Origin: Sulfurimonas crateris
Lineage (GTDB): Bacteria; Campylobacterota; Campylobacteria; Campylobacterales; Sulfurimonadaceae
Reading direction: 5' to 3'
Assembly (NCBI RefSeq): GCF_005217605.1
Contig: NZ_SZPX01000001.1
Coordinates: 186,001-250,000, forward strand
Length of the DNA: 64,000 nucleotides
The notes beneath the pieces are model-generated. The model searched no databases, was not told the DNA's origin, and saw only the letters and a program-made list of their open reading frames with translations. Each line of letters starts with the position of its first letter. The first letter of the stretch is position 1. This document shows positions 1 through 64,000 of the stretch, piece after piece. The translations under genes and the position numbers were made by a program.

Positions 1-2
1 GT

Positions 3-350
3 ACTTTTAGAGACAAGTTAATAAATGATTTAAAACAGTGCCCAATTACACATATTGATGATACAAAATTATTAATTGCAAGTCATATAAAGCCTTGGGT
101 ACTAAGTAACAATGAAGAACGATTAGATGTAAATAATGGTTTTTTATTATCTCCATTGTTTGACAAACTGTTTGATAAAAGTGTTGGACTGATTACATTT
201 ACAGATAAAAAAGAAATTTTGTTATCAAAACGGCTTAAGAATAATATTAATAAGATAGGAGTTATTCACAGGCAAATTATTGAAGATTTGCCAGTTGTTG
301 GTAGAGAAGAATTTTTAGAATATCATAGAAAATATATTTTTCAAGGATGA
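3..350 (+). CDS. HNH endonuclease, C-terminal fragment (cut by window edge)
   Basis: The frame is open from the first bases, so the start lies outside the window. About 115 C-terminal residues are visible. They contain the second half of an HNH_2-type nuclease domain: the ASHIKPW motif near residue 32 of the fragment, then an asparagine-containing NNGFLLSP stretch and an LFDKLFD motif, as in HNH restriction endonucleases. The one Cys upstream (CPIT) would be part of the zinc-knuckle-like entry to the domain. The gene is AT-rich and overlaps the next ORF by ATGA, so it is probably the last nuclease gene of a restriction or defence cassette extending to the left. A partner methyltransferase is not visible here. 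Confidence 0.75.
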   Translation, partial: TFRDKLINDLKQCPITHIDDTKLLIASHIKPWVLSNNEERLDVNNGFLLSPLFDKLFDKSVGLITFTDKKEILLSKRLKNNINKIGVIHRQIIEDLPVVGREEFLEYHRKYIFQG

Positions 351-583
351 ATGAAATGCAAGAATATTATTTTGAATATAGAGGTGGTGAAATTGTAGCC
401 ACAGTTAAAGCCACCTCTTTAAGTGAAGCTTTAGACAAGTTTGATAAAAAGCAAGATGTGACATACGACATTGAAGTAAATATGTTATTGCCAGATATGT
501 GGACATATGAATGCGATGAGTTAGCAATTGTGGCGAAAGAAGAATTCTATAGACAACAAGAAGATGATGATGAAGACATTTAA
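347..583 (+). CDS. hypothetical protein, 78 aa, acidic tail
   Basis: Small ORF that starts inside the stop of the HNH gene (ATGA overlap), which argues for translational coupling. The product has no recognisable domain. It is acidic, with a run of Asp/Glu at the C-terminus, a Trp/Tyr-rich middle, and no signal peptide or membrane segment. The next small ORF begins inside its last codons. It could be a cassette-specific accessory or antitoxin-like protein, but nothing in the sequence shows a function. Confidence 0.5.
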   Translation: MNEMQEYYFEYRGGEIVATVKATSLSEALDKFDKKQDVTYDIEVNMLLPDMWTYECDELAIVAKEEFYRQQEDDDEDI

Positions 584-788
584 ATACTTACTAGAAGTCG
601 AAATAGTTATTGATGAGGAAAATATCAACAAAAAGTACCCAAACTATAAATTCAATTATGATTCTATAGAAGAGTTTGCTAGTTCTTTAGTTCCTGAAGA
701 AAGCTATGAAGGAGATACAGATACGTCTAAAGATGGTTTGGAACAATGGGGATATAGTATCACAAAAAAGCGAGCTAGGATAAAATAA
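570..788 (+). CDS. hypothetical protein, about 72 aa
   Basis: Overlaps the end of the previous ORF in another frame. Three consecutive ATG codons (564, 567, 570) precede KTFKYLLEVE; the one at 570 sits about six bases after an AAGAAG purine tract and is preferred, although an upstream ATG at 528 is also in frame. The protein is charged and soluble and resembles no family I recognise. Its overlaps with both neighbours suggest a co-translated cassette of small proteins following the HNH gene. Confidence 0.45.
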   Translation: MKTFKYLLEVEIVIDEENINKKYPNYKFNYDSIEEFASSLVPEESYEGDTDTSKDGLEQWGYSITKKRARIK

Positions 789-931
789 TGAGGTTTAATT
801 TATTTATAAAAATAAAAAATAATGACTTAAAAACCAAAGAGTATCAAAGGTTTAAAGCAGATAAGACAGAGAATAGAAACCATACGGCAAGTAGTACTTT
901 TGAATATCTACATATCTTAGAGAAGTTATAA
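788..931 (+). CDS. possible tiny ORF, 47 aa
   Basis: ATG at 788 overlaps the previous TAA by one base (TAATG), and the ORF ends TAA immediately before the ATG at 932. The predicted peptide is basic and Asn/Lys-rich, with no recognisable motif. Spacing favours translation, but composition is near random for AT-rich DNA, so this may be only the degenerate edge of the accessory segment. Confidence 0.25.
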   Translation: MRFNLFIKIKNNDLKTKEYQRFKADKTENRNHTASSTFEYLHILEKL

Positions 932-1057
932 ATGACAGAAAATATTGAAAAAGCTACAAGCGGCGGTGATCTGCTCACTTGGAGCATTATGTTTGGATTG
1001 CTCATTGTTGTTGCAATAGGTTTGGCTATTTGGGATAAAAAGAGCAGTAAGGAGTAG
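932..1057 (+). CDS. small single-pass membrane protein, 41 aa
   Basis: ATG follows directly on a TAA (TAAATG), with AGAGAAG upstream as a weak ribosome-binding site. The first ~15 residues are polar, residues about 16-34 form one clear hydrophobic helix ([17 protein letters not shown]), and the C-terminus is DKKSSKE, a typical short positively charged end. The tail of this ORF contains the AAGGAG ribosome-binding site of tsaD, so the two are probably co-transcribed. Base composition already resembles the core genome, placing the accessory edge near 930. Function unknown. Confidence 0.5.
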
Positions 1058-1064
1058 ATTACAG

Positions 1065-2042
1065 ATGATACTAAGCATAGAGAGTTCATGTGACGACAGC
1101 GCGATAGCAATCACTGAGATAGCGACAAAGAAACTTCTTTTTCACAAGAAGATATCCCAAGAGCTTGAACACTCAGTTTACGGCGGTGTTGTTCCTGAGC
1201 TCGCAGCAAGACTTCACGCCGAAGCTCTGCCCAAGATCTTAGAGGAGTGCAGACCATATTTTGGCTCTCTTAAAGCTGTTGCAGTTACCTCTTCACCGGG
1301 GCTGACCGTGACTCTTGTCGAGGGTGTGACTATGGCAAAAGCTATCTCCATCGCATTGAACATTCCCATTATCGGGGTAAATCATCTTGTGGGGCATATC
1401 TACTCGCTCTTTATAGAGAAAGAGAGTGAGTTTCCTCTTACCGTTTTGCTGGTATCCGGCGGGCATACGCAGGTTATGGAAGTAAAAAGTTTAGAAGATA
1501 TAAAAACAGTTGCAAAGAGCATGGATGACAGCTTTGGAGAGAGTTTTGACAAAGTGGCAAAGATGATGAATCTGGGCTACCCCGGCGGACCTTTGATCCA
1601 AGAGCTTGCAAAAGGTGGAGATAGAAAAAAGTACAACTTTACCGTTCCGCTGCATCAATCTCCGCTTATAGCATTTTCATATTCAGGCTTGAAAAACTCG
1701 GTAAGACTTGCGGTTGAAAAAGCAGAAGAGAGTGACTACAGAGATATTGCCGCTTCTTTTGAGCGAGTGGCTGCGGCGCATATTATCCAGAAGCTAAAAA
1801 AGTATTTTAAAGAGGTGCCTCCAAAAAAATTTGCAATAGTCGGCGGAGCAAGCGCTAACCTCTACCTTCGCTCCCAGATAGAAGAGCTGCTAAAACCCCA
1901 TAAGGCGGATCTGCTTTTAAGTGAGTTAAAATATTGTTCGGACAATGCGGCAATGATAGGAAGAGTCGGGGTTGAGATGTATGAAAAAGGGTTGTTTAGT
2001 TCGCTTGATGAGTTAGAAGTCTGTCCAAAAAGTGTCATTTAA
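1065..2042 (+). CDS. tsaD: tRNA N6-adenosine threonylcarbamoyltransferase
   Basis: TsaD transfers the threonylcarbamoyl group from threonylcarbamoyl-AMP to A37 of ANN-decoding tRNAs, working with TsaB and TsaE. At 325 aa it has the usual family length. Visible signatures are the start IESSCDDSA, the metal-binding His pair in HLVGHIYS (about H107 and H111), [48 protein letters not shown] and CSDNAAMIG near the C-terminus. AAGGAG lies about 10 bases before the ATG. tsaB and tsaE are not in this window. Confidence 0.97.
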
Positions 2043-2149
2043 CTTAAAAAGTCCTTAACTATAAGTGCATTTTTTCTAATTAAGAGCAGAATTATCCCAT
2101 TTCAAATATACTTCCCACACAAATTAAAAAAACAAAAAAAGGAGCCAAA

Positions 2150-2653
2150 ATGGCAACTACAAAATTCAAGGGTACAGACGTAGAACTATTAGGAAATCAG
2201 GTAAATGTTGGTGATAAAGCACCAGAAATTAAAGTTGTAAACTCAGACGGTTTAGGCGATGTAGTAGTTGGTGGCGCTCAAGGCGTTAAGCAACTTGTGA
2301 TCGTTGTTCCTTCACTAGATACTGGTGTATGTGCTACTGAGACTCGTAACTTCAATGCAAAAGCAGCTTCATTAGAGGGTGTTAAAACTACTGTTGTTTC
2401 TATGGACCTACCATTTGCATCTGGCAGATTTTGTGCTGCAGAGGGAATCGATAAGTTAACTGTTGCATCTGACTTCAGAAACAAAGATTTCGCTAACGCT
2501 TACGGTGTACTTCTTGGCGGTTCTGTTCTTGCAGGTGTTACTTGTAGAGCAATTTTCGTAATTGATGAGAACGGTGTTGTAACTTACAAAGAGATCGTTC
2601 CTGAAATCACTGAAGAGCCAAACTACGACGCTGCGATCGCTGCAGTTAAATAA
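2150..2653 (+). CDS. tpx: thiol peroxidase (atypical 2-Cys peroxiredoxin)
   Basis: Reduces hydrogen and alkyl hydroperoxides using thioredoxin. At 167 aa it is full length for Tpx. The peroxidatic Cys is C61 in PSLDTGVCATET and the resolving Cys is C95 in SGRFCAAEGI, the spacing expected of the family. A strong AAAGGAG lies just before the ATG. It is a single-gene unit: about 107 AT-rich bases precede it and a perfect 8-bp hairpin follows, suggesting its own promoter and terminator. An additional Cys in VTCRAIF is not part of the standard mechanism. Confidence 0.96.
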   Translation: MATTKFKGTDVELLGNQVNVGDKAPEIKVVNSDGLGDVVVGGAQGVKQLVIVVPSLDTGVCATETRNFNAKAASLEGVKTTVVSMDLPFASGRFCAAEGIDKLTVASDFRNKDFANAYGVLLGGSVLAGVTCRAIFVIDENGVVTYKEIVPEITEEPNYDAAIAAVK

Positions 2654-2680
2654 GCGATTTTTCTACCCTCCTTCTTTAAA

Positions 2681-2700
2681 TATAGGGCTTTTGCCCTATA
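2681..2700 (+). terminator. hairpin after tpx
   Basis: Perfect inverted repeat TATAGGGC / GCCCTATA with a TTTT loop, 28 bases after the tpx stop. There is no U-run after the stem, so it is a weak or factor-assisted terminator, or a 3'-end stabiliser. Confidence 0.5.
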
Positions 2701-2755
2701 TCAATCAAGCAAAACTTCGATACAATAATTCTATCTTACATAGAAGGATCTCTAT

Positions 2756-3508
2756 ATGAAAAAATTACTATTTACATTTGCCTCAGGGGCAGTTCTGGCT
2801 TCTGGCGTTATGGCTGATTTTACGCGCGTTGAGATGGGTGCGGGAGCATGGATGCAGACTCCAAAAGGGAGTGCTACATATACCGACGGCGGAGCTGACG
2901 GTAGCTATACCTCAAGCGAAAATGATAAGAGCGAGACCTATATCTGGGCTCTTATAAAACATCCGATTCCTGTTTTGCCAAATCTTAGGCTAGAGTATGT
3001 AACTCTGGAAGATAGCGGCGTTGCAAGCGGAACATTTAAAGATTTTGATATCGGAGCAGCAACAACTACGCTCTCTTACGATATGAAGCAGTATGACATT
3101 ATTCCATACTACAATATTCTTGACAACACGGCTTGGATCACTCTTGATCTGGGACTTGATATTAAAATAGTCGATGCCTCTTACACGGCAGCCCCGTCTG
3201 CTCCGTTTACGGGTTACAGCGACAGCGTGACTTTTGCAGTTCCGCTTCTGTACGTGAGAGCAAGGGTTGAAATTCCTGCAACCGATATCGGTTTAGAGGC
3301 GGATGTTAAGTATGTAACGACAGGCGATTCTACGGTTTATGACGTAAGAGCAAAGGTTGATTATACGTTTGATTTTACTCCTGCATTTCAACCCGCGTTA
3401 GAGGTTGGTTACAGAGTTCAAAAGTTAGATATTGACGAGAGCGGCGTGGATGCAAAGCTTGATATTGACTTTTCCGGTCTTTATGTAGGTTTGATGCTTC
3501 GTTTTTAG
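2756..3508 (+). CDS. outer-membrane beta-barrel protein (TIGR04219-like)
   Basis: The N-terminus is a Sec signal peptide (MKKLLFTFASG, hydrophobic core, cleavage after VMA near residue 20). The rest of the 250 aa alternates polar and aromatic residues in amphipathic strands and ends LMLRF; a C-terminal Phe is the standard outer-membrane insertion signal. This fits small barrel proteins of the TIGR04219 type common in Campylobacterota. GAAGGATC precedes the ATG, and a possible -10 (TACAAT, 2721-2726) lies about 30 bases upstream. Ligand or transport role is unknown. Confidence 0.8.
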   Translation: MKKLLFTFASGAVLASGVMADFTRVEMGAGAWMQTPKGSATYTDGGADGSYTSSENDKSETYIWALIKHPIPVLPNLRLEYVTLEDSGVASGTFKDFDIGAATTTLSYDMKQYDIIPYYNILDNTAWITLDLGLDIKIVDASYTAAPSAPFTGYSDSVTFAVPLLYVRARVEIPATDIGLEADVKYVTTGDSTVYDVRAKVDYTFDFTPAFQPALEVGYRVQKLDIDESGVDAKLDIDFSGLYVGLMLRF

Positions 3509-3512
3509 GCTT

Positions 3513-4064
3513 TTAATCCATCCATCTGCGAGGGTCGTAGCCGTCACTCGGCCGCACAACCCTCTCTTTTGGGAGTTCTTTTACCATAGTTACGACTTCA
3601 CTTCCATCAACAGGACTCTTGCCAAAAGAGTTTTCAACCTCTACAAACCCATGCTTTTTAAAAAAACTGAGTGCTTTTTCACTCTTTAAGACACTTACGC
3701 TGATACGTTCAAAAAGTGCGCCTGATTCTAAAAATAGCTGTTCAAGCATTGCAGAACCTATGCCTTTGGCTCTAAAATCAGGTTTTATTCCGATGGTAAG
3801 AACGGGAGTTTTCTCATCTATAAAGCCATTCGCATTATCATCCTCTTTTAGCAATCTCAGCCATGCAGCGCCTGCGATCTTATGTTCACTTAAAGCGTAA
3901 AGTCCCAGATCTTTGGACGAGAGTCCGTAAAATTTGCTGTAAGTCTCTAAGTGTAAAACATCTTCAACTCTCTTGCCGACTTCATCAAGACGGTAGGCAT
4001 AGTGGAGCATATCGGTTGCGATTTTTTGCTCTGAAGATCTTAGAAAATATAGTGTAGGTATCAT
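3513..4064 (-). CDS. GNAT-family N-acetyltransferase
   Basis: 183 aa with a GNAT fold signature: the acetyl-CoA-binding motif A is LTIGIKPDFRAKGIGSAML (about residues 89-107, with the RxxGIG pyrophosphate loop), followed by SEKALSFFKKHGF, the usual motif B end. The C-terminus, DGYDPRRWMD, is distinctive. Convergent with the upstream barrel gene with a 4-base gap and 6 bases downstream of tex, so probably the last gene of the DUF234-tex-GNAT operon. Substrate cannot be deduced. Confidence 0.85.
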   Translation of the reverse strand: MIPTLYFLRSSEQKIATDMLHYAYRLDEVGKRVEDVLHLETYSKFYGLSSKDLGLYALSEHKIAGAAWLRLLKEDDNANGFIDEKTPVLTIGIKPDFRAKGIGSAMLEQLFLESGALFERISVSVLKSEKALSFFKKHGFVEVENSFGKSPVDGSEVVTMVKELPKERVVRPSDGYDPRRWMD

Positions 4065-4070
4065 TATGTT

Positions 4071-6167
4071 TTATATCAGACTAAGTCCGACTTTTCCTTT
4101 CTCTTCATCTATAGAGACGACCTCTATTTGAGGCAGGTATTGGTTAAGTGAGAGTACTTCAAGCGGATGAGAGATCTTTGTTGCACTCATCTTTGAGATG
4201 TGGATCATACCGTCATTTTTGAGCCCGATATCCACAAAAGCCCCAAAATCGGTAATATTTCTAACAATACCAGAGAGAAAATTTCCCACACTCAGCATCT
4301 TTATGTCGGTTATGCCATCCTTAAACGGAATGGGTGGGAGCTCTTCTCTTGGGTCAAAGCCGGGTTTTTGCAGCTCTTTTATAATGTCTTTTAGCGTCTC
4401 TTCTCCGACATTCAGATCAGAAGCTTTTTGTTTGATATCGATTGAGCCTAGATTAACCCCGATGAGTTTCTTCGCAACTTCGTAACTCTCGGGATGTATC
4501 CCGCTGTTGTCAAAAATATTTTTTGAGTTTTTGATGCGGATAAATCCCACCGCCTGCTCGTACGCCTTTTTGCCAAGACCTTTTACTTTTAGAAGCTGCT
4601 CTTTTGTCTTAAATGGACCATTCTCTTCTCTAAAAGCTATGATATTTTGAGCTACTTTTGCGCCTACGCCTGCGACATAAGAGAGAAGCGAGAGTGAAGC
4701 GGAGTTTATATCTACACCTACGCGGTTTACCAAATCTTGCGTGACATCACCCAGTTTCTTCTCTAAAAGTTTCTGGTCAACGTCATGCTGATACTGTCCG
4801 ATGCCCAAGCTTTTAGGGTCTATTTTAACAAGTGCAGCCATCGGGTCTTGAAGCCTTTGAGCAATAGAGATCGCCCCTCTTATGGTCACGTCAAGATTTG
4901 GATACTCCTGCGAAGCTATCTTTGAAGCGGAGTAGACTGAGGCTCCGGCTTCAGAGACGACCGTGAAGTTTAGCTTTGCATCCTCGTCTCTGTTTAGTCG
5001 TGCAAAAAACTCCTGCGTCTCACGCGAGGCAGTACCGTTTCCGATGGCTACGCCCGTGATGTTATACTTGTTAGTTAGTGTTATAACCTTGTTTTTGGAG
5101 TTTTCATAATCCTTTTGAGGCTCCGTTGGATAGATGACACAAGACTCCAGATAGTTGCCATTCTCATCAATGACTGCCAGCTTACAACCTGTTCTAAAAG
5201 CGGGGTCTACTCCCAAAATAACTCTTTTGGTTACAGGCGGGGTCATGAGGAGCTGGTTTAGATTTTTTCCAAAGACCGATATCGCCGCAATATCGGCTCT
5301 CTCTTTTAGCTCGGCTTGGACTTCTCTTTCTATGGAGGGAAGCAGAAGCCTTTTTAACCCGTCTCTGTATGCTTCAAAAAGAAGCTCTTTTGAACTTGAA
5401 GCGTTGCGGGGGATTTTGTACTCTTTTATGTTTGCTTCTATGTAATCGGTATCGATCGTTATCTTTACACTTAGCTCTTTTTCATGTACTCCGCGCATTA
5501 TGGCAAGGTAGCGATGTGATGGAATATAAGCGACCTTTTCGCTTTTTTGGACGAAGTTTTTAAAGAGTCCGTTCTCATCAAAACTCTTTGTCTTTTTAAT
5601 CTCCAAAACTCCATGACGAAGCATATTGTTTCTTATCGCTTCACGCTCACGCGGCATATCTGCATAACGCTCCGCCAAGATATCCTGCGCTCCCTGTACG
5701 GCTTCATCTACGGAGCTAACAGCACCCTTTACAAACTCTTTTGCTTTTGCTTTGAACTCGGCTTGGTTAAGTTGTGCTTTTTGCAAAATATCTGCAAGGG
5801 GAGTAAGTCCGTTTTGCATGGCAGTTGCGGCGCGGGAGTTCTTCTTCTCTTTGTAGGGGCGGTAGATATCTTCTAAAACACGCAAACTATCAGCCTCATC
5901 AATGCTTTTTTTGAGCGCATCGCTAAGTGTTGCTCTCTCGGCGATAAGCCTTAAGATCTCTTCTTTACGCTCTAAAAGTTTTTTGGCACTAACATAGATG
6001 GTCTCAAATTCACGAAGCACTTCATCATCTGCTCCGCCCGTCATCTCTTTACGGTAACGTGCGATAAAGGGGATAGTAGCACCCTCATCAAGAAGCTTTA
6101 GAATATTTTCTATATGTTCACGTTTAAGAGCAATTTTTTTGGTTAGTAAGTCTGTTAAATTATTAAT
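4071..6167 (-). CDS. tex: Tex-family S1 RNA-binding protein with apparent ATT start
   Basis: Tex proteins are conserved nucleic-acid-binding factors with an N-terminal helical region, a YqgF/RNase H-like domain, helix-hairpin-helix motifs and a C-terminal S1 domain. All are visible: ILGVDPAFRTGCKLAVID begins the YqgF domain, the HhH repeats surround YVAGVGAKVAQNI and KVKGLGKKAYEQA, and the S1 domain is near VRNITDFGAFVDIGLKNDG. The first ATG (6044) would delete conserved N-terminal sequence: upstream, in the same frame, is LKREHIENILKLLDEGATIP then FIARYRKE. The frame is closed by TAG at 6177-6179 and contains no ATG, GTG or TTG before MTGG. ATT at 6167-6165, about seven bases after AGGA, is the best start and overlaps the upstream TAA as ATTAA. 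This gives 698 aa. Confidence 0.9.
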   Translation of the reverse strand: MNNLTDLLTKKIALKREHIENILKLLDEGATIPFIARYRKEMTGGADDEVLREFETIYVSAKKLLERKEEILRLIAERATLSDALKKSIDEADSLRVLEDIYRPYKEKKNSRAATAMQNGLTPLADILQKAQLNQAEFKAKAKEFVKGAVSSVDEAVQGAQDILAERYADMPREREAIRNNMLRHGVLEIKKTKSFDENGLFKNFVQKSEKVAYIPSHRYLAIMRGVHEKELSVKITIDTDYIEANIKEYKIPRNASSSKELLFEAYRDGLKRLLLPSIEREVQAELKERADIAAISVFGKNLNQLLMTPPVTKRVILGVDPAFRTGCKLAVIDENGNYLESCVIYPTEPQKDYENSKNKVITLTNKYNITGVAIGNGTASRETQEFFARLNRDEDAKLNFTVVSEAGASVYSASKIASQEYPNLDVTIRGAISIAQRLQDPMAALVKIDPKSLGIGQYQHDVDQKLLEKKLGDVTQDLVNRVGVDINSASLSLLSYVAGVGAKVAQNIIAFREENGPFKTKEQLLKVKGLGKKAYEQAVGFIRIKNSKNIFDNSGIHPESYEVAKKLIGVNLGSIDIKQKASDLNVGEETLKDIIKELQKPGFDPREELPPIPFKDGITDIKMLSVGNFLSGIVRNITDFGAFVDIGLKNDGMIHISKMSATKISHPLEVLSLNQYLPQIEVVSIDEEKGKVGLSLI

Positions 6168-7077
6168 ATTTTTTTCCTACGCACTCTATAAAATCTTTTT
6201 CGCTTATATCTTCTATGAGTGTTTTAAAATTTTTCAAAGCAAATAGTTTAACATCTTCGCCCCTTAGGGCTTTTAACTCATTTGAAAAACCGCCTTTAGA
6301 GACAATAACATAGATGTTAGGCGTTAGTTCGGCTTGAGTGCACTGCTCTTGAAGTTTGCCGAGTTCACTCTTTTTTGCTTTTTGGTTGGAGTATTTGCAT
6401 ATTCCCGCCACAACTTTTCCAGACTTCGTCTTTGCCAAGATATCTATCTGCGCTCTTCTGTCCCAGTAGCTTCCTATCTCGACGATCTGGTCATCTTTGA
6501 AGCTCTTTTTTATGAGTTCGTGTGAGAGTTTTTTAAAAGTAAGTTCGTAAAATTCGCTTTTTCGGTTGGCAAATGCCTCTTTTGATTCTTTGAAATCGCC
6601 ATCTTTGATGCTCTTAAAATATGGTGAGACAAAAGCGAACCAAAAACGCATAAAAGGGGTGCCAAAATTTAGTTTTTCATCTATCTTTTCATCATCGATC
6701 GGCGGAGATTCAAGCGAGTATTCACGCTTTAGGATGTTTTTATCGCAAAGATCATCTATAGCCTCTTCCCCCTCAGCTCTTGAGATGCGTGCTCTCTTTA
6801 GCGCAGAGTGAACTCTGCCATCACCCGTTGCTGCGGCGCTTAAGAGAGCGTGGCTTGTTTTGTCGCTTCGGGTGATCTTTGTAATATCGCCGTGAATATA
6901 GGTGTAGTTTTTTAAAACCTTGCTCTCTATGAGCTCTTCAAGCGATTTACTCAAGTCAACACTCCAGCTCATGCCGCCAAATACCGAAAAGTATTCTATT
7001 GCCTTTTGAATATCATCAGCCTTGTTTTGATAACAAAAGGAGCGGAACTGCTCTAGAAGCGTGGGGTATTTTGCCAT
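6163..7077 (-). CDS. DUF234 / PD-(D/E)XK nuclease-like protein
   Basis: 304 aa. The N-terminal ~130 residues look like winged-helix DNA-binding sequence (ITKITRSDKTSHALLSAAAT and SRAEGEEAIDDLCDK). The C-terminal half resembles DUF234, a PD-(D/E)XK-like fold: E in IVEIGSYWD, D in AQIDILAK, then a spaced Lys in AGICKYSN. Archaeal relatives are fused to a P-loop ATPase; no ATPase is present here. Its TAA shares a base with the apparent tex start, suggesting coupling. Nuclease activity is inferred, not shown. Confidence 0.7.
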   Translation of the reverse strand: MAKYPTLLEQFRSFCYQNKADDIQKAIEYFSVFGGMSWSVDLSKSLEELIESKVLKNYTYIHGDITKITRSDKTSHALLSAAATGDGRVHSALKRARISRAEGEEAIDDLCDKNILKREYSLESPPIDDEKIDEKLNFGTPFMRFWFAFVSPYFKSIKDGDFKESKEAFANRKSEFYELTFKKLSHELIKKSFKDDQIVEIGSYWDRRAQIDILAKTKSGKVVAGICKYSNQKAKKSELGKLQEQCTQAELTPNIYVIVSKGGFSNELKALRGEDVKLFALKNFKTLIEDISEKDFIECVGKKY

Positions 7078-7136
7078 GAAGAAGCCTTTAGATTGTTTTT
7101 TGAAATTATACTAGAATATTGAGGATTAATTGAGAA

Positions 7137-7157
7137 GATAGAGCTTTTCGCTCCATC
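7137..7157 (-). terminator. hairpin ending the EF-hand gene
   Basis: On the minus strand GATGGAGC / GCTCTATC pair across a five-base loop (one G-U pair), starting at the last base of the stop codon. It lies between the EF-hand gene and the DUF234 gene. No long U-run follows, so efficiency is uncertain. Confidence 0.45.
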
Positions 7158-8080
7158 TATATTGTTTTTAAAAACTCATTTAGGGGTGAGTTTTGCCTTG
7201 CAAAATCTATCTGTGAGACTACTCCGCTTGTGCCGTCTTCATTTAGAAAAAGACCCGTCGATCTTATGCGTCCGAGTGTTTCGTTCCTCTCATTTTTAAT
7301 ATCGATCCTGCCGTCAGTGCTGCCAAGATAGATGGCGCCTATACCGACTTCGCCAAGAGCTACAAGAGTATCTTCATCTTTTGTTTTTTGCCAGATGCGC
7401 AGACCATCAAATATTGGGTCGCTCTCATCAATCCAGCCGTTGTTGTCGTTGTCGTATCGTTTTAGATCTGCAAATCCATTGCCGTTAAGAGTGCCAAAGA
7501 GCTCCAAGCCGTCATCTATTTTATTGTTAGAATTTTTATCGAGTGCTAAAAATCCGCTCCCTTTTTTAAGCGTTGAGATCTGGTCGCACTCGCCGTTTGC
7601 ATCTATGTCAAAGGAGAAGTTAGTGCTATCAAGATCCGGCAGTTCGCCATCAAAGTTTAGAACCAGCGGATCGTAAAATTGCTGACGTATGATCTCATGG
7701 TTTGAGACAAAAGAGTGTGACATTGATATGTCCATATTTAACTCTATTCTTCTGTTTGATGTGTAGATAAAGCCCTGCATGCTTACATCAAGTCTCTGAG
7801 ACTCTCTATACTCTTCATGCACCGAGACCTCTCTTTTTGTAAAGTCGCTTGCATCTACCGCTTTGAATTTGTATGTCTTAGAGTTTAGTCTAAAAATAAG
7901 CTGTTGTATCAACTCAAATTCAAGACGTTTGCAAAATGCTACTTGTGAATTGAGGGCTTCTACCTCTTTGAGGCGTTTTGAGTTTTCGTTTTGGAGTTCG
8001 CTGCTAAAAGTTGTAACCGTGCTTGAGCTGCTTCTTGAGGACTCAGAGTGTAAATCCAGTACAAAGTTTTCTATTTTCAT
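7157..8080 (-). CDS. EF-hand-like calcium-binding protein
   Basis: 307 aa with no signal peptide. Residues about 155-240 contain acidic loops of EF-hand or dockerin type: DIDANGECD, DKNSNNKIDDGLELFG and DNDNNGWIDESD, followed by a conserved LRIWQKTKDEDTLVALGE segment. Proteins with this architecture occur widely in proteobacteria and are usually uncharacterised. The N-terminal 150 residues are Ser/Glu-rich without a known domain. Divergent from the FliK-like gene; no functional link is shown. Role unknown, calcium binding inferred. Confidence 0.65.
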   Translation of the reverse strand: MKIENFVLDLHSESSRSSSSTVTTFSSELQNENSKRLKEVEALNSQVAFCKRLEFELIQQLIFRLNSKTYKFKAVDASDFTKREVSVHEEYRESQRLDVSMQGFIYTSNRRIELNMDISMSHSFVSNHEIIRQQFYDPLVLNFDGELPDLDSTNFSFDIDANGECDQISTLKKGSGFLALDKNSNNKIDDGLELFGTLNGNGFADLKRYDNDNNGWIDESDPIFDGLRIWQKTKDEDTLVALGEVGIGAIYLGSTDGRIDIKNERNETLGRIRSTGLFLNEDGTSGVVSQIDFARQNSPLNEFLKTI

Positions 8081-8146
8081 AACTTCTCCTACTAATAAAT
8101 CTCATATAATTTGAACTCGTCCAAATTATATTCAGTCACTAAAGCT

Positions 8147-8182
8147 TTGCCCTTAAGGGCAAGAGGAGTCATTTTGACTCCT
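8147..8182. repeat. two adjacent perfect palindromes in a divergent spacer
   Basis: TTGCCCTTAAGGGCAA (8147-8162) is a perfect 16-base palindrome. AGGAGTCA / TGACTCCT with a TTT loop (8164-8182) follows one base later. They lie in the 184-base spacer between divergent genes, so neither gene is expected to terminate here. They could be regulator-binding sites, a hairpin in a 5' leader, or the end of an unannotated small RNA. Confidence 0.6.
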
Positions 8183-8252
8183 TTACGCACATACAAAAGT
8201 TAAGACAAACAAAGCGGAGCAAAACCTATTCCTATTTTTATTTGATAAATGA

Positions 8253-8258
8253 TATACT
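8253..8258 (+). promoter_or_regulatory. possible -10 element of the FliK-like gene
   Basis: TATACT ends only six bases before the annotated ATG at 8265, and there is no purine-rich ribosome-binding site. If it is the -10 box, transcription would begin at or next to the start codon (a leaderless mRNA). No -35 was evident. Confidence 0.35.
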
Positions 8259-8264
8259 TTAGCC

Positions 8265-9857
8265 ATGATCAACACATCTCTAAACAAACAGCTCGGCATC
8301 ATTCTTCCAAACACTAACAGAGCGTTAGCGGCTATTTTAAAAGATGCGACGCCTAAAGAGATGGAGGCGGTTCTAAAAAACAAAGACCTAAAGTCAGTCA
8401 TAAACTCTCTGCTTAAAGAGAGCAGTGTAAATCCAGACACCAATAAGACCCTTTTAAATCTTGCAAAGAACAACCCCACGCTAAAAGATCTGGGCAATAT
8501 TACAGGCACGGTAAAAGAGCTCTTAAGTGCGCTAAAGAGTGAAAAAAATCCTCTTCCCGTTGAGACGACACTTAAGAGGTTTTTAGTCGATATAAAAGAG
8601 CTAAGCGAGCCTGTTTTAAAGCAGAAGCTTGAAAATTCGGGCATTTTTTTGGAATCAAGACTCAAAAACGTGCAAAATCCTCAGGTAGAGCTTAAAAATC
8701 TGCTGACATCTCTTGAAAAGAGCGTGGCAAAAAGTGAAGTGCCAAATGCGAAACTGCTTGCTCAAAACATTAAAGAGCTTCTTAACACTCCGACTCTAAA
8801 AGAGGCAACAAATAGCGCTCTTGTGCACTCTGTAAAAGATAATAAAGAGGCTTTGGCACAGCTCTCAAAAGGGATTGGGAATATTGTATCAAAACTCTCG
8901 GAGCAGCTAAAGGGCGCGGATATCATAACGACAAAAGGTTTTGAGCGGCAACTCTCAAAAGTAGAGCATCTGGTCTCTCAAAAGATGCTAAGCGCAGAGA
9001 ATTTCAAACCCGCAATGCTGGTGGATGCTCTAAAGCAGTTAAATACTCAGATTGCACAGAGCCCACAGCTTATGCAGAGCCAAAAACCCGAAGTTAAGGG
9101 TATCTTTGATGCACTTGTAAAGATAGTAGAGTCTCTAAAAGTTATCACGGTTGAAAATCCGACGCCAAAAGCCGCACTGGATCTTTTTGTGGATAAAAAG
9201 CTCCCCCAAGATATTCGCACGGTTATAGATGTTTTAAAGAGTGGCGTTGAAAAAGCAGACCCTGTTTTTTCTAAAGAGGTCGCCTCTGCTGTCTCAAAAC
9301 TGACCCAGTTTACGGCTCCGCAGACATTGGAAGTGCAGAGCAACATTAAAGAGATATTGTCTGGGGATCTGAAGTCTCTCTTGCTAAAAGCGGGCGAAGA
9401 GATAGCAAAGTCTTCGCACCCAAATCAGGCGGAGATATTAAAACATGTGGATAAACTGCTGCTTCAGATAGACTACTTCCAGCTGCTCTCCCATCTCTCT
9501 TCCTCCTCGTCTCTCTATCTTCCATTCTCGTGGGATAGCCTTGAAGAGGGGAATATAAACATCAAAAAAGATAAAAACTCTGCATTTTATTGCGATATTG
9601 ATCTGAAGTTAAAAGAGTATGGGGAGCTGAAGTTGAAACTTGCTCTTTATGAAGAGAATCAGATAAATATCCATATCTATTCACAGAACAAGGAGTTTAA
9701 GGAGATAGTTAGAGAAAATATAGCATCTCTGCGCTCCGCCTTGATCGAGCTGCGTATCACTCCTAAAGAGATACGTATTTTGGATACGCCGACAACTGCA
9801 TCTGCATACGAAAACAGCGACTCAAAGATCGATATGGGATTTGAGGTAAAAATATGA
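8265..9857 (+). CDS. FliK-like protein with Flg_hook-type C-terminal domain
   Basis: 530 aa. The first ~390 residues are a low-complexity, Lys/Leu/Asn-rich helical region, as expected of hook-length rulers. The last ~120 residues (from about LPFSWDSLEEGNINI to the end) resemble the Flg_hook C-terminal domain that contacts FlhB and switches export specificity. It overlaps flhX by four bases (ATGA), a fitting partner because FlhX mimics the FlhB cytoplasmic tail. Campylobacterota often carry a separate canonical FliK, so this may be a paralogue, and I give no symbol. No Shine-Dalgarno sequence is visible. Confidence 0.65.
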   Translation: MINTSLNKQLGIILPNTNRALAAILKDATPKEMEAVLKNKDLKSVINSLLKESSVNPDTNKTLLNLAKNNPTLKDLGNITGTVKELLSALKSEKNPLPVETTLKRFLVDIKELSEPVLKQKLENSGIFLESRLKNVQNPQVELKNLLTSLEKSVAKSEVPNAKLLAQNIKELLNTPTLKEATNSALVHSVKDNKEALAQLSKGIGNIVSKLSEQLKGADIITTKGFERQLSKVEHLVSQKMLSAENFKPAMLVDALKQLNTQIAQSPQLMQSQKPEVKGIFDALVKIVESLKVITVENPTPKAALDLFVDKKLPQDIRTVIDVLKSGVEKADPVFSKEVASAVSKLTQFTAPQTLEVQSNIKEILSGDLKSLLLKAGEEIAKSSHPNQAEILKHVDKLLLQIDYFQLLSHLSSSSSLYLPFSWDSLEEGNINIKKDKNSAFYCDIDLKLKEYGELKLKLALYEENQINIHIYSQNKEFKEIVRENIASLRSALIELRITPKEIRILDTPTTASAYENSDSKIDMGFEVKI

Positions 9858-10105
9858 AAAAAGCTGCAGCCCTAAGATATGACACAACAAAAGAGAAGGC
9901 ACCCCGAGTAGTTGCCAAGGGGCAGGGGAAGAGTGCGGAGAATATTATTAAAATAGCCGAACTTCACAATCTGCCCATAAAAAAGGATGAGGACCTTATA
10001 GAGCTGCTCTCAAAAGTGGAGCTAGACAAAGAGGTTCCAGAAGCACTTTATAGAGCCGTTGCAGAGGTGTTTAGTTTTATATACAAAGTGAGTAAAAAGA
10101 GTTAA
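9854..10105 (+). CDS. flhX: FlhX, FlhB C-terminal-domain homologue
   Basis: 83 aa matching only the cytoplasmic C-terminal part of FlhB/YscU, the export-apparatus specificity switch: AAALRYDTTKEKAPRVVAKG corresponds to sequence immediately after the FlhB self-cleavage site. The NPTH cleavage motif and the four membrane helices are absent. Such stand-alone tails (FlhX) are known in Epsilonproteobacteria, where they can partly substitute for the FlhB tail. Overlap with the FliK-like gene supports a joint role in substrate switching during hook assembly. Confidence 0.85.
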   Translation: MKKAAALRYDTTKEKAPRVVAKGQGKSAENIIKIAELHNLPIKKDEDLIELLSKVELDKEVPEALYRAVAEVFSFIYKVSKKS

Positions 10106-10332
10106 ATATCCTGGTACTCTTCTATTTTGGTTATATCTATCCCTTTTTCCTTTAGTTTATTTCCTATCTCAACGACGATCTTGTTGTATTTTTCAGTCTC
10201 TAAAAACCCTTCGTAGGCATCCATCTTCTTCTCGTAGACTTTTGCCGCTATATTGCTTATCTCGTTAAGCGCCTTTTTAAGCTCTTCGTCTAAAAACTCA
10301 ACCGTATCGCCTAATATCTCTTCTTCTTTCAT
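10102..10332 (-). CDS. hypothetical coiled-coil protein, 76 aa
   Basis: Acidic, helical, heptad-like protein beginning MKEEEILGDTVEFLDEEL and ending ITKIEEYQDI. It converges on flhX, and the two stop codons overlap. GAGAAGAT precedes the ATG. It lies 40 bases downstream of rmuC on the same strand and is probably co-transcribed with it. No domain is recognised. Confidence 0.6.
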   Translation of the reverse strand: MKEEEILGDTVEFLDEELKKALNEISNIAAKVYEKKMDAYEGFLETEKYNKIVVEIGNKLKEKGIDITKIEEYQDI

Positions 10333-10372
10333 ATCTTCTCCTGTTTCTTTTTATAATTATACAGAAGCAGGT

Positions 10373-11587
10373 TTAATCTTCAAGCATATATTCAGGCAGA
10401 TTTTTGCTGTTTGCCGCTCCGAGTTTTTGAAGCTTTTGAAACTGGCTCGTTATGCTTCCGCTTCCAGAGTGCAGCTTTGCAAAGGTCTCGTCGTATGTCT
10501 TTTGAACGGTGGTTATCTGATTTCCGAGCTTCTCGACACTCTCAATGAATCCCGCAAACTTGTCAAAAAGAAGCCCCGCGCGTTTTGCAATCTCTTGGGC
10601 ATTTCTCTGCTGCCTCTCATACTTCCAGCTGTTTTCAACCGCACGAAGCGAGACCATAAGAGTGGTTGGACCAACCAAAATAACATTTCTTTTAAAGGCG
10701 TGGTCAAAGAGCGAGCCGTCATACTCCATTGCCATAAGAAGCGCGCTCTCGATAGGGATGAACATAAAGATAAAATCGAGCGTTTTTACACCCTTTAGAT
10801 TTGTGTAATCCTTGCTGCTAAGCTCTTTTATATGCTTTTTTATAGAAGATAGATGCTCTATGGCAAATTGCTCTTTTTGCTCCTCGCTCTCAGCCGAAGC
10901 GTAGCGCTCATATGCCGTAAGAGAGGTTTTGGCATCTATGATAATATCTCTATTATCGGGTAGGTGCACCAAGACATCGGGACGGTAGCGGCTTCCATCA
11001 CTCTCGTGCTCCAGACTTACTTCTCTTTCATACTCTTTGCCAAGCCTCAGTCCTGAGTTCTCAAGCACGCTCTCTAAGACCATCTCTCCCCAGACTCCCT
11101 GTTTTTTGCTCTCGCCTTTGAGCGCTTTTGTGAGGTTTTTGGCATCTTTGCTCATCTGATGATTTATCTCTTTGATGCTTCTTATCTCGGCTTGAAGCAT
11201 CGAGCGGTCTTTTGCCTCTTTGATATAGACGTCATCGATCTGCTTTTTAAACTCTCTAAACTGTTCTCTCATCGGCTCTATCATCTTGGAGATATTTTCC
11301 TGGTTCTGCAGAGAGAACTTTTGTGAGTTGTTCTCCAAGATCTTTTGCGCCAGCTCTTGAAACTCAAGCCTCATCTGCTCTCTGCTCTGCTCCAGCAGTT
11401 CAAACTTCTCTCTGTTCTTCTCGTTTATGCCCTCAATGCGCTCCTGCAGGACAGCGTTTTGGCTTAGAAGTGCGGCTGATTTTTCACGCTCTTGAGCAAG
11501 GGCGTTCTTTAAACTGCCGACAATCGCAATCCAGACGCCAAGTGCGCCAAAGAGCACTCCTACTGCTACGTAAAGGGCTTCAAACAT
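10373..11587 (-). CDS. rmuC: DNA recombination protein RmuC
   Basis: 404 aa. The N-terminus has one membrane helix (about residues 4-25), then a long coiled coil (about 30-155), then the RmuC domain with its PD-(D/E)XK-like core: the stretch KKQGVWGEMVLESVLENSGL and RPDVLVHLPDNRDIIIDAKT, carrying the conserved D...DAK residues. RmuC limits recombination at inverted repeats in E. coli. Divergent from the EAL-HDOD gene, with TATAAT-like sequences in the 79-base spacer. Confidence 0.92.
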   Translation of the reverse strand: MFEALYVAVGVLFGALGVWIAIVGSLKNALAQEREKSAALLSQNAVLQERIEGINEKNREKFELLEQSREQMRLEFQELAQKILENNSQKFSLQNQENISKMIEPMREQFREFKKQIDDVYIKEAKDRSMLQAEIRSIKEINHQMSKDAKNLTKALKGESKKQGVWGEMVLESVLENSGLRLGKEYEREVSLEHESDGSRYRPDVLVHLPDNRDIIIDAKTSLTAYERYASAESEEQKEQFAIEHLSSIKKHIKELSSKDYTNLKGVKTLDFIFMFIPIESALLMAMEYDGSLFDHAFKRNVILVGPTTLMVSLRAVENSWKYERQQRNAQEIAKRAGLLFDKFAGFIESVEKLGNQITTVQKTYDETFAKLHSGSGSITSQFQKLQKLGAANSKNLPEYMLED

Positions 11588-11632
11588 TGTGCATATTCTC
11601 CTATTAATTAGGGTATTGTAGCAAAAAGATAA

Positions 11633-11638
11633 TATAAT
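11633..11638 (+). promoter_or_regulatory. -10 box (TATAAT) of the EAL-HDOD gene
   Basis: Perfect TATAAT 28 bases before the ATG at 11667, with AGTGAGGAT as ribosome-binding site in between. No clear -35 box is seen, which is normal for Campylobacterota sigma-70 promoters. Confidence 0.6.
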
Positions 11639-11666
11639 CTACTTTTGTAAAAAGTGAGGATTTTTT

Positions 11667-12920
11667 ATGCAAAACTTATACTTCGCACGCCAGCCGATTC
11701 TTAGTAGAGAGGCAAAGGTTGATTTTTATGAAGTGCTCTACAGAGCGCAAAAATCGCAGGATATGGAGAGTGGTTTTATATTTGAGAGTTCACTTCTTGA
11801 AGCTTTGCAAAAGATCGGCAGACAGTCGGTTCTAGGAAAGCGAAGAGCATTTATAAAAGTGGACGAGAAGCTGCTCCTTAGCGATAAGATATACACGCTC
11901 TCGTATGAATTTTTTGTATTTTCGTTAGTCGCAGACATAGAGATAAGAGAAGATGTTATCAAGAGAGTCAGTGACCTAAATGAAAGAGGCTATATGTTAG
12001 CTATTGATGATTTTCCTCCAACTGCTACATCAATGAGCAAGTATTCAAAAATTATTGATGAGGTCTCTTTTATCAAGATAGATTTTGACAGAACTGTTTT
12101 AGTGAATGAAGATAGCAAAGAGATGGTTGCCAGAGTAAAAGAGAGGGGCGTGAGCGTTGTTGCGACAAATGTATCGGACAAGCTTAGATATGGGTTTGCA
12201 AAAAGTCTGGGTTGTCTCTTTTTTCAGGGCTACTACTTCTCAAAAGCAAAGATGTTTGAGGAGGATCAGTGCAAGCCGCCAAGACTAAACATCTTAAAAC
12301 TCTACTCTCTTCTTGCAAACGATGCGGAGTTTGAAGTTATTGTAAATGAGTTCAAAAAAAACAGCTCGATAAGCATTCTGCTTCTAAAGTATATAAATTC
12401 TGGGGCATTTCACTTTAAAAATAGGATCTCGTCTATACATCACATATTGACGCTTGTAGGAAGAGAGCCGCTCTCAAAGTGGCTGATGCTCGTGATCTAC
12501 TCCATGGCAAATATTCCAAACCCAAAAACATCGCCTATTATGCTTATGGTAAAGAACCGTACCGCCATGATGGAGAGAATCTTAAAAGAGACACTGCCAG
12601 ACGCCTCTAAAAGCATGTTGGATCAGGCGTACTTTGTGGGCGTACTCTCCTTAGTAGATGTCCTTTTTGAAGATGATATGCAAAAGATACTCGATGAGAT
12701 GAACGTATATGATGTCGTGCGAAACGCACTGCTGGAAGATAGCGGTATTTTAGGCGAGATATATGCACTCATTAGAGATATAGAGGAGTTTAACCCAAAA
12801 GCTATGATGGAGTTTGAAGAGAGACACTCTCTTAAGAGCGGCGTGATCGGGGAGATAACAATAGAGTGTATGAAAGAGGTTGCGGTATTTGAGGTCGCAC
12901 TCTCTTCAATAGAAGGATAA
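11667..12920 (+). CDS. EAL-HDOD signalling protein (degenerate EAL)
   Basis: 417 aa of the YuxH type: an N-terminal EAL-like domain (about 1-200) beginning YFARQPILS, then an HDOD domain (about 205-400). The phosphodiesterase signature ExLxR reads FYEVLYRA, but the following metal and catalytic motifs are poor: the DDFG-like position is IDDFPPT, and the later EGVE motif reads TNVSDK. It is therefore probably a non-catalytic c-di-GMP or protein-binding module. First gene of a four-gene run (EAL-HDOD, ywbE, dbpA, metallopeptidase) with gaps or overlaps of only a few bases. Confidence 0.8.
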   Translation: MQNLYFARQPILSREAKVDFYEVLYRAQKSQDMESGFIFESSLLEALQKIGRQSVLGKRRAFIKVDEKLLLSDKIYTLSYEFFVFSLVADIEIREDVIKRVSDLNERGYMLAIDDFPPTATSMSKYSKIIDEVSFIKIDFDRTVLVNEDSKEMVARVKERGVSVVATNVSDKLRYGFAKSLGCLFFQGYYFSKAKMFEEDQCKPPRLNILKLYSLLANDAEFEVIVNEFKKNSSISILLLKYINSGAFHFKNRISSIHHILTLVGREPLSKWLMLVIYSMANIPNPKTSPIMLMVKNRTAMMERILKETLPDASKSMLDQAYFVGVLSLVDVLFEDDMQKILDEMNVYDVVRNALLEDSGILGEIYALIRDIEEFNPKAMMEFEERHSLKSGVIGEITIECMKEVAVFEVALSSIEG

Positions 12921-12924
12921 AAAT

Positions 12925-13116
12925 ATGGATTCAATTAAAAGAGCGGATATTAGAAGCGGTATGAGCGTAGCGATAGTACTTAAAGAGGATCAGGCAACAG
13001 GGCGATTGACAGATGGGATAGTCCGTGATATTTTGACAAAATCCCCGACGCATCCTCACGGAATAAAAGTCCGTCTGATGAGCCGTGAAGTCGGCAGAGT
13101 AAAGAAGATATATTAA
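12925..13116 (+). CDS. YwbE family protein
   Basis: 63 aa, full length for this family. Recognised by IRSGMSVAIVLKEDQATGRLT, GIVRDILTKSPTHPHGIKVR and the basic end VGRVKKIY. YwbE proteins are small, KOW-like beta-rich proteins of unknown function, often beside RNA-related genes. The stop overlaps the dbpA start by one base (TAATG), so the two are translationally coupled. Confidence 0.85.
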   Translation: MDSIKRADIRSGMSVAIVLKEDQATGRLTDGIVRDILTKSPTHPHGIKVRLMSREVGRVKKIY

Positions 13117-14486
13117 TGAGTAAAAGAGATTTTTCAAACCTTCCTCTTAGCAAAGAGATGCTGCATAACCTCGGTGAGATGGGCTATAAAGAGATGACAG
13201 CGATTCAAGAGCAGAGTCTGCCGTATATACTTGAGGGCAGGGACGTAATAGCTCAGGCAAAGACGGGAAGCGGAAAAACTGCCGCTTTTGGTATCGGACT
13301 GCTCTATAAGCTTCAGGTAAAAAAGTTCAGAGTACAATCTTTGGTGCTCTGTCCGACACGCGAACTCGCCGATCAGGTGGCGCGTGAGCTTAGAATGCTT
13401 GCAAGATTTGCCCACAACGTAAAGATACTCACACTTTGCGGCGGAGCGGCCTTTGGTCCTCAGCTCGGCTCGCTTCGTCACGGCGCACATATTATCGTAG
13501 GAACTCCGGGGCGGATACTGAAACATCTAAAAAAAGCCACACTCTCGCTTGAAGATGTCGATATGCTGGTTTTAGATGAGGCGGACAGAATGCTCGATAT
13601 GGGTTTTAGCGAGGAGATAAACGAAGTTTTGGAGTTTGTTCCAAAAGCTAGACAGACTCTTCTCTTCTCGGCTACATACACCGATGAGATCATGGATATC
13701 AGCGCATCGATCCAAAACAGTGCCATAAATATAAAGACCACCTCTACAGAAGTTGCCAATAAGATTATAGAGCGTTTTTATGAGGTAGAGGGTTCGCAGA
13801 AGATAAACGTGCTTATCAATATACTCGGCAATTACAAACCCGATAACGTTATTGTGTTTGCTAACACAAAGGTTGAGGTACAGGAGATAGCAGATACTCT
13901 GCAGAAAAACAGAATAGATGCACTCGCTATTCACGGGGATCTGGAGCAGTACGAGAGAAACGACGTGTTAGTACAGTTTGCTAACAAAAGCTGCAGAGTG
14001 TTAGTTGCAACGGACGTTGCCGCACGCGGACTTGACATCAAAGAGCTCTCCATGGTCGTAAACTATGACCTCCCTCACAGCGAAGAGATATACACACACC
14101 GCATAGGCAGAACCGCTCGTGCGGGAGAAGAGGGTGAGGCTTTTACTCTTTATGCTCCTTATGAGGCTCCTAAAGCGGATGAGTACAAAAACGAGAGCCG
14201 CCTTTTTGAGGGTGCAGCCACTCTAAAGAGTGTTAACGGTTTTGAGATGAAGCCGCAAAATATAACGCTTGTCATAGAGGGCGGCAAAAAAGATAAGGTG
14301 CGTGCAGGCGATATTTTAGGCGCACTTACGGGCGAAGCGGGACTTAGCGGTGATTCTATTGGAAAGATAGATATCTATGAGAGACAGAGTTACGTCGCCA
14401 TAGAGGCTTGTAAAGTTGATGAGGCTCACGATAAGTTAAAGAGCGGAAAGATAAAAGGGAAGAAGTTTTCAGTTTGGATTCTTTAA
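13116..14486 (+). CDS. dbpA: DEAD-box ATP-dependent RNA helicase, DbpA type
   Basis: 456 aa with all helicase motifs in order: Q motif MTAIQEQSLP, Walker A AKTGSGKT, PTRELADQ, GTPGRIL, DEAD within LVLDEADRML, SAT, then HGDLEQYERNDVL, VATDVAARGLD and HRIGRTARAG. The C-terminal ~70 residues match the DbpA RNA-binding domain (TLVIEGGKKDKVRAGDILG, then SYVAIE), which in E. coli targets hairpin 92 of 23S rRNA. Role: a late step of 50S assembly. Coupled to ywbE upstream and overlapping the metallopeptidase gene by 13 bases. Confidence 0.93.
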   Translation: MSKRDFSNLPLSKEMLHNLGEMGYKEMTAIQEQSLPYILEGRDVIAQAKTGSGKTAAFGIGLLYKLQVKKFRVQSLVLCPTRELADQVARELRMLARFAHNVKILTLCGGAAFGPQLGSLRHGAHIIVGTPGRILKHLKKATLSLEDVDMLVLDEADRMLDMGFSEEINEVLEFVPKARQTLLFSATYTDEIMDISASIQNSAINIKTTSTEVANKIIERFYEVEGSQKINVLINILGNYKPDNVIVFANTKVEVQEIADTLQKNRIDALAIHGDLEQYERNDVLVQFANKSCRVLVATDVAARGLDIKELSMVVNYDLPHSEEIYTHRIGRTARAGEEGEAFTLYAPYEAPKADEYKNESRLFEGAATLKSVNGFEMKPQNITLVIEGGKKDKVRAGDILGALTGEAGLSGDSIGKIDIYERQSYVAIEACKVDEAHDKLKSGKIKGKKFSVWIL

Positions 14487-14986
14487 AATATATCAATCAC
14501 TACTCGGAATCGACAAAGAAGCAGGTGCTAGAGCTTATAGCGCAGGAGAAGTTGGGAGAGCACCTCAAAAAAAAGTATCCGACTGCCCATGATGTAAAAA
14601 CTGATAAAGCGCTATTTGGCTACGTGAACGAGCTTAAAAGCTCTTACATAAAAAATGCGCCTCCTCTTAGCAAGGTTCTTTACGACGGTAAGATAAACGT
14701 TATTCACAACGCTCTTGGGACGCATCACTTTATCTCAAGGGTTCAGGGCGCAAAACTAAAGAGCAAAAACGAGATACGCATAGCTTCAATGTTTAAAAGT
14801 GCGCCTTTGGAGTTTTTGGAGATGATAGCGGTGCATGAGCTCTCCCATTTTAAAGCAAAAGAGCATAATAGGGCATTTTATTCTCTGTGCGAGTATATGC
14901 AGCCATCTTACCACCAAGTGGAGTTTGATCTTAGGCTCTATCTGACACAGATGGAACTTTTTGGCAAAATGGATGAGTGGAATTAA
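14474..14986 (+). CDS. YgjP-like (DUF45) zinc metallopeptidase, TTG start
   Basis: 170 aa. The C-terminal half carries HELSHFKAKEHNRAFY, a zincin HExxH-like signature in which the Glu is followed by Leu-Ser-His, and a third histidine region downstream. This is typical of the DUF45/YgjP group, annotated as M48-like peptidases. The start is a TTG at 14474 inside dbpA, with AAAGGGAAGAAG just upstream; no ATG is better placed. Physiological substrate unknown. Confidence 0.75.
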   Translation: MDSLKYINHYSESTKKQVLELIAQEKLGEHLKKKYPTAHDVKTDKALFGYVNELKSSYIKNAPPLSKVLYDGKINVIHNALGTHHFISRVQGAKLKSKNEIRIASMFKSAPLEFLEMIAVHELSHFKAKEHNRAFYSLCEYMQPSYHQVEFDLRLYLTQMELFGKMDEWN

Positions 14987-15013
14987 AGATTAAAAATAAA
15001 AGGGGAGCAAGAT

Positions 15014-15772
15014 ATGAGAGAAGGGACAAGTTTAGCAATTATTCAGAGCATTTCTGATTCGCAGCAAGATCTGATAGTAGTTTTTGAGGATGATGCACCG
15101 ATTCTTATAAACAGAGCGTTTAAGAAGTTTTTTGCGGTCTCATCACTGGATGAGTACAAAGAGGAGTTCGGTCCGTTTATAAATAATTTTGTTCCGCATC
15201 CATCCTATTTTCACTCTGAAAAGATCGCAAAAGGGAGCAGCTGGGTCGATGCTATCTTGGAGCTTGAGGAGTCTGAGAGGATCGTCAGTATGATGACATC
15301 TGCCTACGAGCCGCACGCTTTTTTAGTAAAGGTGCGCAAGATAGACGGGTATGTGATTGCAGTTTTTGAGGATATTACCCAGACGCTTATTAAACGCATA
15401 ATGATCGAGAACAATGCAAGTATTGACCAGCCAAGCGGCGCTTATGCTAAAAACTACTTTTTGCATATTGTACAAAGCTATCAGGATGCGGCATCTTTTA
15501 ACAAGAAAATAATCAGCGCTATACTAATAAAGAGCGATATGAAAAGTGAATCTGAGCTGCCTGAGCTCGTAAAACATTTCAAGGGAATTATACGACAGGA
15601 TGATATGCTTATACGCTGGGGAGACAACTCTCTTTTGCTTATTTATCTTGTAGATAACTTGACAAATGCACAAAGGATGATGGATAAAATAGATACAGAG
15701 GGGTGTTCATTTACTCTGATAACCCAAAAGGAGAAAGAGAGTATTAAAGAGCTTATAAAGAGAATCGATTAA
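15014..15772 (+). CDS. PAS protein with degenerate GGDEF-like domain
   Basis: 252 aa. The N-terminal half (about 15-125) is PAS-like, with FEDITQTLIKR at its end. The second half has the size and pattern of a GGDEF domain, but the signature is replaced: IRWGDNSLLLIY stands where RxGGDEF would be. It also lacks the DxxxFKxxND region. It is therefore probably a sensor or scaffold with no cyclase activity. AAAGGGGAGCAAG precedes the ATG. Convergent with a complete diguanylate cyclase, overlapping by four bases. Confidence 0.7.
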   Translation: MREGTSLAIIQSISDSQQDLIVVFEDDAPILINRAFKKFFAVSSLDEYKEEFGPFINNFVPHPSYFHSEKIAKGSSWVDAILELEESERIVSMMTSAYEPHAFLVKVRKIDGYVIAVFEDITQTLIKRIMIENNASIDQPSGAYAKNYFLHIVQSYQDAASFNKKIISAILIKSDMKSESELPELVKHFKGIIRQDDMLIRWGDNSLLLIYLVDNLTNAQRMMDKIDTEGCSFTLITQKEKESIKELIKRID

Positions 15773-17706
15773 TTCAATCCTCTTTGTTTAAAGAAGTGGT
15801 ATCTGTTTCTTCCACTCTCTTTTGCCAGATACATCGCCGTATCTGCATTTTTGAAGAGTGTCTGTTGATCAAGCCCGTCATCAGGGTAGATCGCTATGCC
15901 GATAGAGCCTGTAACTAGCATATCGTTCCCGTCATAGTCACACGGTGTCTCAATTATTTTAAGGAGTTTCTCTGCTGTGTATGAAGCGCCTGAGTCATCT
16001 GTATTTGGCAGCAGAAATATAAACTCGTCTCCGCCTAGACGCGAGACAGTGTCTACCTCGCGCAGGACAGAGCTAAAGCGTTTTGATAGTCCTATTAAAA
16101 GAGCATCGCCCGCATCATGTCCCAGAGTATCATTTACCTCTTTAAAGTTGTCAAGATCCAAAAACATAACGCTTAGCTTTTCGCTGTTACGTTTTGCCAT
16201 TTTTATGGCAAAGCCAAGACGCTCCTCTAGTTGAAATCTGTTTGGAAGTCCGGTAAGAGAGTCGAAGTTTGCAAGAAAATTAATGCGCTCCTCCGAGCGT
16301 TTTTTATCAGTTATATCCTCTTTTATAGCCATGAAGTGAGATATCGTTCCGTCTGCTCTAAAGATCGGTGCCGCTTTTACACCCTCGATATACTCTACAC
16401 CGTTTTTATTTTTGTTTATAAACTCTCCGTGCCAAGTTTTGCCCAGCTTTAAGGTATGCCACATATCGTTGTAGGCTTGGGCACCCGTCTTGCCCGACTG
16501 TAAAAAGCGCGGATTTCTTCCTATAGCCTCATCTTTTGTATAGCCTGTGATCTTTGTAAAAGCTCTATTTGCATATTCAATATTCCCATCCAAGTCAGTA
16601 ATTAGAATAGTATTTGGGCTCTGTTCGAGGGCTTGAGAGAGCTTTAAAAGCTCTTGAGATTGAATTTTAAAAATGTGTTTGCTTTTAAAAAGCGTCAAGG
16701 CAATATATAGCAAAAAAAACTGCACCGCTAAGCCTGCCGCCGTCATTAAAAGTGGGTATATAGTATCTACGGATCTATCAAACTCTTTTGTACTAGAGAA
16801 GTTTATCTGCCAAGATACGTTGTTTAGTTTGATCGTTTTTTGGGCCTGAAACTTTGATCTGTATGATGATGGCTCGTAAGATCTGTAGAGTAGGTGCTCT
16901 TGTGAGATATTTCCATTGTCATATATGTCAAAATTCAGAACAGACCTTTTTAAAACTATTCTGTTCATAAGGTCGTTCATACGAAAAGGGCTGTAGATAA
17001 ATCCTTGTATAGCTTTGCGTCTATTCTCGATACTGCTGATATTTACGCCTTTTTTATATATTGGCAGATACATTAAAATACCGGGCTGCACATCTTCGTC
17101 GATCTCTTGAACTAGAGTCACCTTTCCAGTAATGGCAGCCTCTGCGCTATCCATAGCTTTTTGCATAGCCGCTCTTCGGGTGGGCTCTGAGAACATATCG
17201 TAGCCTATTGCCGCAGTATTTCTCTCATCCAGAGGTTCAAGGTATAAAATAGAGCTGTATATCTCACGCTCTCCCAAGGGTCTGATCGAAAATGATGTAA
17301 GCCCTTCTTCTCTCATCTCCTGTTCTACTTTTGCCACATCTTCGGGCTTGATCATCTTTGAAAATCCGATTCCTTGAATCCCAGGATAGTTCTTTTTTAC
17401 ATTAATAGCTTCTATAAAGTCATGCCACCCTTTGCGGCTTACATGTTCGCTGCCGTGAAAAAATCCTACTCCGCTTTGAAGGATGTTCTCATATCTTTGC
17501 ATACGGTTTTTTATCATATCTATGTTCTCATGTACAGTATCTTCAAATTTTTGCGTGGCAAGGGCTTTATGAAAGTTCTGAGCAGCAAACCAGATAGCAG
17601 CGGCAACAAGAATTGAAAATAGAAATACAAGAAAAACAGTTGCTCTGTTATAGACAAAAGCTTTTTTTGAAAATGATATGGGCGAGTTGTAACACCTTGA
17701 CGTCAA
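15769..17706 (-). CDS. membrane diguanylate cyclase: CHASE-PAS-GGDEF
   Basis: 645 aa. One membrane helix near residues 22-45, a periplasmic CHASE domain (about 70-290; FFHGSEHVSRKGWHDFI and GYDMFSEPTRRAAM are typical), a second helix near 322-345, a PAS/PAC domain (about 360-475; NTILITDLDGNIEYANRAFT), then GGDEF (about 485-640) with intact RLGGDEF and LDLDNFKEVNDTLGHDAGD. It should make c-di-GMP in response to a periplasmic ligand. No inhibitory RxxD was recognised with certainty. Monocistronic by appearance. Confidence 0.92.
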   Translation of the reverse strand: MTSRCYNSPISFSKKAFVYNRATVFLVFLFSILVAAAIWFAAQNFHKALATQKFEDTVHENIDMIKNRMQRYENILQSGVGFFHGSEHVSRKGWHDFIEAINVKKNYPGIQGIGFSKMIKPEDVAKVEQEMREEGLTSFSIRPLGEREIYSSILYLEPLDERNTAAIGYDMFSEPTRRAAMQKAMDSAEAAITGKVTLVQEIDEDVQPGILMYLPIYKKGVNISSIENRRKAIQGFIYSPFRMNDLMNRIVLKRSVLNFDIYDNGNISQEHLLYRSYEPSSYRSKFQAQKTIKLNNVSWQINFSSTKEFDRSVDTIYPLLMTAAGLAVQFFLLYIALTLFKSKHIFKIQSQELLKLSQALEQSPNTILITDLDGNIEYANRAFTKITGYTKDEAIGRNPRFLQSGKTGAQAYNDMWHTLKLGKTWHGEFINKNKNGVEYIEGVKAAPIFRADGTISHFMAIKEDITDKKRSEERINFLANFDSLTGLPNRFQLEERLGFAIKMAKRNSEKLSVMFLDLDNFKEVNDTLGHDAGDALLIGLSKRFSSVLREVDTVSRLGGDEFIFLLPNTDDSGASYTAEKLLKIIETPCDYDGNDMLVTGSIGIAIYPDDGLDQQTLFKNADTAMYLAKESGRNRYHFFKQRGLN

Positions 17707-17737
17707 GTCTTTATCCTTAATATATTATTTTTTTAGT

Positions 17738-19570
17738 TCAATCAAGCAGAGCTATCTTTTCATCATATCTTTGATTGATCAAATCCAGTTCGCTCTGGGT
17801 AGCTTCTAAAAGCTCAAAAAGCTCTTCGATCTCGCTCTCTTGTGACGCAATAAGCTTTGAAAGCTCCATTATTTTGATGGTGTCGCCCTCATTTGAAGCT
17901 GATGTCAGTTTGTCGTGATTGAGTGAGAGAAGCTCCTCTGTGCCAATAATAGACTCTTCGAGCTTTTGAACCTTTTTTTTCAGAGGCGAGGTCTGGGCAT
18001 TTCTCTCTCTTACAAGTTCTGCTCTTAGTTTTTTGCTCTCTTTGGTGTTGTTTGTTTTTGGCTTCTCTTTGGACTTCTCATCTTCCTCTTCTTCCCATCC
18101 CATCTTCTCTAAAAAGAGGTCATATCCGCCGTCAAAATACTCTGCACCCTCTTTGGTGAATATAATAAGCCTGTCACACGTGCGGCGCAACAGCTCCTCG
18201 GAGTGCGTTACTATAATGGTCGAGCCATCGAAATTCTGTATAGCAGTTGTGAGTGCCTCTATGGAGTCCATATCCAAGTGGTTCGTAGGCTCATCCAAAA
18301 GAAGAAGGTTTACATCCCGCGCTAATATCTGCCCCAGCATTACACGGCTCTTTTCGCCTCCCGAGAGAAGAGAGACCTTTTTATCCGCACTATCTCCGCT
18401 AAACATCATAGCCCCCGCAATGCCACGAACAGCCTGAGCCGAAAGTTTTGTGTTGGCTGAGTGTATCTCATCGAGGACATTGTTGTTTGGATCGAGTCTT
18501 GCAATATTTGTCTGCCCGAAGTGTGCAAAAGAGGTGCTAGGGTGCATATGAACTTCGCCCTTTAGCGGTTTTAGCTCACCTGCGATCGTATTTAAAAGAG
18601 TTGATTTACCCTTGCCGTTCTTTCCAATGATGCCCAGACACTCACCCTTTTGGAGTACAAAAGAGATATTTTTAAAGAGGATGTTCTGGGGCGTATAACC
18701 GAAACTTAGCTCTTTAACATCAAGCAGAACTTTTGCGGGTGTATCTTTGTAGCTAAAATCGAACTTCAGCGTGGAGTCATAGCCAAGATCTTCAAGCAGC
18801 TCCATCTTCTCAAGCTGTTTTACTTTTGACTGTGCAAGAGCGGCGGTTGAGGCGCGAGCTTTGTTCTTGGCAATGAACTCCTCAAGCTCTTTTACCTTTT
18901 TATCCTGCGATATCTTCTGCTTCTCATAAAGCTCCTCATCCGCTTTAAGCTGCCCATAAAACTTGTGCGTATCGCCTTGGACGATATTTAGTTTTTTTCT
19001 TATGATACCCATCGTATGGGTCGTTACACCATCCATAAAATCACGATCGTGGGTGATAAGGATCACTTCACCCTCAAACGCTTTTAGAAAGTTTTTAAGC
19101 CATCTAAGAGAGATGATGTCAAGGTAGTTTGTCGGCTCATCCAGAAGAAGTAGGTTTGGCTCGGTCACTAACAGTTTGGCAAGGTTAATGCGTATCTGAT
19201 AACCTCCAGAGAAGGAGAGAGGGTCTTTTTCCAGATCTTCTTGTGTAAAACCCAGACCAAAGAGGATCTTCTCGACCCTGTAGAGGTCATACTTCATATC
19301 CTCTTCAAGAGCTAGTGCCGCCTCTTCTCTAAGTGTGCTCTCGCTAAACTCAAGATACTGTTTAAGCGCGCCTATTTTGTACCCTTTTGGTATGATAACC
19401 TCACCGCTGTCGGGAGTCTCTTCACCCAAGATGATCTTAAAAAGTGTAGATTTACCGCTTCCGTTGCGACCTACAAGACCTACTTTATTGCCGGAGTTCA
19501 GTCTTAGGCTCAGGTTGCTAAAGAGCTCCTGCTTTGCAAAATTTTTGGAGATATTAAGAATCTGTATCAT
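17738..19570 (-). CDS. ABC-F family ATPase (ribosome-associated)
   Basis: 610 aa with two soluble ATP-binding cassettes and no membrane segment. Walker A: GRNGSGKST and GKNGKGKST. Signatures: LSFSGGYQIRINLAKLL and LLSGGEKSRVMLGQIL. Walker B: LLLLDEPTNYLD and LLLLDEPTNHLD. A charged linker (about 225-285) and a C-terminal coiled coil (about 530-605) place it in the Uup/YheS-like part of ABC-F. Such proteins act at the ribosomal E site. Its ATG overlaps the stop of the downstream-facing hydrolase gene region by four bases. Confidence 0.9.
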   Translation of the reverse strand: MIQILNISKNFAKQELFSNLSLRLNSGNKVGLVGRNGSGKSTLFKIILGEETPDSGEVIIPKGYKIGALKQYLEFSESTLREEAALALEEDMKYDLYRVEKILFGLGFTQEDLEKDPLSFSGGYQIRINLAKLLVTEPNLLLLDEPTNYLDIISLRWLKNFLKAFEGEVILITHDRDFMDGVTTHTMGIIRKKLNIVQGDTHKFYGQLKADEELYEKQKISQDKKVKELEEFIAKNKARASTAALAQSKVKQLEKMELLEDLGYDSTLKFDFSYKDTPAKVLLDVKELSFGYTPQNILFKNISFVLQKGECLGIIGKNGKGKSTLLNTIAGELKPLKGEVHMHPSTSFAHFGQTNIARLDPNNNVLDEIHSANTKLSAQAVRGIAGAMMFSGDSADKKVSLLSGGEKSRVMLGQILARDVNLLLLDEPTNHLDMDSIEALTTAIQNFDGSTIIVTHSEELLRRTCDRLIIFTKEGAEYFDGGYDLFLEKMGWEEEEDEKSKEKPKTNNTKESKKLRAELVRERNAQTSPLKKKVQKLEESIIGTEELLSLNHDKLTSASNEGDTIKIMELSKLIASQESEIEELFELLEATQSELDLINQRYDEKIALLD

Positions 19571-20100
19571 AGATTGTTTATGGTCTCAAGCATCCATGGC
19601 CATTCGCCGTATCCGCTGTCACTGTTGACATGTCCCGCATTTTTTAAAATCAGCATCTCGATACCCAGTGCTTTTTGAAGCTCATCTGCTTCTTGGCGTG
19701 TCATGTATGGATCATCGGTTGAGGTGATGAGAAGTGAATTTTTGGCATGCAGATTTGTCGGTATTTTGCATGGAAAAAAGCTCTTCAGCTCTTCAATGTC
19801 GCACTTCATGCTCGGAGGCACAACAAGAAAAAGATTCTCTATCTCTTCTGTTTTACCCTCATGGCATAGATGAAACCAGAGCGTATTTGCTACTGAGTGG
19901 CAAATAACGATATCGGGTTTAAAATCTTGCAACTCTTTGGTTAACTGGACTAACCACTTGTTTTTGTTTGGAAAGTCAGCATCGCTAAACTTTAAAAAAC
20001 TCACACACCCGTAATCTTTAGCGATCTCAGATGCCAGCCAACTCTGCCAGTGCGGGAAATTACTCCCGCCCCAGCCGTGAAGGATTAGAACTCTCTTCAT
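19567..20100 (-). CDS. RBBP9/YdeN-type serine hydrolase
   Basis: 177 aa from the ATG at 20100. A longer frame exists, but its extra N-terminus has no homology and lies inside gltX. Alpha/beta hydrolase features: ILHGWGGSNFPHW near the start, nucleophile Ser in ICHSVANT (about S69), an acid in TSTDDPYM and the His in GHVNSDSGYGEWP, a signature of the RBBP9 family. Natural substrate unknown. Lies four bases after the gltX stop. Confidence 0.85.
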   Translation of the reverse strand: MKRVLILHGWGGSNFPHWQSWLASEIAKDYGCVSFLKFSDADFPNKNKWLVQLTKELQDFKPDIVICHSVANTLWFHLCHEGKTEEIENLFLVVPPSMKCDIEELKSFFPCKIPTNLHAKNSLLITSTDDPYMTRQEADELQKALGIEMLILKNAGHVNSDSGYGEWPWMLETINNL

Positions 20101-20104
20101 CTTT

Positions 20105-21493
20105 TTATGAGTGCTCGGCAATAACGTTTGCAATACGCAGCATGGTCTCATCTCTGCCGATTATCGCCATAACGCTGTCAAGCCCAGGACCGCTCATCTT
20201 GCCCAAAAGAGCGACACGCAGAGGCTGTCCTATCTTGCCAAAACCAATCCCCATCTCATCTACGACCTCTTGCATTAGGTGGTGGTAATCGCTTGGAAGG
20301 TGAAGCTCTTTGGCAGCAGAGATCTTTGCGCCAAAAGCGTTTAGTACTTCAAATGCATCTCCTTTGAGTGCTTTCTCCACTGCTTTTTGATCGTAATAGC
20401 TTGGAGTCGTTATGATCTCATATACAAGAGACGCCATCTCTTTTAGAGTCTTTGCACGCTCTTTTATGGCATCTAGCAGGATCTCTTTTTTATCGTGAGA
20501 GGTAAGAAGCAGACCATACTGCTCAAGCAGTTTTGCAAGCTCGTTGTTTGGAGTGTTCTTGATATAGTGAGAGTTCAGCCAGTCAAGCTTTTCGGTGTTG
20601 TAGATGGAAGCCGAGCGGTTGATGTTTTTAGGGTCAAAAAGCTCTCTCATCTCATCTGCGGAAAAAATCTCCTGATCTCCGTGGCTCCATCCAAGACGCA
20701 CTAAAAAGTTAAGAAGCGCTTCGGGAGTATATCCCATCTCTTTGTATGCCATAACATCCGTTGCACCGTCACGTTTTGAGAGCTTCTTACCCTCTTGGTT
20801 GTGGATCATAGGAACATGGTGAAACTTCGGTATATCAAAACCTAGTGCTTCATAGATAACTATCTGTTTTGGTGTGTTTGAGAGGTGGTCGTCCCCGCGT
20901 ATAACTTCTGTCACACCCATAAGATGGTCATCTATTGCAACGACAAAGTTGTATGTAGGAGAGCCGTCAGCTCTGGCAATTACAAAATCATCCAAAATAT
21001 CCTCGGCTTTGAAAATAATGTTGCCTTTGACACCATCACAAACGACTATCTCTCCATTTAGAGGCGCTTTTATACGGATAACGGGCTCTACTCCCTCAGG
21101 AGGAGTGCCTGTAAAGTCACGATACTTGCCGTCATATTTGGTTCTCTCTTTGTTTGCCATCTGAGTCTCTCTAAGCTCTGCGAGCTCCTCTTTTGACATA
21201 TAGCATCTGTAGGCTTTTCCCTCATCTAAAAGTTGATCTATATACCCTGCATATATCTCATCTCTTTGAGATTGGTACACTATCTCGCCGTCATGCTCCA
21301 GACCAAGCCAATGAAATGCATTTACGATGGCATCTGCCGCTTCTTTTGAATTTCTTGCTTTGTCGGTGTCTTCAATGCGAAGAAGAAACTTGCCGCTGTT
21401 TTTTCTAGCCCAGAGATAAGAAAAAAGAGCCGTTCTTAAGCCGCCGATATGTAGATAGCCCGTAGGACTTGGAGCAAAACGAGTGACAACCAT
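20105..21493 (-). CDS. gltX: glutamyl-tRNA synthetase
   Basis: 462 aa class I synthetase. HIGH motif: APSPTGYLHIGGLRTALF at residues 7-24. KMSKS-like motif: GKKLSKRDGATD. The stem-contact and anticodon-binding regions complete a full-length protein. Many Campylobacterota carry two GltX paralogues, one charging tRNA-Glu and the other specialised for tRNA-Gln with GatCAB; I cannot tell from the sequence which this is. Divergent from the SurA-like gene. Confidence 0.95.
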   Translation of the reverse strand: MVVTRFAPSPTGYLHIGGLRTALFSYLWARKNSGKFLLRIEDTDKARNSKEAADAIVNAFHWLGLEHDGEIVYQSQRDEIYAGYIDQLLDEGKAYRCYMSKEELAELRETQMANKERTKYDGKYRDFTGTPPEGVEPVIRIKAPLNGEIVVCDGVKGNIIFKAEDILDDFVIARADGSPTYNFVVAIDDHLMGVTEVIRGDDHLSNTPKQIVIYEALGFDIPKFHHVPMIHNQEGKKLSKRDGATDVMAYKEMGYTPEALLNFLVRLGWSHGDQEIFSADEMRELFDPKNINRSASIYNTEKLDWLNSHYIKNTPNNELAKLLEQYGLLLTSHDKKEILLDAIKERAKTLKEMASLVYEIITTPSYYDQKAVEKALKGDAFEVLNAFGAKISAAKELHLPSDYHHLMQEVVDEMGIGFGKIGQPLRVALLGKMSGPGLDSVMAIIGRDETMLRIANVIAEHS

Positions 21494-21586
21494 GAAAAAA
21501 CCTTTGTAAAATAGTTACGGAATTTTAGGCTAACATTTGTTAAAAGCGGGTAAAATACTTTTTTTAAATATGAATCAGGATAGCAG

Positions 21587-22420
21587 ATGTATAAGATACT
21601 TTTATCTCTTTTTATTGGTGCGATGTTAAACGCGGAGCTTATTAACGGTGTTGGCGTCGTAGTAAAAGGGGAGCCGATAACTCTTTATGATATAAAAGAG
21701 GAGATGAAAATATCTAGACTCGATGCACAGAGCGCGACAGATAGTCTCATAAGAAAAAAGCTCGAAGAAGCTGAGATAGAAGAGCGCAAAATAAGTGTTA
21801 CAAGCTCTGAGGTTTATGACGATATAAAAAAGACCGCTATGACGAACAAGATGAGCATAGATGAGCTTTACGAGGCGGTTAGAAACTCGAACGGACTAAC
21901 TTCTACAGAGTTTAAAGCTAAAACAAAAGAGAAGCTCCTCTCACAAAAACTCTACTCTGCGATCGCTTACTCATCTATTGACACTCCAAGCGAAGATGAG
22001 TTAAAAGAGTACTATGAGCTGCACAAAGATGAGTTTTTACGTCCAAGCGCTTTTGATGTGACGATATACAGCTCAAAAAATAGAAATGCACTTGAGAAAA
22101 AGACGACTATTCCTATGTTTCACTCAGATGAGATAAAGATGGATGAGCAGATATTGGAGTACGGCAGAATCTCTCCGGAACTATCCCGACTTCTTGAAAA
22201 TACTCAGCTCAACACATTTACTCCCGTTGTCTCTGAGCCAAACGGTATGTTCGTGAGTTTTTACCTAAAAGAGGTAAAAGTGCCAAGCAGCGTAGAGTAT
22301 GAGGGTGTTAAAAATCAGATAATGAACCTTATTATGTCTCAAAAAAGAGAGCAGGTACTGAGTGATCACTTTGCAAGACTCAGAAACAGTGCGGATATAA
22401 AAATAATTAGAGAACTCTAA
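21587..22420 (+). CDS. SurA-like periplasmic chaperone
   Basis: 277 aa. Signal peptide MYKILLSLFIGAMLNAEL, then the SurA N-terminal pattern starting INGVGVVVKGEPITLYDIKE. Helical chaperone sequence follows to about residue 140. The remaining region is too divergent for me to call a parvulin PPIase domain confidently. SurA-like proteins carry nascent outer-membrane proteins across the periplasm. Followed four bases later by dCMP deaminase, so the two are likely co-transcribed. Confidence 0.7.
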   Translation: MYKILLSLFIGAMLNAELINGVGVVVKGEPITLYDIKEEMKISRLDAQSATDSLIRKKLEEAEIEERKISVTSSEVYDDIKKTAMTNKMSIDELYEAVRNSNGLTSTEFKAKTKEKLLSQKLYSAIAYSSIDTPSEDELKEYYELHKDEFLRPSAFDVTIYSSKNRNALEKKTTIPMFHSDEIKMDEQILEYGRISPELSRLLENTQLNTFTPVVSEPNGMFVSFYLKEVKVPSSVEYEGVKNQIMNLIMSQKREQVLSDHFARLRNSADIKIIREL

Positions 22421-22423
22421 AAG

Positions 22424-22867
22424 ATGTTGAGTGATGAAAATTTTATAAATATCGCGCAGGAACTAGCAAGCGCTTCAAAGTGTGTCTCCAAGCAGGTCGG
22501 TGCAGTAATAGTAAAAGATGGCAGAATACTAAGCACAGGCTATAACGGAACTCCTGCAGGGTATATAAACTGTCGTGAGCACTGGGAGGGAGAGTATACT
22601 TCCGAGCATCATGAGTGGTCAAAGACTTACGAGATACATGCTGAGATGAACGCAATCATCTGGGCCGCAAGAAAAGGCATAAGCATAGAGGGCGCAACAA
22701 TTTACGTCACACTTGAGCCCTGCAGCGAGTGCAGTAAAAATATCATAGCGAGCGGAATCAAGCGCATAGTCTATCTGAAACCTTATGAGCATAATCACTC
22801 AGAGATCATCTCAAAATTTATAAAAGATAACAATGTAATCATTGAAATGTTAGGTCAAAGAGGTTAA
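22424..22867 (+). CDS. deoxycytidylate (dCMP) deaminase
   Basis: 147 aa zinc-dependent deaminase making dUMP for thymidylate synthesis. Zinc and catalytic motifs: HAEMNAI (H72, proton-shuttling E74) and LEPCSECSKNII (C100, C103). The substrate-loop segment STGYNGTPAGYINC is typical of dCMP rather than cytidine or tRNA deaminases. Sits between the SurA-like gene and the NifU-like gene with gaps of two to three bases. Confidence 0.92.
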   Translation: MLSDENFINIAQELASASKCVSKQVGAVIVKDGRILSTGYNGTPAGYINCREHWEGEYTSEHHEWSKTYEIHAEMNAIIWAARKGISIEGATIYVTLEPCSECSKNIIASGIKRIVYLKPYEHNHSEIISKFIKDNNVIIEMLGQRG

Positions 22868-22869
22868 AA

Positions 22870-23412
22870 ATGGATGAACAAAAAGCATTAGAGGCTGAGA
22901 TAGGAAGACATCTTATGCAGCCGGAAAACTATGGCAAACTTGAAGAAGCTACTTGTGTCGGAGTGGGGATTGACCACGCGACGAAAAGTTATGTCATTAT
23001 GTATATAAACAGAGACAAGAGCTCTATACTTGACGTAAAATTTGGTACAAACGGAAATCAGGACACTACCACGCTTGGTTCTATCTTTACCGAAATGATA
23101 AAGGGTGAGAGCATAGAAGAGGCGCTTGAGATAACTTCAAATTTGGAGAAAGATCTACAAGAGAGTTATGCGGCTATTCCTGCGCCAAAAGTAGATACAA
23201 GCAAGCCAGAAGGCGAGCAGGTCGAGCATATCTCAACAGAGCATCAAGACAGCGCAAATATGGTGCTTACATCATTTCGTGCCGCAATGCGCCATTATGA
23301 TAGAAAACTGGGTGGCATAGATGAGGAGCAGTTTGAGATGAGCATAGTTAAAACCTGTCCATACTCTACAAAAGAGTGCAATCTTGTTGCAAAAGATAAG
23401 AAAAAATCTTAA
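22870..23412 (+). CDS. NifU/IscU-like protein lacking cluster ligands
   Basis: 180 aa. Residues 10-110 follow the NifU N-terminal (IscU) fold pattern: LMQPENYGKLEEAT, ILDVKFGTNG, LGSIFTEMIKGESIEEAL. The Cys ligands expected in a CGD motif and a GCxxxxAS motif are not there; GTNGNQDTTT replaces the second. Only C29, plus two Cys near the C-terminus (TCPYSTKEC), remain. It is therefore unlikely to be a standard scaffold. Residues about 110-180 are a charged extension. Convergent with the ArsC-like gene, sharing four bases. Confidence 0.7.
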   Translation: MDEQKALEAEIGRHLMQPENYGKLEEATCVGVGIDHATKSYVIMYINRDKSSILDVKFGTNGNQDTTTLGSIFTEMIKGESIEEALEITSNLEKDLQESYAAIPAPKVDTSKPEGEQVEHISTEHQDSANMVLTSFRAAMRHYDRKLGGIDEEQFEMSIVKTCPYSTKECNLVAKDKKKS

Positions 23413-23762
23413 GAGTCTAAAAACTCCGCGATCCTCTCGGTAGGTCGCCCGATTATCGCTCTACCGCCCTTTATAATTATGGGGCGCTCAATAAGTTTTG
23501 GATGTTTTGCCATCGCTTCTATTAGAGCTTCATCATCTTTGACATCCTTTAAATTCAGCTCTTTGTATATATCTTCCTTTATTCTCATCAACTCTCTTGG
23601 CGCAATGTCAAGCATTTTTAATATGCTCTTGATCTGATCTTCATTTGGAGACTCTTCCAAATACTTTACAACTTTGGCATCACACTTTTTCTCTTTTAGT
23701 ATCTCCATAGCTTCGCGTGACTTTGAACATTTGGGGTTGTGCCATATTTTTATTTCTTGCAT
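23409..23762 (-). CDS. ArsC/YfgD-family thioredoxin-fold protein
   Basis: 117 aa. Active-site motif HNPKCSKSRE (C12), then KHPKLIERPII and GRAIIGRP near the end, the ArsC signature. Such proteins include glutaredoxin-dependent arsenate reductases and the YfgD group of unknown substrate. No ars genes are nearby, so arsenate reduction is only one possibility. Confidence 0.85.
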   Translation of the reverse strand: MQEIKIWHNPKCSKSREAMEILKEKKCDAKVVKYLEESPNEDQIKSILKMLDIAPRELMRIKEDIYKELNLKDVKDDEALIEAMAKHPKLIERPIIIKGGRAIIGRPTERIAEFLDS

Positions 23763-23792
23763 TTTGACCTCTTTTTTGTCGGTATTTTACAC

Positions 23793-23798
23793 TATAAT
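23793..23798 (+). promoter_or_regulatory. -10 box (TATAAT)
   Basis: Perfect TATAAT 31 bases before the ATG at 23830, in the divergent spacer with the ArsC-like gene; TGAGGAAA follows as ribosome-binding site. Confidence 0.55.
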
Positions 23799-23829
23799 CT
23801 AAAAAACGAAAATTGTATGAGGAAATTTT

Positions 23830-24285
23830 ATGGTAGATATAGTGCTTTATATTCACATATTGGGGGCGACTGCTTGGATCGGGGGAGCACTCTTGCTATT
23901 TGCGCTCGGCATACTCTTAAAGGGGAAAGAGGCTCAGGAACAGACCTATGAGTACTTGGGGCCGCTTTATGGTTATTTTGAGACTTTCTGGCTGGTAGTT
24001 TTGTTAAGTACGGGGACATTTCTCTTTTTTAATTTTAATCTTATAGATGTATTGACGCTTGACATTGACGAGTCGAAGCTTGGTTATATGATGAGCAACA
24101 AACTATTTTATGTGGGTGCGATAACTCTATTTACCATTGTTCACATGAGAATCGCTCTAAAGACGCATAAAAACGAACGCACAATTGTTCAAAAGATCGT
24201 GTCGCGTGCAAGCTCTATGATGATATTTTTCTTAAATCTTATAGTGCTCTGGTATGCGATGCAGCTAAGACATATCCTCTCTTAA
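23830..24285 (+). CDS. four-helix membrane protein (CopD-like)
   Basis: 151 aa with about four membrane helices (residues ~5-28, 48-68, 90-110, 128-148). The opening IHILGATAWIGGALLLF, with His near the start of helix 1, resembles CopD/DUF2269-type proteins and related heme-associated four-helix proteins. No copper genes are close. It ends at a 145-base repeat-rich spacer. Function unknown. Confidence 0.65.
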   Translation: MVDIVLYIHILGATAWIGGALLLFALGILLKGKEAQEQTYEYLGPLYGYFETFWLVVLLSTGTFLFFNFNLIDVLTLDIDESKLGYMMSNKLFYVGAITLFTIVHMRIALKTHKNERTIVQKIVSRASSMMIFFLNLIVLWYAMQLRHILS

Positions 24286-24316
24286 TCTCGAAAAACCTAT
24301 TTTTACTAAAGAAACT

Positions 24317-24416
24317 TTTTTGCTTCGCAAAAACCGCTTTCGCTAGTTTTCGTAGCTTTAGGGGGTTGCAAGGGACATCTGTCCCTGCCACTGAAACGGA
24401 CGCGTTCGTTTTAGTG
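24317..24416. repeat. cluster of three hairpins, possible dispersed repeat
   Basis: The 145-base spacer between convergent genes contains three stem-loops: TTTTTGC/GCAAAAA around TTC (24317-24333), AGGGACA/TGTCCCT around TC (24371-24386), and a stem of about 12 bp starting CACTGAAACG and ending CGTTTTAGTG (24389-24416, with G-U pairs). The first and last could serve as terminators for the two converging genes. The dense arrangement and distinct GC content also suggest a mobile or dispersed repetitive element. Confidence 0.6.
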
Positions 24417-24430
24417 CTTAACATTCCTCT

Positions 24431-24865
24431 TTAAAAAAGTTTTGTAAATTTCTTTAAAATCTTATATATCTGACAGCCTACGCAGTAGTTAAATGTAAGT
24501 TCTAAAAATGCGCAGACCAGAAGCACGGCAACAACTAAAACCGCAGCGAGTGCTTCTCCCAAACTAAACATTATAAAAGAGATAAGCACGAACACAAAAC
24601 CGATCTTAAGGGCAAACTCTTTTGCTCCGGCATCTATCTCAATTTTTTTAAGCCCTAGCATCTTAGCGATAATTTTTGCGAGATGAAAAATAGGGCTTGC
24701 TTTTTTATAGTCCAAAGAGCGCACCAAAAAATCATATAGCAGAAGTGTTAAAAGCCAGAGCTGAGGAGATATTATAAATATAACCGCTATGGCAGAGACC
24801 AAACCTGCCATTACTCTGACCACGTTTTGATCGACTTTTTTAAATATTACAGGACAAGACCCCAT
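24431..24865 (-). CDS. DUF4395 family membrane protein
   Basis: 144 aa. N-terminal GSCPV motif, then about four hydrophobic helices (~20-50, 85-105, 110-130) and a C-terminal CxxC motif (YCVGCQIY). Paralogue of the protein at 25,516, with which it shares the DFLVR or DFLMR motif, the MxP/SPI segment, AKEFA and the FCxxC or YCxxC end. Follows the Rrf2 gene by 12 bases, so probably co-transcribed with it. Placement beside sulfate assimilation genes suggests a sulfur-related membrane role; this is inference. Confidence 0.75.
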   Translation of the reverse strand: MGSCPVIFKKVDQNVVRVMAGLVSAIAVIFIISPQLWLLTLLLYDFLVRSLDYKKASPIFHLAKIIAKMLGLKKIEIDAGAKEFALKIGFVFVLISFIMFSLGEALAAVLVVAVLLVCAFLELTFNYCVGCQIYKILKKFTKLF

Positions 24866-24877
24866 CTATTTTTCCCT

Positions 24878-25282
24878 TTATATCGTATAGTTTAAAAATT
24901 TGTTTTGATAGCTTGAGAGTTCCATAATGCTAATATCAAAAATATCTTTTATGCTCTCTCTTGACTCTTCAAAAAACATATTCAATAGAGGATGATTGAT
25001 TTTTGCATCAACAATTTTCAGGTCATCCTCAAGAGCGATTAGAATATCCAAAACTTTTACCTCTTTTGGATCGCGTGCGAGTTTATAGCCGCCTTTGGCA
25101 CCTCTGATGCTCTCTACGATCCCTGCACGCCTAAGTTTTCCAAGAAGCTGCTCAAGATAATTTTGAGGAATGTTTGCGTTGGCAGCTATATCTTTTATCT
25201 GCATCACAGAGTCGCCTTCATGCTTGCTTAGTTCGCAAATAGCGGCAAGACCGTAACTGCCTTTCGTTGATATTAGTGGCAT
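24878..25282 (-). CDS. Rrf2-family transcriptional regulator
   Basis: 134 aa. Winged-helix region at residues 1-85 with the Rrf2 signature IPQNYLEQLLGKLRRAGIV and RGAKGGYKLAR. The three Fe-S ligand cysteines of IscR are missing, so it is more like the CymR type, which senses cysteine metabolism through a partner. Divergent from the cys operon, with palindromes in the shared spacer, so it is the likely local regulator of sulfate assimilation and of itself. Confidence 0.88.
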   Translation of the reverse strand: MPLISTKGSYGLAAICELSKHEGDSVMQIKDIAANANIPQNYLEQLLGKLRRAGIVESIRGAKGGYKLARDPKEVKVLDILIALEDDLKIVDAKINHPLLNMFFEESRESIKDIFDISIMELSSYQNKFLNYTI

Positions 25283-25297
25283 TGTTACTCCAAATCT

Positions 25298-25303
25298 ATT
25301 ATA
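25298..25303 (-). promoter_or_regulatory. -10 box (TATAAT) of the rrf2 unit
   Basis: On the minus strand TATAAT lies 15 bases before the ATG, with TTTGGAG as the ribosome-binding site. A short palindrome GTAAA-GTGA-TTTAC (25337-25350) lies upstream of it and could be an operator. Confidence 0.5.
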
Positions 25304-25417
25304 TCAACGCGAAGTATACACTTTTTTCAAAACAATGTAAAGTGATTTACTTGTAATTAAATATATATTTTTTCTTCATTAAATTCCCCCCAATTATAGG
25401 CTTATGTTTATAATCTA

Positions 25418-25481
25418 TACTAATTTAGTAATGTATAACACAACAAAATCACTTGACTTTGTTTCTGAAACCGATTATACT
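25418..25481 (+). promoter_or_regulatory. sigma-70 promoter and candidate Rrf2 operator of the cys operon
   Basis: TTGACT (25453-25458) and TATACT (25476-25481) are separated by 17 bases, an almost consensus promoter ending 34 bases before the first gene. Just upstream, TACTAA-T-TTAGTA (25418-25430) is a perfect 6+1+6 palindrome, a plausible binding site for the divergent Rrf2 protein. Regulation is inferred. Confidence 0.6.
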
Positions 25482-25515
25482 TTCGTCAAATAAATTAAAA
25501 TTGGAGAAAATTAAG

Positions 25516-25962
25516 ATGTCACAAAGTGAACATATAACAAAAGATCTTTTTTGCAAGAATCAGAGCCGTATGCATGCCGGACTCTTGGTTATGCTGATGT
25601 GCGCCTATCTGTTTAGCGCGAATGTAGCTATTTTATATGTTTTGGTTTATGACTTTTTAATGAGAATATATATGGCACCGCATATGAGTCCTATATATTT
25701 AATCTCTACTTTTTTAGTCAAGATAGCAGGACTTAAGAGAGAAGCTACGGATGAAAACGCAAAAGAGTTTGCTTCTCATGTCGGTTTGACACTTCTTTTT
25801 GCATCTCTTGGCGCAGAACTTTTAAATGAGACGACGATCGCTTATCTGCTGGTTGGATTTTTAAGCATATGGAAAATCGCAGAAGCTACAAAAGAGTTCT
25901 GTTTTGCGTGCAAGTTTTATGAGCTGCTAAAGAGCAGAAATATTGAGCTGGAGTCACTATGA
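25516..25962 (+). CDS. DUF4395 family membrane protein
   Basis: 148 aa from ATG 25516, chosen because GGAGAA lies eight bases upstream; the frame also runs further upstream, but there it would overlap the promoter. About four hydrophobic segments. N-terminal Cys in LFCKNQSR and C-terminal FCFACKFY CxxC. Paralogue of the minus-strand gene at 24,431. First gene of the sulfate assimilation operon, so possibly a transport or thiol-handling component. No established function. Confidence 0.75.
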   Translation: MSQSEHITKDLFCKNQSRMHAGLLVMLMCAYLFSANVAILYVLVYDFLMRIYMAPHMSPIYLISTFLVKIAGLKREATDENAKEFASHVGLTLLFASLGAELLNETTIAYLLVGFLSIWKIAEATKEFCFACKFYELLKSRNIELESL

Positions 25963-26007
25963 GTTATGTGAATGATATAGTTTCTGGCACTGGTGCAGGG
26001 AGCAAAG

Positions 26008-26238
26008 ATGCAGGAAAAAGCTTACAGATCGGTAATTAAAACAATCTCTTGGAGAACGCTTGGGACCATAGATACAATGGTCATCTCCTATATTATAACA
26101 GGCAGTTTGGTTATGGCGGCTTCCATAGGCTCTATAGAGGTGGTAACGAAGATGATCCTCTACTACTACCATGAGAGAGCATGGAACAAGATAGATATAG
26201 GCAGGCATAAAGCGGTTGCCGGTGATTATCATATTTAG
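26008..26238 (+). CDS. DUF2061 membrane protein
   Basis: 76 aa. ATG 26008 is preferred over an in-frame GTG at 25993 because AGGGAGC lies six bases before it. Recognised by SVIKTISWRTLGTIDTMVIS and YYYHERAWNKI, the DUF2061 pattern: two short membrane helices and a Tyr/His/Glu-rich end. DUF2061 proteins are often beside assimilatory sulfate reduction genes. A role in sulfate or sulfite handling is plausible but unproven. Confidence 0.8.
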   Translation: MQEKAYRSVIKTISWRTLGTIDTMVISYIITGSLVMAASIGSIEVVTKMILYYYHERAWNKIDIGRHKAVAGDYHI

Positions 26239-26251
26239 ATAAAGGGATTTT

Positions 26252-26962
26252 ATGAGAGAAAAGGTTCAAAAATTAAATACAGAGTTTAAACATCTGGATG
26301 CAAAGGATGTTTTGGAGCATTTTTTAAAACTCTATATAGACAAAATAGCTCTATCGTCAAGTTTTGGTGCAGAAGATCAGGTACTAACTGACATGATCTT
26401 AAAAATAGACGCAAATACCCAGATATTTACGCTCGATACAGGTAGATTGCCGCAGCAGACCTACGATGTTATGAGCAGAACAAATTTAAAGTACAAAACA
26501 AAAATAAGGGTCTACTTCCCAGATTGCAGAGATGTAGAGAGACTCTATCACAAGCAGGGGGCTAACGGATTTTACGACTCCGTAGAGAATAGAAAAGAGT
26601 GCTGTTATGTAAGAAAGATAGCACCTCTTAAAAGAGCTCTAAACGGGCTTGAAGTTTGGATCACCGGTCTTAGAGCCGAGCAGAGCCCGACGCGTGAAGA
26701 GACAGAGATGTTAGAGTGGGACGAGAGCAACGGTGTAATAAAACTAAATCCGCTGATTTCATGGAGCGAGAGCGATGTCTGGAGCTATATTAGAGAAAAC
26801 GGTGTGCCATATAATTCACTGCATAATGAGGGATACCCAAGCATTGGGTGTGAACCTTGTACGAGAGCAGTTCAAGCAGGTGCAGATTTACGAAGCGGCA
26901 GATGGTGGTGGGAAAGCCCGGAACACAAAGAGTGTGGATTGCACATAAAGGAGACAAATTGA
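26252..26962 (+). CDS. cysH: assimilatory adenylylsulfate (APS) reductase
   Basis: 236 aa. Reduces activated sulfate to sulfite with thioredoxin. P-loop [11 protein letters not shown] near residue 36, [14 protein letters not shown], and [12 protein letters not shown]. The [4Fe-4S] ligands are present as C117-C118 and C200-x2-C203, and the catalytic Cys is C228 in HKECGLHI. The iron-sulfur ligands mark the APS-using class, and no APS kinase (cysC) is seen here, consistent with direct use of APS. The stop overlaps the cysD start (TTGA). Confidence 0.94.
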
Positions 26963-27870
26963 TAGATACAAAGAGATTGACACATTTAAAACAGCTAGAA
27001 GCCGAATCGATCCATATTCTTAGAGAGGTGGTCGCTGAGTTTGACAATCCCGTGATGATGTACTCTGTGGGTAAAGATTCGGCGGTAATGTTACATCTCG
27101 CACTTAAAGCTTTTTTTCCGGCAAAACTGCCGTTTCCGCTTCTGCATGTAGATACAAGATGGAAGTTTAAGGAGATGATAGAGTTTCGGGATCAAAGAGC
27201 AAAAGATGAGGGGTTTGAACTTCTTGTTCACACCAACCCCGAGGGAGTAGAGATGGATATTAATCCATTTGTTCACGGCTCGGCAGTTCATACGGACATA
27301 ATGAAGACTCAGGGGCTCAAACAGGCGCTTAACAAATATAAGTTTGACGCTGTCTTTGGCGGGGCAAGGAGAGATGAGGAGAAATCCAGAGCAAAAGAGA
27401 GGATATACTCTTTTAGAGATAAAAACCATAGATGGGACCCGAAAAATCAGAGACCTGAGCTATGGAGTATCTACAACTCGCGTGTTCATAAGGGCGAGAG
27501 CATAAGAGTTTTTCCTCTTAGCAACTGGACGGAGCTTGATATCTGGCAATATATCTACCTAGAGCATATCCCGATCGTTCCGCTCTACTTTGCCAAAAAA
27601 AGACCCGTTGTTCAAAAGGACGGCGTCAAGATAATGGTCGATGATGAGAGAATGCCGATCGAAGAGGGCGAAGAGATAAAAGAGGAGATGGTGCGCTTTA
27701 GAACTTTAGGGTGTTACCCTCTTACGGGTGCGGTTGAGTCAAATGCGACAACACTTGGTGAAATTATTCAAGAGATGCTCTTGACTAAGACAAGTGAGAG
27801 ACAGGGGCGTGTGATCGATAATGATTCGGCGGGTTCAATGGAGAAGAAAAAAATAGAGGGGTATTTTTAA
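26959..27870 (+). CDS. cysD: sulfate adenylyltransferase subunit 2, TTG start
   Basis: 303 aa. With CysN makes APS from ATP and sulfate. The PP-loop motif is [17 protein letters not shown] (about residues 30-46), followed by [12 protein letters not shown] and [16 protein letters not shown]. The start is TTG at 26959, seven bases after AAGGAG and overlapping the cysH stop; an upstream ATG in frame would lie deep inside cysH. Ends at the family's usual KKKIEGYF. Confidence 0.96.
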
Positions 27871-27871
27871 G

Positions 27872-29284
27872 ATGTCGGTACTAGAGAAAAAAATAGCAAC
27901 AGATATTGAGAGTTATCTCAAAGAGCATGAGAATAAGCAGCTACTCAGATTTATTACATGCGGGAGCGTTGATGACGGCAAAAGTACGCTTATTGGAAGG
28001 CTTTTGCACGACTCGAAGATGATCTTTGAGGATCAGCTTGCAGCCATAAAAAAAGATAGCAAAAAGAGCGGAACAACGGAGGGGGAGTTTGATTTATCAC
28101 TTTTAGTTGACGGTCTGCAGAGCGAGAGAGAGCAGGGTATCACCATAGATGTTGCCTACAGATACTTTACGACGGACAAGCGAAAGTTCATTATTGCTGA
28201 CACTCCGGGGCATGAGCAGTACACGAGAAATATGGCAACGGGTGCCAGTACTGCGGATCTGGCAATAATCCTCATCGATGCAAGACATGGGATCCAGACA
28301 CAGACAAAGAGACACTCTTTTATAGCAAAACTGCTTGGGATCAAGCATATCGTAGTTGCCGTAAATAAGATGGATCTGATGGATTTTTCTGAGGATGTTT
28401 ATGAAAATATTAAAAAAGAGTATCTCTCATTTGCAAAGGATATAGGGCTTAGTGAAGATATTACGCTTATTCCGTTATCTGCCTTAAACGGGGACAATGT
28501 TGTTGATATGAGCAAAAAAACTCCGTGGTACAAAGGTGAGACGCTTCTGCACTGTTTGGAGAATATAGAGATAGAGAGCGACAGGGATCTGGTTCATTTC
28601 AGGATGCCGGTGCAGTACGTAAATAGACCAAATCTGGACTTTAGAGGATACTGCGGGACGATCTCTTCGGGTGTTATAAAGGTGGGAGAGAGCATTACCG
28701 TTTTGCCATCAGGGAAGTGCTCAAAGGTCAAAGAGATAGTGACTTATGATGGTAATTTAGAGTATGCCTACGTGCAGCAGGCTGTAACCATTACACTTGA
28801 AGATGAGATAGATATAAGTCGTGGGGATATCATGGTGAAGAGCGATGAGCAGCCGGACAGTGCCAACACTTTTGATGTGAATATCGTCTGGATGAGCGAA
28901 GAGCCGCTGCTTAAGCATAAGCAGTATTTTATAAAAAGAGCTTCTTCTGTGGTTGTGGGTAGCGTTGAGAGCTTTTACTATAAAACGGATGTAAACACAC
29001 AGGAGCATCAGAGTGCAAATCTACTAAATCTAAACGAGATAGGACATGCAAAGCTCTCTCTTGAGAGTCATCTGGCGTATGACCCATACATTAAAAACAA
29101 GGCTATGGGAAGCTTTATAATCATAGACAGAGTTACAAACAACACACTCGGAGCTGGGATGATCGTTCAAAAATCTCAAACAGATTCAAAAGCAAAAGCT
29201 CACGAATATTCAGAGTTTGAGACAGAGCTAAATGCACTTGTAAGGAAACATTTTCCGCACTGGGAAGCAAAAGAGATTTTTTAG
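27872..29284 (+). CDS. cysN: sulfate adenylyltransferase subunit 1 (GTPase)
   Basis: 470 aa, an EF-Tu-like GTPase that drives CysD. G1 [13 protein letters not shown]3 [12 protein letters not shown]4 NKMDL are intact. The length and the C-terminus (ending WEAKEIF) show that no CysC (APS kinase) domain is fused, unlike CysNC proteins. One base separates it from cysD. Confidence 0.96.
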
Positions 29285-29293
29285 GAAAAGAGT

Positions 29294-30853
29294 ATGTCAA
29301 AAGAGACAAAAGCACAAAGAGTTGAACGTATAAAAAGAGAAAAAGACGGTCTAGATGTTTTTGCAGATATCTACCGCTATGCAAAGAGCGGCGAAGATAT
29401 TGACCCCGAAGATATAGACAGATTTAAATGGTACGGGCTATATACCCAAAACACCAATCTTCAAGAGAGAGAGGACAAGACGCTCTACTTCATGTTAAGG
29501 GTTAAGCTAGAGAGCGGCAGGATGGATTTAAATCAGCTTGAAGCGGCTCTGGAGATCTCAAAGAGGTATGCAAGAGGCACGGCTGACTTTACGACAAGGC
29601 AGGATCTGCAGTTTCACTTTATCAGAGTGGAGGATCTGCCTGCAATTTTTTCATGTTTGAGCGAGGTGGGACTTACTACCGCTTTTGCGGCCGGAGATGT
29701 TGCCAGAAATGTGGTTACATGTCCCGTAAGCGATGTAGATAAAGAGCGCCTTTATGATGTGGAGGCGATAACCAAAGAAGTTAATGACTACTTTGACGCA
29801 AACAGAGAGATATCGAACTTGCCGCGAAAATATAAGGTTGGAATCAGCAGCTGTCCCAAACACTGTGCCTCGCATGAGATACAGGATCTAAGCTTTAACG
29901 CAAAAAAGAGTGAAGAGGGCGAAGTGATCTTTGATGTCAGCGTGGGCGGAGGACTGGCATCAAACAAGCGTATAGCTTCTCATATAGGCTATATAGAACC
30001 GCATCAGGTTTTAGCAGTTGCCAAAGCAATCACGGAGATTTACAGAGACTATGGTAACAGGGAGAATAGAAACAGAGCAAGACTCGGGCATCTGCTCGAC
30101 GCTCTGGGGGTTGAACAATTTATCGAGATATTGCACTCAAAAGTAGATTTCAGACTTCAACTGGATGACGTGCAAAAATATACTCCTTATGTAAATAGAG
30201 AACATTTCGGTATACACAAGAGTATAAATGAGGGCAGAAGTTACATAGGTTGTGCCATAAATGGGGGAAAAATAGGAGCCGAGGGGTTGAGCGGGCTTAT
30301 AAAGATAGCTAAAAAATATGACGTTACTGCTATAAGAGCGACCACGGCGCAGAATTTTGTCATTACAGATCTGCCTAGTGAAAATGCCGTCTTTGTGGTA
30401 GAGGAGTTAAAGGAGATGGGTATTGATGCAGAGCCATCTGTGTTTAAGGCAAGAACGCTCTCTTGTACGGGGATAAATTTTTGTAAATTTGCCGTCTCCG
30501 AGACAAAAGATCTGGCAGCAAAACTGGTTGAACATCTCCAGAGAAAATTTCCGCATTTTGAAGAGAGGCTCTCCTTTAGCGTCAACGGATGCCCAAACTC
30601 ATGCGCACATCCGCATATAGTAGATATTGGGCTTTTAGGTTGTAAAGTGAAGAGGAACGGCGAGAGTGTCTCAGGATTTGAGCTTGTCTTAGGTGGAAAT
30701 TTAGAGGGAGATAAGAGCAGTTTTGGGAGAAAAACGGGGATAAAATTTGCAGCAGATGATACATTTAGGGTTGTTGAGAGCATAGTAGAGAGTTATCAGG
30801 GGAGCCATTACAAAAATTTTTATGATTATGCTTACGGAATAATTTATGAGTAA
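29294..30853 (+). CDS. siroheme sulfite (nitrite/sulfite) reductase
   Basis: 519 aa, a ferredoxin-type nitrite/sulfite reductase with two half-repeats. The siroheme/[4Fe-4S] site comprises TGINFCKFAVSE and NGCPNSCAHPHI (the CxxxxxC...CxxxC pattern). Other motifs: ARGTADFTTRQDLQFHF and SSCPKHCASHEI. Context in the cys operon, after ATP sulfurylase and APS reductase, points to assimilatory sulfite reduction to sulfide rather than nitrite reduction. Overlaps the next gene by eight bases. Confidence 0.88.
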   Translation: MSKETKAQRVERIKREKDGLDVFADIYRYAKSGEDIDPEDIDRFKWYGLYTQNTNLQEREDKTLYFMLRVKLESGRMDLNQLEAALEISKRYARGTADFTTRQDLQFHFIRVEDLPAIFSCLSEVGLTTAFAAGDVARNVVTCPVSDVDKERLYDVEAITKEVNDYFDANREISNLPRKYKVGISSCPKHCASHEIQDLSFNAKKSEEGEVIFDVSVGGGLASNKRIASHIGYIEPHQVLAVAKAITEIYRDYGNRENRNRARLGHLLDALGVEQFIEILHSKVDFRLQLDDVQKYTPYVNREHFGIHKSINEGRSYIGCAINGGKIGAEGLSGLIKIAKKYDVTAIRATTAQNFVITDLPSENAVFVVEELKEMGIDAEPSVFKARTLSCTGINFCKFAVSETKDLAAKLVEHLQRKFPHFEERLSFSVNGCPNSCAHPHIVDIGLLGCKVKRNGESVSGFELVLGGNLEGDKSSFGRKTGIKFAADDTFRVVESIVESYQGSHYKNFYDYAYGIIYE

Positions 30854-32154
30854 AGATATATTTAGACCGCTTCTTGCCAGCAAAAAAGAGCTAAAAGAGG
30901 AGATAAAGAAGAGTATTATAGGGATTCATAAAAAGTACTATTTTGATTATACGGCTTCTGGGTTGGCATATAAAGCAATAGAGTCTCGTATGGCGGAATT
31001 ATGCAAATACTCACTCAAAAGAGGCTTCAATGGCTGCAAAAACGGATCTTTTGTACAGAGAAGCACGCAGACATCTAAAGAGCTCTTTAAAACTTGAACC
31101 GGATTTTGCGATACTGCCATCAGGTTGCGGAGCAACGGCAGCTATAAAGAGGTTTCAGGAGATACTAGGGATATATATTCCGCCTGCAACTCGTAAAAGA
31201 TTTAATATTCAAAGCTGTGGCGGATCACGCCCTTTGGTGATAGTAGGGCCTTATGAGCACCACTCAAACGAGGTGAGTTACCGAGAGGCTTTGTGTGACA
31301 TAGTTCGCATAGGATTGGATGATAACGGAGTGGTTGATACAGGGCAGCTTGAGAATGTTTTAAAAAAAAACAGAGGTAGAGAGATAATAGGAGCTTTTTG
31401 TATCGCTTCAAATGTAACGGGCATTATCACCCCTTATGAAAAGATCTCTCTGCTCCTTCGCAAATATGGTGCAATAGTCTGCTTTGACGGTGCCGCATCA
31501 TCTCCATATATGAATGTTCCCTCCTCATTTTATGACGTAATGTTTCTATCTCCGCATAAACTTATAGGAGGTCCTGGTTCATGCGGACTTTTGGCTATCA
31601 GAAAATCTCTTATCGATGAGAGCATATCTCCATCTTTTGCGGGCGGAGGAACGGTTGAGTATGTAGACCGCAGTTCTCATAAGTTTATTGATGAAAAAGA
31701 GTTAAGAGAAGACGCCGGGACATCTCCCATTCTGCAGCTTATCCGCGCCGCACTTGCATATCAGCTTAGAAACAAGATCGGATTTACCTGGATAAAAAAT
31801 GAGAAGAACAGACTCCTAAAACATCTCATAGATGGCCTGTTGAAAATTCCAGGCTGTACAATTTATGGAAATATGAGAGAGGAGAATATAGGGATAGTCT
31901 CTTTCAATATAGAGGGGGTAGACCCATATAGTCTATGCTCAAGCATGTCAAGCAAAAACGGTCTGCAGACTCGCGCAGGCTGCTCTTGCGCAGGACCGTA
32001 CGGGCATGATCTTTTGGGGCTGGAGGATGAACATGCCATAGAGGAGAAACCGGGATGGCTCCGTATAAGTATCCACTTTTCCCAAGAGATAAGCGACATT
32101 GACTATCTTCTTGCGGCACTTAATAAAACCATCTGTGAGATTAAGAGCTATTGA
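30846..32154 (+). pseudogene. cysteine desulfurase-like gene with a frameshift
   Basis: Class V PLP-dependent aminotransferase of the Csd/SufS type split between two frames. The first ~52 codons run from ATG 30846 through FDYTASGLAYKAIESRMAE; the match then continues in the +1 frame as YANTHSKEAS near 31000 and runs to 32154. The change near 30998-31003 fits loss of two bases or gain of one. The rest is intact: PLP Lys in MFLSPHKLIGGPGSCG and the active-site loop RAGCSCAGPYG. An internal ATG at 31030 could still give a truncated 374-aa protein. A sequencing error is also possible. Confidence 0.8.
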
Positions 32155-32197
32155 ATATTTGCAATAGTACAATTTAATAAAATTTCAGGAGTGTAAA

Positions 32198-32824
32198 ATG
32201 GTTTATGAATTATCAAACCCGGTTACAAAGACTCTTATTATGCATTTAAGAGACCAGAGCAGCGATGCCCTCCGTTTTAGGCATACCGTTATGGAGCTTA
32301 CAAAGCAGTTGATGTATGAGGCGCTTAAAGAGCCGGTTCTTACGCAAAAGAGTATAACGACATGGCGCGGCAAAGAGAGTTATGAAGTTATAGATGAGGA
32401 CAATATTGTGGTCGCAACCGTTTTACGGGCAGGAATGCCGATGCTTGATAGCGCGGTGGACCTTCTGCCTGGGGTCTCTGCAGGATTTTTGGCGATGAAA
32501 AGGGATGAGACTACTCACAAAAGCGTTTTATACTATGACAGGTTGCCTGACTGCAAGGGAAAAACCGTTATCTTGGTTGATCCGATGGTTGCAACCGGAG
32601 GCTCTATGATGGATGCCATAGAGCTTATCAAGGGCAGAGAGCCGCTGAAGATAATTACGCTAAATATCATAGGCTCGCCTGAGGGCTTGGAGAAAGTAAG
32701 CAAGGCGTATCCTGAAGTAGATATCTACATAGCGCAGATAGATGAGAGACTTAACAGCGATAAGTTCATAATCCCGGGGCTTGGGGACGCTGGTGATCGC
32801 TCTTACAACACCGTAAAACAGTAG
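32198..32824 (+). CDS. upp: uracil phosphoribosyltransferase
   Basis: 208 aa, family length. Salvages uracil with PRPP to UMP. The PRPP loop is VILVDPMVATGGSMMDAI (about residues 125-142); the uracil-binding end is PGLGDAGDRSYNT. AGGAG lies eight bases before the ATG. Its TAG abuts the ATG of the following methyltransferase. Confidence 0.97.
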   Translation: MVYELSNPVTKTLIMHLRDQSSDALRFRHTVMELTKQLMYEALKEPVLTQKSITTWRGKESYEVIDEDNIVVATVLRAGMPMLDSAVDLLPGVSAGFLAMKRDETTHKSVLYYDRLPDCKGKTVILVDPMVATGGSMMDAIELIKGREPLKIITLNIIGSPEGLEKVSKAYPEVDIYIAQIDERLNSDKFIIPGLGDAGDRSYNTVKQ

Positions 32825-33709
32825 ATGACTATAGACTTAAGAGGCAAAACCTCAAACGAGATACTGGAGTGTTTTGAAGCTCTGGATGTAGAGGGCGGTG
32901 AAATAGTAGAGGCTGAGGTCCTAGAGTCCGATATAGAGAGTATCGGCTACAAGGCTTGTGTCGATCTGGCACAGCTCTATTTTATGAAGCTTCTTACCCC
33001 GATAAAAAAAGATGAAAACACAACCATTTTAAGATTTCAAAAGCTGCATCTCAACAGTTCTTTTCATAACGATAAAGACAACGGCAGAGAAAAGTATGGC
33101 GTAGAGAGCGATTTTTTCAGTATCGACAAAACAAAGCAGTTCAGTTTTTTGTACCACTATAAAAAAGCATTGGAATTTATAGATGTTAAGAGTAAAAAGA
33201 GGGTTTTAAACCTCGGAGTAAACCGCGGTGATGAGTTTAGTGTCATAAAAGATATGCTTGATGGCAAAGAGTTTGCAGATATGGAGTTTATCGGGATTGA
33301 CTACTCCGCTTCGGCGATCGAGTTTGCAAAAAAAGAGTTCTCTCGTTGTGAAAATGTCGAGTTTATCTGCCATGACATAAACGCTCTTAGTGAGCTGGAG
33401 TTAGGAAGATTTGACCTCATTATCTCCATAGGAACGCTTCAAAGCTCAAACATCGAGTTTAATGCTACTTTTATGTCCATGTACCAAAACTACTTGGCAG
33501 AGGGCGGTGCAATGCTGCTCGGTTTTCCAAACTGCAGATGGATAGAGGGCGAGATGATCTACGGCGCAAAAGCCCCTAACTACTCATTTAGCGAGCTTGG
33601 ACTTGTTTTAAAAGATATACACTTCTGTAAAAAGTATCTACAGCAGAAAAAGTACAGAACAGTGGTAACGGGGAAGGATTATCTCTTTTTGAGTGCGAGA
33701 AAGATTTAG
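32825..33709 (+). CDS. class I SAM-dependent methyltransferase, 3' end replaced by island-borne copy
   Basis: 294 aa. Motif I is [12 protein letters not shown] (about residues 121-132), acidic motif [12 protein letters not shown], then [13 protein letters not shown] and the motif LGFPNCRW. Substrate unknown. The last ~21 codons and the stop are part of a 64-bp repeat found again at 37592-37655. The left copy ends ARKI-TAG, while at the right copy the frame continues ARKIAQK-TAA, so the original protein was probably 297 aa and the present end was supplied by the inserted R-M island. One residue also differs between the copies (KYRT here, KYRA there). Confidence 0.85.
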
Positions 33710-33778
33710 TTTAAAACCTGCTTTTTCAAAGCCTAAATCTAAACCGCCTGCACCGCTGAAGAGGGATATCATGTTCAT
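33638..33778 (-). pseudogene. severed N-terminus of a third C5-cytosine methyltransferase
   Basis: Minus-strand ORF of 46 aa. The first 22-23 codons read [20 protein letters not shown] plus GF, the textbook motif I of a Dcm-type methyltransferase. The match stops at about 33710, where the direct repeat begins; the rest is noncoding antisense of the host gene. Its ATG overlaps the HNH stop (ATGA), so it was the next gene of the R-M operon before being cut by the left junction. Confidence 0.8.
33642..33705. repeat. left 64-bp direct repeat of the R-M island
   Basis: Aligned at a constant offset of 3,950 bases with 37592-37655: 62 of 64 positions identical, with 46 consecutive identical bases (33660-33705). 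The two mismatches are at 33646 and 33659. Lies in the 3' end of the host methyltransferase gene; identity ends abruptly two bases before its stop codon. Confidence 0.95.
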
Positions 33779-34812
33779 TTATTTGATCTAATTTGTTTAA
33801 ATGTCCCAAATATATGCTTTTGATGATATTCTAAAGCATTATGATGTAGCCTAAATCTTGGATCGCTTGGTTTAAATATAACTTTGCCATCAATATCTTT
33901 TAATACTTCATTTTGTTTTACTTTCTCATGAACATTGACAATATAGTCATCATCTATATTTTTAATAGTAAAAAAACCTTTATCAAATGCCCAATGCAAA
34001 TCTCGGCAAAGAGCCATTCCATTTGGCACTGCATCAGGTCCATTGTGTGCTTGTGGCATGATATGTGCAGCTTCTAAATTGGATAATAATTCATAGCTTA
34101 TTGATTTTCCTGTGACTGCACATTTCCCCATATATGCAAACAATACAATATCTCTAAAATTATTACTTTTAATTAAGCCTGTTTCATCAGATGGCACTTC
34201 TTTTCTATGTTCAGCAGTTTCTTCTAAATTATCGAATAAATGTTTTTGTGTATCAAACATAATTTTTATTGTTTCATCAGGAATGATTGTTTTTACATTA
34301 ACATCAATAGGAGTATGAAGAAAATCAACTAGCTCTAAATCAATCAATAAATGATTTATATTTTTTACTCCAGTTTTTGCATTAAGTAAAAATGTATTTA
34401 ATTCTCTATAATGGAAAGTATTTTCTGAAACCGTAAATAAATTTAATTTGAAATATACTCTGTTATCAATGGTATATTTTGTAAAAGCAATAATATCATC
34501 AGGCTGAAATAAATTTCTATCTGTATCTATTTCCGTTGGAATGTATAATCTATATTCATCTCTAGTTTTTTTTACTTCTGGTGTCGCTGTTTTACTATTA
34601 TGATATACATAACTACATGAAACAATATTGTTATTCATATCAATAATATCAAGAAGAACACTATCATTAAGCTCTAGTTTACTTAAATGTGGGAAAAAAT
34701 TAGTTATATTTTTTCCTATAAAAAGGAATCTACCTGCTTTTTTAGGAACGCCCTTTCTATATCCTAATTCATTTTCATAGCATTTATGAATATACACTTT
34801 ATCAAACTGCAT
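33775..34812 (-). CDS. HNH endonuclease (probable restriction enzyme)
   Basis: 345 aa. HNH_2 nuclease domain near residues 225-280: [14 protein letters not shown], the [13 protein letters not shown] segment with the paired His, [18 protein letters not shown]. The N-terminal ~200 residues have no domain I recognise and probably read the target sequence. Follows two C5 methyltransferases on the same strand with an 11-base gap, the usual arrangement of a type II system. AT-rich, unlike the core genome. Confidence 0.8.
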
Positions 34813-34823
34813 AATTTTCCTTT

Positions 34824-36044
34824 TTATATAAAATATTTTTTTAATAAAACATCAACAGCTAAAGCCACTTTCTTTGCTAATAGTGGAGGAACAGCATTAC
34901 CAATCATTTGATAACAAGCTCCTTGACTTCCTAAAAATTCAAAGTCATCATCAAATGTTTGTAATCTAGCGGCTTCTCTTGGAGTTATACTTCTTGCTTG
35001 TTTTGGATCAGGATGAATATGTCTTAATCCATCTTTGTGCAAATGAGCTGGAATTGTATTACTTTGCTTTTCATAAGCAAGGACATTGTACTTGTGAAAA
35101 GATGATTTTTTGCCTGTTTTTTCATAATACAATTGCTTTAAAGAGTCTATATTTGGGTATTTTTTTGAGCCATTTTGTACATCAAGAGCTAATTCATTAA
35201 AAATTTCTATATCTCTTGGGCTATGAAATCTTGGTATGTGATTTGCAATATTTGATTTATGGTGAGATACTTTTTTAACATTATATTTGTGATTTTCATT
35301 TAAAGGATATAATGGCTCTAAATCCGATATAGCTTCTTTTACTGTAATTTTTTTATCAACCTTGAAAGACGGCAAGATATTTAAGTAAAAATCTTCCAAT
35401 ACATCTTCTGAATTATGCTTGGTAAGTTCTTTATTTATTCCTATAATTATCACCCTTTTTCTTATTTGTGGAACTCCATAATCTGATGAATCCAATAATG
35501 CAGTTTTTTTTAAATCGGATGTAATCACGTATCCTTCTTTTTCAAAATCGTCTCGAATTCTATCAATAATATTAACCCCATCTGGCATAGCACTTAAAAT
35601 CCCTTGAACATTTTCAAAAACAAATAATTTAGGCTTAAACTCTTTGACAACTTTTAAATAGTTTTCAAATAAATAATTTCTATAATCACATTTCATATTG
35701 TTTTTATCTTGAACTCGACCAGCTAGTGAATAAGCTTGGCAAGGTGGACCACCTATAATTACATCAATATTTGTGTTATTAACTAATCTTTTTAATCCAA
35801 TATGTTTACCATATTCTTCATCATCAAAGCCATTTAGTAATTCATCCATTCTTTGTATATCAAAATGTAAAACTTTCTCATCAACATTTTCAATATTCCA
35901 CTTAGTATTTAATCTATGTTTGAGAGTGTTGCTAGCATTTTTATCCCATTCTACAAAAGCATGAGGAATATATTTATTGGTTTGCTCAAAGCCATCTGTT
36001 AATCCACCACAACCAGCAAATAAATCTATATAATTGTATTTCAT
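34824..36044 (-). CDS. C5-cytosine DNA methyltransferase
   Basis: 406 aa with the ten-motif plan: motif I DLFAGCGGLTDGF, motif IV GGPPCQAYSLAGR (catalytic Cys), motif VI FVFENVQG, motif VIII VPQIRKRVIIIG, motif IX RLQTFDD, and motif X QMIGNAVPPLLAKKVA. The target-recognition region (about 250-320) is not matched to a known specificity. Overlaps the upstream methyltransferase by ATGA. Confidence 0.94.
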   Translation of the reverse strand: MKYNYIDLFAGCGGLTDGFEQTNKYIPHAFVEWDKNASNTLKHRLNTKWNIENVDEKVLHFDIQRMDELLNGFDDEEYGKHIGLKRLVNNTNIDVIIGGPPCQAYSLAGRVQDKNNMKCDYRNYLFENYLKVVKEFKPKLFVFENVQGILSAMPDGVNIIDRIRDDFEKEGYVITSDLKKTALLDSSDYGVPQIRKRVIIIGINKELTKHNSEDVLEDFYLNILPSFKVDKKITVKEAISDLEPLYPLNENHKYNVKKVSHHKSNIANHIPRFHSPRDIEIFNELALDVQNGSKKYPNIDSLKQLYYEKTGKKSSFHKYNVLAYEKQSNTIPAHLHKDGLRHIHPDPKQARSITPREAARLQTFDDDFEFLGSQGACYQMIGNAVPPLLAKKVALAVDVLLKKYFI

Positions 36045-37099
36045 TGTAAAACTTCTTTTAATTTGTTGGCAATGTGATAGCCTAAAAGTGGTGGTACGGC
36101 ATTGCCAACTTGTCTGTATTGTTCAGTTTTTGTGCCTAAAAAAATGAAATCATCGGGAAAAGATTGCAATCTAGCATTTTCTCTAACTGTTGGTACTCTA
36201 TCAAATTTATAATGAAAATGATTTCTGTGTCCCGTATCTATAGTCTTTGATGGTTTTTTACTATGATACCTTGTCCATGCTTCATTAAATTTTCTACTCT
36301 CTCCAACTCCTTTTGGTAAATCTTTATGATTTCCACCTTCGGGTACTTGAGAGATTACACTTTTAACTAAATCCGAATGAGCCGTACCTATATGATTTCG
36401 TACTTGTGTTGAATTTTTTCTCATGTTTTGTTGAAACTCTGATAATGGTTTACTTGCATATTCTAATATTTCAGCACCCAAATTATCTTTTAAATGTGGT
36501 AAATCCGAAATTGCTTCTTCACAAGTCACATAGTTGTCTTGGGACAAAATTTTATTTGGAAACTCAAATTTACCATACTCTTCTAATAAACCTACAAAAA
36601 ATAATCTCTTTCTAATTTGAGGAACTCCAAAATCTGGAGCATACAATATGGTTGAGTTTTGTATATAGCCATTTTCTTTAAATTTTTTCTCAATTTCAAC
36701 TTTAGCTTTTCCTTTGTATAAAGTAGCAAGTCCTGGCACATTTTCAATAATGATTGCTTTTGGTTTCGCTTTTAGGAGTTGTGCTATTTTAAATACAGAA
36801 TAAAAAAGCTCATTTCGCTTATCATTTTCATCTCTAGTACCAGTAAGTGAGAAGCCTTGACAAGGAGGACCAGCAATAATTACATCCACTCCATTTTTTT
36901 TATCCAAAAAATCTACTATATCTTGAATATTTTTATTACATGACAAATCTTTTACAAGTGCTTCTGAATTTGTATGATTATATTTAAATGTATCTAGAGC
37001 AACCTTTACATTGTCAACTCCTAGTACAATATCAAATCCAGCTTCTTGAAATCCATAAGAGAAACCGCCACATCCTGAAAATAAATCTAATGCTTTCAT
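36041..37099 (-). CDS. C5-cytosine DNA methyltransferase
   Basis: 352 aa. Motif I LDLFSGCGGFSYGF, motif IV AGPPCQGFSLTG (catalytic Cys), motif VI IIENVPG, motif VIII VPQIRKRLFFVG, motif X QVGNAVPPLLGYHIA. It is distinct in sequence from its downstream neighbour, so this is not a recent duplication. Two C5 methyltransferases in one operon can protect the two strands of an asymmetric site or serve two enzymes. ATGA overlaps on both sides. Confidence 0.94.
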   Translation of the reverse strand: MKALDLFSGCGGFSYGFQEAGFDIVLGVDNVKVALDTFKYNHTNSEALVKDLSCNKNIQDIVDFLDKKNGVDVIIAGPPCQGFSLTGTRDENDKRNELFYSVFKIAQLLKAKPKAIIIENVPGLATLYKGKAKVEIEKKFKENGYIQNSTILYAPDFGVPQIRKRLFFVGLLEEYGKFEFPNKILSQDNYVTCEEAISDLPHLKDNLGAEILEYASKPLSEFQQNMRKNSTQVRNHIGTAHSDLVKSVISQVPEGGNHKDLPKGVGESRKFNEAWTRYHSKKPSKTIDTGHRNHFHYKFDRVPTVRENARLQSFPDDFIFLGTKTEQYRQVGNAVPPLLGYHIANKLKEVLQ

Positions 37100-37446
37100 C
37101 TTATTGTCTTCTTATAAGGAATTTCTATAGCGTCACAATTTCTCAAAATCAAATCTTCTGGGTTATTTTTATTTCCGCTATATACGTAAGTTTGTGAAAA
37201 CTTTTGCAGCCATATTTGTCCGTTTGGCTTATTCATCGTGTCTGTAAAAGCATCTTTTTCATAGTTTTCTAAGTCCTCACCCATATTGTTTGTTATATTG
37301 TTTCCTGTTGTTACACTAGCTCCGGCAGTTTGATAGTTATTTACGATATCTATGAATGTTTTGAGTATATTTGACAACTTCCAACCCTTACTATTTTTAA
37401 AATTATATCTTTTAATTATGTATAGTACTATTTTTTGATAAAGCAC
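37096..37446 (-). pseudogene. truncated NgoPII-like restriction endonuclease
   Basis: 116 aa. The middle resembles the N-terminal third of NgoPII-family type II endonucleases: TNNMGEDLENYEKDAF, then YVYSGNKNNPEDLILRN and CDAIEI. Intact members are more than twice this length. After AIEI the sequence runs PYKKTIR and stops, overlapping the methyltransferase start by ATGA, so an internal or C-terminal deletion is likely. It may instead be a small functional protein; nuclease activity is unlikely. Confidence 0.55.
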
Positions 37447-37591
37447 TTTAAAAATATGTCATTTTGCAATATTTATAATTTTAGTGCTATAAAGTAATTA
37501 TAAAGAAAATAATATTTAAAGACCAAGATATGGTTGTTTTTTTGATTGTTGCATGTCGCTAAAATAAAGTTACAAAAACAATATATGTTTT
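37447..37591 (-). promoter_or_regulatory. AT-rich leader of the R-M operon
   Basis: 145 bases without a gene, very AT-rich, upstream of the minus-strand R-M operon and ending at the right direct repeat. It must hold the operon promoter; several TATAAT-like words occur on the minus strand, but I cannot choose among them. No integrase, recombinase site or controller-protein box was recognised. Confidence 0.4.
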
Positions 37592-37655
37592 AGCAAAAAA
37601 AGTACAGAGCAGTGGTAACGGGGAAGGATTATCTCTTTTTGAGTGCGAGAAAGAT
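37592..37655. repeat. right 64-bp direct repeat of the R-M island
   Basis: Second copy of 33642-33705 (62/64 identical). The host reading frame continues straight through its right edge (ATC GCA CAA AAG TAA), showing that this copy is attached to the original downstream DNA. Confidence 0.95.
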
Positions 37656-37668
37656 CGCACAAAAGTAA
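37592..37668 (+). pseudogene. orphaned original 3' end of the SAM methyltransferase gene
   Basis: In the host frame this reads [14 protein letters not shown], then LSARKIAQK and TAA at 37666-37668. It is the displaced end of the gene at 32825, separated from it by the island. No start codon or ribosome-binding site serves it here. Confidence 0.85.
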
Positions 37669-37759
37669 TATCTATAGAGATAGTCGAGTAAGGCAAATAA
37701 CAAAATCCAAATTTTCTTTCTTTAGCTATAATTTTGCCTTAAAGAGAAAAGGTTTTGTA

Positions 37760-38410
37760 ATGACTCACGACAACATTATTCAGGGTAACGAGCTGTTTCG
37801 CAAAAGTTATTTCAAGGCTCATGAAAAGGAGCTTTTGGAACTTGCTACAAAGGGGCAGACGCCAAAAGCGCTATATATAGGGTGTTCTGACTCAAGAGTC
37901 GTACCCGATTTGATGACAAACAGCGCACCTGGTGATCTTTTTGTCGTGAGAAACATAGGAAATTTTGTCGCACCATATAAACCTGATGAGGATTTTCACT
38001 CTACCGCATCGGCTATTGAGTACGCCGTGAGCGTGCTTAAAGTCAAAAATATCATAGTATGCGGTCACACAAAGTGCGGGGCGATAGAGGCTATCCATAA
38101 CAAGAGCTGCAGTGATGATCCTGAACTTGTTCATACAAAAACATGGTTGACACTCGGCGAGAGCGCAAAGTCGCAGGCGCTTATCGCACTTGGACCCAAT
38201 GCAGATAAAACAGCGCTTCTTCGTCTGACGGAAAAACTCTCCGTCATCTCTCAGCTTGAAAATCTCTTAACTTACCCATCTGTTAAAAAAAGGGTCGATA
38301 AGAATGAAGTTTCAATTCACGGCTGGGTTTACGATATTGAGAGCGGGGAGATAGAGTACTATGACCCTGAGATATCACAGTTCCTACCGCTTAGCTCGCT
38401 AAAAAAATAG
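37760..38410 (+). CDS. beta-class carbonic anhydrase
   Basis: 216 aa. Interconverts CO2 and bicarbonate. Zinc ligands C42 in GCSDSRVVPD, H103 and C106 in CGHTKCGAIEA, with the D44-R46 dyad. ATG 37760 is chosen since homology starts there; an in-frame GTG at 37643 lies in the island repeat and would add 39 unrelated residues. In an autotrophic Campylobacterota cell it would supply carbon to the reverse TCA cycle; this is inference. Confidence 0.94.
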   Translation: MTHDNIIQGNELFRKSYFKAHEKELLELATKGQTPKALYIGCSDSRVVPDLMTNSAPGDLFVVRNIGNFVAPYKPDEDFHSTASAIEYAVSVLKVKNIIVCGHTKCGAIEAIHNKSCSDDPELVHTKTWLTLGESAKSQALIALGPNADKTALLRLTEKLSVISQLENLLTYPSVKKRVDKNEVSIHGWVYDIESGEIEYYDPEISQFLPLSSLKK

Positions 38411-38412
38411 AG

Positions 38413-40218
38413 CTAAAGCAGATACTTTTTTATCCAGACACTTAGTACGTAAAGCCCCCAGACATGCTGTTTAAAAGCTCCCCTTGAAGCGTTTTGGATA
38501 TACTCCTCGATAGCATCTTTTTTAAAGATCCCGCTTTTGTCGTTTACCTCTCTGATTAGCTCTATCTTTTTGCTCTCTACCAAATATTCCATATATGGGT
38601 TAGAGAACCCCTTTTTTCTGCGAGAGAGAATTTTTTCACCGAGATACGGCTTTGCGATCGATTTAAGAAGCGACTTAGTGGTGCCATCCTCGTAACGCAG
38701 CTTTGGATCGATCGAGAATAGCGCAGACGCTAATTTATGGTCTAAAAAAGGTGTGCGTGATTCAATTGAGTGCGCCATGCTTACACGGTCAAGTTTACTC
38801 AAAAAGTGCTCGGCTTGAAAAAGATGCAGGTCAATATAGCTGTACCAGATGCTCTCATCACGGTGTTGTGAGTTCTCAAATCTCTCTCTATAGCTCTTTA
38901 TATATTTGAGCGATTCATTATCTCTTACATTTCTTCTTAGAAGCATATTTTTTTGCAGGTCTGTAAAGCTCTCGCCTGTGGTGCGAAACAGAAGTGTGTT
39001 GTCAAAAACCCTTTTGTACCTCTCCCACTCTCTGTTCATCGAGAAGTTAGAGTGAAAATAGTTGCTTAGCCAGTTTCTGTTCTTGAGTTTTGTGAGTGAT
39101 TGCACATCCAAAAATTCAAAATATTGTCTATATCCCAAAAAGAGCTCATCGCTCCCCTCTCCGCTTAAAACCACTTTGTAGCCATCTTTTTTAATACGCT
39201 CAAAAAGCAGGTAGAGCGGGATTGCCGCCGGATCGTTTAGAGGCTCGTCAAGCGTATCGAGAGTTTTGTCAAGCGCATCGATAAAGTCGTTTTGCAAGAT
39301 CTCGACCTCCTGATTTGAGACACCCAAAAACTCCGCGCTCTCTTTGGCGTTTTGCCTCTCGTCATATTTTGCAAAATCTTTGTAGCCCAGTGTGTAGGTC
39401 TGCAGTTTTACTCCGTTTTTTATGGCAAAGGCGTTTATTAGAGCACTATCGATTCCTCCTGAGAGCAGCGATGCCATTGGAACATCTGCGCTAAGTCTTA
39501 TATTTACGGACTCTTGTAGAAGATTTTCTAGCGTGAACACGGCTTCATCTCTCTCTGTGATGAGGTTTGGTGTGGCATCCAGCAGGTCAAAGTAGCGTTT
39601 TACTTCGACTTTTTTATTTTTAAAAGTAAGGTACTCGCCCGCTGCCAACTTCTTTATGTTTTTAAAAAAGGTAAAGGGAGGGACGGGAGCTAAAAATGAG
39701 AGGTAGCTAAGAAGCGCATCCTCATCCATCTCAACTTTTTGCAAAAAGGGCAGAAGCGCTTTTATCTCAGATGCGAATATAAAAGATCTCCCATGCAGAT
39801 AAAAGAGCGGTTTTTTGCCGAGTCTGTCGCGAAAAAGGTAGAGAGTCTCGTCATCCAGAAGTGCGATTGCAAACATACCGCGCAAGTGCTCTACAAAACC
39901 GACTCCCCACTTAAGATACGCCGCGATAATAACCTCGCCCTCACTTTGGGTTTTAAAATAAAAGTCGTTTTTGAGCTCATCTCTAAGCTCTTTGAAGTTG
40001 TAGATCTCTCCGTTAAATGAGAGCAGTATCTTCTCAAAGGAGAGCGGCTGATTTGAGCGGTGGTGAGTGTCTGTTATGCCAAGACGCTGATGCGCAAAAA
40101 AGAGGTCTTCTCTCTCTACAACACCGCAAAAGTCAGGTCCTCTGTGAGTAAGTCTGCCAAGAGCAGCTCTGGCAGTAGTTGCGTCATACTCTCCTAAGAT
40201 CCCAAAAACTGCACACAT
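38413..40218 (-). CDS. asnB: glutamine-hydrolysing asparagine synthetase
   Basis: 601 aa. N-terminal class II glutaminase with Cys nucleophile at position 2 (MCAVFGILG) and LSFNGEIYNF; C-terminal synthetase with PP-loop ASLLSGGIDSALI (about residues 248-260), VVLSGEGSDELFLGY and RTPFLDHKLA. Full length. Asparagine synthesis is the default function; some homologues modify cell-surface sugars. Overlaps the downstream methyltransferase stop region by one base and converges on carbonic anhydrase. Confidence 0.9.
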   Translation of the reverse strand: MCAVFGILGEYDATTARAALGRLTHRGPDFCGVVEREDLFFAHQRLGITDTHHRSNQPLSFEKILLSFNGEIYNFKELRDELKNDFYFKTQSEGEVIIAAYLKWGVGFVEHLRGMFAIALLDDETLYLFRDRLGKKPLFYLHGRSFIFASEIKALLPFLQKVEMDEDALLSYLSFLAPVPPFTFFKNIKKLAAGEYLTFKNKKVEVKRYFDLLDATPNLITERDEAVFTLENLLQESVNIRLSADVPMASLLSGGIDSALINAFAIKNGVKLQTYTLGYKDFAKYDERQNAKESAEFLGVSNQEVEILQNDFIDALDKTLDTLDEPLNDPAAIPLYLLFERIKKDGYKVVLSGEGSDELFLGYRQYFEFLDVQSLTKLKNRNWLSNYFHSNFSMNREWERYKRVFDNTLLFRTTGESFTDLQKNMLLRRNVRDNESLKYIKSYRERFENSQHRDESIWYSYIDLHLFQAEHFLSKLDRVSMAHSIESRTPFLDHKLASALFSIDPKLRYEDGTTKSLLKSIAKPYLGEKILSRRKKGFSNPYMEYLVESKKIELIREVNDKSGIFKKDAIEEYIQNASRGAFKQHVWGLYVLSVWIKKYLL

Positions 40219-40808
40219 CAGATAGACTCTTTTAGAAAAAGGACGGTTATATCCTCTTGCATGTAATCATCTCTTAAAACTACTTTTTGAACTCCCAGAT
40301 GTGCCGCCATCTGCTCTATCTGCGAGGTTGTAAGATAGTTGTATGTCTCACTTTTTCTCTCCCCGTGAAGCACGTTAAAGATAAAACCGACTCGGCTGGC
40401 GTTAAAACAGTTTTGCACAAATAGGTGTGTTTCAAACTCTTCAAGCACATTCATAGCGCCGCTGCAGACATAATAATCTGCCGCAGGAAGCTTCTCCTTG
40501 CAGATGTCTGCTATTATAATCTCGCACCCTGTTCTCTCACTTGCGATGGAGTACATATCAGCAAGGGAGTCTATACCGATATACTCTTTTGGAGCTCTTT
40601 TTCTCTTTGTCATATATAGGTACAGGTCTCCAAAACCGCACCCCGCATCTGCAATGCTGTATGAGTTTAGCTCATCGGGAAGCATCTCTAAAATAATATC
40701 AAACCTTATTTTTTGAGACTCTTTAGAGTGCCAGTTTACCCCTTTTGCCGTAATGCCGTACTTGTCTATGGCTGATGAGTAGAATTTTTGACTGTCAACG
40801 CGGGGCAT
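40218..40808 (-). CDS. class I SAM-dependent methyltransferase
   Basis: 196 aa. SAM-binding motif I IADAGCGFGDLYLYM (about residues 53-67), motif II IGIDSLADM, then IIADICKEKLPAADYYVCSG. Upstream of asnB and coupled to it (shared base). Substrate unknown; pairing with asnB in an operon is a weak hint of amino-acid or surface modification. Confidence 0.8.
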   Translation of the reverse strand: MPRVDSQKFYSSAIDKYGITAKGVNWHSKESQKIRFDIILEMLPDELNSYSIADAGCGFGDLYLYMTKRKRAPKEYIGIDSLADMYSIASERTGCEIIIADICKEKLPAADYYVCSGAMNVLEEFETHLFVQNCFNASRVGFIFNVLHGERKSETYNYLTTSQIEQMAAHLGVQKVVLRDDYMQEDITVLFLKESI

Positions 40809-40911
40809 GGCTTTTCCAACATAGATTGATTTTTGAAATTATAGTATAAAAAATATTTAGATTGTTTTTTTATTATGTTAGAATGTTGACAATATGTTAT
40901 AAGGAATAATT

Positions 40912-41865
40912 ATGAGTCATATGTACAATCTTGCGATAATAGGTGCCGGTCCTGCAGGAATTGCAACGGCGGTTGAGAGTTATCTTTTGGGCATTAGAGA
41001 TATCATTTTGTTTGAAAAGGATGAGAATCACAACTCCACTATACGCAAATATTACAAGGATAACAAAAGGGTAGACAAGGATTGGAAGGGTCAGAAGGTG
41101 GAGCTTGACGGCAGGATCTACTTTGTTGACGGTACAAAAGAGACAACGCTGGATTTTTTTGATGAGATCTTGGCAAACCACTCCGTCGAACTTAAAACAC
41201 ATACAGAGGTTCAAAAGATAGAGAAAAGAGATGGATATTTTGAGGTTTTCATCGCTGGCAGCAGCATAACGGCGAAGTATGTAGTTGTCACTATAGGTAG
41301 AATGGGAAAACCAAATAAGCCAGACTATAAGATACCGCCAGAGATAAAAAGCAGAGTAGGCTTTACACTAGACGGCTGCGTTGGCGGCGAGAAGGTGTTG
41401 GTTGTCGGCGGCGGGGACAGCGCGATCGAGTACGCTGTTGATCTAAGTGGACAAAATAGTGTTTTTATATGCTACAGAAGAGAGACCTTTAGACGCGCTA
41501 ACCCTACAAACCAGCGTGATATCGCAAATGCTATTTCGCATAAAGAGGTCGAACCCATTTTAGGGATAGATATCGTCTCGTTAGAGAGTGATGAGGGCAG
41601 GGTCAAAGTCATCTTTAACGATATAGAGCCGCGAACTTTTGACAGAGTTATCTATGCCATCGGCGGCACTACGCCAAGCGCATTTTTGGCAAGTTCGGGC
41701 ATAAAAGAGGAGGATGGCAAACCTGTACATGACGATAATTATGAGACAAATGTCAAAGGACTTTTTGTAGCCGGCGATATAACTCAAGAATCAGGCGGAA
41801 GTATAGCTCTAGGGCTTAACCACGGCTATGCGATTGCATGTCATATACAGGAGCAAGAGCAGTAG
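40912..41865 (+). CDS. FAD/NAD(P)-dependent oxidoreductase, FqrB/YpdA-like
   Basis: 317 aa two-dinucleotide-domain flavoprotein: FAD site LAIIGAGPAGIATAVE, NAD(P) site VLVVGGGDSAIEYAV, C-terminal GLFVAGDI. The CxxC redox motif of thioredoxin reductase is absent, so electrons must leave another way. Similar proteins include NADPH:flavodoxin (quinone) reductase FqrB of Helicobacter and Campylobacter and bacillithiol disulfide reductase YpdA; the former is more likely in this group. ATAAGGAATA precedes the ATG. Confidence 0.75.
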   Translation: MSHMYNLAIIGAGPAGIATAVESYLLGIRDIILFEKDENHNSTIRKYYKDNKRVDKDWKGQKVELDGRIYFVDGTKETTLDFFDEILANHSVELKTHTEVQKIEKRDGYFEVFIAGSSITAKYVVVTIGRMGKPNKPDYKIPPEIKSRVGFTLDGCVGGEKVLVVGGGDSAIEYAVDLSGQNSVFICYRRETFRRANPTNQRDIANAISHKEVEPILGIDIVSLESDEGRVKVIFNDIEPRTFDRVIYAIGGTTPSAFLASSGIKEEDGKPVHDDNYETNVKGLFVAGDITQESGGSIALGLNHGYAIACHIQEQEQ

Positions 41866-41872
41866 AGAGAGC

Positions 41873-42283
41873 TTATTCTAGCTCAAGCTCTTCAAAGAGC
41901 TCTAAAAACTCTGCCTTACCCATAAAACCCATTCTCTCATAGTCTGACTGCTCATCTTTTGGGTCTATAATATAGGTTGTAGGCACTAAGGGAGTGTTGA
42001 GGTATGGCGGAAATCCTCCCTCTCGTTTATTTATGATGAGAGGGATATACTTTTTCTTTATAAGTTCATCTATAGTTTTATCAGAGAGTGTCGTTTTTTC
42101 AAATCTTATACACCACGGACAGTTATTTGTGACTATAACTACCATAAGCCCCTTGTTCTCATCTTTTGCTTTTTTGAGTGCCGTATCGTAGTTTGTCTCG
42201 TATCCCATCTCTTTGGCAAACTCTTTGTAGCTTTGTGCGGAGGCTATTAAAACGGTAAGTAAAAATGCTAGCAGAGCTTTCAT
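41873..42283 (-). CDS. periplasmic thioredoxin-family protein
   Basis: 136 aa. Signal peptide MKALLAFLLTVLIASAQS; thioredoxin-like domain with active site NNCPWCIRFE (C55, C58) and the cis-Pro segment LVPTTYII. A DUF255/thioredoxin_7-like reductant or disulfide carrier acting in the periplasm. Convergent with the oxidoreductase gene with a seven-base gap. Confidence 0.85.
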   Translation of the reverse strand: MKALLAFLLTVLIASAQSYKEFAKEMGYETNYDTALKKAKDENKGLMVVIVTNNCPWCIRFEKTTLSDKTIDELIKKKYIPLIINKREGGFPPYLNTPLVPTTYIIDPKDEQSDYERMGFMGKAEFLELFEELELE

Positions 42284-42317
42284 AGGCTATCCCCTTTCTG
42301 TTGGGTTGGCAAAATTA

Positions 42318-43481
42318 TCAAGCAGGCTCTATACCTTTTTTTATTTTGTAGTTGTTTATCAACTTGATAATGATCATTATAGCGATCGCCTGGAAAAGAG
42401 AAGCTAAAATAAGAGCGTAGTAGTGAAGCTCATCAATACTGTTTGCATTATATGCAAGAGTTGCCATTGCGATAAGAAGTGTCAGCGGCATAGAGTGTGA
42501 GAGTCCCATCAGGATTGAGTCTATAAAACCGAGATCCTTTATAAATACCAAAGATGCCACCACTCTCATAAGCGTCATAGCAAGTGTTATAAAGAGCGCT
42601 TTTGTTATAAGCCCCTCCATAAAGAGCATCTCCAGGTTAAATGAACTTCCGATATGAATGAAAAATATAGGTACTAAAAAACCAAAGCCGAAAGAGGCGA
42701 GTTTTTCGGGAAGTTCATGCTTGTGTTCAAAAAAGGTAGGAATAAACATCCCTGCTAAAAATGCCCCAAAGGCAAGCTCAAGATCAAGATAGAGCATTGC
42801 ACCTACAAGAATGAAAAATATCCCCATAGAGAGCCTTATATCCTGCTCTTTGTTGTCATTATGCGGCATAAGGGATGTGGAGACCTCGGGAAACCACCAA
42901 AAGAGAAGCTCCATAGCGCGAAATAGCAAAAACATAAATAGCAAAAATAGTATAAGTGCTAGAACTGTTTTTATCAGACCCTCTCCTATACCCGATTGGA
43001 GTGCCGCGGATGTAAGTGTTAAAAAGCCTATACTTACTATCTCGCCTATTGCTCCAGCCGTCATGGAGAGCGAGAGCCAAGGAGTCTTACCGTACTCTTT
43101 TGAGAGAGTGGCAATAAGCCCGACAGAGATAAGCGGCATAAGCACCATAAATATCTTTCCAAGATCTAAATAGAGAGAAAGGGCGATTGAGAATGCGTAT
43201 AAGATAACAAGATAGATAACAATCTTATTGACCAGTTCTCTTGGTGTCTTAAGCGTGTTTTTTAGATTGATCTCAGTTCCGGCTATAAATATAAGATATA
43301 AAAATCCAAACTCTGCAACCAGATCAAAGAGGTGCTCTTCATGTAAAAAGCCAGCGTATCCAAAAATAGCGCCAAATATTATCTCAACGGGAGTAAGCGG
43401 AATCTTTAAAAGCTTCGCAAAGAATGGTGAAAAGATGATTATAAGAGAGATAGTTACTATAAGAATTACATTTTCATGCAT
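42318..43481 (-). CDS. Kef/NhaP-type cation:proton antiporter
   Basis: 387 aa with 11-12 membrane helices and no cytoplasmic RCK or TrkA-N domain. The CPA2-like pattern includes KIPLTPVEIIFGAIFGYAG near the start, LAFGAFLAGMFIPTF and PIFFIHIGSSFNLEML. Exchanges monovalent cations for protons; the ion cannot be told by eye. Four bases downstream of bioB. Confidence 0.85.
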   Translation of the reverse strand: MHENVILIVTISLIIIFSPFFAKLLKIPLTPVEIIFGAIFGYAGFLHEEHLFDLVAEFGFLYLIFIAGTEINLKNTLKTPRELVNKIVIYLVILYAFSIALSLYLDLGKIFMVLMPLISVGLIATLSKEYGKTPWLSLSMTAGAIGEIVSIGFLTLTSAALQSGIGEGLIKTVLALILFLLFMFLLFRAMELLFWWFPEVSTSLMPHNDNKEQDIRLSMGIFFILVGAMLYLDLELAFGAFLAGMFIPTFFEHKHELPEKLASFGFGFLVPIFFIHIGSSFNLEMLFMEGLITKALFITLAMTLMRVVASLVFIKDLGFIDSILMGLSHSMPLTLLIAMATLAYNANSIDELHYYALILASLFQAIAIMIIIKLINNYKIKKGIEPA

Positions 43482-43485
43482 TATG

Positions 43486-44331
43486 TTATCTCACAGCTTT
43501 TGCAATTTTAAGACCAAGCGATCTTAGCATATCGAGATCTTTGCTCATCTCGCGTCCGTTTGTTGTAAGGTAGTTGCCTATTACTATGGAGTTCGCCCCG
43601 TGTGAAAAGATCTCGTTTTGTCTCTTTCCAAACATAAGCTCTCTGCCTCCGGCAATCATGATACGCTCGGCATCAGAGAGCATCTCTCTTGTGAGTTTTA
43701 CCAAAGAGAGCGCTTCATCCACATTTAGCGGATTGGGACTGAGCTCCAACGCTTCGTTGTGGTGGTAGAAGTTTATAGGTACTGATGTCGGGTTCAGTGA
43801 TTTTAAAGACTCAAGCATCGAGACTCTATCTTCTTGGCTCTCTCCAAGTCCGAAAATCCCTCCGCTGATAAGAACCAAACCCGCCTCATTTACATTTTTG
43901 CAAGTCTCATATCTCTCATCCCAAGAGTGGGTCGTACAAATTTGAGGATAGAACTCTTTTGAGGTCTCTAAGTTATGGTTATAGGCTTTTATACCAGCTT
44001 TTTTGAGTGTAAGAAGCTGCTCAAGCGTTGCCGTGCCGTTGCATGCAATAAGTCTGAGCTGGGGCACCTCTTTAGTTAAAACTTCGGCGATCGAGCAGAC
44101 AAAAGAGAGAGTTTTTTCATTGAGCCCTTTATCTGCCGTTACGAGACAAAAGCCCAAAGCGCCGTTTTGCTGCGCCGCGCTTGCCTCTTTTAAAATAAGC
44201 TCTATATCTTTTTGTTTGTATCTATCTATGTCAGCTTTATAGCGCACGCTTTGAGAGCAAAATTTGCAATCTTCATTGCAGGTACCGCTGTTGATGTTGC
44301 AGATGGAGCATAAAAATATCTCTTTGTTCAT
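43486..44331 (-). CDS. bioB: biotin synthase (radical SAM)
   Basis: 281 aa. Radical SAM [4Fe-4S] motif CNEDCKFC (C18, C22, C25) in NINSGTCNEDCKFCSQSVR; other BioB features are LVTADKG, YNHNLETSKEFYPQI and SGGIFGLGESQEDRV. Somewhat shorter than the E. coli enzyme, as usual in Campylobacterota. Overlaps yfcE by ATGA. Confidence 0.92.
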   Translation of the reverse strand: MNKEIFLCSICNINSGTCNEDCKFCSQSVRYKADIDRYKQKDIELILKEASAAQQNGALGFCLVTADKGLNEKTLSFVCSIAEVLTKEVPQLRLIACNGTATLEQLLTLKKAGIKAYNHNLETSKEFYPQICTTHSWDERYETCKNVNEAGLVLISGGIFGLGESQEDRVSMLESLKSLNPTSVPINFYHHNEALELSPNPLNVDEALSLVKLTREMLSDAERIMIAGGRELMFGKRQNEIFSHGANSIVIGNYLTTNGREMSKDLDMLRSLGLKIAKAVR

Positions 44332-44849
44332 TGTTTTTCTCTTATATAGTTAAACTCTTCTTTTTTTATCTCATCACTCTTGTTTGCTCTTGTATATCTT
44401 GTCACCACAAATTCGTCATCTTTTATCTCTAGCATCGCCCACTCCGAGAGAGGCTTGTTTCTGGCACAGACCTCGCCCGAATTTAAAAAGAGGGTATTGC
44501 CCGTAAACTCTATGGAGAACTCATGTGTATGTGCAAATATTACAACATCCGTATCAGGAGTCATATAAAAAGGGAGATGCATAAGTTTGAATGTTGTGTT
44601 TGAGAGTTTAAAGTAGTACGGCTCTTGAACGAGATTGAACTGATTGTGAAACTGGAAGAGATGCGCATCATTGTTTCCGTAGACCGCTTCGTATCTCAAA
44701 CCGCTCTGTTTGAGGAGGTTAAGAACCTCTACATCTACAATATCGCCGGCATGCAGCATAAACTCGGCACCGTCTGCTATGAGGGTATCGATCGCTCTTT
44801 TGGCTTTTTTAACCTTCGTGTGCGTGTCTGCAATGATACCTATTTTCAT
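44328..44849 (-). CDS. YfcE/MJ0936-type metallophosphoesterase
   Basis: 173 aa with the calcineurin-like metal motifs in order: DTHTK, HAGDIVD, YGNNDAH, and FAHTHEF. A phosphodiesterase of unknown natural substrate. In a run topA, yfcE, bioB, antiporter on the minus strand with gaps of a few bases. Confidence 0.88.
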   Translation of the reverse strand: MKIGIIADTHTKVKKAKRAIDTLIADGAEFMLHAGDIVDVEVLNLLKQSGLRYEAVYGNNDAHLFQFHNQFNLVQEPYYFKLSNTTFKLMHLPFYMTPDTDVVIFAHTHEFSIEFTGNTLFLNSGEVCARNKPLSEWAMLEIKDDEFVVTRYTRANKSDEIKKEEFNYIREKQ

Positions 44850-44857
44850 GCTCTTCT

Positions 44858-47080
44858 CTACTCTATATCTTCTATCGGTGTTCTGGTTTTACACTTTATA
44901 CACTCGTAAACCTCTTTGCCTCTGTATGTTCTTCTTGCCAAAGCGCCGTTGCACCCTTTTTCTTTACATTTTATGGTTGTAGGCTCGAACTTGGAGATAA
45001 AGGTACATTTAGGGTAGTTCTCACATCCCCAGAATGGACCGCGTCTGGAGTTTTTAAGGCTTATTTTTCCGCCGCATTCAGGACACGGGGTCTCGCTTAC
45101 TTTCTCCTCTACGTTTATGCTTTTCGTGTTCTTACAATCAGGATATCCGCTGCATGCCAAAAATGGACCGTTTCTGCCCGTTTTGACAACCATCTCTTTG
45201 CCGCACTTATCGCATATCTCGTTGCTTGACTCGGAGTTTAATTTCTCTCCATCCTCTTTTTCGCCCTCAACCTGTTCTGTATATTTACACTTTGGAAAAC
45301 CGCTGCACGCGATAAACTCTCCAAATCTTCCTGAACGAAGAAGCAGCTCTTCACCGCATTTTGGACAAGCGCGGCCTAGGGGTTTTGCTACTTTTAGTGA
45401 GACTATCTTCTCTTTGCCCTCTTTAACCTTCTCGTCAAACTCAAAGTAGAAGTCACTCAGTAGTTTCTGCCAGTCATTATGCCCGTCTGCTACTTCATCG
45501 AGCTTCTCTTCCATATTTGCAGTAAAAGATACATCCACAATATTTGGGAAATGTTTTTCAAGTATCTCTGTTACCGTAAATGCCATATCTGTAGGGATGA
45601 TCTGCTTCTTTTCAATGGTCACATAAGTTCTGTTGCTAAGAGTTGCAATAGTTGGAGCGTAAGTTGAAGGACGACCGATTCCCTCGCTCTCAAGCTTTTT
45701 GATAAGTGCCGCTTCTGAGTAGCGCGCAGGTGGTTCCGTAAAGTGCTGCTCCTGTTTTACTTTTTGTATCTCAGCCTTCTCACCCTCCTTAAGCGCAGGT
45801 AGAAGTTTGTCTTTATCTTCCGCCCCAGTCAGTGCGTAAAATCCGTCAAAAATAAGCTTTCTTCCACTTGCTCTGTACTCATTCTCTTTGCCGCTAAAGA
45901 TGATGCTCTGCTGCTCAAATAGCGCGTCGTTCATCTGGCATGCCATAAATCTCTCATATATAAGACGGTAGAGTTTTATTTCATCAGGTTTTAGGAATGA
46001 TGCCGCGACCTCTGGAGTAAATTGAAGCATAGTTGGGCGTATAGCTTCGTGAGCCTCTTGTGCGCCTTTTGCCTTTTTAGTATAGACCTTAGGCTCTTTT
46101 GGAAGATATTTTTCTCCGAATCTGCTCTCAATTACACCGCGAACAGCGCTAACCGCCTCTTGTGCAAGATTGAGTGAATCGGTTCTCATATAGGTGATGA
46201 CACCGCTTGTTCCGCTTGGAGTCTTAACGCCCTCATAGAGCGCTTGCGCGACCATCATTGTTTTTTTTGGGGTAAATCCCAGTTTGCTTGAAGCGGTCTG
46301 CTGAAGCGTTGATGTCATGAACGGCGGAGGAGTTGCACTCTTTCTCTCTTTTGTCTCTATCTTTGAGATGACGAACGAGTCGGCTTTTACACTACCAACT
46401 ATCGCATCTGCTTCTTCTTTGTTTGTTATAGAGAGTTTTGATAGTTTATTTTGTTTATGTTGTGTAAGCGTAGCTTCTATATCTTTTTTAAAGAGAGTGT
46501 CTATTGTCCAGTACTCCTCGGGTACAAACGCTTTTATCTCTCTCTCGCGGTCTACTACAAGCTTGAGCGTAGAGGATTGAACACGACCTGCTGAGAGTCC
46601 TTTTTGTATCTTTGAACTAAGAAGCGGCGAGAGTTTGTAGCCCACGACACGGTCGAGTATGCGGCGTGCCTGCTGAGCATTTACCATATCCATATCTATT
46701 TTGCGGGCATTCTCCAATGCGTGGTTTATAGCGGTTTTTGTTATCTCATGAAAAACTATTCTAGGAAGCTCTTGCGGGTCTTTTTTGATAGCGTGTGCTA
46801 TGTGCCATCCGATAGCTTCACCCTCACGGTCCTCATCGGTCGCGATATATATCGTGTCGCACTTTTTTGCCAAAGCGTTTATCTCTTTAACCGTTGCGGC
46901 GTTCTCTTTTGCAACGCTGTATGCAGGAACTAGATGGTTCTCTTCATCAATGGAAATTCCAAAGCGTGATTTTGGGAGGTCGCGTATGTGACCTTTGGAT
47001 GCGATGACCTCATAATCCTTGCCGAGAAAGTTTTTTATGGTCTTTGCTTTAGCGGGTGATTCGACGATAATTAGGTTCAA
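44858..47080 (-). CDS. topA: DNA topoisomerase I, TTG start
   Basis: 740 aa type IA topoisomerase. N-terminal TOPRIM begins IIVESPAKAKTIKNFLG; acidic motif TDEDREGEAIGWHI; active-site Tyr in VITYMRTDS. The C-terminus has four zinc ribbons (CPKCGEELLL, CDKCGKEMVV, CPECGGKISL, CNGALARR), one of them with a variant first half (CKEKGC). The first codon is TTG at 47080, supported by AGGAAAAC just upstream and alignment of the conserved LIIVESPAKA. Confidence 0.96.
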   Translation of the reverse strand: MNLIIVESPAKAKTIKNFLGKDYEVIASKGHIRDLPKSRFGISIDEENHLVPAYSVAKENAATVKEINALAKKCDTIYIATDEDREGEAIGWHIAHAIKKDPQELPRIVFHEITKTAINHALENARKIDMDMVNAQQARRILDRVVGYKLSPLLSSKIQKGLSAGRVQSSTLKLVVDREREIKAFVPEEYWTIDTLFKKDIEATLTQHKQNKLSKLSITNKEEADAIVGSVKADSFVISKIETKERKSATPPPFMTSTLQQTASSKLGFTPKKTMMVAQALYEGVKTPSGTSGVITYMRTDSLNLAQEAVSAVRGVIESRFGEKYLPKEPKVYTKKAKGAQEAHEAIRPTMLQFTPEVAASFLKPDEIKLYRLIYERFMACQMNDALFEQQSIIFSGKENEYRASGRKLIFDGFYALTGAEDKDKLLPALKEGEKAEIQKVKQEQHFTEPPARYSEAALIKKLESEGIGRPSTYAPTIATLSNRTYVTIEKKQIIPTDMAFTVTEILEKHFPNIVDVSFTANMEEKLDEVADGHNDWQKLLSDFYFEFDEKVKEGKEKIVSLKVAKPLGRACPKCGEELLLRSGRFGEFIACSGFPKCKYTEQVEGEKEDGEKLNSESSNEICDKCGKEMVVKTGRNGPFLACSGYPDCKNTKSINVEEKVSETPCPECGGKISLKNSRRGPFWGCENYPKCTFISKFEPTTIKCKEKGCNGALARRTYRGKEVYECIKCKTRTPIEDIE

Positions 47081-47189
47081 ATAGTTTTCCTATATATATA
47101 TAGTATAGTTGTTTTAAGTTTGGAAGTGTAGCAAAAAAAGTAGAAATAGCAAAAACAAGAAAATATTTTAAAAATATTTGCAAATTAAT

Positions 47190-47216
47190 TAAAGTTATTT
47201 TTTTTGCTGTCGATCT
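47190..47216 (+). promoter_or_regulatory. sigma-28 (FliA) promoter of flaA
   Basis: TAAAG (47190-47194), 16 bases, then CGATCT. The same elements with exactly the same 16-base spacing occur before fliD (59762-59788), and both read on as CGATCTAG. This fits the TAAA/CGAT sigma-28 pattern of Campylobacterota. AAAAGGATTT precedes the flaA ATG. Confidence 0.85.
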
Positions 47217-47290
47217 AGTTAATATCAAAGCAAGGAAGCCGAGATAAAAATTTAACTGGAGCGTAAGGCTCTACCCGAAAAGGATTTATT

Positions 47291-48109
47291 ATGGGATTTA
47301 GAATTAATACAAACATTGGTGCGATGAACGCACACAGAAGTGCTACACAAAACAACGTTGGACTTGACAAAAGTCTTAACTCTCTTTCTTCAGGTTTAAG
47401 AATCAACAGAGCAGCGGATGACTCTGCGGGTCTTGCTATTGCAAACCAGCTTTCAGCTCAGTCAAACGGTCTTGGTCAAGCAATAAGAAATGCTAATGAC
47501 GGTATCGGTCTTATCCAAACAGCGGACGGTGCTCTTGAAGAGTATGGAAATATCCTAAACAGAGTTAGAAAGCTTGCAGTTCAAGCAGCCAACGACACGC
47601 AGAGTACTACTTCTCGTAGTTACATCTCTGGAGAAATCACGGCTCTTATGGCACAGGCGGATGACATTGCTACTACAACTGCATTTAATGGTATTAATCT
47701 TTTAGATGGAAGTAAAGCTTCATTTACATTTCATACAGGAGCATATGCAAATGAGACGCAATCTGTAACGATTGGGGATGCACAAGTTACAGCGATTGTT
47801 GCTGGTACATACACAGTAAATACACAAACTAATGCAGAGATAGCGATTTCAAGTATGGATGCTGCTATCATAGCGGTTGATGATCTTCGTGCTACCCTTG
47901 GTGCTGCTCAAAACAGACTAGAGTCAACCGTTAGAAATATATCTGTAACTCAAGTGAACGTTAAAGCGGCTGAGTCTCAGATTCGTGATGTTGACTTTGC
48001 GGCTGAGTCTGCAAACTTTGCAAAACACAATATCTTGGCTCAATCTGGTTCGTATGCTATGAGTCAGGCTAATGCTGTTCAGCAAAACGTATTAAGATTG
48101 TTACAGTAG
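47291..48109 (+). CDS. flaA: flagellin
   Basis: 272 aa. N-terminal D0/D1 MGFRINTNIGAMNAHRSAT and LNSLSSGLRINRAADDSAG, with matching C-terminal coiled coil ending NAVQQNVLRLLQ. Short for a flagellin: the surface-exposed middle (about residues 135-195) is only ~60 residues, rich in Ser/Thr and a plausible O-glycosylation target for the nearby pseudaminic-acid genes. Own sigma-28 promoter and terminator; monocistronic. Confidence 0.96.
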   Translation: MGFRINTNIGAMNAHRSATQNNVGLDKSLNSLSSGLRINRAADDSAGLAIANQLSAQSNGLGQAIRNANDGIGLIQTADGALEEYGNILNRVRKLAVQAANDTQSTTSRSYISGEITALMAQADDIATTTAFNGINLLDGSKASFTFHTGAYANETQSVTIGDAQVTAIVAGTYTVNTQTNAEIAISSMDAAIIAVDDLRATLGAAQNRLESTVRNISVTQVNVKAAESQIRDVDFAAESANFAKHNILAQSGSYAMSQANAVQQNVLRLLQ

Positions 48110-48154
48110 TGACAATCGTTGAAGCAGCGTAAGCTGCGGATACGTTTCTTCAGA

Positions 48155-48187
48155 AATGGTGAGGTTAAGACTTCACCATTTTCTTTA
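48155..48187 (+). terminator. terminator of flaA
   Basis: AATGGTGAGGT / ACTTCACCATT stem (one G-U pair, short loop) followed by TTTCTTT. A second perfect hairpin GCAGC-GTAA-GCTGC (48124-48137) precedes it. The stem overlaps the end of the converging maf gene's 3' side, so it may work for both. Confidence 0.8.
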
Positions 48188-50191
48188 ACACCGCTTTTCT
48201 ATAAAATCTTCAAGACTCTTTTCGTAAATATCTTCTATATCAAGAAGCTCTTTTTCTATAAAACTGTTAAATACTTTTATATGCTTTTTGCTGTTTTTCA
48301 GCCCTTTGGTATTGAAAAAATCCATGATTATAGGCAGAACATAGCTAAAGAAGCTGTGGTATATTACAGTTAAGCTGTTGCTAACATTGTCATGCCTTGA
48401 GAGTAATTGAGAGGTTACACCCAGCAGATCGTAAAGATATTTGTCTTTATTTGTTTTTGAGACTCTGTTTTGATGGTCGAGAATTATATTTTTGATCTCT
48501 TTTGAATAGACAAGTCGTTTTTTTATTAGATCTACATCATCACTGCTTAGCTCTTTAGTAGAGTAGCTATCTAGAAGTTTGTTTATTGAGATGGCTAGCG
48601 CTTGTTTGTCAACTGTTTCAAATGAGTCTACGTTTATATCTTGTATCTGTTTTGGTATGGCTAGATGTATGTATGCACCGTCATTAAGATTATAGATGCT
48701 TTGATCTTGAAGTTTTAATCTCGGTATGCCGGCGTATAGAGATTGTATAGATCCATGAAACAGCGATGTAGTATATACAGTATCCGTAAAATTTCCTTTT
48801 ATAGGGAAGAGATTTTTTCTAAGTGACATAACATTCTCTAGGTTGTCTTTTGTCAACATATCTTTTTTTGAGCTGTATATATGATCCTCAGAGTGGGTAG
48901 AGCCGCTCTCTTGATCAACTGCCAAGTCTTGTCCAAGCAGATAGAGCTCTTTGGTATTAAGTATAAGTGAAAGCAAGAGAGTTGAGGAGCCTACACATCT
49001 TCCTCCAGAAAATTGTCCAAAATTTTGAAAATAATTTACTTGGTCTTCATAATAATAGATCTGCTCTTTTGAGAAGATATCTCTCATTTTTGCTGGTGAA
49101 AAAGATCCCAGTATAATAATGCTGTTTTTTAAAAACTCTTTAACGGGAAAGTTTTCTAAGTGGGGGAGTGAGGTTTCAAATCCATCAATATGTGTAACAA
49201 TATCAGGAACAATCCCGTTATCATATAGAGTTTTAAGCGTTGCAGTTACAGTAATAACTATGAACTTTTTATGATTTACCTTCAGCCAATCAATGTTTTT
49301 TTTAAGTGATGGTCCGGCGGTGATCAGGAGTACAGGTTTTTTTGAAAATATAGAGTTCTCAAAGTGTCTTGATAGATTTAGTACTCTGTACCCGTCATTT
49401 ATATACTCTAGAGGACGTAATATTTTTTTGAGTTGTGTTTTGTATGGAAATACAGTAAATGATTGTGATGTGAGGGCATTTTGAATCTGCTTTATTTTGT
49501 TGTTTGAGTGTGCTGGAAAGTAGGAGTACTTTAGATATCTGTTATAAAAAAAGGTGTTTTGCAAAAACCTATTTATCTTAATGAGAAAAATATTCTCATC
49601 ATCTCCTATGGAGAAGTAGAGCTTGGAATTTTGAGCTATCTCAAAGTATGGAGTTACAAAAAGGGATAGTCTAAAAAGTTCAATATCATCCTCGATAATC
49701 AAATATTCGGTTGCTTTGATTTTTTCATCGATAAGAGATGCATGAACTCCTAAACCGACACCGATAAAGATGAACTTCTCAATTTTGCTCATCTCATCAC
49801 GCTCGTCTGTGTTGTCAATGTAATAGTTCATTACAGGGAAAATGCCTTCAAAACCACTGCTTTTATCATCTAAATTTGCCAGTTTTTCTTCCGAAAATTT
49901 GTACAAAGGAAAGCCTTCAAAACTGAATGAGCTTTTATAAAAATCTACCTGTTTGCATAGCTCTTTTGAGATCTTATTGCTGTCACCATCGTAAAGGTAT
50001 CGACCGCTTTTTAACTCCTTGACATCAAAATAACCTTTTATATACTCTAAATCATATCTCGGCGCATAGCTACCGTTTTCCAGGGCCAAATTAAATCTTT
50101 GCAGTTTATCCATCAAATCTTTATGGTTATGGGCAAAATACTCTAAATTTTTTTCATATGTTTGGATCGCTTTTGTCTCTATAGATTCCAT
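48185..50191 (-). CDS. motility accessory factor (Maf/PseE-like glycosyltransferase)
   Basis: 668 aa from the ATG at 50191, chosen over 50206 because AAAGAGG lies eight bases before it. DUF115/MAF_flag10 core with VLLITAGPSLKKNIDWL and VTHIDGFETSLPHLE; flanking regions shared with the next gene. Maf proteins transfer nonulosonic acids (pseudaminic, legionaminic) onto flagellin Ser/Thr. Facing flaA, and downstream of the pse operon. Paralogue of the following gene (about 660 aa), suggesting two substrates or regulation. Confidence 0.88.
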   Translation of the reverse strand: MESIETKAIQTYEKNLEYFAHNHKDLMDKLQRFNLALENGSYAPRYDLEYIKGYFDVKELKSGRYLYDGDSNKISKELCKQVDFYKSSFSFEGFPLYKFSEEKLANLDDKSSGFEGIFPVMNYYIDNTDERDEMSKIEKFIFIGVGLGVHASLIDEKIKATEYLIIEDDIELFRLSLFVTPYFEIAQNSKLYFSIGDDENIFLIKINRFLQNTFFYNRYLKYSYFPAHSNNKIKQIQNALTSQSFTVFPYKTQLKKILRPLEYINDGYRVLNLSRHFENSIFSKKPVLLITAGPSLKKNIDWLKVNHKKFIVITVTATLKTLYDNGIVPDIVTHIDGFETSLPHLENFPVKEFLKNSIIILGSFSPAKMRDIFSKEQIYYYEDQVNYFQNFGQFSGGRCVGSSTLLLSLILNTKELYLLGQDLAVDQESGSTHSEDHIYSSKKDMLTKDNLENVMSLRKNLFPIKGNFTDTVYTTSLFHGSIQSLYAGIPRLKLQDQSIYNLNDGAYIHLAIPKQIQDINVDSFETVDKQALAISINKLLDSYSTKELSSDDVDLIKKRLVYSKEIKNIILDHQNRVSKTNKDKYLYDLLGVTSQLLSRHDNVSNSLTVIYHSFFSYVLPIIMDFFNTKGLKNSKKHIKVFNSFIEKELLDIEDIYEKSLEDFIEKRC

Positions 50192-50236
50192 TATAACCTC
50201 TTTCATTTATATGCTGATTTTACCATTTGTTTTTTA

Positions 50237-52219
50237 TTACAATCTTGAGTCCAAAGCATTTCGGTAAAAATCTATAATTTTAAGCATATGTGAGACGAGA
50301 AAATCGTCTATTTTTTCAATATGCTCTTTTTCATTTTCTAATCCAGCCGTGTTAAAAAAATCAAAGATGTAAGTTAGAATATATTGGTTGTATGTGTCTA
50401 AAACACGGGCAAGTTCATAATTGCTTATATTTTCTCTGCTGCTTATGGAAAGGCAAAGTTTTTCAAGCCCCTCTAAGTACTCTTTTGCATCTGATCTCTC
50501 ATTTTTACTATGGTTCATAATGATATTTTGCATTTCTCTTGCATGAGAGAGTTTGTTGTACAAATTTTTTATCTCATTCTCATCCAGTTTTGAAGAGAAG
50601 TTTTTAAGGCATAAGTTGTATATATGGGCTCTCATATCTTGAGTTGATTTAAGTGTTATATCGCTTGGTTTTTTGCTTAGCGTACCTATAAATTTTGCTC
50701 CATCGCTTAAGTTAAAGACGGATTGAGACTCTTTTTTTAAGATCTTTGTAGCTTGGTTTATGGCGTCGATTGAGATTTTAAAATTTGGTGTTGTCTGTAC
50801 TTTGTCGGTAAAGTTTCCATCTACATAAAAAAGAGTGTCTTTGAACGACATCTTATCTTTTTGAGCCGAACTCTCAGGCATTTTAAGGGTTTGTACATAC
50901 TCGTGTCCATCAGCGTGTGTTTTTCCGGTTTTGCTGTCTATTGCCAAATCCAATCCGAGAAGATAGAGGTTTTTAACATTGAGTCTTAGCAGTAGTTGAT
51001 ATGTTAGGGAACCTACGCAGGGTGCCGATGGTTTTAAAGATAGTTTTTTATACTGCGTGCCTGTCTCAAAAAAGAAAAGTCTCTCTTTGTCAAACATAGA
51101 AACGACTTCTTTTGGGGTTCTTGCGGTGAACATACATATGGAATCTTTGATAAACTCTAGAGAATTTAGCCTGTCAAAATGGGCTTTTGCCGCGTCAAAA
51201 GCATCCAGGTGGGTGATAATGTCCGGTTTTATATCTTCCTTTTCCAAAATGGAGAGGGTTGCAGATAGGGCAACGACCACAAAGTGGTCACGGTTTTGTT
51301 TGAGCCACTCCATGTTTTTTTGCAGCGACGGTCCGGCAGCCAGTAGTAGAAAAGGCTTTTCATCAGTTAGTTTATCCGATAGACTTAGCGAAATGTTTAA
51401 AAAGCGATAATCATCGAAAATATACTCAAGCGGTGTTAGATACTGCCTTAAAAGATGATGGTAGAAAAATAGCAGATGAGCCTGCGATGTTACCGCTACG
51501 TGAAACTGCTCTATCTTCTCTTCGCTATGGCTTAATATATGAAAATATTTTATGTAGTGATTGTAGTAATGTTTTGTTTTTAAAAAGTTTGTAGAAGTTG
51601 TAAAAAATTGGTTGTCATCTTCAAATACACAAAAGAAGAGTATTGCATCCAGTGCTATCTCCTTGTAGTTAGTAACGAAAAGAGAGAGTCTAAAAAGCTC
51701 CAGATCATCCTCTATGATAAGATACATATCGGACTTGATCTTTTTATGAATTGAAGTTATATGCAAGCCGAGGCCCGTACCAAAAAATATGAACTTATTT
51801 ATCTTTTTTAGCTCTTTTTGTTTTGGTGATTTGCTGTTCGTGTAGTAGATAATAGGCGCAAAACCGCTCATATGGTGTACAAATGGTTTCTCCTTTTCAT
51901 ATCGCTTTAAATCATCCAGTGAAATAGCGTGCTTATGAAATCCCTCAAAGAGATTTTCTTCTAGAGTATAATCTATACTCTCTTGAGCAAGTGATGCGTG
52001 AACTTTGCTGTCTTTGGAGTAGAGATAGCTGTTCGTCTTTTTTTCAAAAACATCAAAATAGCCGTTTTCATATACAAGTTCATATCTCTCTTGATAATAG
52101 GAGTGGCTTACAGCGTTGTCAAGGGCAAGCAGTTTTGAAAAAAGCTGCGGATGATTCTGCTCTATATACGAGATATTTTCATTAAAGGTTTTTGTTATTA
52201 TGCTGTTTATATCTTCCAA
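50237..52219 (-). CDS. motility accessory factor (Maf/PseE-like glycosyltransferase), TTG start
   Basis: 660 aa. Same plan as its neighbour: LLLAAGPSLQKNMEWLKQN, ITHLDAFDAAKAHFD, LYLLGLDLAIDSKTG. Both begin with a ~250-residue helical region starting near SYLYSKDSK or RYLYDGDSN and end in a helical tail. The start is TTG at 52219, six bases after AGGA. Lies 22 bases after pseI, so it is likely transcribed with the pse operon. Confidence 0.88.
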   Translation of the reverse strand: MEDINSIITKTFNENISYIEQNHPQLFSKLLALDNAVSHSYYQERYELVYENGYFDVFEKKTNSYLYSKDSKVHASLAQESIDYTLEENLFEGFHKHAISLDDLKRYEKEKPFVHHMSGFAPIIYYTNSKSPKQKELKKINKFIFFGTGLGLHITSIHKKIKSDMYLIIEDDLELFRLSLFVTNYKEIALDAILFFCVFEDDNQFFTTSTNFLKTKHYYNHYIKYFHILSHSEEKIEQFHVAVTSQAHLLFFYHHLLRQYLTPLEYIFDDYRFLNISLSLSDKLTDEKPFLLLAAGPSLQKNMEWLKQNRDHFVVVALSATLSILEKEDIKPDIITHLDAFDAAKAHFDRLNSLEFIKDSICMFTARTPKEVVSMFDKERLFFFETGTQYKKLSLKPSAPCVGSLTYQLLLRLNVKNLYLLGLDLAIDSKTGKTHADGHEYVQTLKMPESSAQKDKMSFKDTLFYVDGNFTDKVQTTPNFKISIDAINQATKILKKESQSVFNLSDGAKFIGTLSKKPSDITLKSTQDMRAHIYNLCLKNFSSKLDENEIKNLYNKLSHAREMQNIIMNHSKNERSDAKEYLEGLEKLCLSISSRENISNYELARVLDTYNQYILTYIFDFFNTAGLENEKEHIEKIDDFLVSHMLKIIDFYRNALDSRL

Positions 52220-52241
52220 ATAACATCCTGTTTTGTATATT

Positions 52242-53264
52242 TCACTTTAGAGGTTCTCCGAACTCATAATCCATTTGTGCTTTTTTGCCCAAGACATCTT
52301 TCAAATATTTCGGGTGCATTCCATAACCCGGTCTTACACTTCGTATGTTTTCTTCACTAAAGAGTTCACCTTTTTTGATATCTTTAGCTACATAAAGGCT
52401 TCTTGAAGAGTGTCTAGATGCTTTTTTCTTTTCATTTAAACTATAGTCTACCTTGCCCAAAAGCTTTTCCGCATCTCTTATGGCTTTGACCATTTCAAAA
52501 AACTCTTGCTTGTCCATAGAGAAGTCTGCGTCGGGACCGCCGATAGATTTGTCAAGTATAAAATGCTTCTCAATAACCTTTGCACCTAAAGTTGCTGCTA
52601 CAATGGGGGCAGTAGAGCCTAAAGTGTGGTCTGAAAAACCGGATATAACTCCAAATGTTTGGGCAAGATTTGGAATTGTCAAAAGATTTGCTTCTTCTAG
52701 CGGTGCTGGATATGAGCTGGTACATTTCAAAAGCACAATATCACCGTTTCCGACACTTCTGCATATATCCACGGCATCTTGTATCTCATCTATCGTAGCA
52801 ATACCTGTTGATATAATCATCGGTCTCATCTTTGAAGCCGTATATCTTATAAGTTCATAGTCCGTAATCTCAAACGATGCTATTTTATAAGCAGACGGAT
52901 TTAATGTTTCTAAAAAATCGACTGCACGTTTATCAAAAGGGGAAGAGAATATATCAATATTTATACTTCTGGCATAATCAAAAAGTTCTTTGTGCCACTC
53001 CCATGGAGTGTGTGCTTCATTATACAAATCATACAATTTTCTTCCTGCCCATAAGCCATTTGGATTTGCCATAAAATCTGCTGAATCATGGTTGAGCGTA
53101 ATTGTATCTGCCGTATATGTCTGGAGTTTTATACAGTTTGCTCCTATCTCTTTTGCAGCTTTTATAGAGTCAAGTGCATTTTTTAAACTACCGTTATGAT
53201 TTGCACTAAGCTCGGCAATTATATAAACACCGTCTGTATCTAAATCAAAATTACCAATTTTCAT
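52242..53264 (-). CDS. pseI: pseudaminic acid synthase
   Basis: 340 aa NeuB-family enzyme condensing the 2,4-di-N-acylated 2,4,6-trideoxy-L-altrose with phosphoenolpyruvate. NeuB core: IIAELSANHNGSLKNALDSI, KLQTYTADTITL, FSSPFDKRAVDFLE, GFSDHTLG, IEKHFILDKSIGGPDADFS; the C-terminal SAF antifreeze-like domain starts SRSLYVAKDIKKGE. The HNGS plus TADT pattern is more like PseI than NeuB (sialic) or LegI. Confidence 0.92.
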   Translation of the reverse strand: MKIGNFDLDTDGVYIIAELSANHNGSLKNALDSIKAAKEIGANCIKLQTYTADTITLNHDSADFMANPNGLWAGRKLYDLYNEAHTPWEWHKELFDYARSINIDIFSSPFDKRAVDFLETLNPSAYKIASFEITDYELIRYTASKMRPMIISTGIATIDEIQDAVDICRSVGNGDIVLLKCTSSYPAPLEEANLLTIPNLAQTFGVISGFSDHTLGSTAPIVAATLGAKVIEKHFILDKSIGGPDADFSMDKQEFFEMVKAIRDAEKLLGKVDYSLNEKKKASRHSSRSLYVAKDIKKGELFSEENIRSVRPGYGMHPKYLKDVLGKKAQMDYEFGEPLK

Positions 53265-53270
53265 ATTTTT

Positions 53271-53507
53271 TTAATCTACTTTTTTATTTATGTACTCAAC
53301 TATATCACTGATTGTGCGTACTTGACTTAAATCCTCATCAGGAATTTTAATATCAAACTTTTCTTCAAGCAATAAATAAACATTTACAACATCAAGAGAA
53401 TCTATACCTTGATCTCTCAGTGGTATATCGTTTTTCATTTCACTTGCATCACCTAGCACTTCCGCCTCTGCTATCACTTCTTTTACATTTTCTACTGTTG
53501 CTTTCAT
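53271..53507 (-). CDS. acyl carrier protein
   Basis: 78 aa. The 4'-phosphopantetheine site is in GIDSLDVV (Ser 37). Acidic helical protein of ACP size. Located inside the pse operon between KAS III and pseI rather than in a fatty-acid gene cluster, so probably a dedicated carrier. The fatty-acid ACP would be elsewhere in the genome. Confidence 0.88.
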   Translation of the reverse strand: MKATVENVKEVIAEAEVLGDASEMKNDIPLRDQGIDSLDVVNVYLLLEEKFDIKIPDEDLSQVRTISDIVEYINKKVD

Positions 53508-53527
53508 CTTTTTTTCCTTTTTTTAAA

Positions 53528-54445
53528 TTAAACTTTTTCTATTATAGCACTACCCCAAGATAGTCCTACACCAAACCCAGAAATCAAAAACCTTCTGTTC
53601 TCTTCTTTTATTATCTCTTTTTCTAAAATAATAGGGATAGAAGAAGAGACGGTATTCCCATATTCATGCATATCAAAAGGCACTTTCGACTCATCTACTT
53701 TAAGTCTTTTTCTTATAGTATCTACTATATATTTGCTTCCTTGATGCAGTACATATTTATCTATGTCACTATTTTCTAGATTATTTTTATGAAGAAGTGC
53801 TTCTATATGTTTAGGTATAGTCGTCGCCGCAAAATTAAATACTGCCCTGCCATTCATATAAAGTTTCTCCTCACAAAGCAACTCTCTATAATCTTTTCCA
53901 TTTGTGCCAAAACTAAAATCTTTTGGAACAAAGGTTCCATCCTCATTTATGTAAGTTACTGTTGCGCCATCACCAAAAAGCAGTGCAGTATTTTTATCTT
54001 CGTTATCTATTATATCTGAATATGGGTCAGCGGTAAAAAGAAGTCCATTTTTTAAATTATTGTTCTTCATAAACGAGATGATGTTTGATAATCCATACAC
54101 ATATCCGCTACACCCCAAAGATATATCAAAACAGGCACAATTCTGAGGTAGTTCAAGTTTACCGTGAACAATCGCAGATGTATGAGGTATATTAAAATCT
54201 GGATTTTGAGTTACCACAACACAACAATCAATCTCATCTTTATTGATACTGAGTTTTTGCGTCAAGTTTGTAAATGCTTTTACACATAAGTCTGAAGCCT
54301 TTTCCTCTTTCTCTTTTAAGGCATGGAACTTTACACCTATTTTATTTTCTATGAAATCATCATCAAGCTCAAACTTCTCTTTTTTATCATAATTAGATAT
54401 TTTATTATCTGGTAGATAACTTGCTATTTGTTTTATCCCTAACAT
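53528..54445 (-). CDS. KAS III (FabH)-like condensing enzyme
   Basis: 305 aa thiolase-fold enzyme. Catalytic triad residues are all present: Cys 112 in SLGCSGYVYGL, His in VLHQGSKYI, Asn in EYGNTVSSS. The GFGVGLSWGSA end is FabH-like. In this operon it could start or extend an acyl chain on the adjacent ACP for N-acylation of the sugar. It may instead be a second housekeeping FabH; placement argues against this. Confidence 0.88.
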   Translation of the reverse strand: MLGIKQIASYLPDNKISNYDKKEKFELDDDFIENKIGVKFHALKEKEEKASDLCVKAFTNLTQKLSINKDEIDCCVVVTQNPDFNIPHTSAIVHGKLELPQNCACFDISLGCSGYVYGLSNIISFMKNNNLKNGLLFTADPYSDIIDNEDKNTALLFGDGATVTYINEDGTFVPKDFSFGTNGKDYRELLCEEKLYMNGRAVFNFAATTIPKHIEALLHKNNLENSDIDKYVLHQGSKYIVDTIRKRLKVDESKVPFDMHEYGNTVSSSIPIILEKEIIKEENRRFLISGFGVGLSWGSAIIEKV

Positions 54446-54454
54446 ATTTTTCTC

Positions 54455-55060
54455 CTAAATCAATGAAAAATAAAGGTAACCTACTGCTTCTTCATTTACA
54501 AATATTGTACTTTTAGTAAGTTTGTTATTAAAATTATTAGTAAGTTCTAATTTTAAAGTCTTATTTTTTATTTTATCCAAGTTGATTAACTTTGGATATT
54601 CAAATTTCGTAACTATCCATTTTCCATCTTTTGTTTCTGTTTCTTGTAAAAAATATTTATTCATAGAAACAGTTATCTCTGTTATGCTATCTTCTAAAAT
54701 ATTTTCAAAAGAGATAATCTTATCTTTAATTATTGATTGAGTACGAACTATTTCTTCACTATATTCATTTGAACATTCGATTTTAGTGTCACTTTGAGAT
54801 ACTACTGCATAGTATTTTGTACCATCTTGTTTAAAAGTAATTATTGAATTAATAGTTTCAAAATCTTCTTTTTTAAAGTCATTTGTTACTATTAAGTTTG
54901 CATTTGCTAAAAGCATGTCATGTGCTGCATATTTTATATCAGTCATTTTAGATACATCAAAATCATTTTTAATAGTATCTACAACTGCATCAAATATATC
55001 TGGTCCTTGAACATAAGTTCTACTGCCTTTAAAACAAAACTCTAAATCATCTTTTTTCAT
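54455..55060 (-). CDS. hypothetical protein in the pse operon, 201 aa
   Basis: No domain recognised. Begins MKKDDLEFCFKGSRTYVQG; soluble; alternating strands and helices; a Lys/Asn-rich C-terminal region. Ten bases from the KAS III gene and overlapping the PseG-like gene by four, so part of the operon. A thioesterase-, dehydratase- or ketoreductase-like role on the ACP-bound acyl group would fit the context, but nothing in the sequence proves it. Confidence 0.6.
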   Translation of the reverse strand: MKKDDLEFCFKGSRTYVQGPDIFDAVVDTIKNDFDVSKMTDIKYAAHDMLLANANLIVTNDFKKEDFETINSIITFKQDGTKYYAVVSQSDTKIECSNEYSEEIVRTQSIIKDKIISFENILEDSITEITVSMNKYFLQETETKDGKWIVTKFEYPKLINLDKIKNKTLKLELTNNFNNKLTKSTIFVNEEAVGYLYFSLI

Positions 55061-55995
55061 CTTGCACCCTCTTTTATATAATCATATAATAGATTATTTT
55101 GACTAGAAAACCATGATTCTTCTAAAATTTTGAATCTGTTTTTATTAATTATATCTGTTATATCTTCTAAATTGTCTTTTGTTAGTGTTGTTATGTTTTT
55201 GCTATTTAGATAATTAGTTAACTCATCTTGATTTTCTACGACATTTATGCAAACAAATGGTTTTGAAAAATAGATGACCTCATAAGCAGTAGTGCTGCAA
55301 CTTATGATTACAAACTCGCTGCTTCTTAAAATTTCAAAATAATTTTTTGGCTGCCTATACAAGCAGTAGTTTAAATATAACTGTTTTAGTCTTATATCTA
55401 CTTCTTCATAATACTCTTTAGAACACCCATTTCCTAAAACAATATTGTAGTGCATAGCAGAAGGTAAAAAAGGCAAGATTTTATAGGTTATATGCCCTAC
55501 ATCGCTCCCACCGATGCTAATGAAAATGTTCTTTTTTTTAATATCTATACTTTTCTCAGCTTTTATCTCTTTTCTAAAAAGCATATTCTCTAGACCCAAA
55601 AAATATCTTGTTTGCTCATTCTTGTTTTTATATTTTTCTGGTGCATATGGGTTAAAATTAACAATGGCATCTACTGTTGGATTTAGAAATTTATAGTCAA
55701 AATATACTATTTTAAAATATTTATTTAACTCTTTTATTTCATTTTGACTTACATCGTAGTTGTCTATTATTATCATCTTTACTAATTTTTTTTGTAAAAA
55801 TTCAATTATTTTATTAATAGAGTCTGTTTTAATATGTAAAATATCTATTTTTTCTAACTTTATAAAATCACTATTTGTAAAATAAGTTACACTCTGCTTC
55901 TCTTCTAAAAGTTTTTCATATAAACCAAACATTCTGTAGAAATGGCCAAAACCACTTTCTGGATTTATCGGCGTCCATATGGCTATATCGTACAT
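55057..55995 (-). CDS. PseG-like UDP-sugar hydrolase (GT-B fold)
   Basis: 312 aa. Resembles UDP-2,4-diacetamido-2,4,6-trideoxy-beta-L-altropyranose hydrolase: ESGFGHFYRMFGLYEKLL (the GHxxR pattern of PseG/MurG proteins), IIIDNYDVS, IFISIGGSDVG and CSTTAYEVIYF. Removes UDP before the PseI step. Fairly divergent from classical PseG, perhaps because its substrate carries a different acyl group. Confidence 0.65.
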   Translation of the reverse strand: MYDIAIWTPINPESGFGHFYRMFGLYEKLLEEKQSVTYFTNSDFIKLEKIDILHIKTDSINKIIEFLQKKLVKMIIIDNYDVSQNEIKELNKYFKIVYFDYKFLNPTVDAIVNFNPYAPEKYKNKNEQTRYFLGLENMLFRKEIKAEKSIDIKKKNIFISIGGSDVGHITYKILPFLPSAMHYNIVLGNGCSKEYYEEVDIRLKQLYLNYCLYRQPKNYFEILRSSEFVIISCSTTAYEVIYFSKPFVCINVVENQDELTNYLNSKNITTLTKDNLEDITDIINKNRFKILEESWFSSQNNLLYDYIKEGAR

Positions 55996-55999
55996 GAGT

Positions 56000-56884
56000 T
56001 TATTTTTGACCTTTAAAATAGTTTTTTACATTCAAACTATGGTTCATTGCAAAGTTTCCTGAAACAACTCCACCATCTTTTACATCTTTAATTACAACAC
56101 TGCCTGCTTTAACATCAACGTTTTTTCCAAGAGTAATGTTTTCTCTTATTACAGATGAAGTGCCAATAATGCTTCCGTCTCCAACTTGAGCATTTTTAGC
56201 TACAACACAATTCCCGAGTACTCTGCAATTTTTACCAACTACAGCCTCATGTCCAATTGTTGTTGAAATTCCGATTATTGAATAATCACCTATTTTAGTG
56301 GGCATATTTGGAAAAACAGATTTAACAACAACAGCGTTAGAGAGTATTGTCACATTATTACCTATTGTAACTACTCCGGCATGTCTTATAAATATATTAT
56401 TTTTTTCTTTTTCCATATAAAGGACACCATCATTCCCAAGTATAGCCCCGGCATCAATAAAGCAACCATTACCTATAAAAACATTATCCTTAATAATTAC
56501 ATTATCAGATATTACGCTGTTATTTCCTATGTAGCTTTTATCAGACACTATAGCAGTTGGAGCAATGTTCACATTGCTGCCAACTCCGTAATCGCGGTTA
56601 ATATTTAGTAAATTGTTTTCTCTTAATAAATTATATATCTCAAAAAAAGTGTTTCTTGGTTCTTCGGTGATACAAATCCCTTTTTTGCTATCTATCGTGT
56701 ATTCTAATAAATCTTTTTTTATTATTATTGATGATATGCTATCATTTTTTAGAGCTATATTTAAATAGTTTAAATTGTCGCAAAATGTCAGGACATGTCT
56801 ACCCGTGCTATCTGAATAACCAAGCTCATTAAAGATCCCGTTTATGTGTATATTTTCTAATGGCATATAGTCTGATAACTGCAT
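56000..56884 (-). CDS. left-handed beta-helix (LpxD-like) acyltransferase
   Basis: 294 aa. Residues about 105-275 are hexapeptide repeats ([LIV]-G-x-x-x-x) such as VIGNNSV, IKDNVFIGNGCFI, VKNCRVLG and VGDGSIIG, the trimeric left-handed beta-helix. The N-terminal ~100 residues are a separate domain, as in LpxD. LpxD-type enzymes use acyl-ACP, so an acyl-ACP donor is plausible. In a pse operon with no PseH, it is the best candidate for the N-4 acyl transfer. It could also acylate lipid A, but the context argues against that. Confidence 0.78.
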   Translation of the reverse strand: MQLSDYMPLENIHINGIFNELGYSDSTGRHVLTFCDNLNYLNIALKNDSISSIIIKKDLLEYTIDSKKGICITEEPRNTFFEIYNLLRENNLLNINRDYGVGSNVNIAPTAIVSDKSYIGNNSVISDNVIIKDNVFIGNGCFIDAGAILGNDGVLYMEKEKNNIFIRHAGVVTIGNNVTILSNAVVVKSVFPNMPTKIGDYSIIGISTTIGHEAVVGKNCRVLGNCVVAKNAQVGDGSIIGTSSVIRENITLGKNVDVKAGSVVIKDVKDGGVVSGNFAMNHSLNVKNYFKGQK

Positions 56885-56887
56885 AAG

Positions 56888-57586
56888 TTAAATTCCTTTT
56901 TTATAGATTACTTCATACATGTACTCGGTTCTCTCCCAATCCTCTAAAGTATCTATGTCTTGAACTAAATATCTTGGAAGTATAATCGGCATACTATCCT
57001 TTGAAAACATTATATCGTCACTCTTTTTATTTAGGTTTTTCCAGTAAAACTGCCCCGCATCTTGATAAGCCTCTTCTAGGTCCTGACTTCTTTTACTGAA
57101 ATTTTCTCTCCAGAACATTTCGCATCTTCCGTCTTTATCAATTTTAAAAGTACGCCAGATAGGAAAAGGCATAGAAGTTGCAGAAAAAGCGTTAATGGCA
57201 TCTGAGTTTTTAAGTGCTTCAAACCCTTCTATTAAATATTTCGCCTGCAAAAGCGGTGCGGTTGCATAGATAGTACAAACATAATCAAACTCTTCACCAT
57301 GCTCTTTTAAATAATCAATAGCATGCTTAACCACATCACCCGTACCCGTAAAATCATCGGAGAGTTCTTTTGGTCGCAAAAATGGAACTTCTGCACCATA
57401 CTCTTTTGCTATTTTTGCTATCTCTTCATCATCAGTCGTTACAATAATCTTCTCAAAAAGATTTGATTCTAAAGCTGCTTTTATACTATATGCAATAAGC
57501 GGCAGTCCGTGGAAATCTTTGATGTTTTTTTTTGGAATTCTTTTACTGCCGCCGCGTGCAGGAATAATTGCTACGGCTCTAGCCAT
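56888..57586 (-). CDS. pseF: pseudaminic acid cytidylyltransferase
   Basis: 232 aa, a CMP-NeuA-like nucleotidyltransferase. IIPARGGSKRIPKKNIKDF is the CTP-binding motif; TTDDEEIAKIAKEYGA follows; the RPxELSDDFTGTGDVV segment is typical of PseF. Activates Pse to CMP-Pse for the Maf proteins. Overlaps pseC by eight bases. Confidence 0.92.
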   Translation of the reverse strand: MARAVAIIPARGGSKRIPKKNIKDFHGLPLIAYSIKAALESNLFEKIIVTTDDEEIAKIAKEYGAEVPFLRPKELSDDFTGTGDVVKHAIDYLKEHGEEFDYVCTIYATAPLLQAKYLIEGFEALKNSDAINAFSATSMPFPIWRTFKIDKDGRCEMFWRENFSKRSQDLEEAYQDAGQFYWKNLNKKSDDIMFSKDSMPIILPRYLVQDIDTLEDWERTEYMYEVIYKKGI

Positions 57587-58706
57587 TTAGCACCTCCAGC
57601 AAAGTTTTAATAACATAATCTTGTTCCTCATCACTAAGAGAAGGGTACATTGGAAGTGAGAAGCACTCTTCGTAATATTTATCCATTACCGGCGTATGCT
57701 CATTCCCATAACCTAAATTTTTATAATATGGCTGTTTATTTATTGGAATATAGTGCAGTTGAATGCCTATACCTTTTTCTCTGAGTTTAATAAACAGCTC
57801 CTCTTTTGAGACATTTATCTTTGTAAAGTCAACAAGAACAACATAGAGATGGTATGAAGAGTTGCCATCAAATGTGTATAACGGTTGTACGATTGTACCT
57901 TTAAAGGCACTGTCATAAGTTTTTGCGATCTCTTTTCGTCTTGCTATAAAACTCTCTAATCTGTTTAACTGAGATAAACCTAAAGCACACTGTATATCTG
58001 TAATACGATAGTTGTATCCAAGTTCTCTCATCTCATACTCCCACGGTTTCATATCTGGCGTCTTGACCATACCATGGGCTCTTAGCATTAAAAGTTTTTC
58101 ATATATCTCTTTAGAGTTTGTGGTGATTGCTCCGCCTTCTGCGGTGGTAATGTGTTTTACTGGATGAAAAGAGAAGATAGACATATCGCTATTTGCACAG
58201 CTTCCGGCTTTAATCCCATTGTAAGCTGCACCGATGGCGTGGGCACAATCTTCTAGTATGGCGACTTTGTATGTCTCTCTTAGATGTTTTAATCTGCCTT
58301 GGTTTAGAGGATTGCCTGAAAATGCGACTGCATATATAGCTTTAATTGTTGAATCTTTTTTTAACTCTTCTTCACATAGATCCAAATCAATATTTCCGTC
58401 TTTTGTAATATCTACAAAGATTGGCTTTGCTCCCACATATAAAATAGAGTTAGAAGTGGCTAAAAATGAGTTTGGAGTTGTTAATACTTTATCGCCTTTG
58501 TTTAATAACACTAAAGAGGCTAAGTGCAGAGCAGTTGTTCCGTTTGAAACAGCTACGCAATACTTCACATCACTGAATTTTGCAATAGCATCTTCAAACT
58601 CTTTTACTTTTGGTCCTGTAGTAAGATAGTCCGATTTTAAAGTTTTTACCACTACATCTATATCATCTTGGGTAATATTTTGCTTACCGTAGGGAATAAA
58701 ATTCAA
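57579..58706 (-). CDS. pseC: UDP-4-amino-4,6-dideoxy-L-altrose transaminase
   Basis: 375 aa DegT/DnrJ/EryC1/StrS family PLP enzyme. VLTTPNSFLATSNS, EDCAHAIGA, FSFHPVKHITTAEGGAI (Lys of the PLP Schiff base in HPVKH), and the usual C-terminal SLPMYPSLSDEEQ. Installs the C-4 amino group that is then acylated. Second step in the pathway after pseB. Confidence 0.93.
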   Translation of the reverse strand: MNFIPYGKQNITQDDIDVVVKTLKSDYLTTGPKVKEFEDAIAKFSDVKYCVAVSNGTTALHLASLVLLNKGDKVLTTPNSFLATSNSILYVGAKPIFVDITKDGNIDLDLCEEELKKDSTIKAIYAVAFSGNPLNQGRLKHLRETYKVAILEDCAHAIGAAYNGIKAGSCANSDMSIFSFHPVKHITTAEGGAITTNSKEIYEKLLMLRAHGMVKTPDMKPWEYEMRELGYNYRITDIQCALGLSQLNRLESFIARRKEIAKTYDSAFKGTIVQPLYTFDGNSSYHLYVVLVDFTKINVSKEELFIKLREKGIGIQLHYIPINKQPYYKNLGYGNEHTPVMDKYYEECFSLPMYPSLSDEEQDYVIKTLLEVLNG

Positions 58707-58709
58707 CTA

Positions 58710-59723
<1,014 letters not shown>

Positions 59724-59737
59724 TTACTTAATTGTAC

Positions 59738-59753
59738 AGCAAAAAGAGTGCCA
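59738..59753 (-). promoter_or_regulatory. sigma-54 (RpoN) promoter of the pse operon
   Basis: On the minus strand TGGCAC, five bases, TTGCT: an almost perfect -24/-12 element with exactly 10 bases between GG and GC. Transcription would start near 59727, about 25 bases before pseB. Sigma-54 controls middle flagellar genes in Campylobacterota. It lies nine bases from the sigma-28 element of fliD on the opposite strand. Confidence 0.85.
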
Positions 59754-59761
59754 CATAAATT

Positions 59762-59788
59762 TAAAGAAATAATAGTTTTGGTCGATCT
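59762..59788 (+). promoter_or_regulatory. sigma-28 (FliA) promoter of fliD
   Basis: TAAAG, 16 bases, CGATCT, followed by AG: same elements and identical spacing as before flaA. Lies 53 bases before the fliD ATG; AAAAGGATTT is the ribosome-binding site, also identical to flaA. Confidence 0.85.
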
Positions 59789-59840
59789 AGAGTGTATAAA
59801 ATTTATAAATAATTGAAGATTATTTTCAAAAGGATTTATT

Positions 59841-61205
59841 ATGGCTATCAGTTCACTTGGTGTCGGTTCGAGTATTTTGACACAGGATGTTTTAGATCAG
59901 TTGAGAGAAGCTGATGAGGCGCAGTTTATAAGACCTGTAGATTTATCAATTACAAATGAAAATGATAAGAAGAAAGCGCTTGAGCTTGTAGATGCTAACA
60001 TGACAAATTTGATAGACAGCATCGATGCTCTTAAGACGCCTCTTTTATATGATGAGCGCACTACTTCAGTGGCGGGAACATCGGTTGAAGTGACGGCAGC
60101 TGCAAACAGTGATATTCAGGACTTTACTCTTGACGTTGTCAATTTGGCAACAAAACAGATAGAGCAGTCCGGCACTTTTGCTTCGGCAGATGAGTTTGTT
60201 GGAAGCGGGGGTCAGATAAATCTTAACATTGACGGACAAGATTTTCTAATAGACTATACTGCAACAACAACCCTTACAGAGTTAAAAGACCTTATAAATG
60301 ATGCTGCAGGGGAGAAAGTAGATGCGACAATTGTTCAGATTAGCAGTGGGCAATTTAGTTTGTTTGTTAGCTCTGTAGATACGGGAACAACACAAGATAT
60401 AACAATATCAGATGTCACGGGTACTTTAGATTCTAGTTTAACAACAGGCTTAACGGCTGTTCAAACCGGAGTTGATGCAAACTTTACCTTTAACGGTCAG
60501 CCGATCACTAGAACCAGCAATAATATTACAGATCTGATTACAGGGCTTGATATAACGCTAAAAGAGGTTGGAAGTTCTACAGTCAGTGTCGCACAGGATC
60601 GTGACGGTATTATGACGAAAATAGATAGTTTTGTTGAGAAGTACAATGCGGCTATAACCGAGTTGTCTAAAGTTACAAAGTCCAGTACAGAGAGTGATGA
60701 ACGCGGTATCTTCTCAAGCGAGAGTACTATAAAAAGAATGATGCGTGACATTGAAAATATGTTCAGTACGGTTGGCGGAGGTGTCGGAACTATGTCTGAT
60801 TTTGGTTTTGACGTAGATAAAGATGGAAAAATGAGCGTAGATAAGGATGTTTTAAATGCTAAACTGGACGAGAATTCAACTAATGTAGAAGCATTTTTTT
60901 CCGGCGGCATGTTTACTAATGCAGATGGAACTCAAACCGAGGTAAGCGGTGTTTTTAATGAAATGTCAGTAACCGTAGGACAATATACTACATATAATGC
61001 AACTCTTGATCAGTTTAAAGATTCTATAAACGATAGGATAGGCGCACTAGAAGAGAGAAAAACGTCGGCAACAGAGAGACTTGATGCAAAGTATGAAATT
61101 TTAGCAAAGCAGTACGCTGCATACGATGCTATGATAGCAAAGCTAAATAACGCTTCGGCCATGTTTACTGAGATGGCAAATACATCAAACGACTATAGCA
61201 GTTAA
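59841..61205 (+). CDS. fliD: flagellar filament cap protein
   Basis: 454 aa. N-terminal ISSLGVGSSILTQDVLDQLR and C-terminal coiled coil ending LNNASAMFTEMANTSNDYS, with the conserved KIDSFVEKYNAAITELSK region and the Gly-rich VGGGVGTMSDFGFDVDKDGK. Caps the filament and folds incoming flagellin. Followed by fliS and a FliT-like gene in the usual order. Confidence 0.94.
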   Translation: MAISSLGVGSSILTQDVLDQLREADEAQFIRPVDLSITNENDKKKALELVDANMTNLIDSIDALKTPLLYDERTTSVAGTSVEVTAAANSDIQDFTLDVVNLATKQIEQSGTFASADEFVGSGGQINLNIDGQDFLIDYTATTTLTELKDLINDAAGEKVDATIVQISSGQFSLFVSSVDTGTTQDITISDVTGTLDSSLTTGLTAVQTGVDANFTFNGQPITRTSNNITDLITGLDITLKEVGSSTVSVAQDRDGIMTKIDSFVEKYNAAITELSKVTKSSTESDERGIFSSESTIKRMMRDIENMFSTVGGGVGTMSDFGFDVDKDGKMSVDKDVLNAKLDENSTNVEAFFSGGMFTNADGTQTEVSGVFNEMSVTVGQYTTYNATLDQFKDSINDRIGALEERKTSATERLDAKYEILAKQYAAYDAMIAKLNNASAMFTEMANTSNDYSS

Positions 61206-61302
61206 TTTGTTACGAAAGATTAAAAAAAGTCTTTAAAATACCGATGTATTGGATATGAAAGAAAGTCAAGAAGAAGATAAAAGAAGTGAAAAAGGATTTG
61301 AT

Positions 61303-61677
61303 ATGTATGGTAATGTAGCTCATAATATTTACGCACAAAATAATGTTGGGATAGAGTCTCCTGCTAAATTAATAGAGATGTTGTACGAAGGGGTTCTACG
61401 TTTTAACGCTCAGGCAAAAAAGGCGATCAAAGATGGCGATATCGAGAAGAGGGTTTACTGGATAAACCGCTCTGTTGCCGTGATTACTGAGCTTATTGCC
61501 GTCTTAGATATGAAGGGTGGGCGTGTAGCGCAATATCTCGAGGGGCTTTATAATTATGAGATACAGCTTTTAAATGAAGCAAATCTTAAAAAAGACGAGT
61601 CAAGACTTGATGAGGTCAGCAATGTATTCAAGGGGTTGTTAGAAGCTTGGAGAGAGACCACAAATGTGGCTAAATAA
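61303..61677 (+). CDS. fliS: flagellin export chaperone
   Basis: 124 aa from ATG 61303, with AAAGGATT seven bases upstream; further in-frame starts exist 5' but would add an unrelated charged stretch. Family motif YAQNNVGIESPAKLIEMLYEG (first half of FliS), then DMKGGRVAQYLEGLYNY. Binds the flagellin C-terminus and prevents early polymerisation. Confidence 0.94.
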   Translation: MYGNVAHNIYAQNNVGIESPAKLIEMLYEGVLRFNAQAKKAIKDGDIEKRVYWINRSVAVITELIAVLDMKGGRVAQYLEGLYNYEIQLLNEANLKKDESRLDEVSNVFKGLLEAWRETTNVAK

Positions 61678-61918
61678 GCTAAAAATAGCAATTATTGAGA
61701 AAAATCCAAATGCTTTGGGTAAGCTTTTGGATGATGTTCCGCAACTCCAAGATCCAAAAGAGATCCAAGAGGCGATATATCTTTTAAAAGAGGCGACCTC
61801 TTTGATGGAGAGCCTTCGAGATGAGACAAAAGCATCTATGAAGCAGATAAAGAAAAATCTTGATTTTCTGCGCTCTACAGATATTCCCACATCTAAAAAA
61901 CTAGATATAAGGTCATAG
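61664..61918 (+). CDS. small helical protein in the FliT position
   Basis: 84 aa, overlapping fliS by 14 bases. Helical and charged (IQEAIYLLKEATSLMESLRDE), similar in size to FliT, the FliD chaperone. Direct similarity is not clear by eye; the position after fliD-fliS is the main argument. Ends six bases inside the converging SDR gene. Confidence 0.6.
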   Translation: MWLNKLKIAIIEKNPNALGKLLDDVPQLQDPKEIQEAIYLLKEATSLMESLRDETKASMKQIKKNLDFLRSTDIPTSKKLDIRS

Positions 61919-62608
61919 TTTTTTCTTAGATATTCCAAAATTTAGACTTCTGATAGTATACTCACTTACAACCGCACCTTTTCTCATACTAAGAATATGC
62001 TCAAGAGCATCGGCAATATCTGATGAGAGAAGCTTCTCATCTTCATGATGGCTTGTCTCAAATCTAAGAGCGTTGTAAAAGTTGCTATGCGTCATATCCG
62101 GATTTATGTTCGTAACGCTCAGAGAACTCTTTCTGGTCTCCTCAAAAAGAGAGTCTCCAAAGGCTTTAAGCCCCGCTTTTGTAGCACCGTAAACTCCTGC
62201 AAATTTACTTGACCTAAGCGCTTCTATGGAGTTTATGTTTATAAGATAGCCGCTGTTTTTTTTCAAGTTGCGAAGCAGGGCATTCGCAAGAAGCATCGGA
62301 GCGGTAAGATTTAAAAACACCATGTCGGTGATAGTTTTGTTGTCTAGCTCTTCATGAGGTTCAAACCTGCCGAACCCGGCGCAGTTTACAAGCATATATA
62401 TATCTTCGTTTGATAGTTTTTTGCAAGTTGCAAGGGTTGACTTCTCATCTGAGAGGTCTGCTTGAAGCGGCGTGAAATTTTGGGAGTCAAAATCCTCTTT
62501 TTTAACGCCTCTGCTGACTCCTATAACCTTATAATCAAGCAGTAGCAATCTTCTTGCGATCTCTTTTCCTATACCGCTGCTTGCTCCTGTGACCACGACT
62601 TTTCTCAT
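61913..62608 (-). CDS. short-chain dehydrogenase/reductase
   Basis: 231 aa classical SDR: VVTGASSGIGKEIARRL (NADP-binding Rossmann motif), LVNCAGFGRFE, and catalytic YGATKAG. Substrate unknown. Overlaps the nucleosidase-like gene by four bases. Confidence 0.88.
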   Translation of the reverse strand: MRKVVVTGASSGIGKEIARRLLLLDYKVIGVSRGVKKEDFDSQNFTPLQADLSDEKSTLATCKKLSNEDIYMLVNCAGFGRFEPHEELDNKTITDMVFLNLTAPMLLANALLRNLKKNSGYLININSIEALRSSKFAGVYGATKAGLKAFGDSLFEETRKSSLSVTNINPDMTHSNFYNALRFETSHHEDEKLLSSDIADALEHILSMRKGAVVSEYTIRSLNFGISKKKL

Positions 62609-63138
62609 CTTGCAACCTCTTTAATAATCTCATCAACTACATTTAAGATCAATTTTTTAGTACCATCTTTCGTAACTCTATTTGGCTCAAAATGATCGCT
62701 TACAACCTTGAAGATGAAGCAGTTTTGCTTCTCTTTTAGGGCTTCATAAAAGCCAAACGACTCCATATCCACTATCTCGTATTGATCTTTGGATATCTCT
62801 TCATTAGTGCATGTTATAGAGTGCAGGGAGCTTTTGTTGAGAGTATGGCTTGCCCCTCTGTATATAATTGAGCCGATATTGAGCAGAGTACCTATCTTAT
62901 GACTCTTATTCGCTCCGCAGATACCCACATTGATAAACCTATCTTCGCTGCTGTGAGAAAACTTTTTTAAAAGAAATGTGGCGGCTTTTTTTGCAGACTT
63001 TACTCCGACCCCGCTAACAATCACTCTGAAGTTCTCATTTTCAAAAATGGTGTAGCCATCAGAACTTGTTTTAGTAAGGCTGTATTTCTCAACAAATGCC
63101 TGAGCTTCCGATTTTAGAGCTGTTACAATATATAGCAT
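62605..63138 (-). CDS. nucleoside phosphorylase/nucleosidase-like protein
   Basis: 177 aa from ATG 63138 (a TTG at 63153 is also possible; neither has a strong ribosome-binding site). MLYIVTALKSEAQAF, VIVSGVGVKSAKKAAT, FINVGICGANKSHKIG and VDMESFGFYEAL fit the PNP_UDP_1 family (MTA/SAH nucleosidase or futalosine hydrolase type); the last motif contains the catalytic Met-Glu. Shorter than typical members and missing some N-terminal catalytic residues, so activity is uncertain. Confidence 0.75.
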   Translation of the reverse strand: MLYIVTALKSEAQAFVEKYSLTKTSSDGYTIFENENFRVIVSGVGVKSAKKAATFLLKKFSHSSEDRFINVGICGANKSHKIGTLLNIGSIIYRGASHTLNKSSLHSITCTNEEISKDQYEIVDMESFGFYEALKEKQNCFIFKVVSDHFEPNRVTKDGTKKLILNVVDEIIKEVAR

Positions 63139-63221
63139 GGCGTATTGTATCAAAAATGCCGTTTTTTACGGTAGAATTATCTATGTAGGCTTTTATAATA
63201 AAAGGGTGAAAGGATTTGGTT

Positions 63222-63560
63222 ATGTTTGTTTTAAATGTTGATTATTCAAATTTGGACTATGACAATCTAGCGCTCTTAATAGGGGTGAAAAGCAGATATA
63301 TTCCTATGATAGTTGAGAGTTTTTTAAAAGAGACAGACTCGATTCTAGAGACTCTTGAGAAATCTATACAGAGCAAGGATTATGATAAGATAAGATCAAA
63401 TGCACATGCCATAAAGGGGAGTGCCGGAAATATAAAATTTAACGAGATATATGAGATGGCAATGGAGATGGAGCAAGCAGCTGCAAAACAAAACAGCGAG
63501 TTTGATTATAAACTATATTTGGGTGCCATAAAAAGTGCCGTAGGTACAATATCTCTTTGA
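63222..63560 (+). CDS. Hpt-domain phosphotransfer protein
   Basis: 112 aa. Four-helix Hpt domain with the phosphorylated His in HAIKGSAGNIKF (about H62). ATG 63222 is preferred: AAAGGA is seven bases before it, whereas an in-frame TTG at 63216 is only one base away. A stand-alone carrier for multistep phosphorelays; no response regulator is next to it. Confidence 0.85.
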   Translation: MFVLNVDYSNLDYDNLALLIGVKSRYIPMIVESFLKETDSILETLEKSIQSKDYDKIRSNAHAIKGSAGNIKFNEIYEMAMEMEQAAAKQNSEFDYKLYLGAIKSAVGTISL

Positions 63561-63587
63561 TTCTTTGTTTAATTTAACTTTTTTGGC

Positions 63588-63593
63588 TATAAT
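63588..63593 (+). promoter_or_regulatory. -10 box (TATAAT) of the SRP RNA gene
   Basis: Perfect TATAAT ending about seven bases before the expected 5' end of the SRP RNA. Confidence 0.7.
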
Positions 63594-63599
63594 TGCGTC

Positions 63600-63705
63600 G
63601 CTTCTCTTTAGACCTGTGCAATAGTGCTTTGAGGTACTGTGTCAGGGTAGGAATACAGCAGCACGCCTTAGAGTGTTATGTGCCGCAGGTATCTGGAGGG
63701 AAGTA
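63600..63705 (+). ncRNA. ffs: signal recognition particle (4.5S-type) RNA
   Basis: The Ffh-binding apical domain is plain: GTCAGG (63641-63646), GGAA tetraloop (63650-63653) and AGCAGC (63657-63662). Outer arms pair as ACCTG (63612-63616) with CAGGT (63686-63690), giving a single long hairpin as in small bacterial SRP RNAs. A TATAAT box lies just upstream. Exact ends are approximate. Confidence 0.9.
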
Positions 63706-63740
63706 CTTTAAAGACAATGCTTTTGCTAAATTTCTTCGTT

Positions 63741-63799
63741 GAAATTAAGTGAATTTTCGTCATTTACCACAAGTAAACTCCTCAAATTAACTTAATTTC
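63741..63799. repeat. 16-bp inverted repeat downstream of the SRP RNA
   Basis: GAAATTAAGTGAATTT (63741-63756) and AAATTAACTTAATTTC (63784-63799) are complementary at 15 of 16 positions with a 27-base spacer. It lies between the SRP RNA and the stop of the last, minus-strand gene, so it may end one or both transcripts. No clear U-tract. Confidence 0.6.
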
Positions 63800-63818
63800 G
63801 CCTCGAACTTTAACAAAA

Positions 63819-64000
63819 TCATTTGTCGTTTCTATGTTTTGAGATCCCGCACGCCTGATTCGGCTTTGGAGGATTGTTCTTTAAGTAGGTCAGATCTTCT
63901 AGCGTCTGTGCAAGAACTCTTTTTTGTTGCAGCAGGGGCAGCATTTGGTTGTCTTTTTCATTCATCGGCAGACTCATATCCATAAGTATTGTCTCTACCT
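63819..64000 (-). CDS. C-terminal end of an unidentified protein (cut by window edge)
   Basis: About 60 codons are open to the window edge, ending CGISKHRNDK and TGA at 63821-63819. The visible part is helical (QMLPLLQQKRVLAQTLEDL) with a proline-rich NNPPKPNQ tail. No domain recognised. The start lies outside the window. Confidence 0.6.
   Translation of the reverse strand, partial: VETILMDMSLPMNEKDNQMLPLLQQKRVLAQTLEDLTYLKNNPPKPNQACGISKHRNDK

Follow-up and report, generated by a model that had tools for sequence, protein, structure and literature searches.

Which codon starts translation of tex in Sulfurimonas crateris? The 64,000-nucleotide stretch of its genome analysed here (the window; the assembly has 2.2 Mb in 11 contigs) contains a complete gene for the transcription factor Tex on the minus strand, and codon 42 is the earliest ATG, GTG or TTG in its frame. 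We found that an ATT overlapping the stop codon of the upstream DUF234 gene is the most plausible start. Our best explanation as a whole, to which we assign a probability of about 0.85, is that tex starts at this ATT, that the ATT is conserved and bound to the overlap, that tex is translated by reinitiation coupled to DUF234, and that the junction arose by deletion.

The start of tex in the window

The features of the locus are as follows.

6163 to 7077, minus strand: DUF234 gene, 304 aa, upstream of tex, ending in TAT TAA (PF03008, E 2.7e-13)
6177 to 6179, minus strand: TAG in the tex frame, four codons before ATT, closing the frame upstream
6175 to 6178, minus strand: AGGA, Shine-Dalgarno-like, inside the DUF234 coding sequence, with 7 nt between AGGA and ATT
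6165 to 6167, minus strand: ATT, putative tex start codon, read as fMet, aligned with the ATG of relatives and located at the pN/pS switch
6163 to 6165, minus strand: TAA stop of the DUF234 gene, its T being the third base of the putative tex start
6042 to 6044, minus strand: first ATG of the tex frame, Met42 in RYRKEMTGG, the pick of the ORF list (4071 to 6044, 657 aa)
4071 to 6167, minus strand: tex, 698 codons from ATT to stop, with Tex_N, Tex central, YqgF, HHH and S1 domains

On the minus strand the junction reads ...GAGTGC GTAGGAAAAAAATATTAATAATTTAACAGAC... and the tex frame reads TAG GAA AAA AAT ATT AAT AAT TTA ACA GAC, remaining open to 4071. The initial annotation had stated that no ATG, GTG or TTG lies between the TAG (6179-6177) and the ATG at 6044-6042, and the sequence confirms this. 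In all, 44 in-frame codons precede the first of these codons in tex. Since this is the longest such stretch among the complete long open frames of the window, where the next-highest values are 26 and 22, we regard it as beyond chance.

A profile search of the tex product found the domains of the Tex family in order (Tex_N, Tex_YqgF, HHH, S1), with these matches.

tex residues 3-75: PF09371 (Tex_N), profile positions 2-74 of 75
tex residues 139-299: PF22706
tex residues 316-440: PF16921
tex residues 480-544: PF12836
tex residues 550-607: PF17674
tex residues 627-697: PF00575

The product also matches Pseudomonas Tex (PDB 3bzc/2oce, E about 4e-149). The Tex_N profile begins right behind the ATT and is complete only with an ATT start. 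We then calculated pN/pS pairwise among the genomes that carry this ATT. In the tex frame the ratio was 0.80 over the 40 codons upstream of ATT, fell to 0.17 across codons 2-41 and was 0.13 in the remainder of the gene. When the stretch upstream of ATT was read in the DUF234 frame instead, it gave 0.18. This pattern on both sides indicates that the coding frame switches from DUF234 to tex at the ATT. The earlier view that the conserved Tex N-terminus runs upstream of the first ATG, toward the TAG at 6177-6179, is thus supported by both the profile and the selection data.

The ORF list places the start at Met42 (ATG 6044), the first standard start codon; if Tex began there or at another downstream codon, the preceding 41 codons would be untranslated. 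However, those codons are under protein-level selection, Tex_N would lose about half its profile, and the FIARYRKE motif is conserved across relatives and is internal where relatives have their own upstream ATG. We consider a Met42 start extremely improbable and rejected it on Tex_N coverage and pN/pS; the listed start sits too far downstream, as judged from the sequence.

The selection data also bear on a second alternative, a DUF234-Tex fusion arising at the A7 run that precedes the DUF234 stop, through +1 frameshifting or slippage of the polymerase. The window does have GGAAAAAAATATTAA, where ribosomes slipping by +1 on the lysine codons would continue in the tex frame past the TAG. However, relatives with the same ATT have GGAAAGAAATATTAA, GGAAAGAGATATTAA or GGGAAAAAGATATTAA at this place, the tex frame upstream of ATT is not under selection, and relatives have a separate Tex with its own ATG. 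The fusion is very improbable, and we rejected it for lack of conservation of the A run.

The AGGA at 6178-6175 lies 7 nt before the ATT, in agreement with the spacing of about seven bases given initially. The predicted duplex with the anti-Shine-Dalgarno sequence is -4.2 kcal/mol in the window and ranges from -4.2 to -8.4 across all 17 ATT genomes of our first set. Mean pairing was stronger at ATT starts than at the ATG starts of orthologues (-5.5 versus -2.5 kcal/mol). The site in the window is modest, as 14% of random 17-mers within its DUF234 gene pair equally well. Predicted RNA folds of the junction were not stronger than those of shuffled sequences in the window, and gave a mixed result in other genomes. 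Based on the onset of Tex_N, the onset of selection and the preceding Shine-Dalgarno-like stretch, we accept ATT as the probable start codon of tex.

The DUF234 and tex coding regions overlap by 5 nt (6167-6163, ATTAA), and the T at 6165 is common to both, as had been described. DUF234 and tex thus form a same-strand stop/start overlap of the kind expected of a termination-reinitiation pair. In a 5-nt overlap the stop fills positions 3-5 of tex, so the start codon can only end in T, which excludes ATG, GTG and TTG. To regain any of the three at tex, the DUF234 stop must move. This constraint was missing from the initial annotation, whose sequence details all proved correct.

Start codon and overlap among relatives

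We inspected the start of tex at about 120 loci from relatives, a comparison that had been proposed for this codon. ATT occupies the aligned Met position in 18 distinct Sulfurimonas genomes, 17 in the first set and one (L115) added later. All 18 genomes with the DUF234/tex overlap have ATT, the overlap being AT[TAA], with TAG in one genome. In that genome (L048) the stop has switched from TAA to TAG while ATT was retained. In the 17 genomes the DUF234 stop always begins 2 nt into the ATT codon, and the junction of L115 is identical in sequence. Among the roughly 120 loci, no ATT was found at the tex start position without the overlap. Where the overlap is missing, this codon is ATG in most relatives (62 distinct loci), which places the ATT at 6167-6165 where a Met is expected. 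Sequencing error as the source of the ATT was ruled out by its identity in 18 genomes. The gene shows a start position for which no NTG gives the conserved N-terminus, a codon that is conserved and aligned with Met, and selection from ATT onward and not before.

The loci without the overlap differ in what lies upstream of tex. In L049 and L179 DUF234 is directly upstream and ends 3-6 nt before the tex ATG. In L018, L043, L045 and L021 a dksA/TraR-like gene lies between DUF234 and tex, and tex starts with ATG. This intervening zinc-finger gene has about 115 codons, and in L018 it ends in a TGA that shares bases with the tex ATG (ATGA). In L016 and L017 DUF234 is more than 1.2 kb from tex, which again starts with ATG; in L016 an opposite-strand GGDEF-like gene lies between them. 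The remaining relatives have no adjoining DUF234 and mostly ATG, often after a TATAAT-like box.

Nine of the 17 ATT genomes have no ATG, GTG or TTG ahead of the FIARYRKE motif. The other eight have an unconserved in-frame GTG, 5-12 codons upstream of ATT, that is potentially usable there. Where such a GTG is present, at least 5 codons upstream, it could be the real start and ATT an internal Ile codon; several ATT genomes have it in frame at a distance of 5 codons, and L019 at a greater one. However, it is absent or blocked by a TAG in the window and eight others, and the tex frame before ATT is unselected. We rejected the upstream GTG, which is not conserved, and regard it as highly improbable.

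The penultimate DUF234 codon, which precedes the stop, is TAT in all 17 ATT genomes and mostly TAC in non-overlapping relatives. Of 20 further Tyr columns conserved in tex and DUF234, none is invariant for TAT. Among two-fold codons overall, 16 of 119 conserved columns are likewise invariant and T-ending, so the constancy of TAT alone is weak to moderate evidence. Part of the constancy of both TAT and ATT follows from the overlap itself and from common descent.

Two further observations were made while reading these loci. In L083, a Campylobacterales MAG, tex has no in-frame ATG, GTG or TTG before the conserved motif, and the same sequence is present in L171. An ATC (ATC GAA AAT TCA AAA CTA) lies about 6 bases before the aligned position, shortly behind AAGG and just past a TATAAT-like box. 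It may be another non-canonical start, distinct from the ATT, or one assembly may contain an error. In three draft genomes (G009:C4, G083:C8, G050:C68) tex is seemingly broken, with matches in at least two pieces, some with stops.

Origin of the ATT junction

We propose that a small deletion removed the original ATG, kept the tex frame and left ATT as the nearest start. The junction of L179, where the two genes do not overlap, reads TATTAA-TCTATGAA-CAACTTA, also written GATATTAA-TCTATGAA-CAACTTA. Loss of the 8 nt TCTATGAA from it gives GATATTAACAACTTA, which is a junction of the ATT type; for comparison, L011 has GATATTAACACCTTA and L007 has AATATTAACAATTTA.

The gene trees disagree on whether ATT arose once or twice. 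In the DUF234 tree L016, L017, L019 and L048 cluster with one another, close to the main ATT group. This fits one origin of ATT followed by a return to ATG in L016 and L017 once the genes had separated. In contrast, the tex tree places L019 and L048 apart, which implies two changes of state, and a single ATT clade was rejected (AU p 0.015). Residues 1-60 of tex in L019 and L048 are near the main ATT group (L010), whereas the body of the gene is nearer other species. This suggests recombination around the junction in these two genomes.

Probable initiation on AUU, and other non-canonical starts

Overlapping gene pairs are usually translationally coupled: strict coupling was seen in 13 of the 14 pairs tested in Haloferax and E. 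coli (PMC6728339). On this ground termination-reinitiation from DUF234 is the likeliest mode of tex initiation, a conclusion we hold at somewhat better than even odds. The ribosome that finishes DUF234 at the UAA would be kept near the Shine-Dalgarno-like stretch in the DUF234 tail, and the same ribosome would reinitiate on AUU with initiator tRNA. The outcome would be a low level of Tex, tied to translation of DUF234. A low level is expected since AUU and AUA starts gave about 10% of the output of AUG in an S. aureus reporter (PMC13009471). We advance more tentatively, at a little under even odds, the fuller reading that AUUAA is a working stop-start overlap that excludes NTG, on which a pre-placed terminating ribosome restarts at AUU, so that a weak start is stably kept across a group of species and Tex is coupled to DUF234.

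The Shine-Dalgarno-like stretch present in all ATT genomes could also serve independent initiation on ATT, uncoupled from DUF234. The weak codon would then limit the dosage of Tex, as the reporter output of AUU and AUA would allow, with control by IF3 as in sigR or pcnB; IF3 is known to repress the GTC start of Streptomyces sigR (PMC5472188). However, no ATT is seen outside the overlap, and loci with a broken overlap have ATG; this is more in keeping with a by-product of the overlap than with a codon selected to limit dosage. The start of infC in this genus, described below, also speaks against IF3 control. We consider independent initiation unlikely and favour reinitiation from DUF234.

The initial annotation had hinted at autoregulation through IF3, which our data do not support. 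The infC start was read in the genome of the window (L140:695-1210) and, among loci L141-L169, in 28 further genomes of the genus. All 29 Sulfurimonas genomes read have TTG as the infC start codon, which shares bases with the thrS stop (TTGA). Since infC uses TTG, feedback of the infC type through a non-NTG codon is absent here, and tex itself does not encode IF3. In each of the 29 genomes GAGGTAAAT, or a sequence very similar to it, precedes the TTGA. IF3 reduces initiation on non-canonical codons and also reinitiation without a Shine-Dalgarno sequence (PMC2268962), and for this reason tex may be IF3-sensitive without autoregulation. By analogy with sigR, repression of tex by IF3 is possible. 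In E. coli, translation of pcnB is described as limited by the AUU start, and not as autoregulated (Binns & Masters 2002, as cited in PMC13009471). It resembles tex as a gene that starts with AUU and does not encode IF3, and tex may likewise be limited by its start.

The studied non-NTG starts named in the literature are those of infC, pcnB, cvfC1, ccpN and sigR. We know of no stop codon overlapping the start of pcnB in E. coli. The infC start is AUU in E. coli and B. subtilis, AUA in S. aureus and ATC in Streptomyces (PMC1805508, PMC13009471, PMC5472188). It is conserved and non-NTG like that of tex, but infC encodes IF3 and controls itself, whereas tex encodes an elongation-type factor and its ATT overlaps a stop. 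Both cvfC1 (AUU) and ccpN (AUA) of Staphylococcus aureus share with tex a non-canonical start conserved across species and Shine-Dalgarno pairing; unlike in tex the pairing is extended and strong, and cvfC1 is first in its operon and not coupled through a stop overlap (PMC13009471). Streptomyces sigR is likewise a regulatory protein gene behind a genus-conserved non-canonical start, but its start is GTC and not ATT, and its repression by IF3 has been demonstrated (PMC5472188), whereas for tex such repression is a possibility. In ATGA and TGATG pairs with termination-reinitiation (PMC6728339) the stop and start share bases, as for DUF234/tex, and the Shine-Dalgarno sequence lies inside the upstream gene, where DUF234 has its modest Shine-Dalgarno-like stretch. 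The DUF234/tex overlap differs in being 5 nt long (ATTAA) and in a register that excludes NTG.

In the literature searched, which was covered in part, we found no report of the Sulfurimonas tex start, nor of any AUU start in bacteria that shares bases with a stop codon. It is well supported by the comparison of genomes that tex adds a real, conserved new case to the rare genes with an AUU start (infC, pcnB, cvfC1). Natural AUU starts outside infC are few, and that of tex is conserved in 18 genomes. Close relatives with a broken overlap and an ATG provide a natural experiment on the loss and regain of a start codon. The locus also predicts a class of start/stop overlaps in which gene finders limited to ATG, GTG and TTG would systematically truncate the downstream gene. 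DUF234/tex offers a clean test case of whether termination-reinitiation relaxes the choice of start codon.
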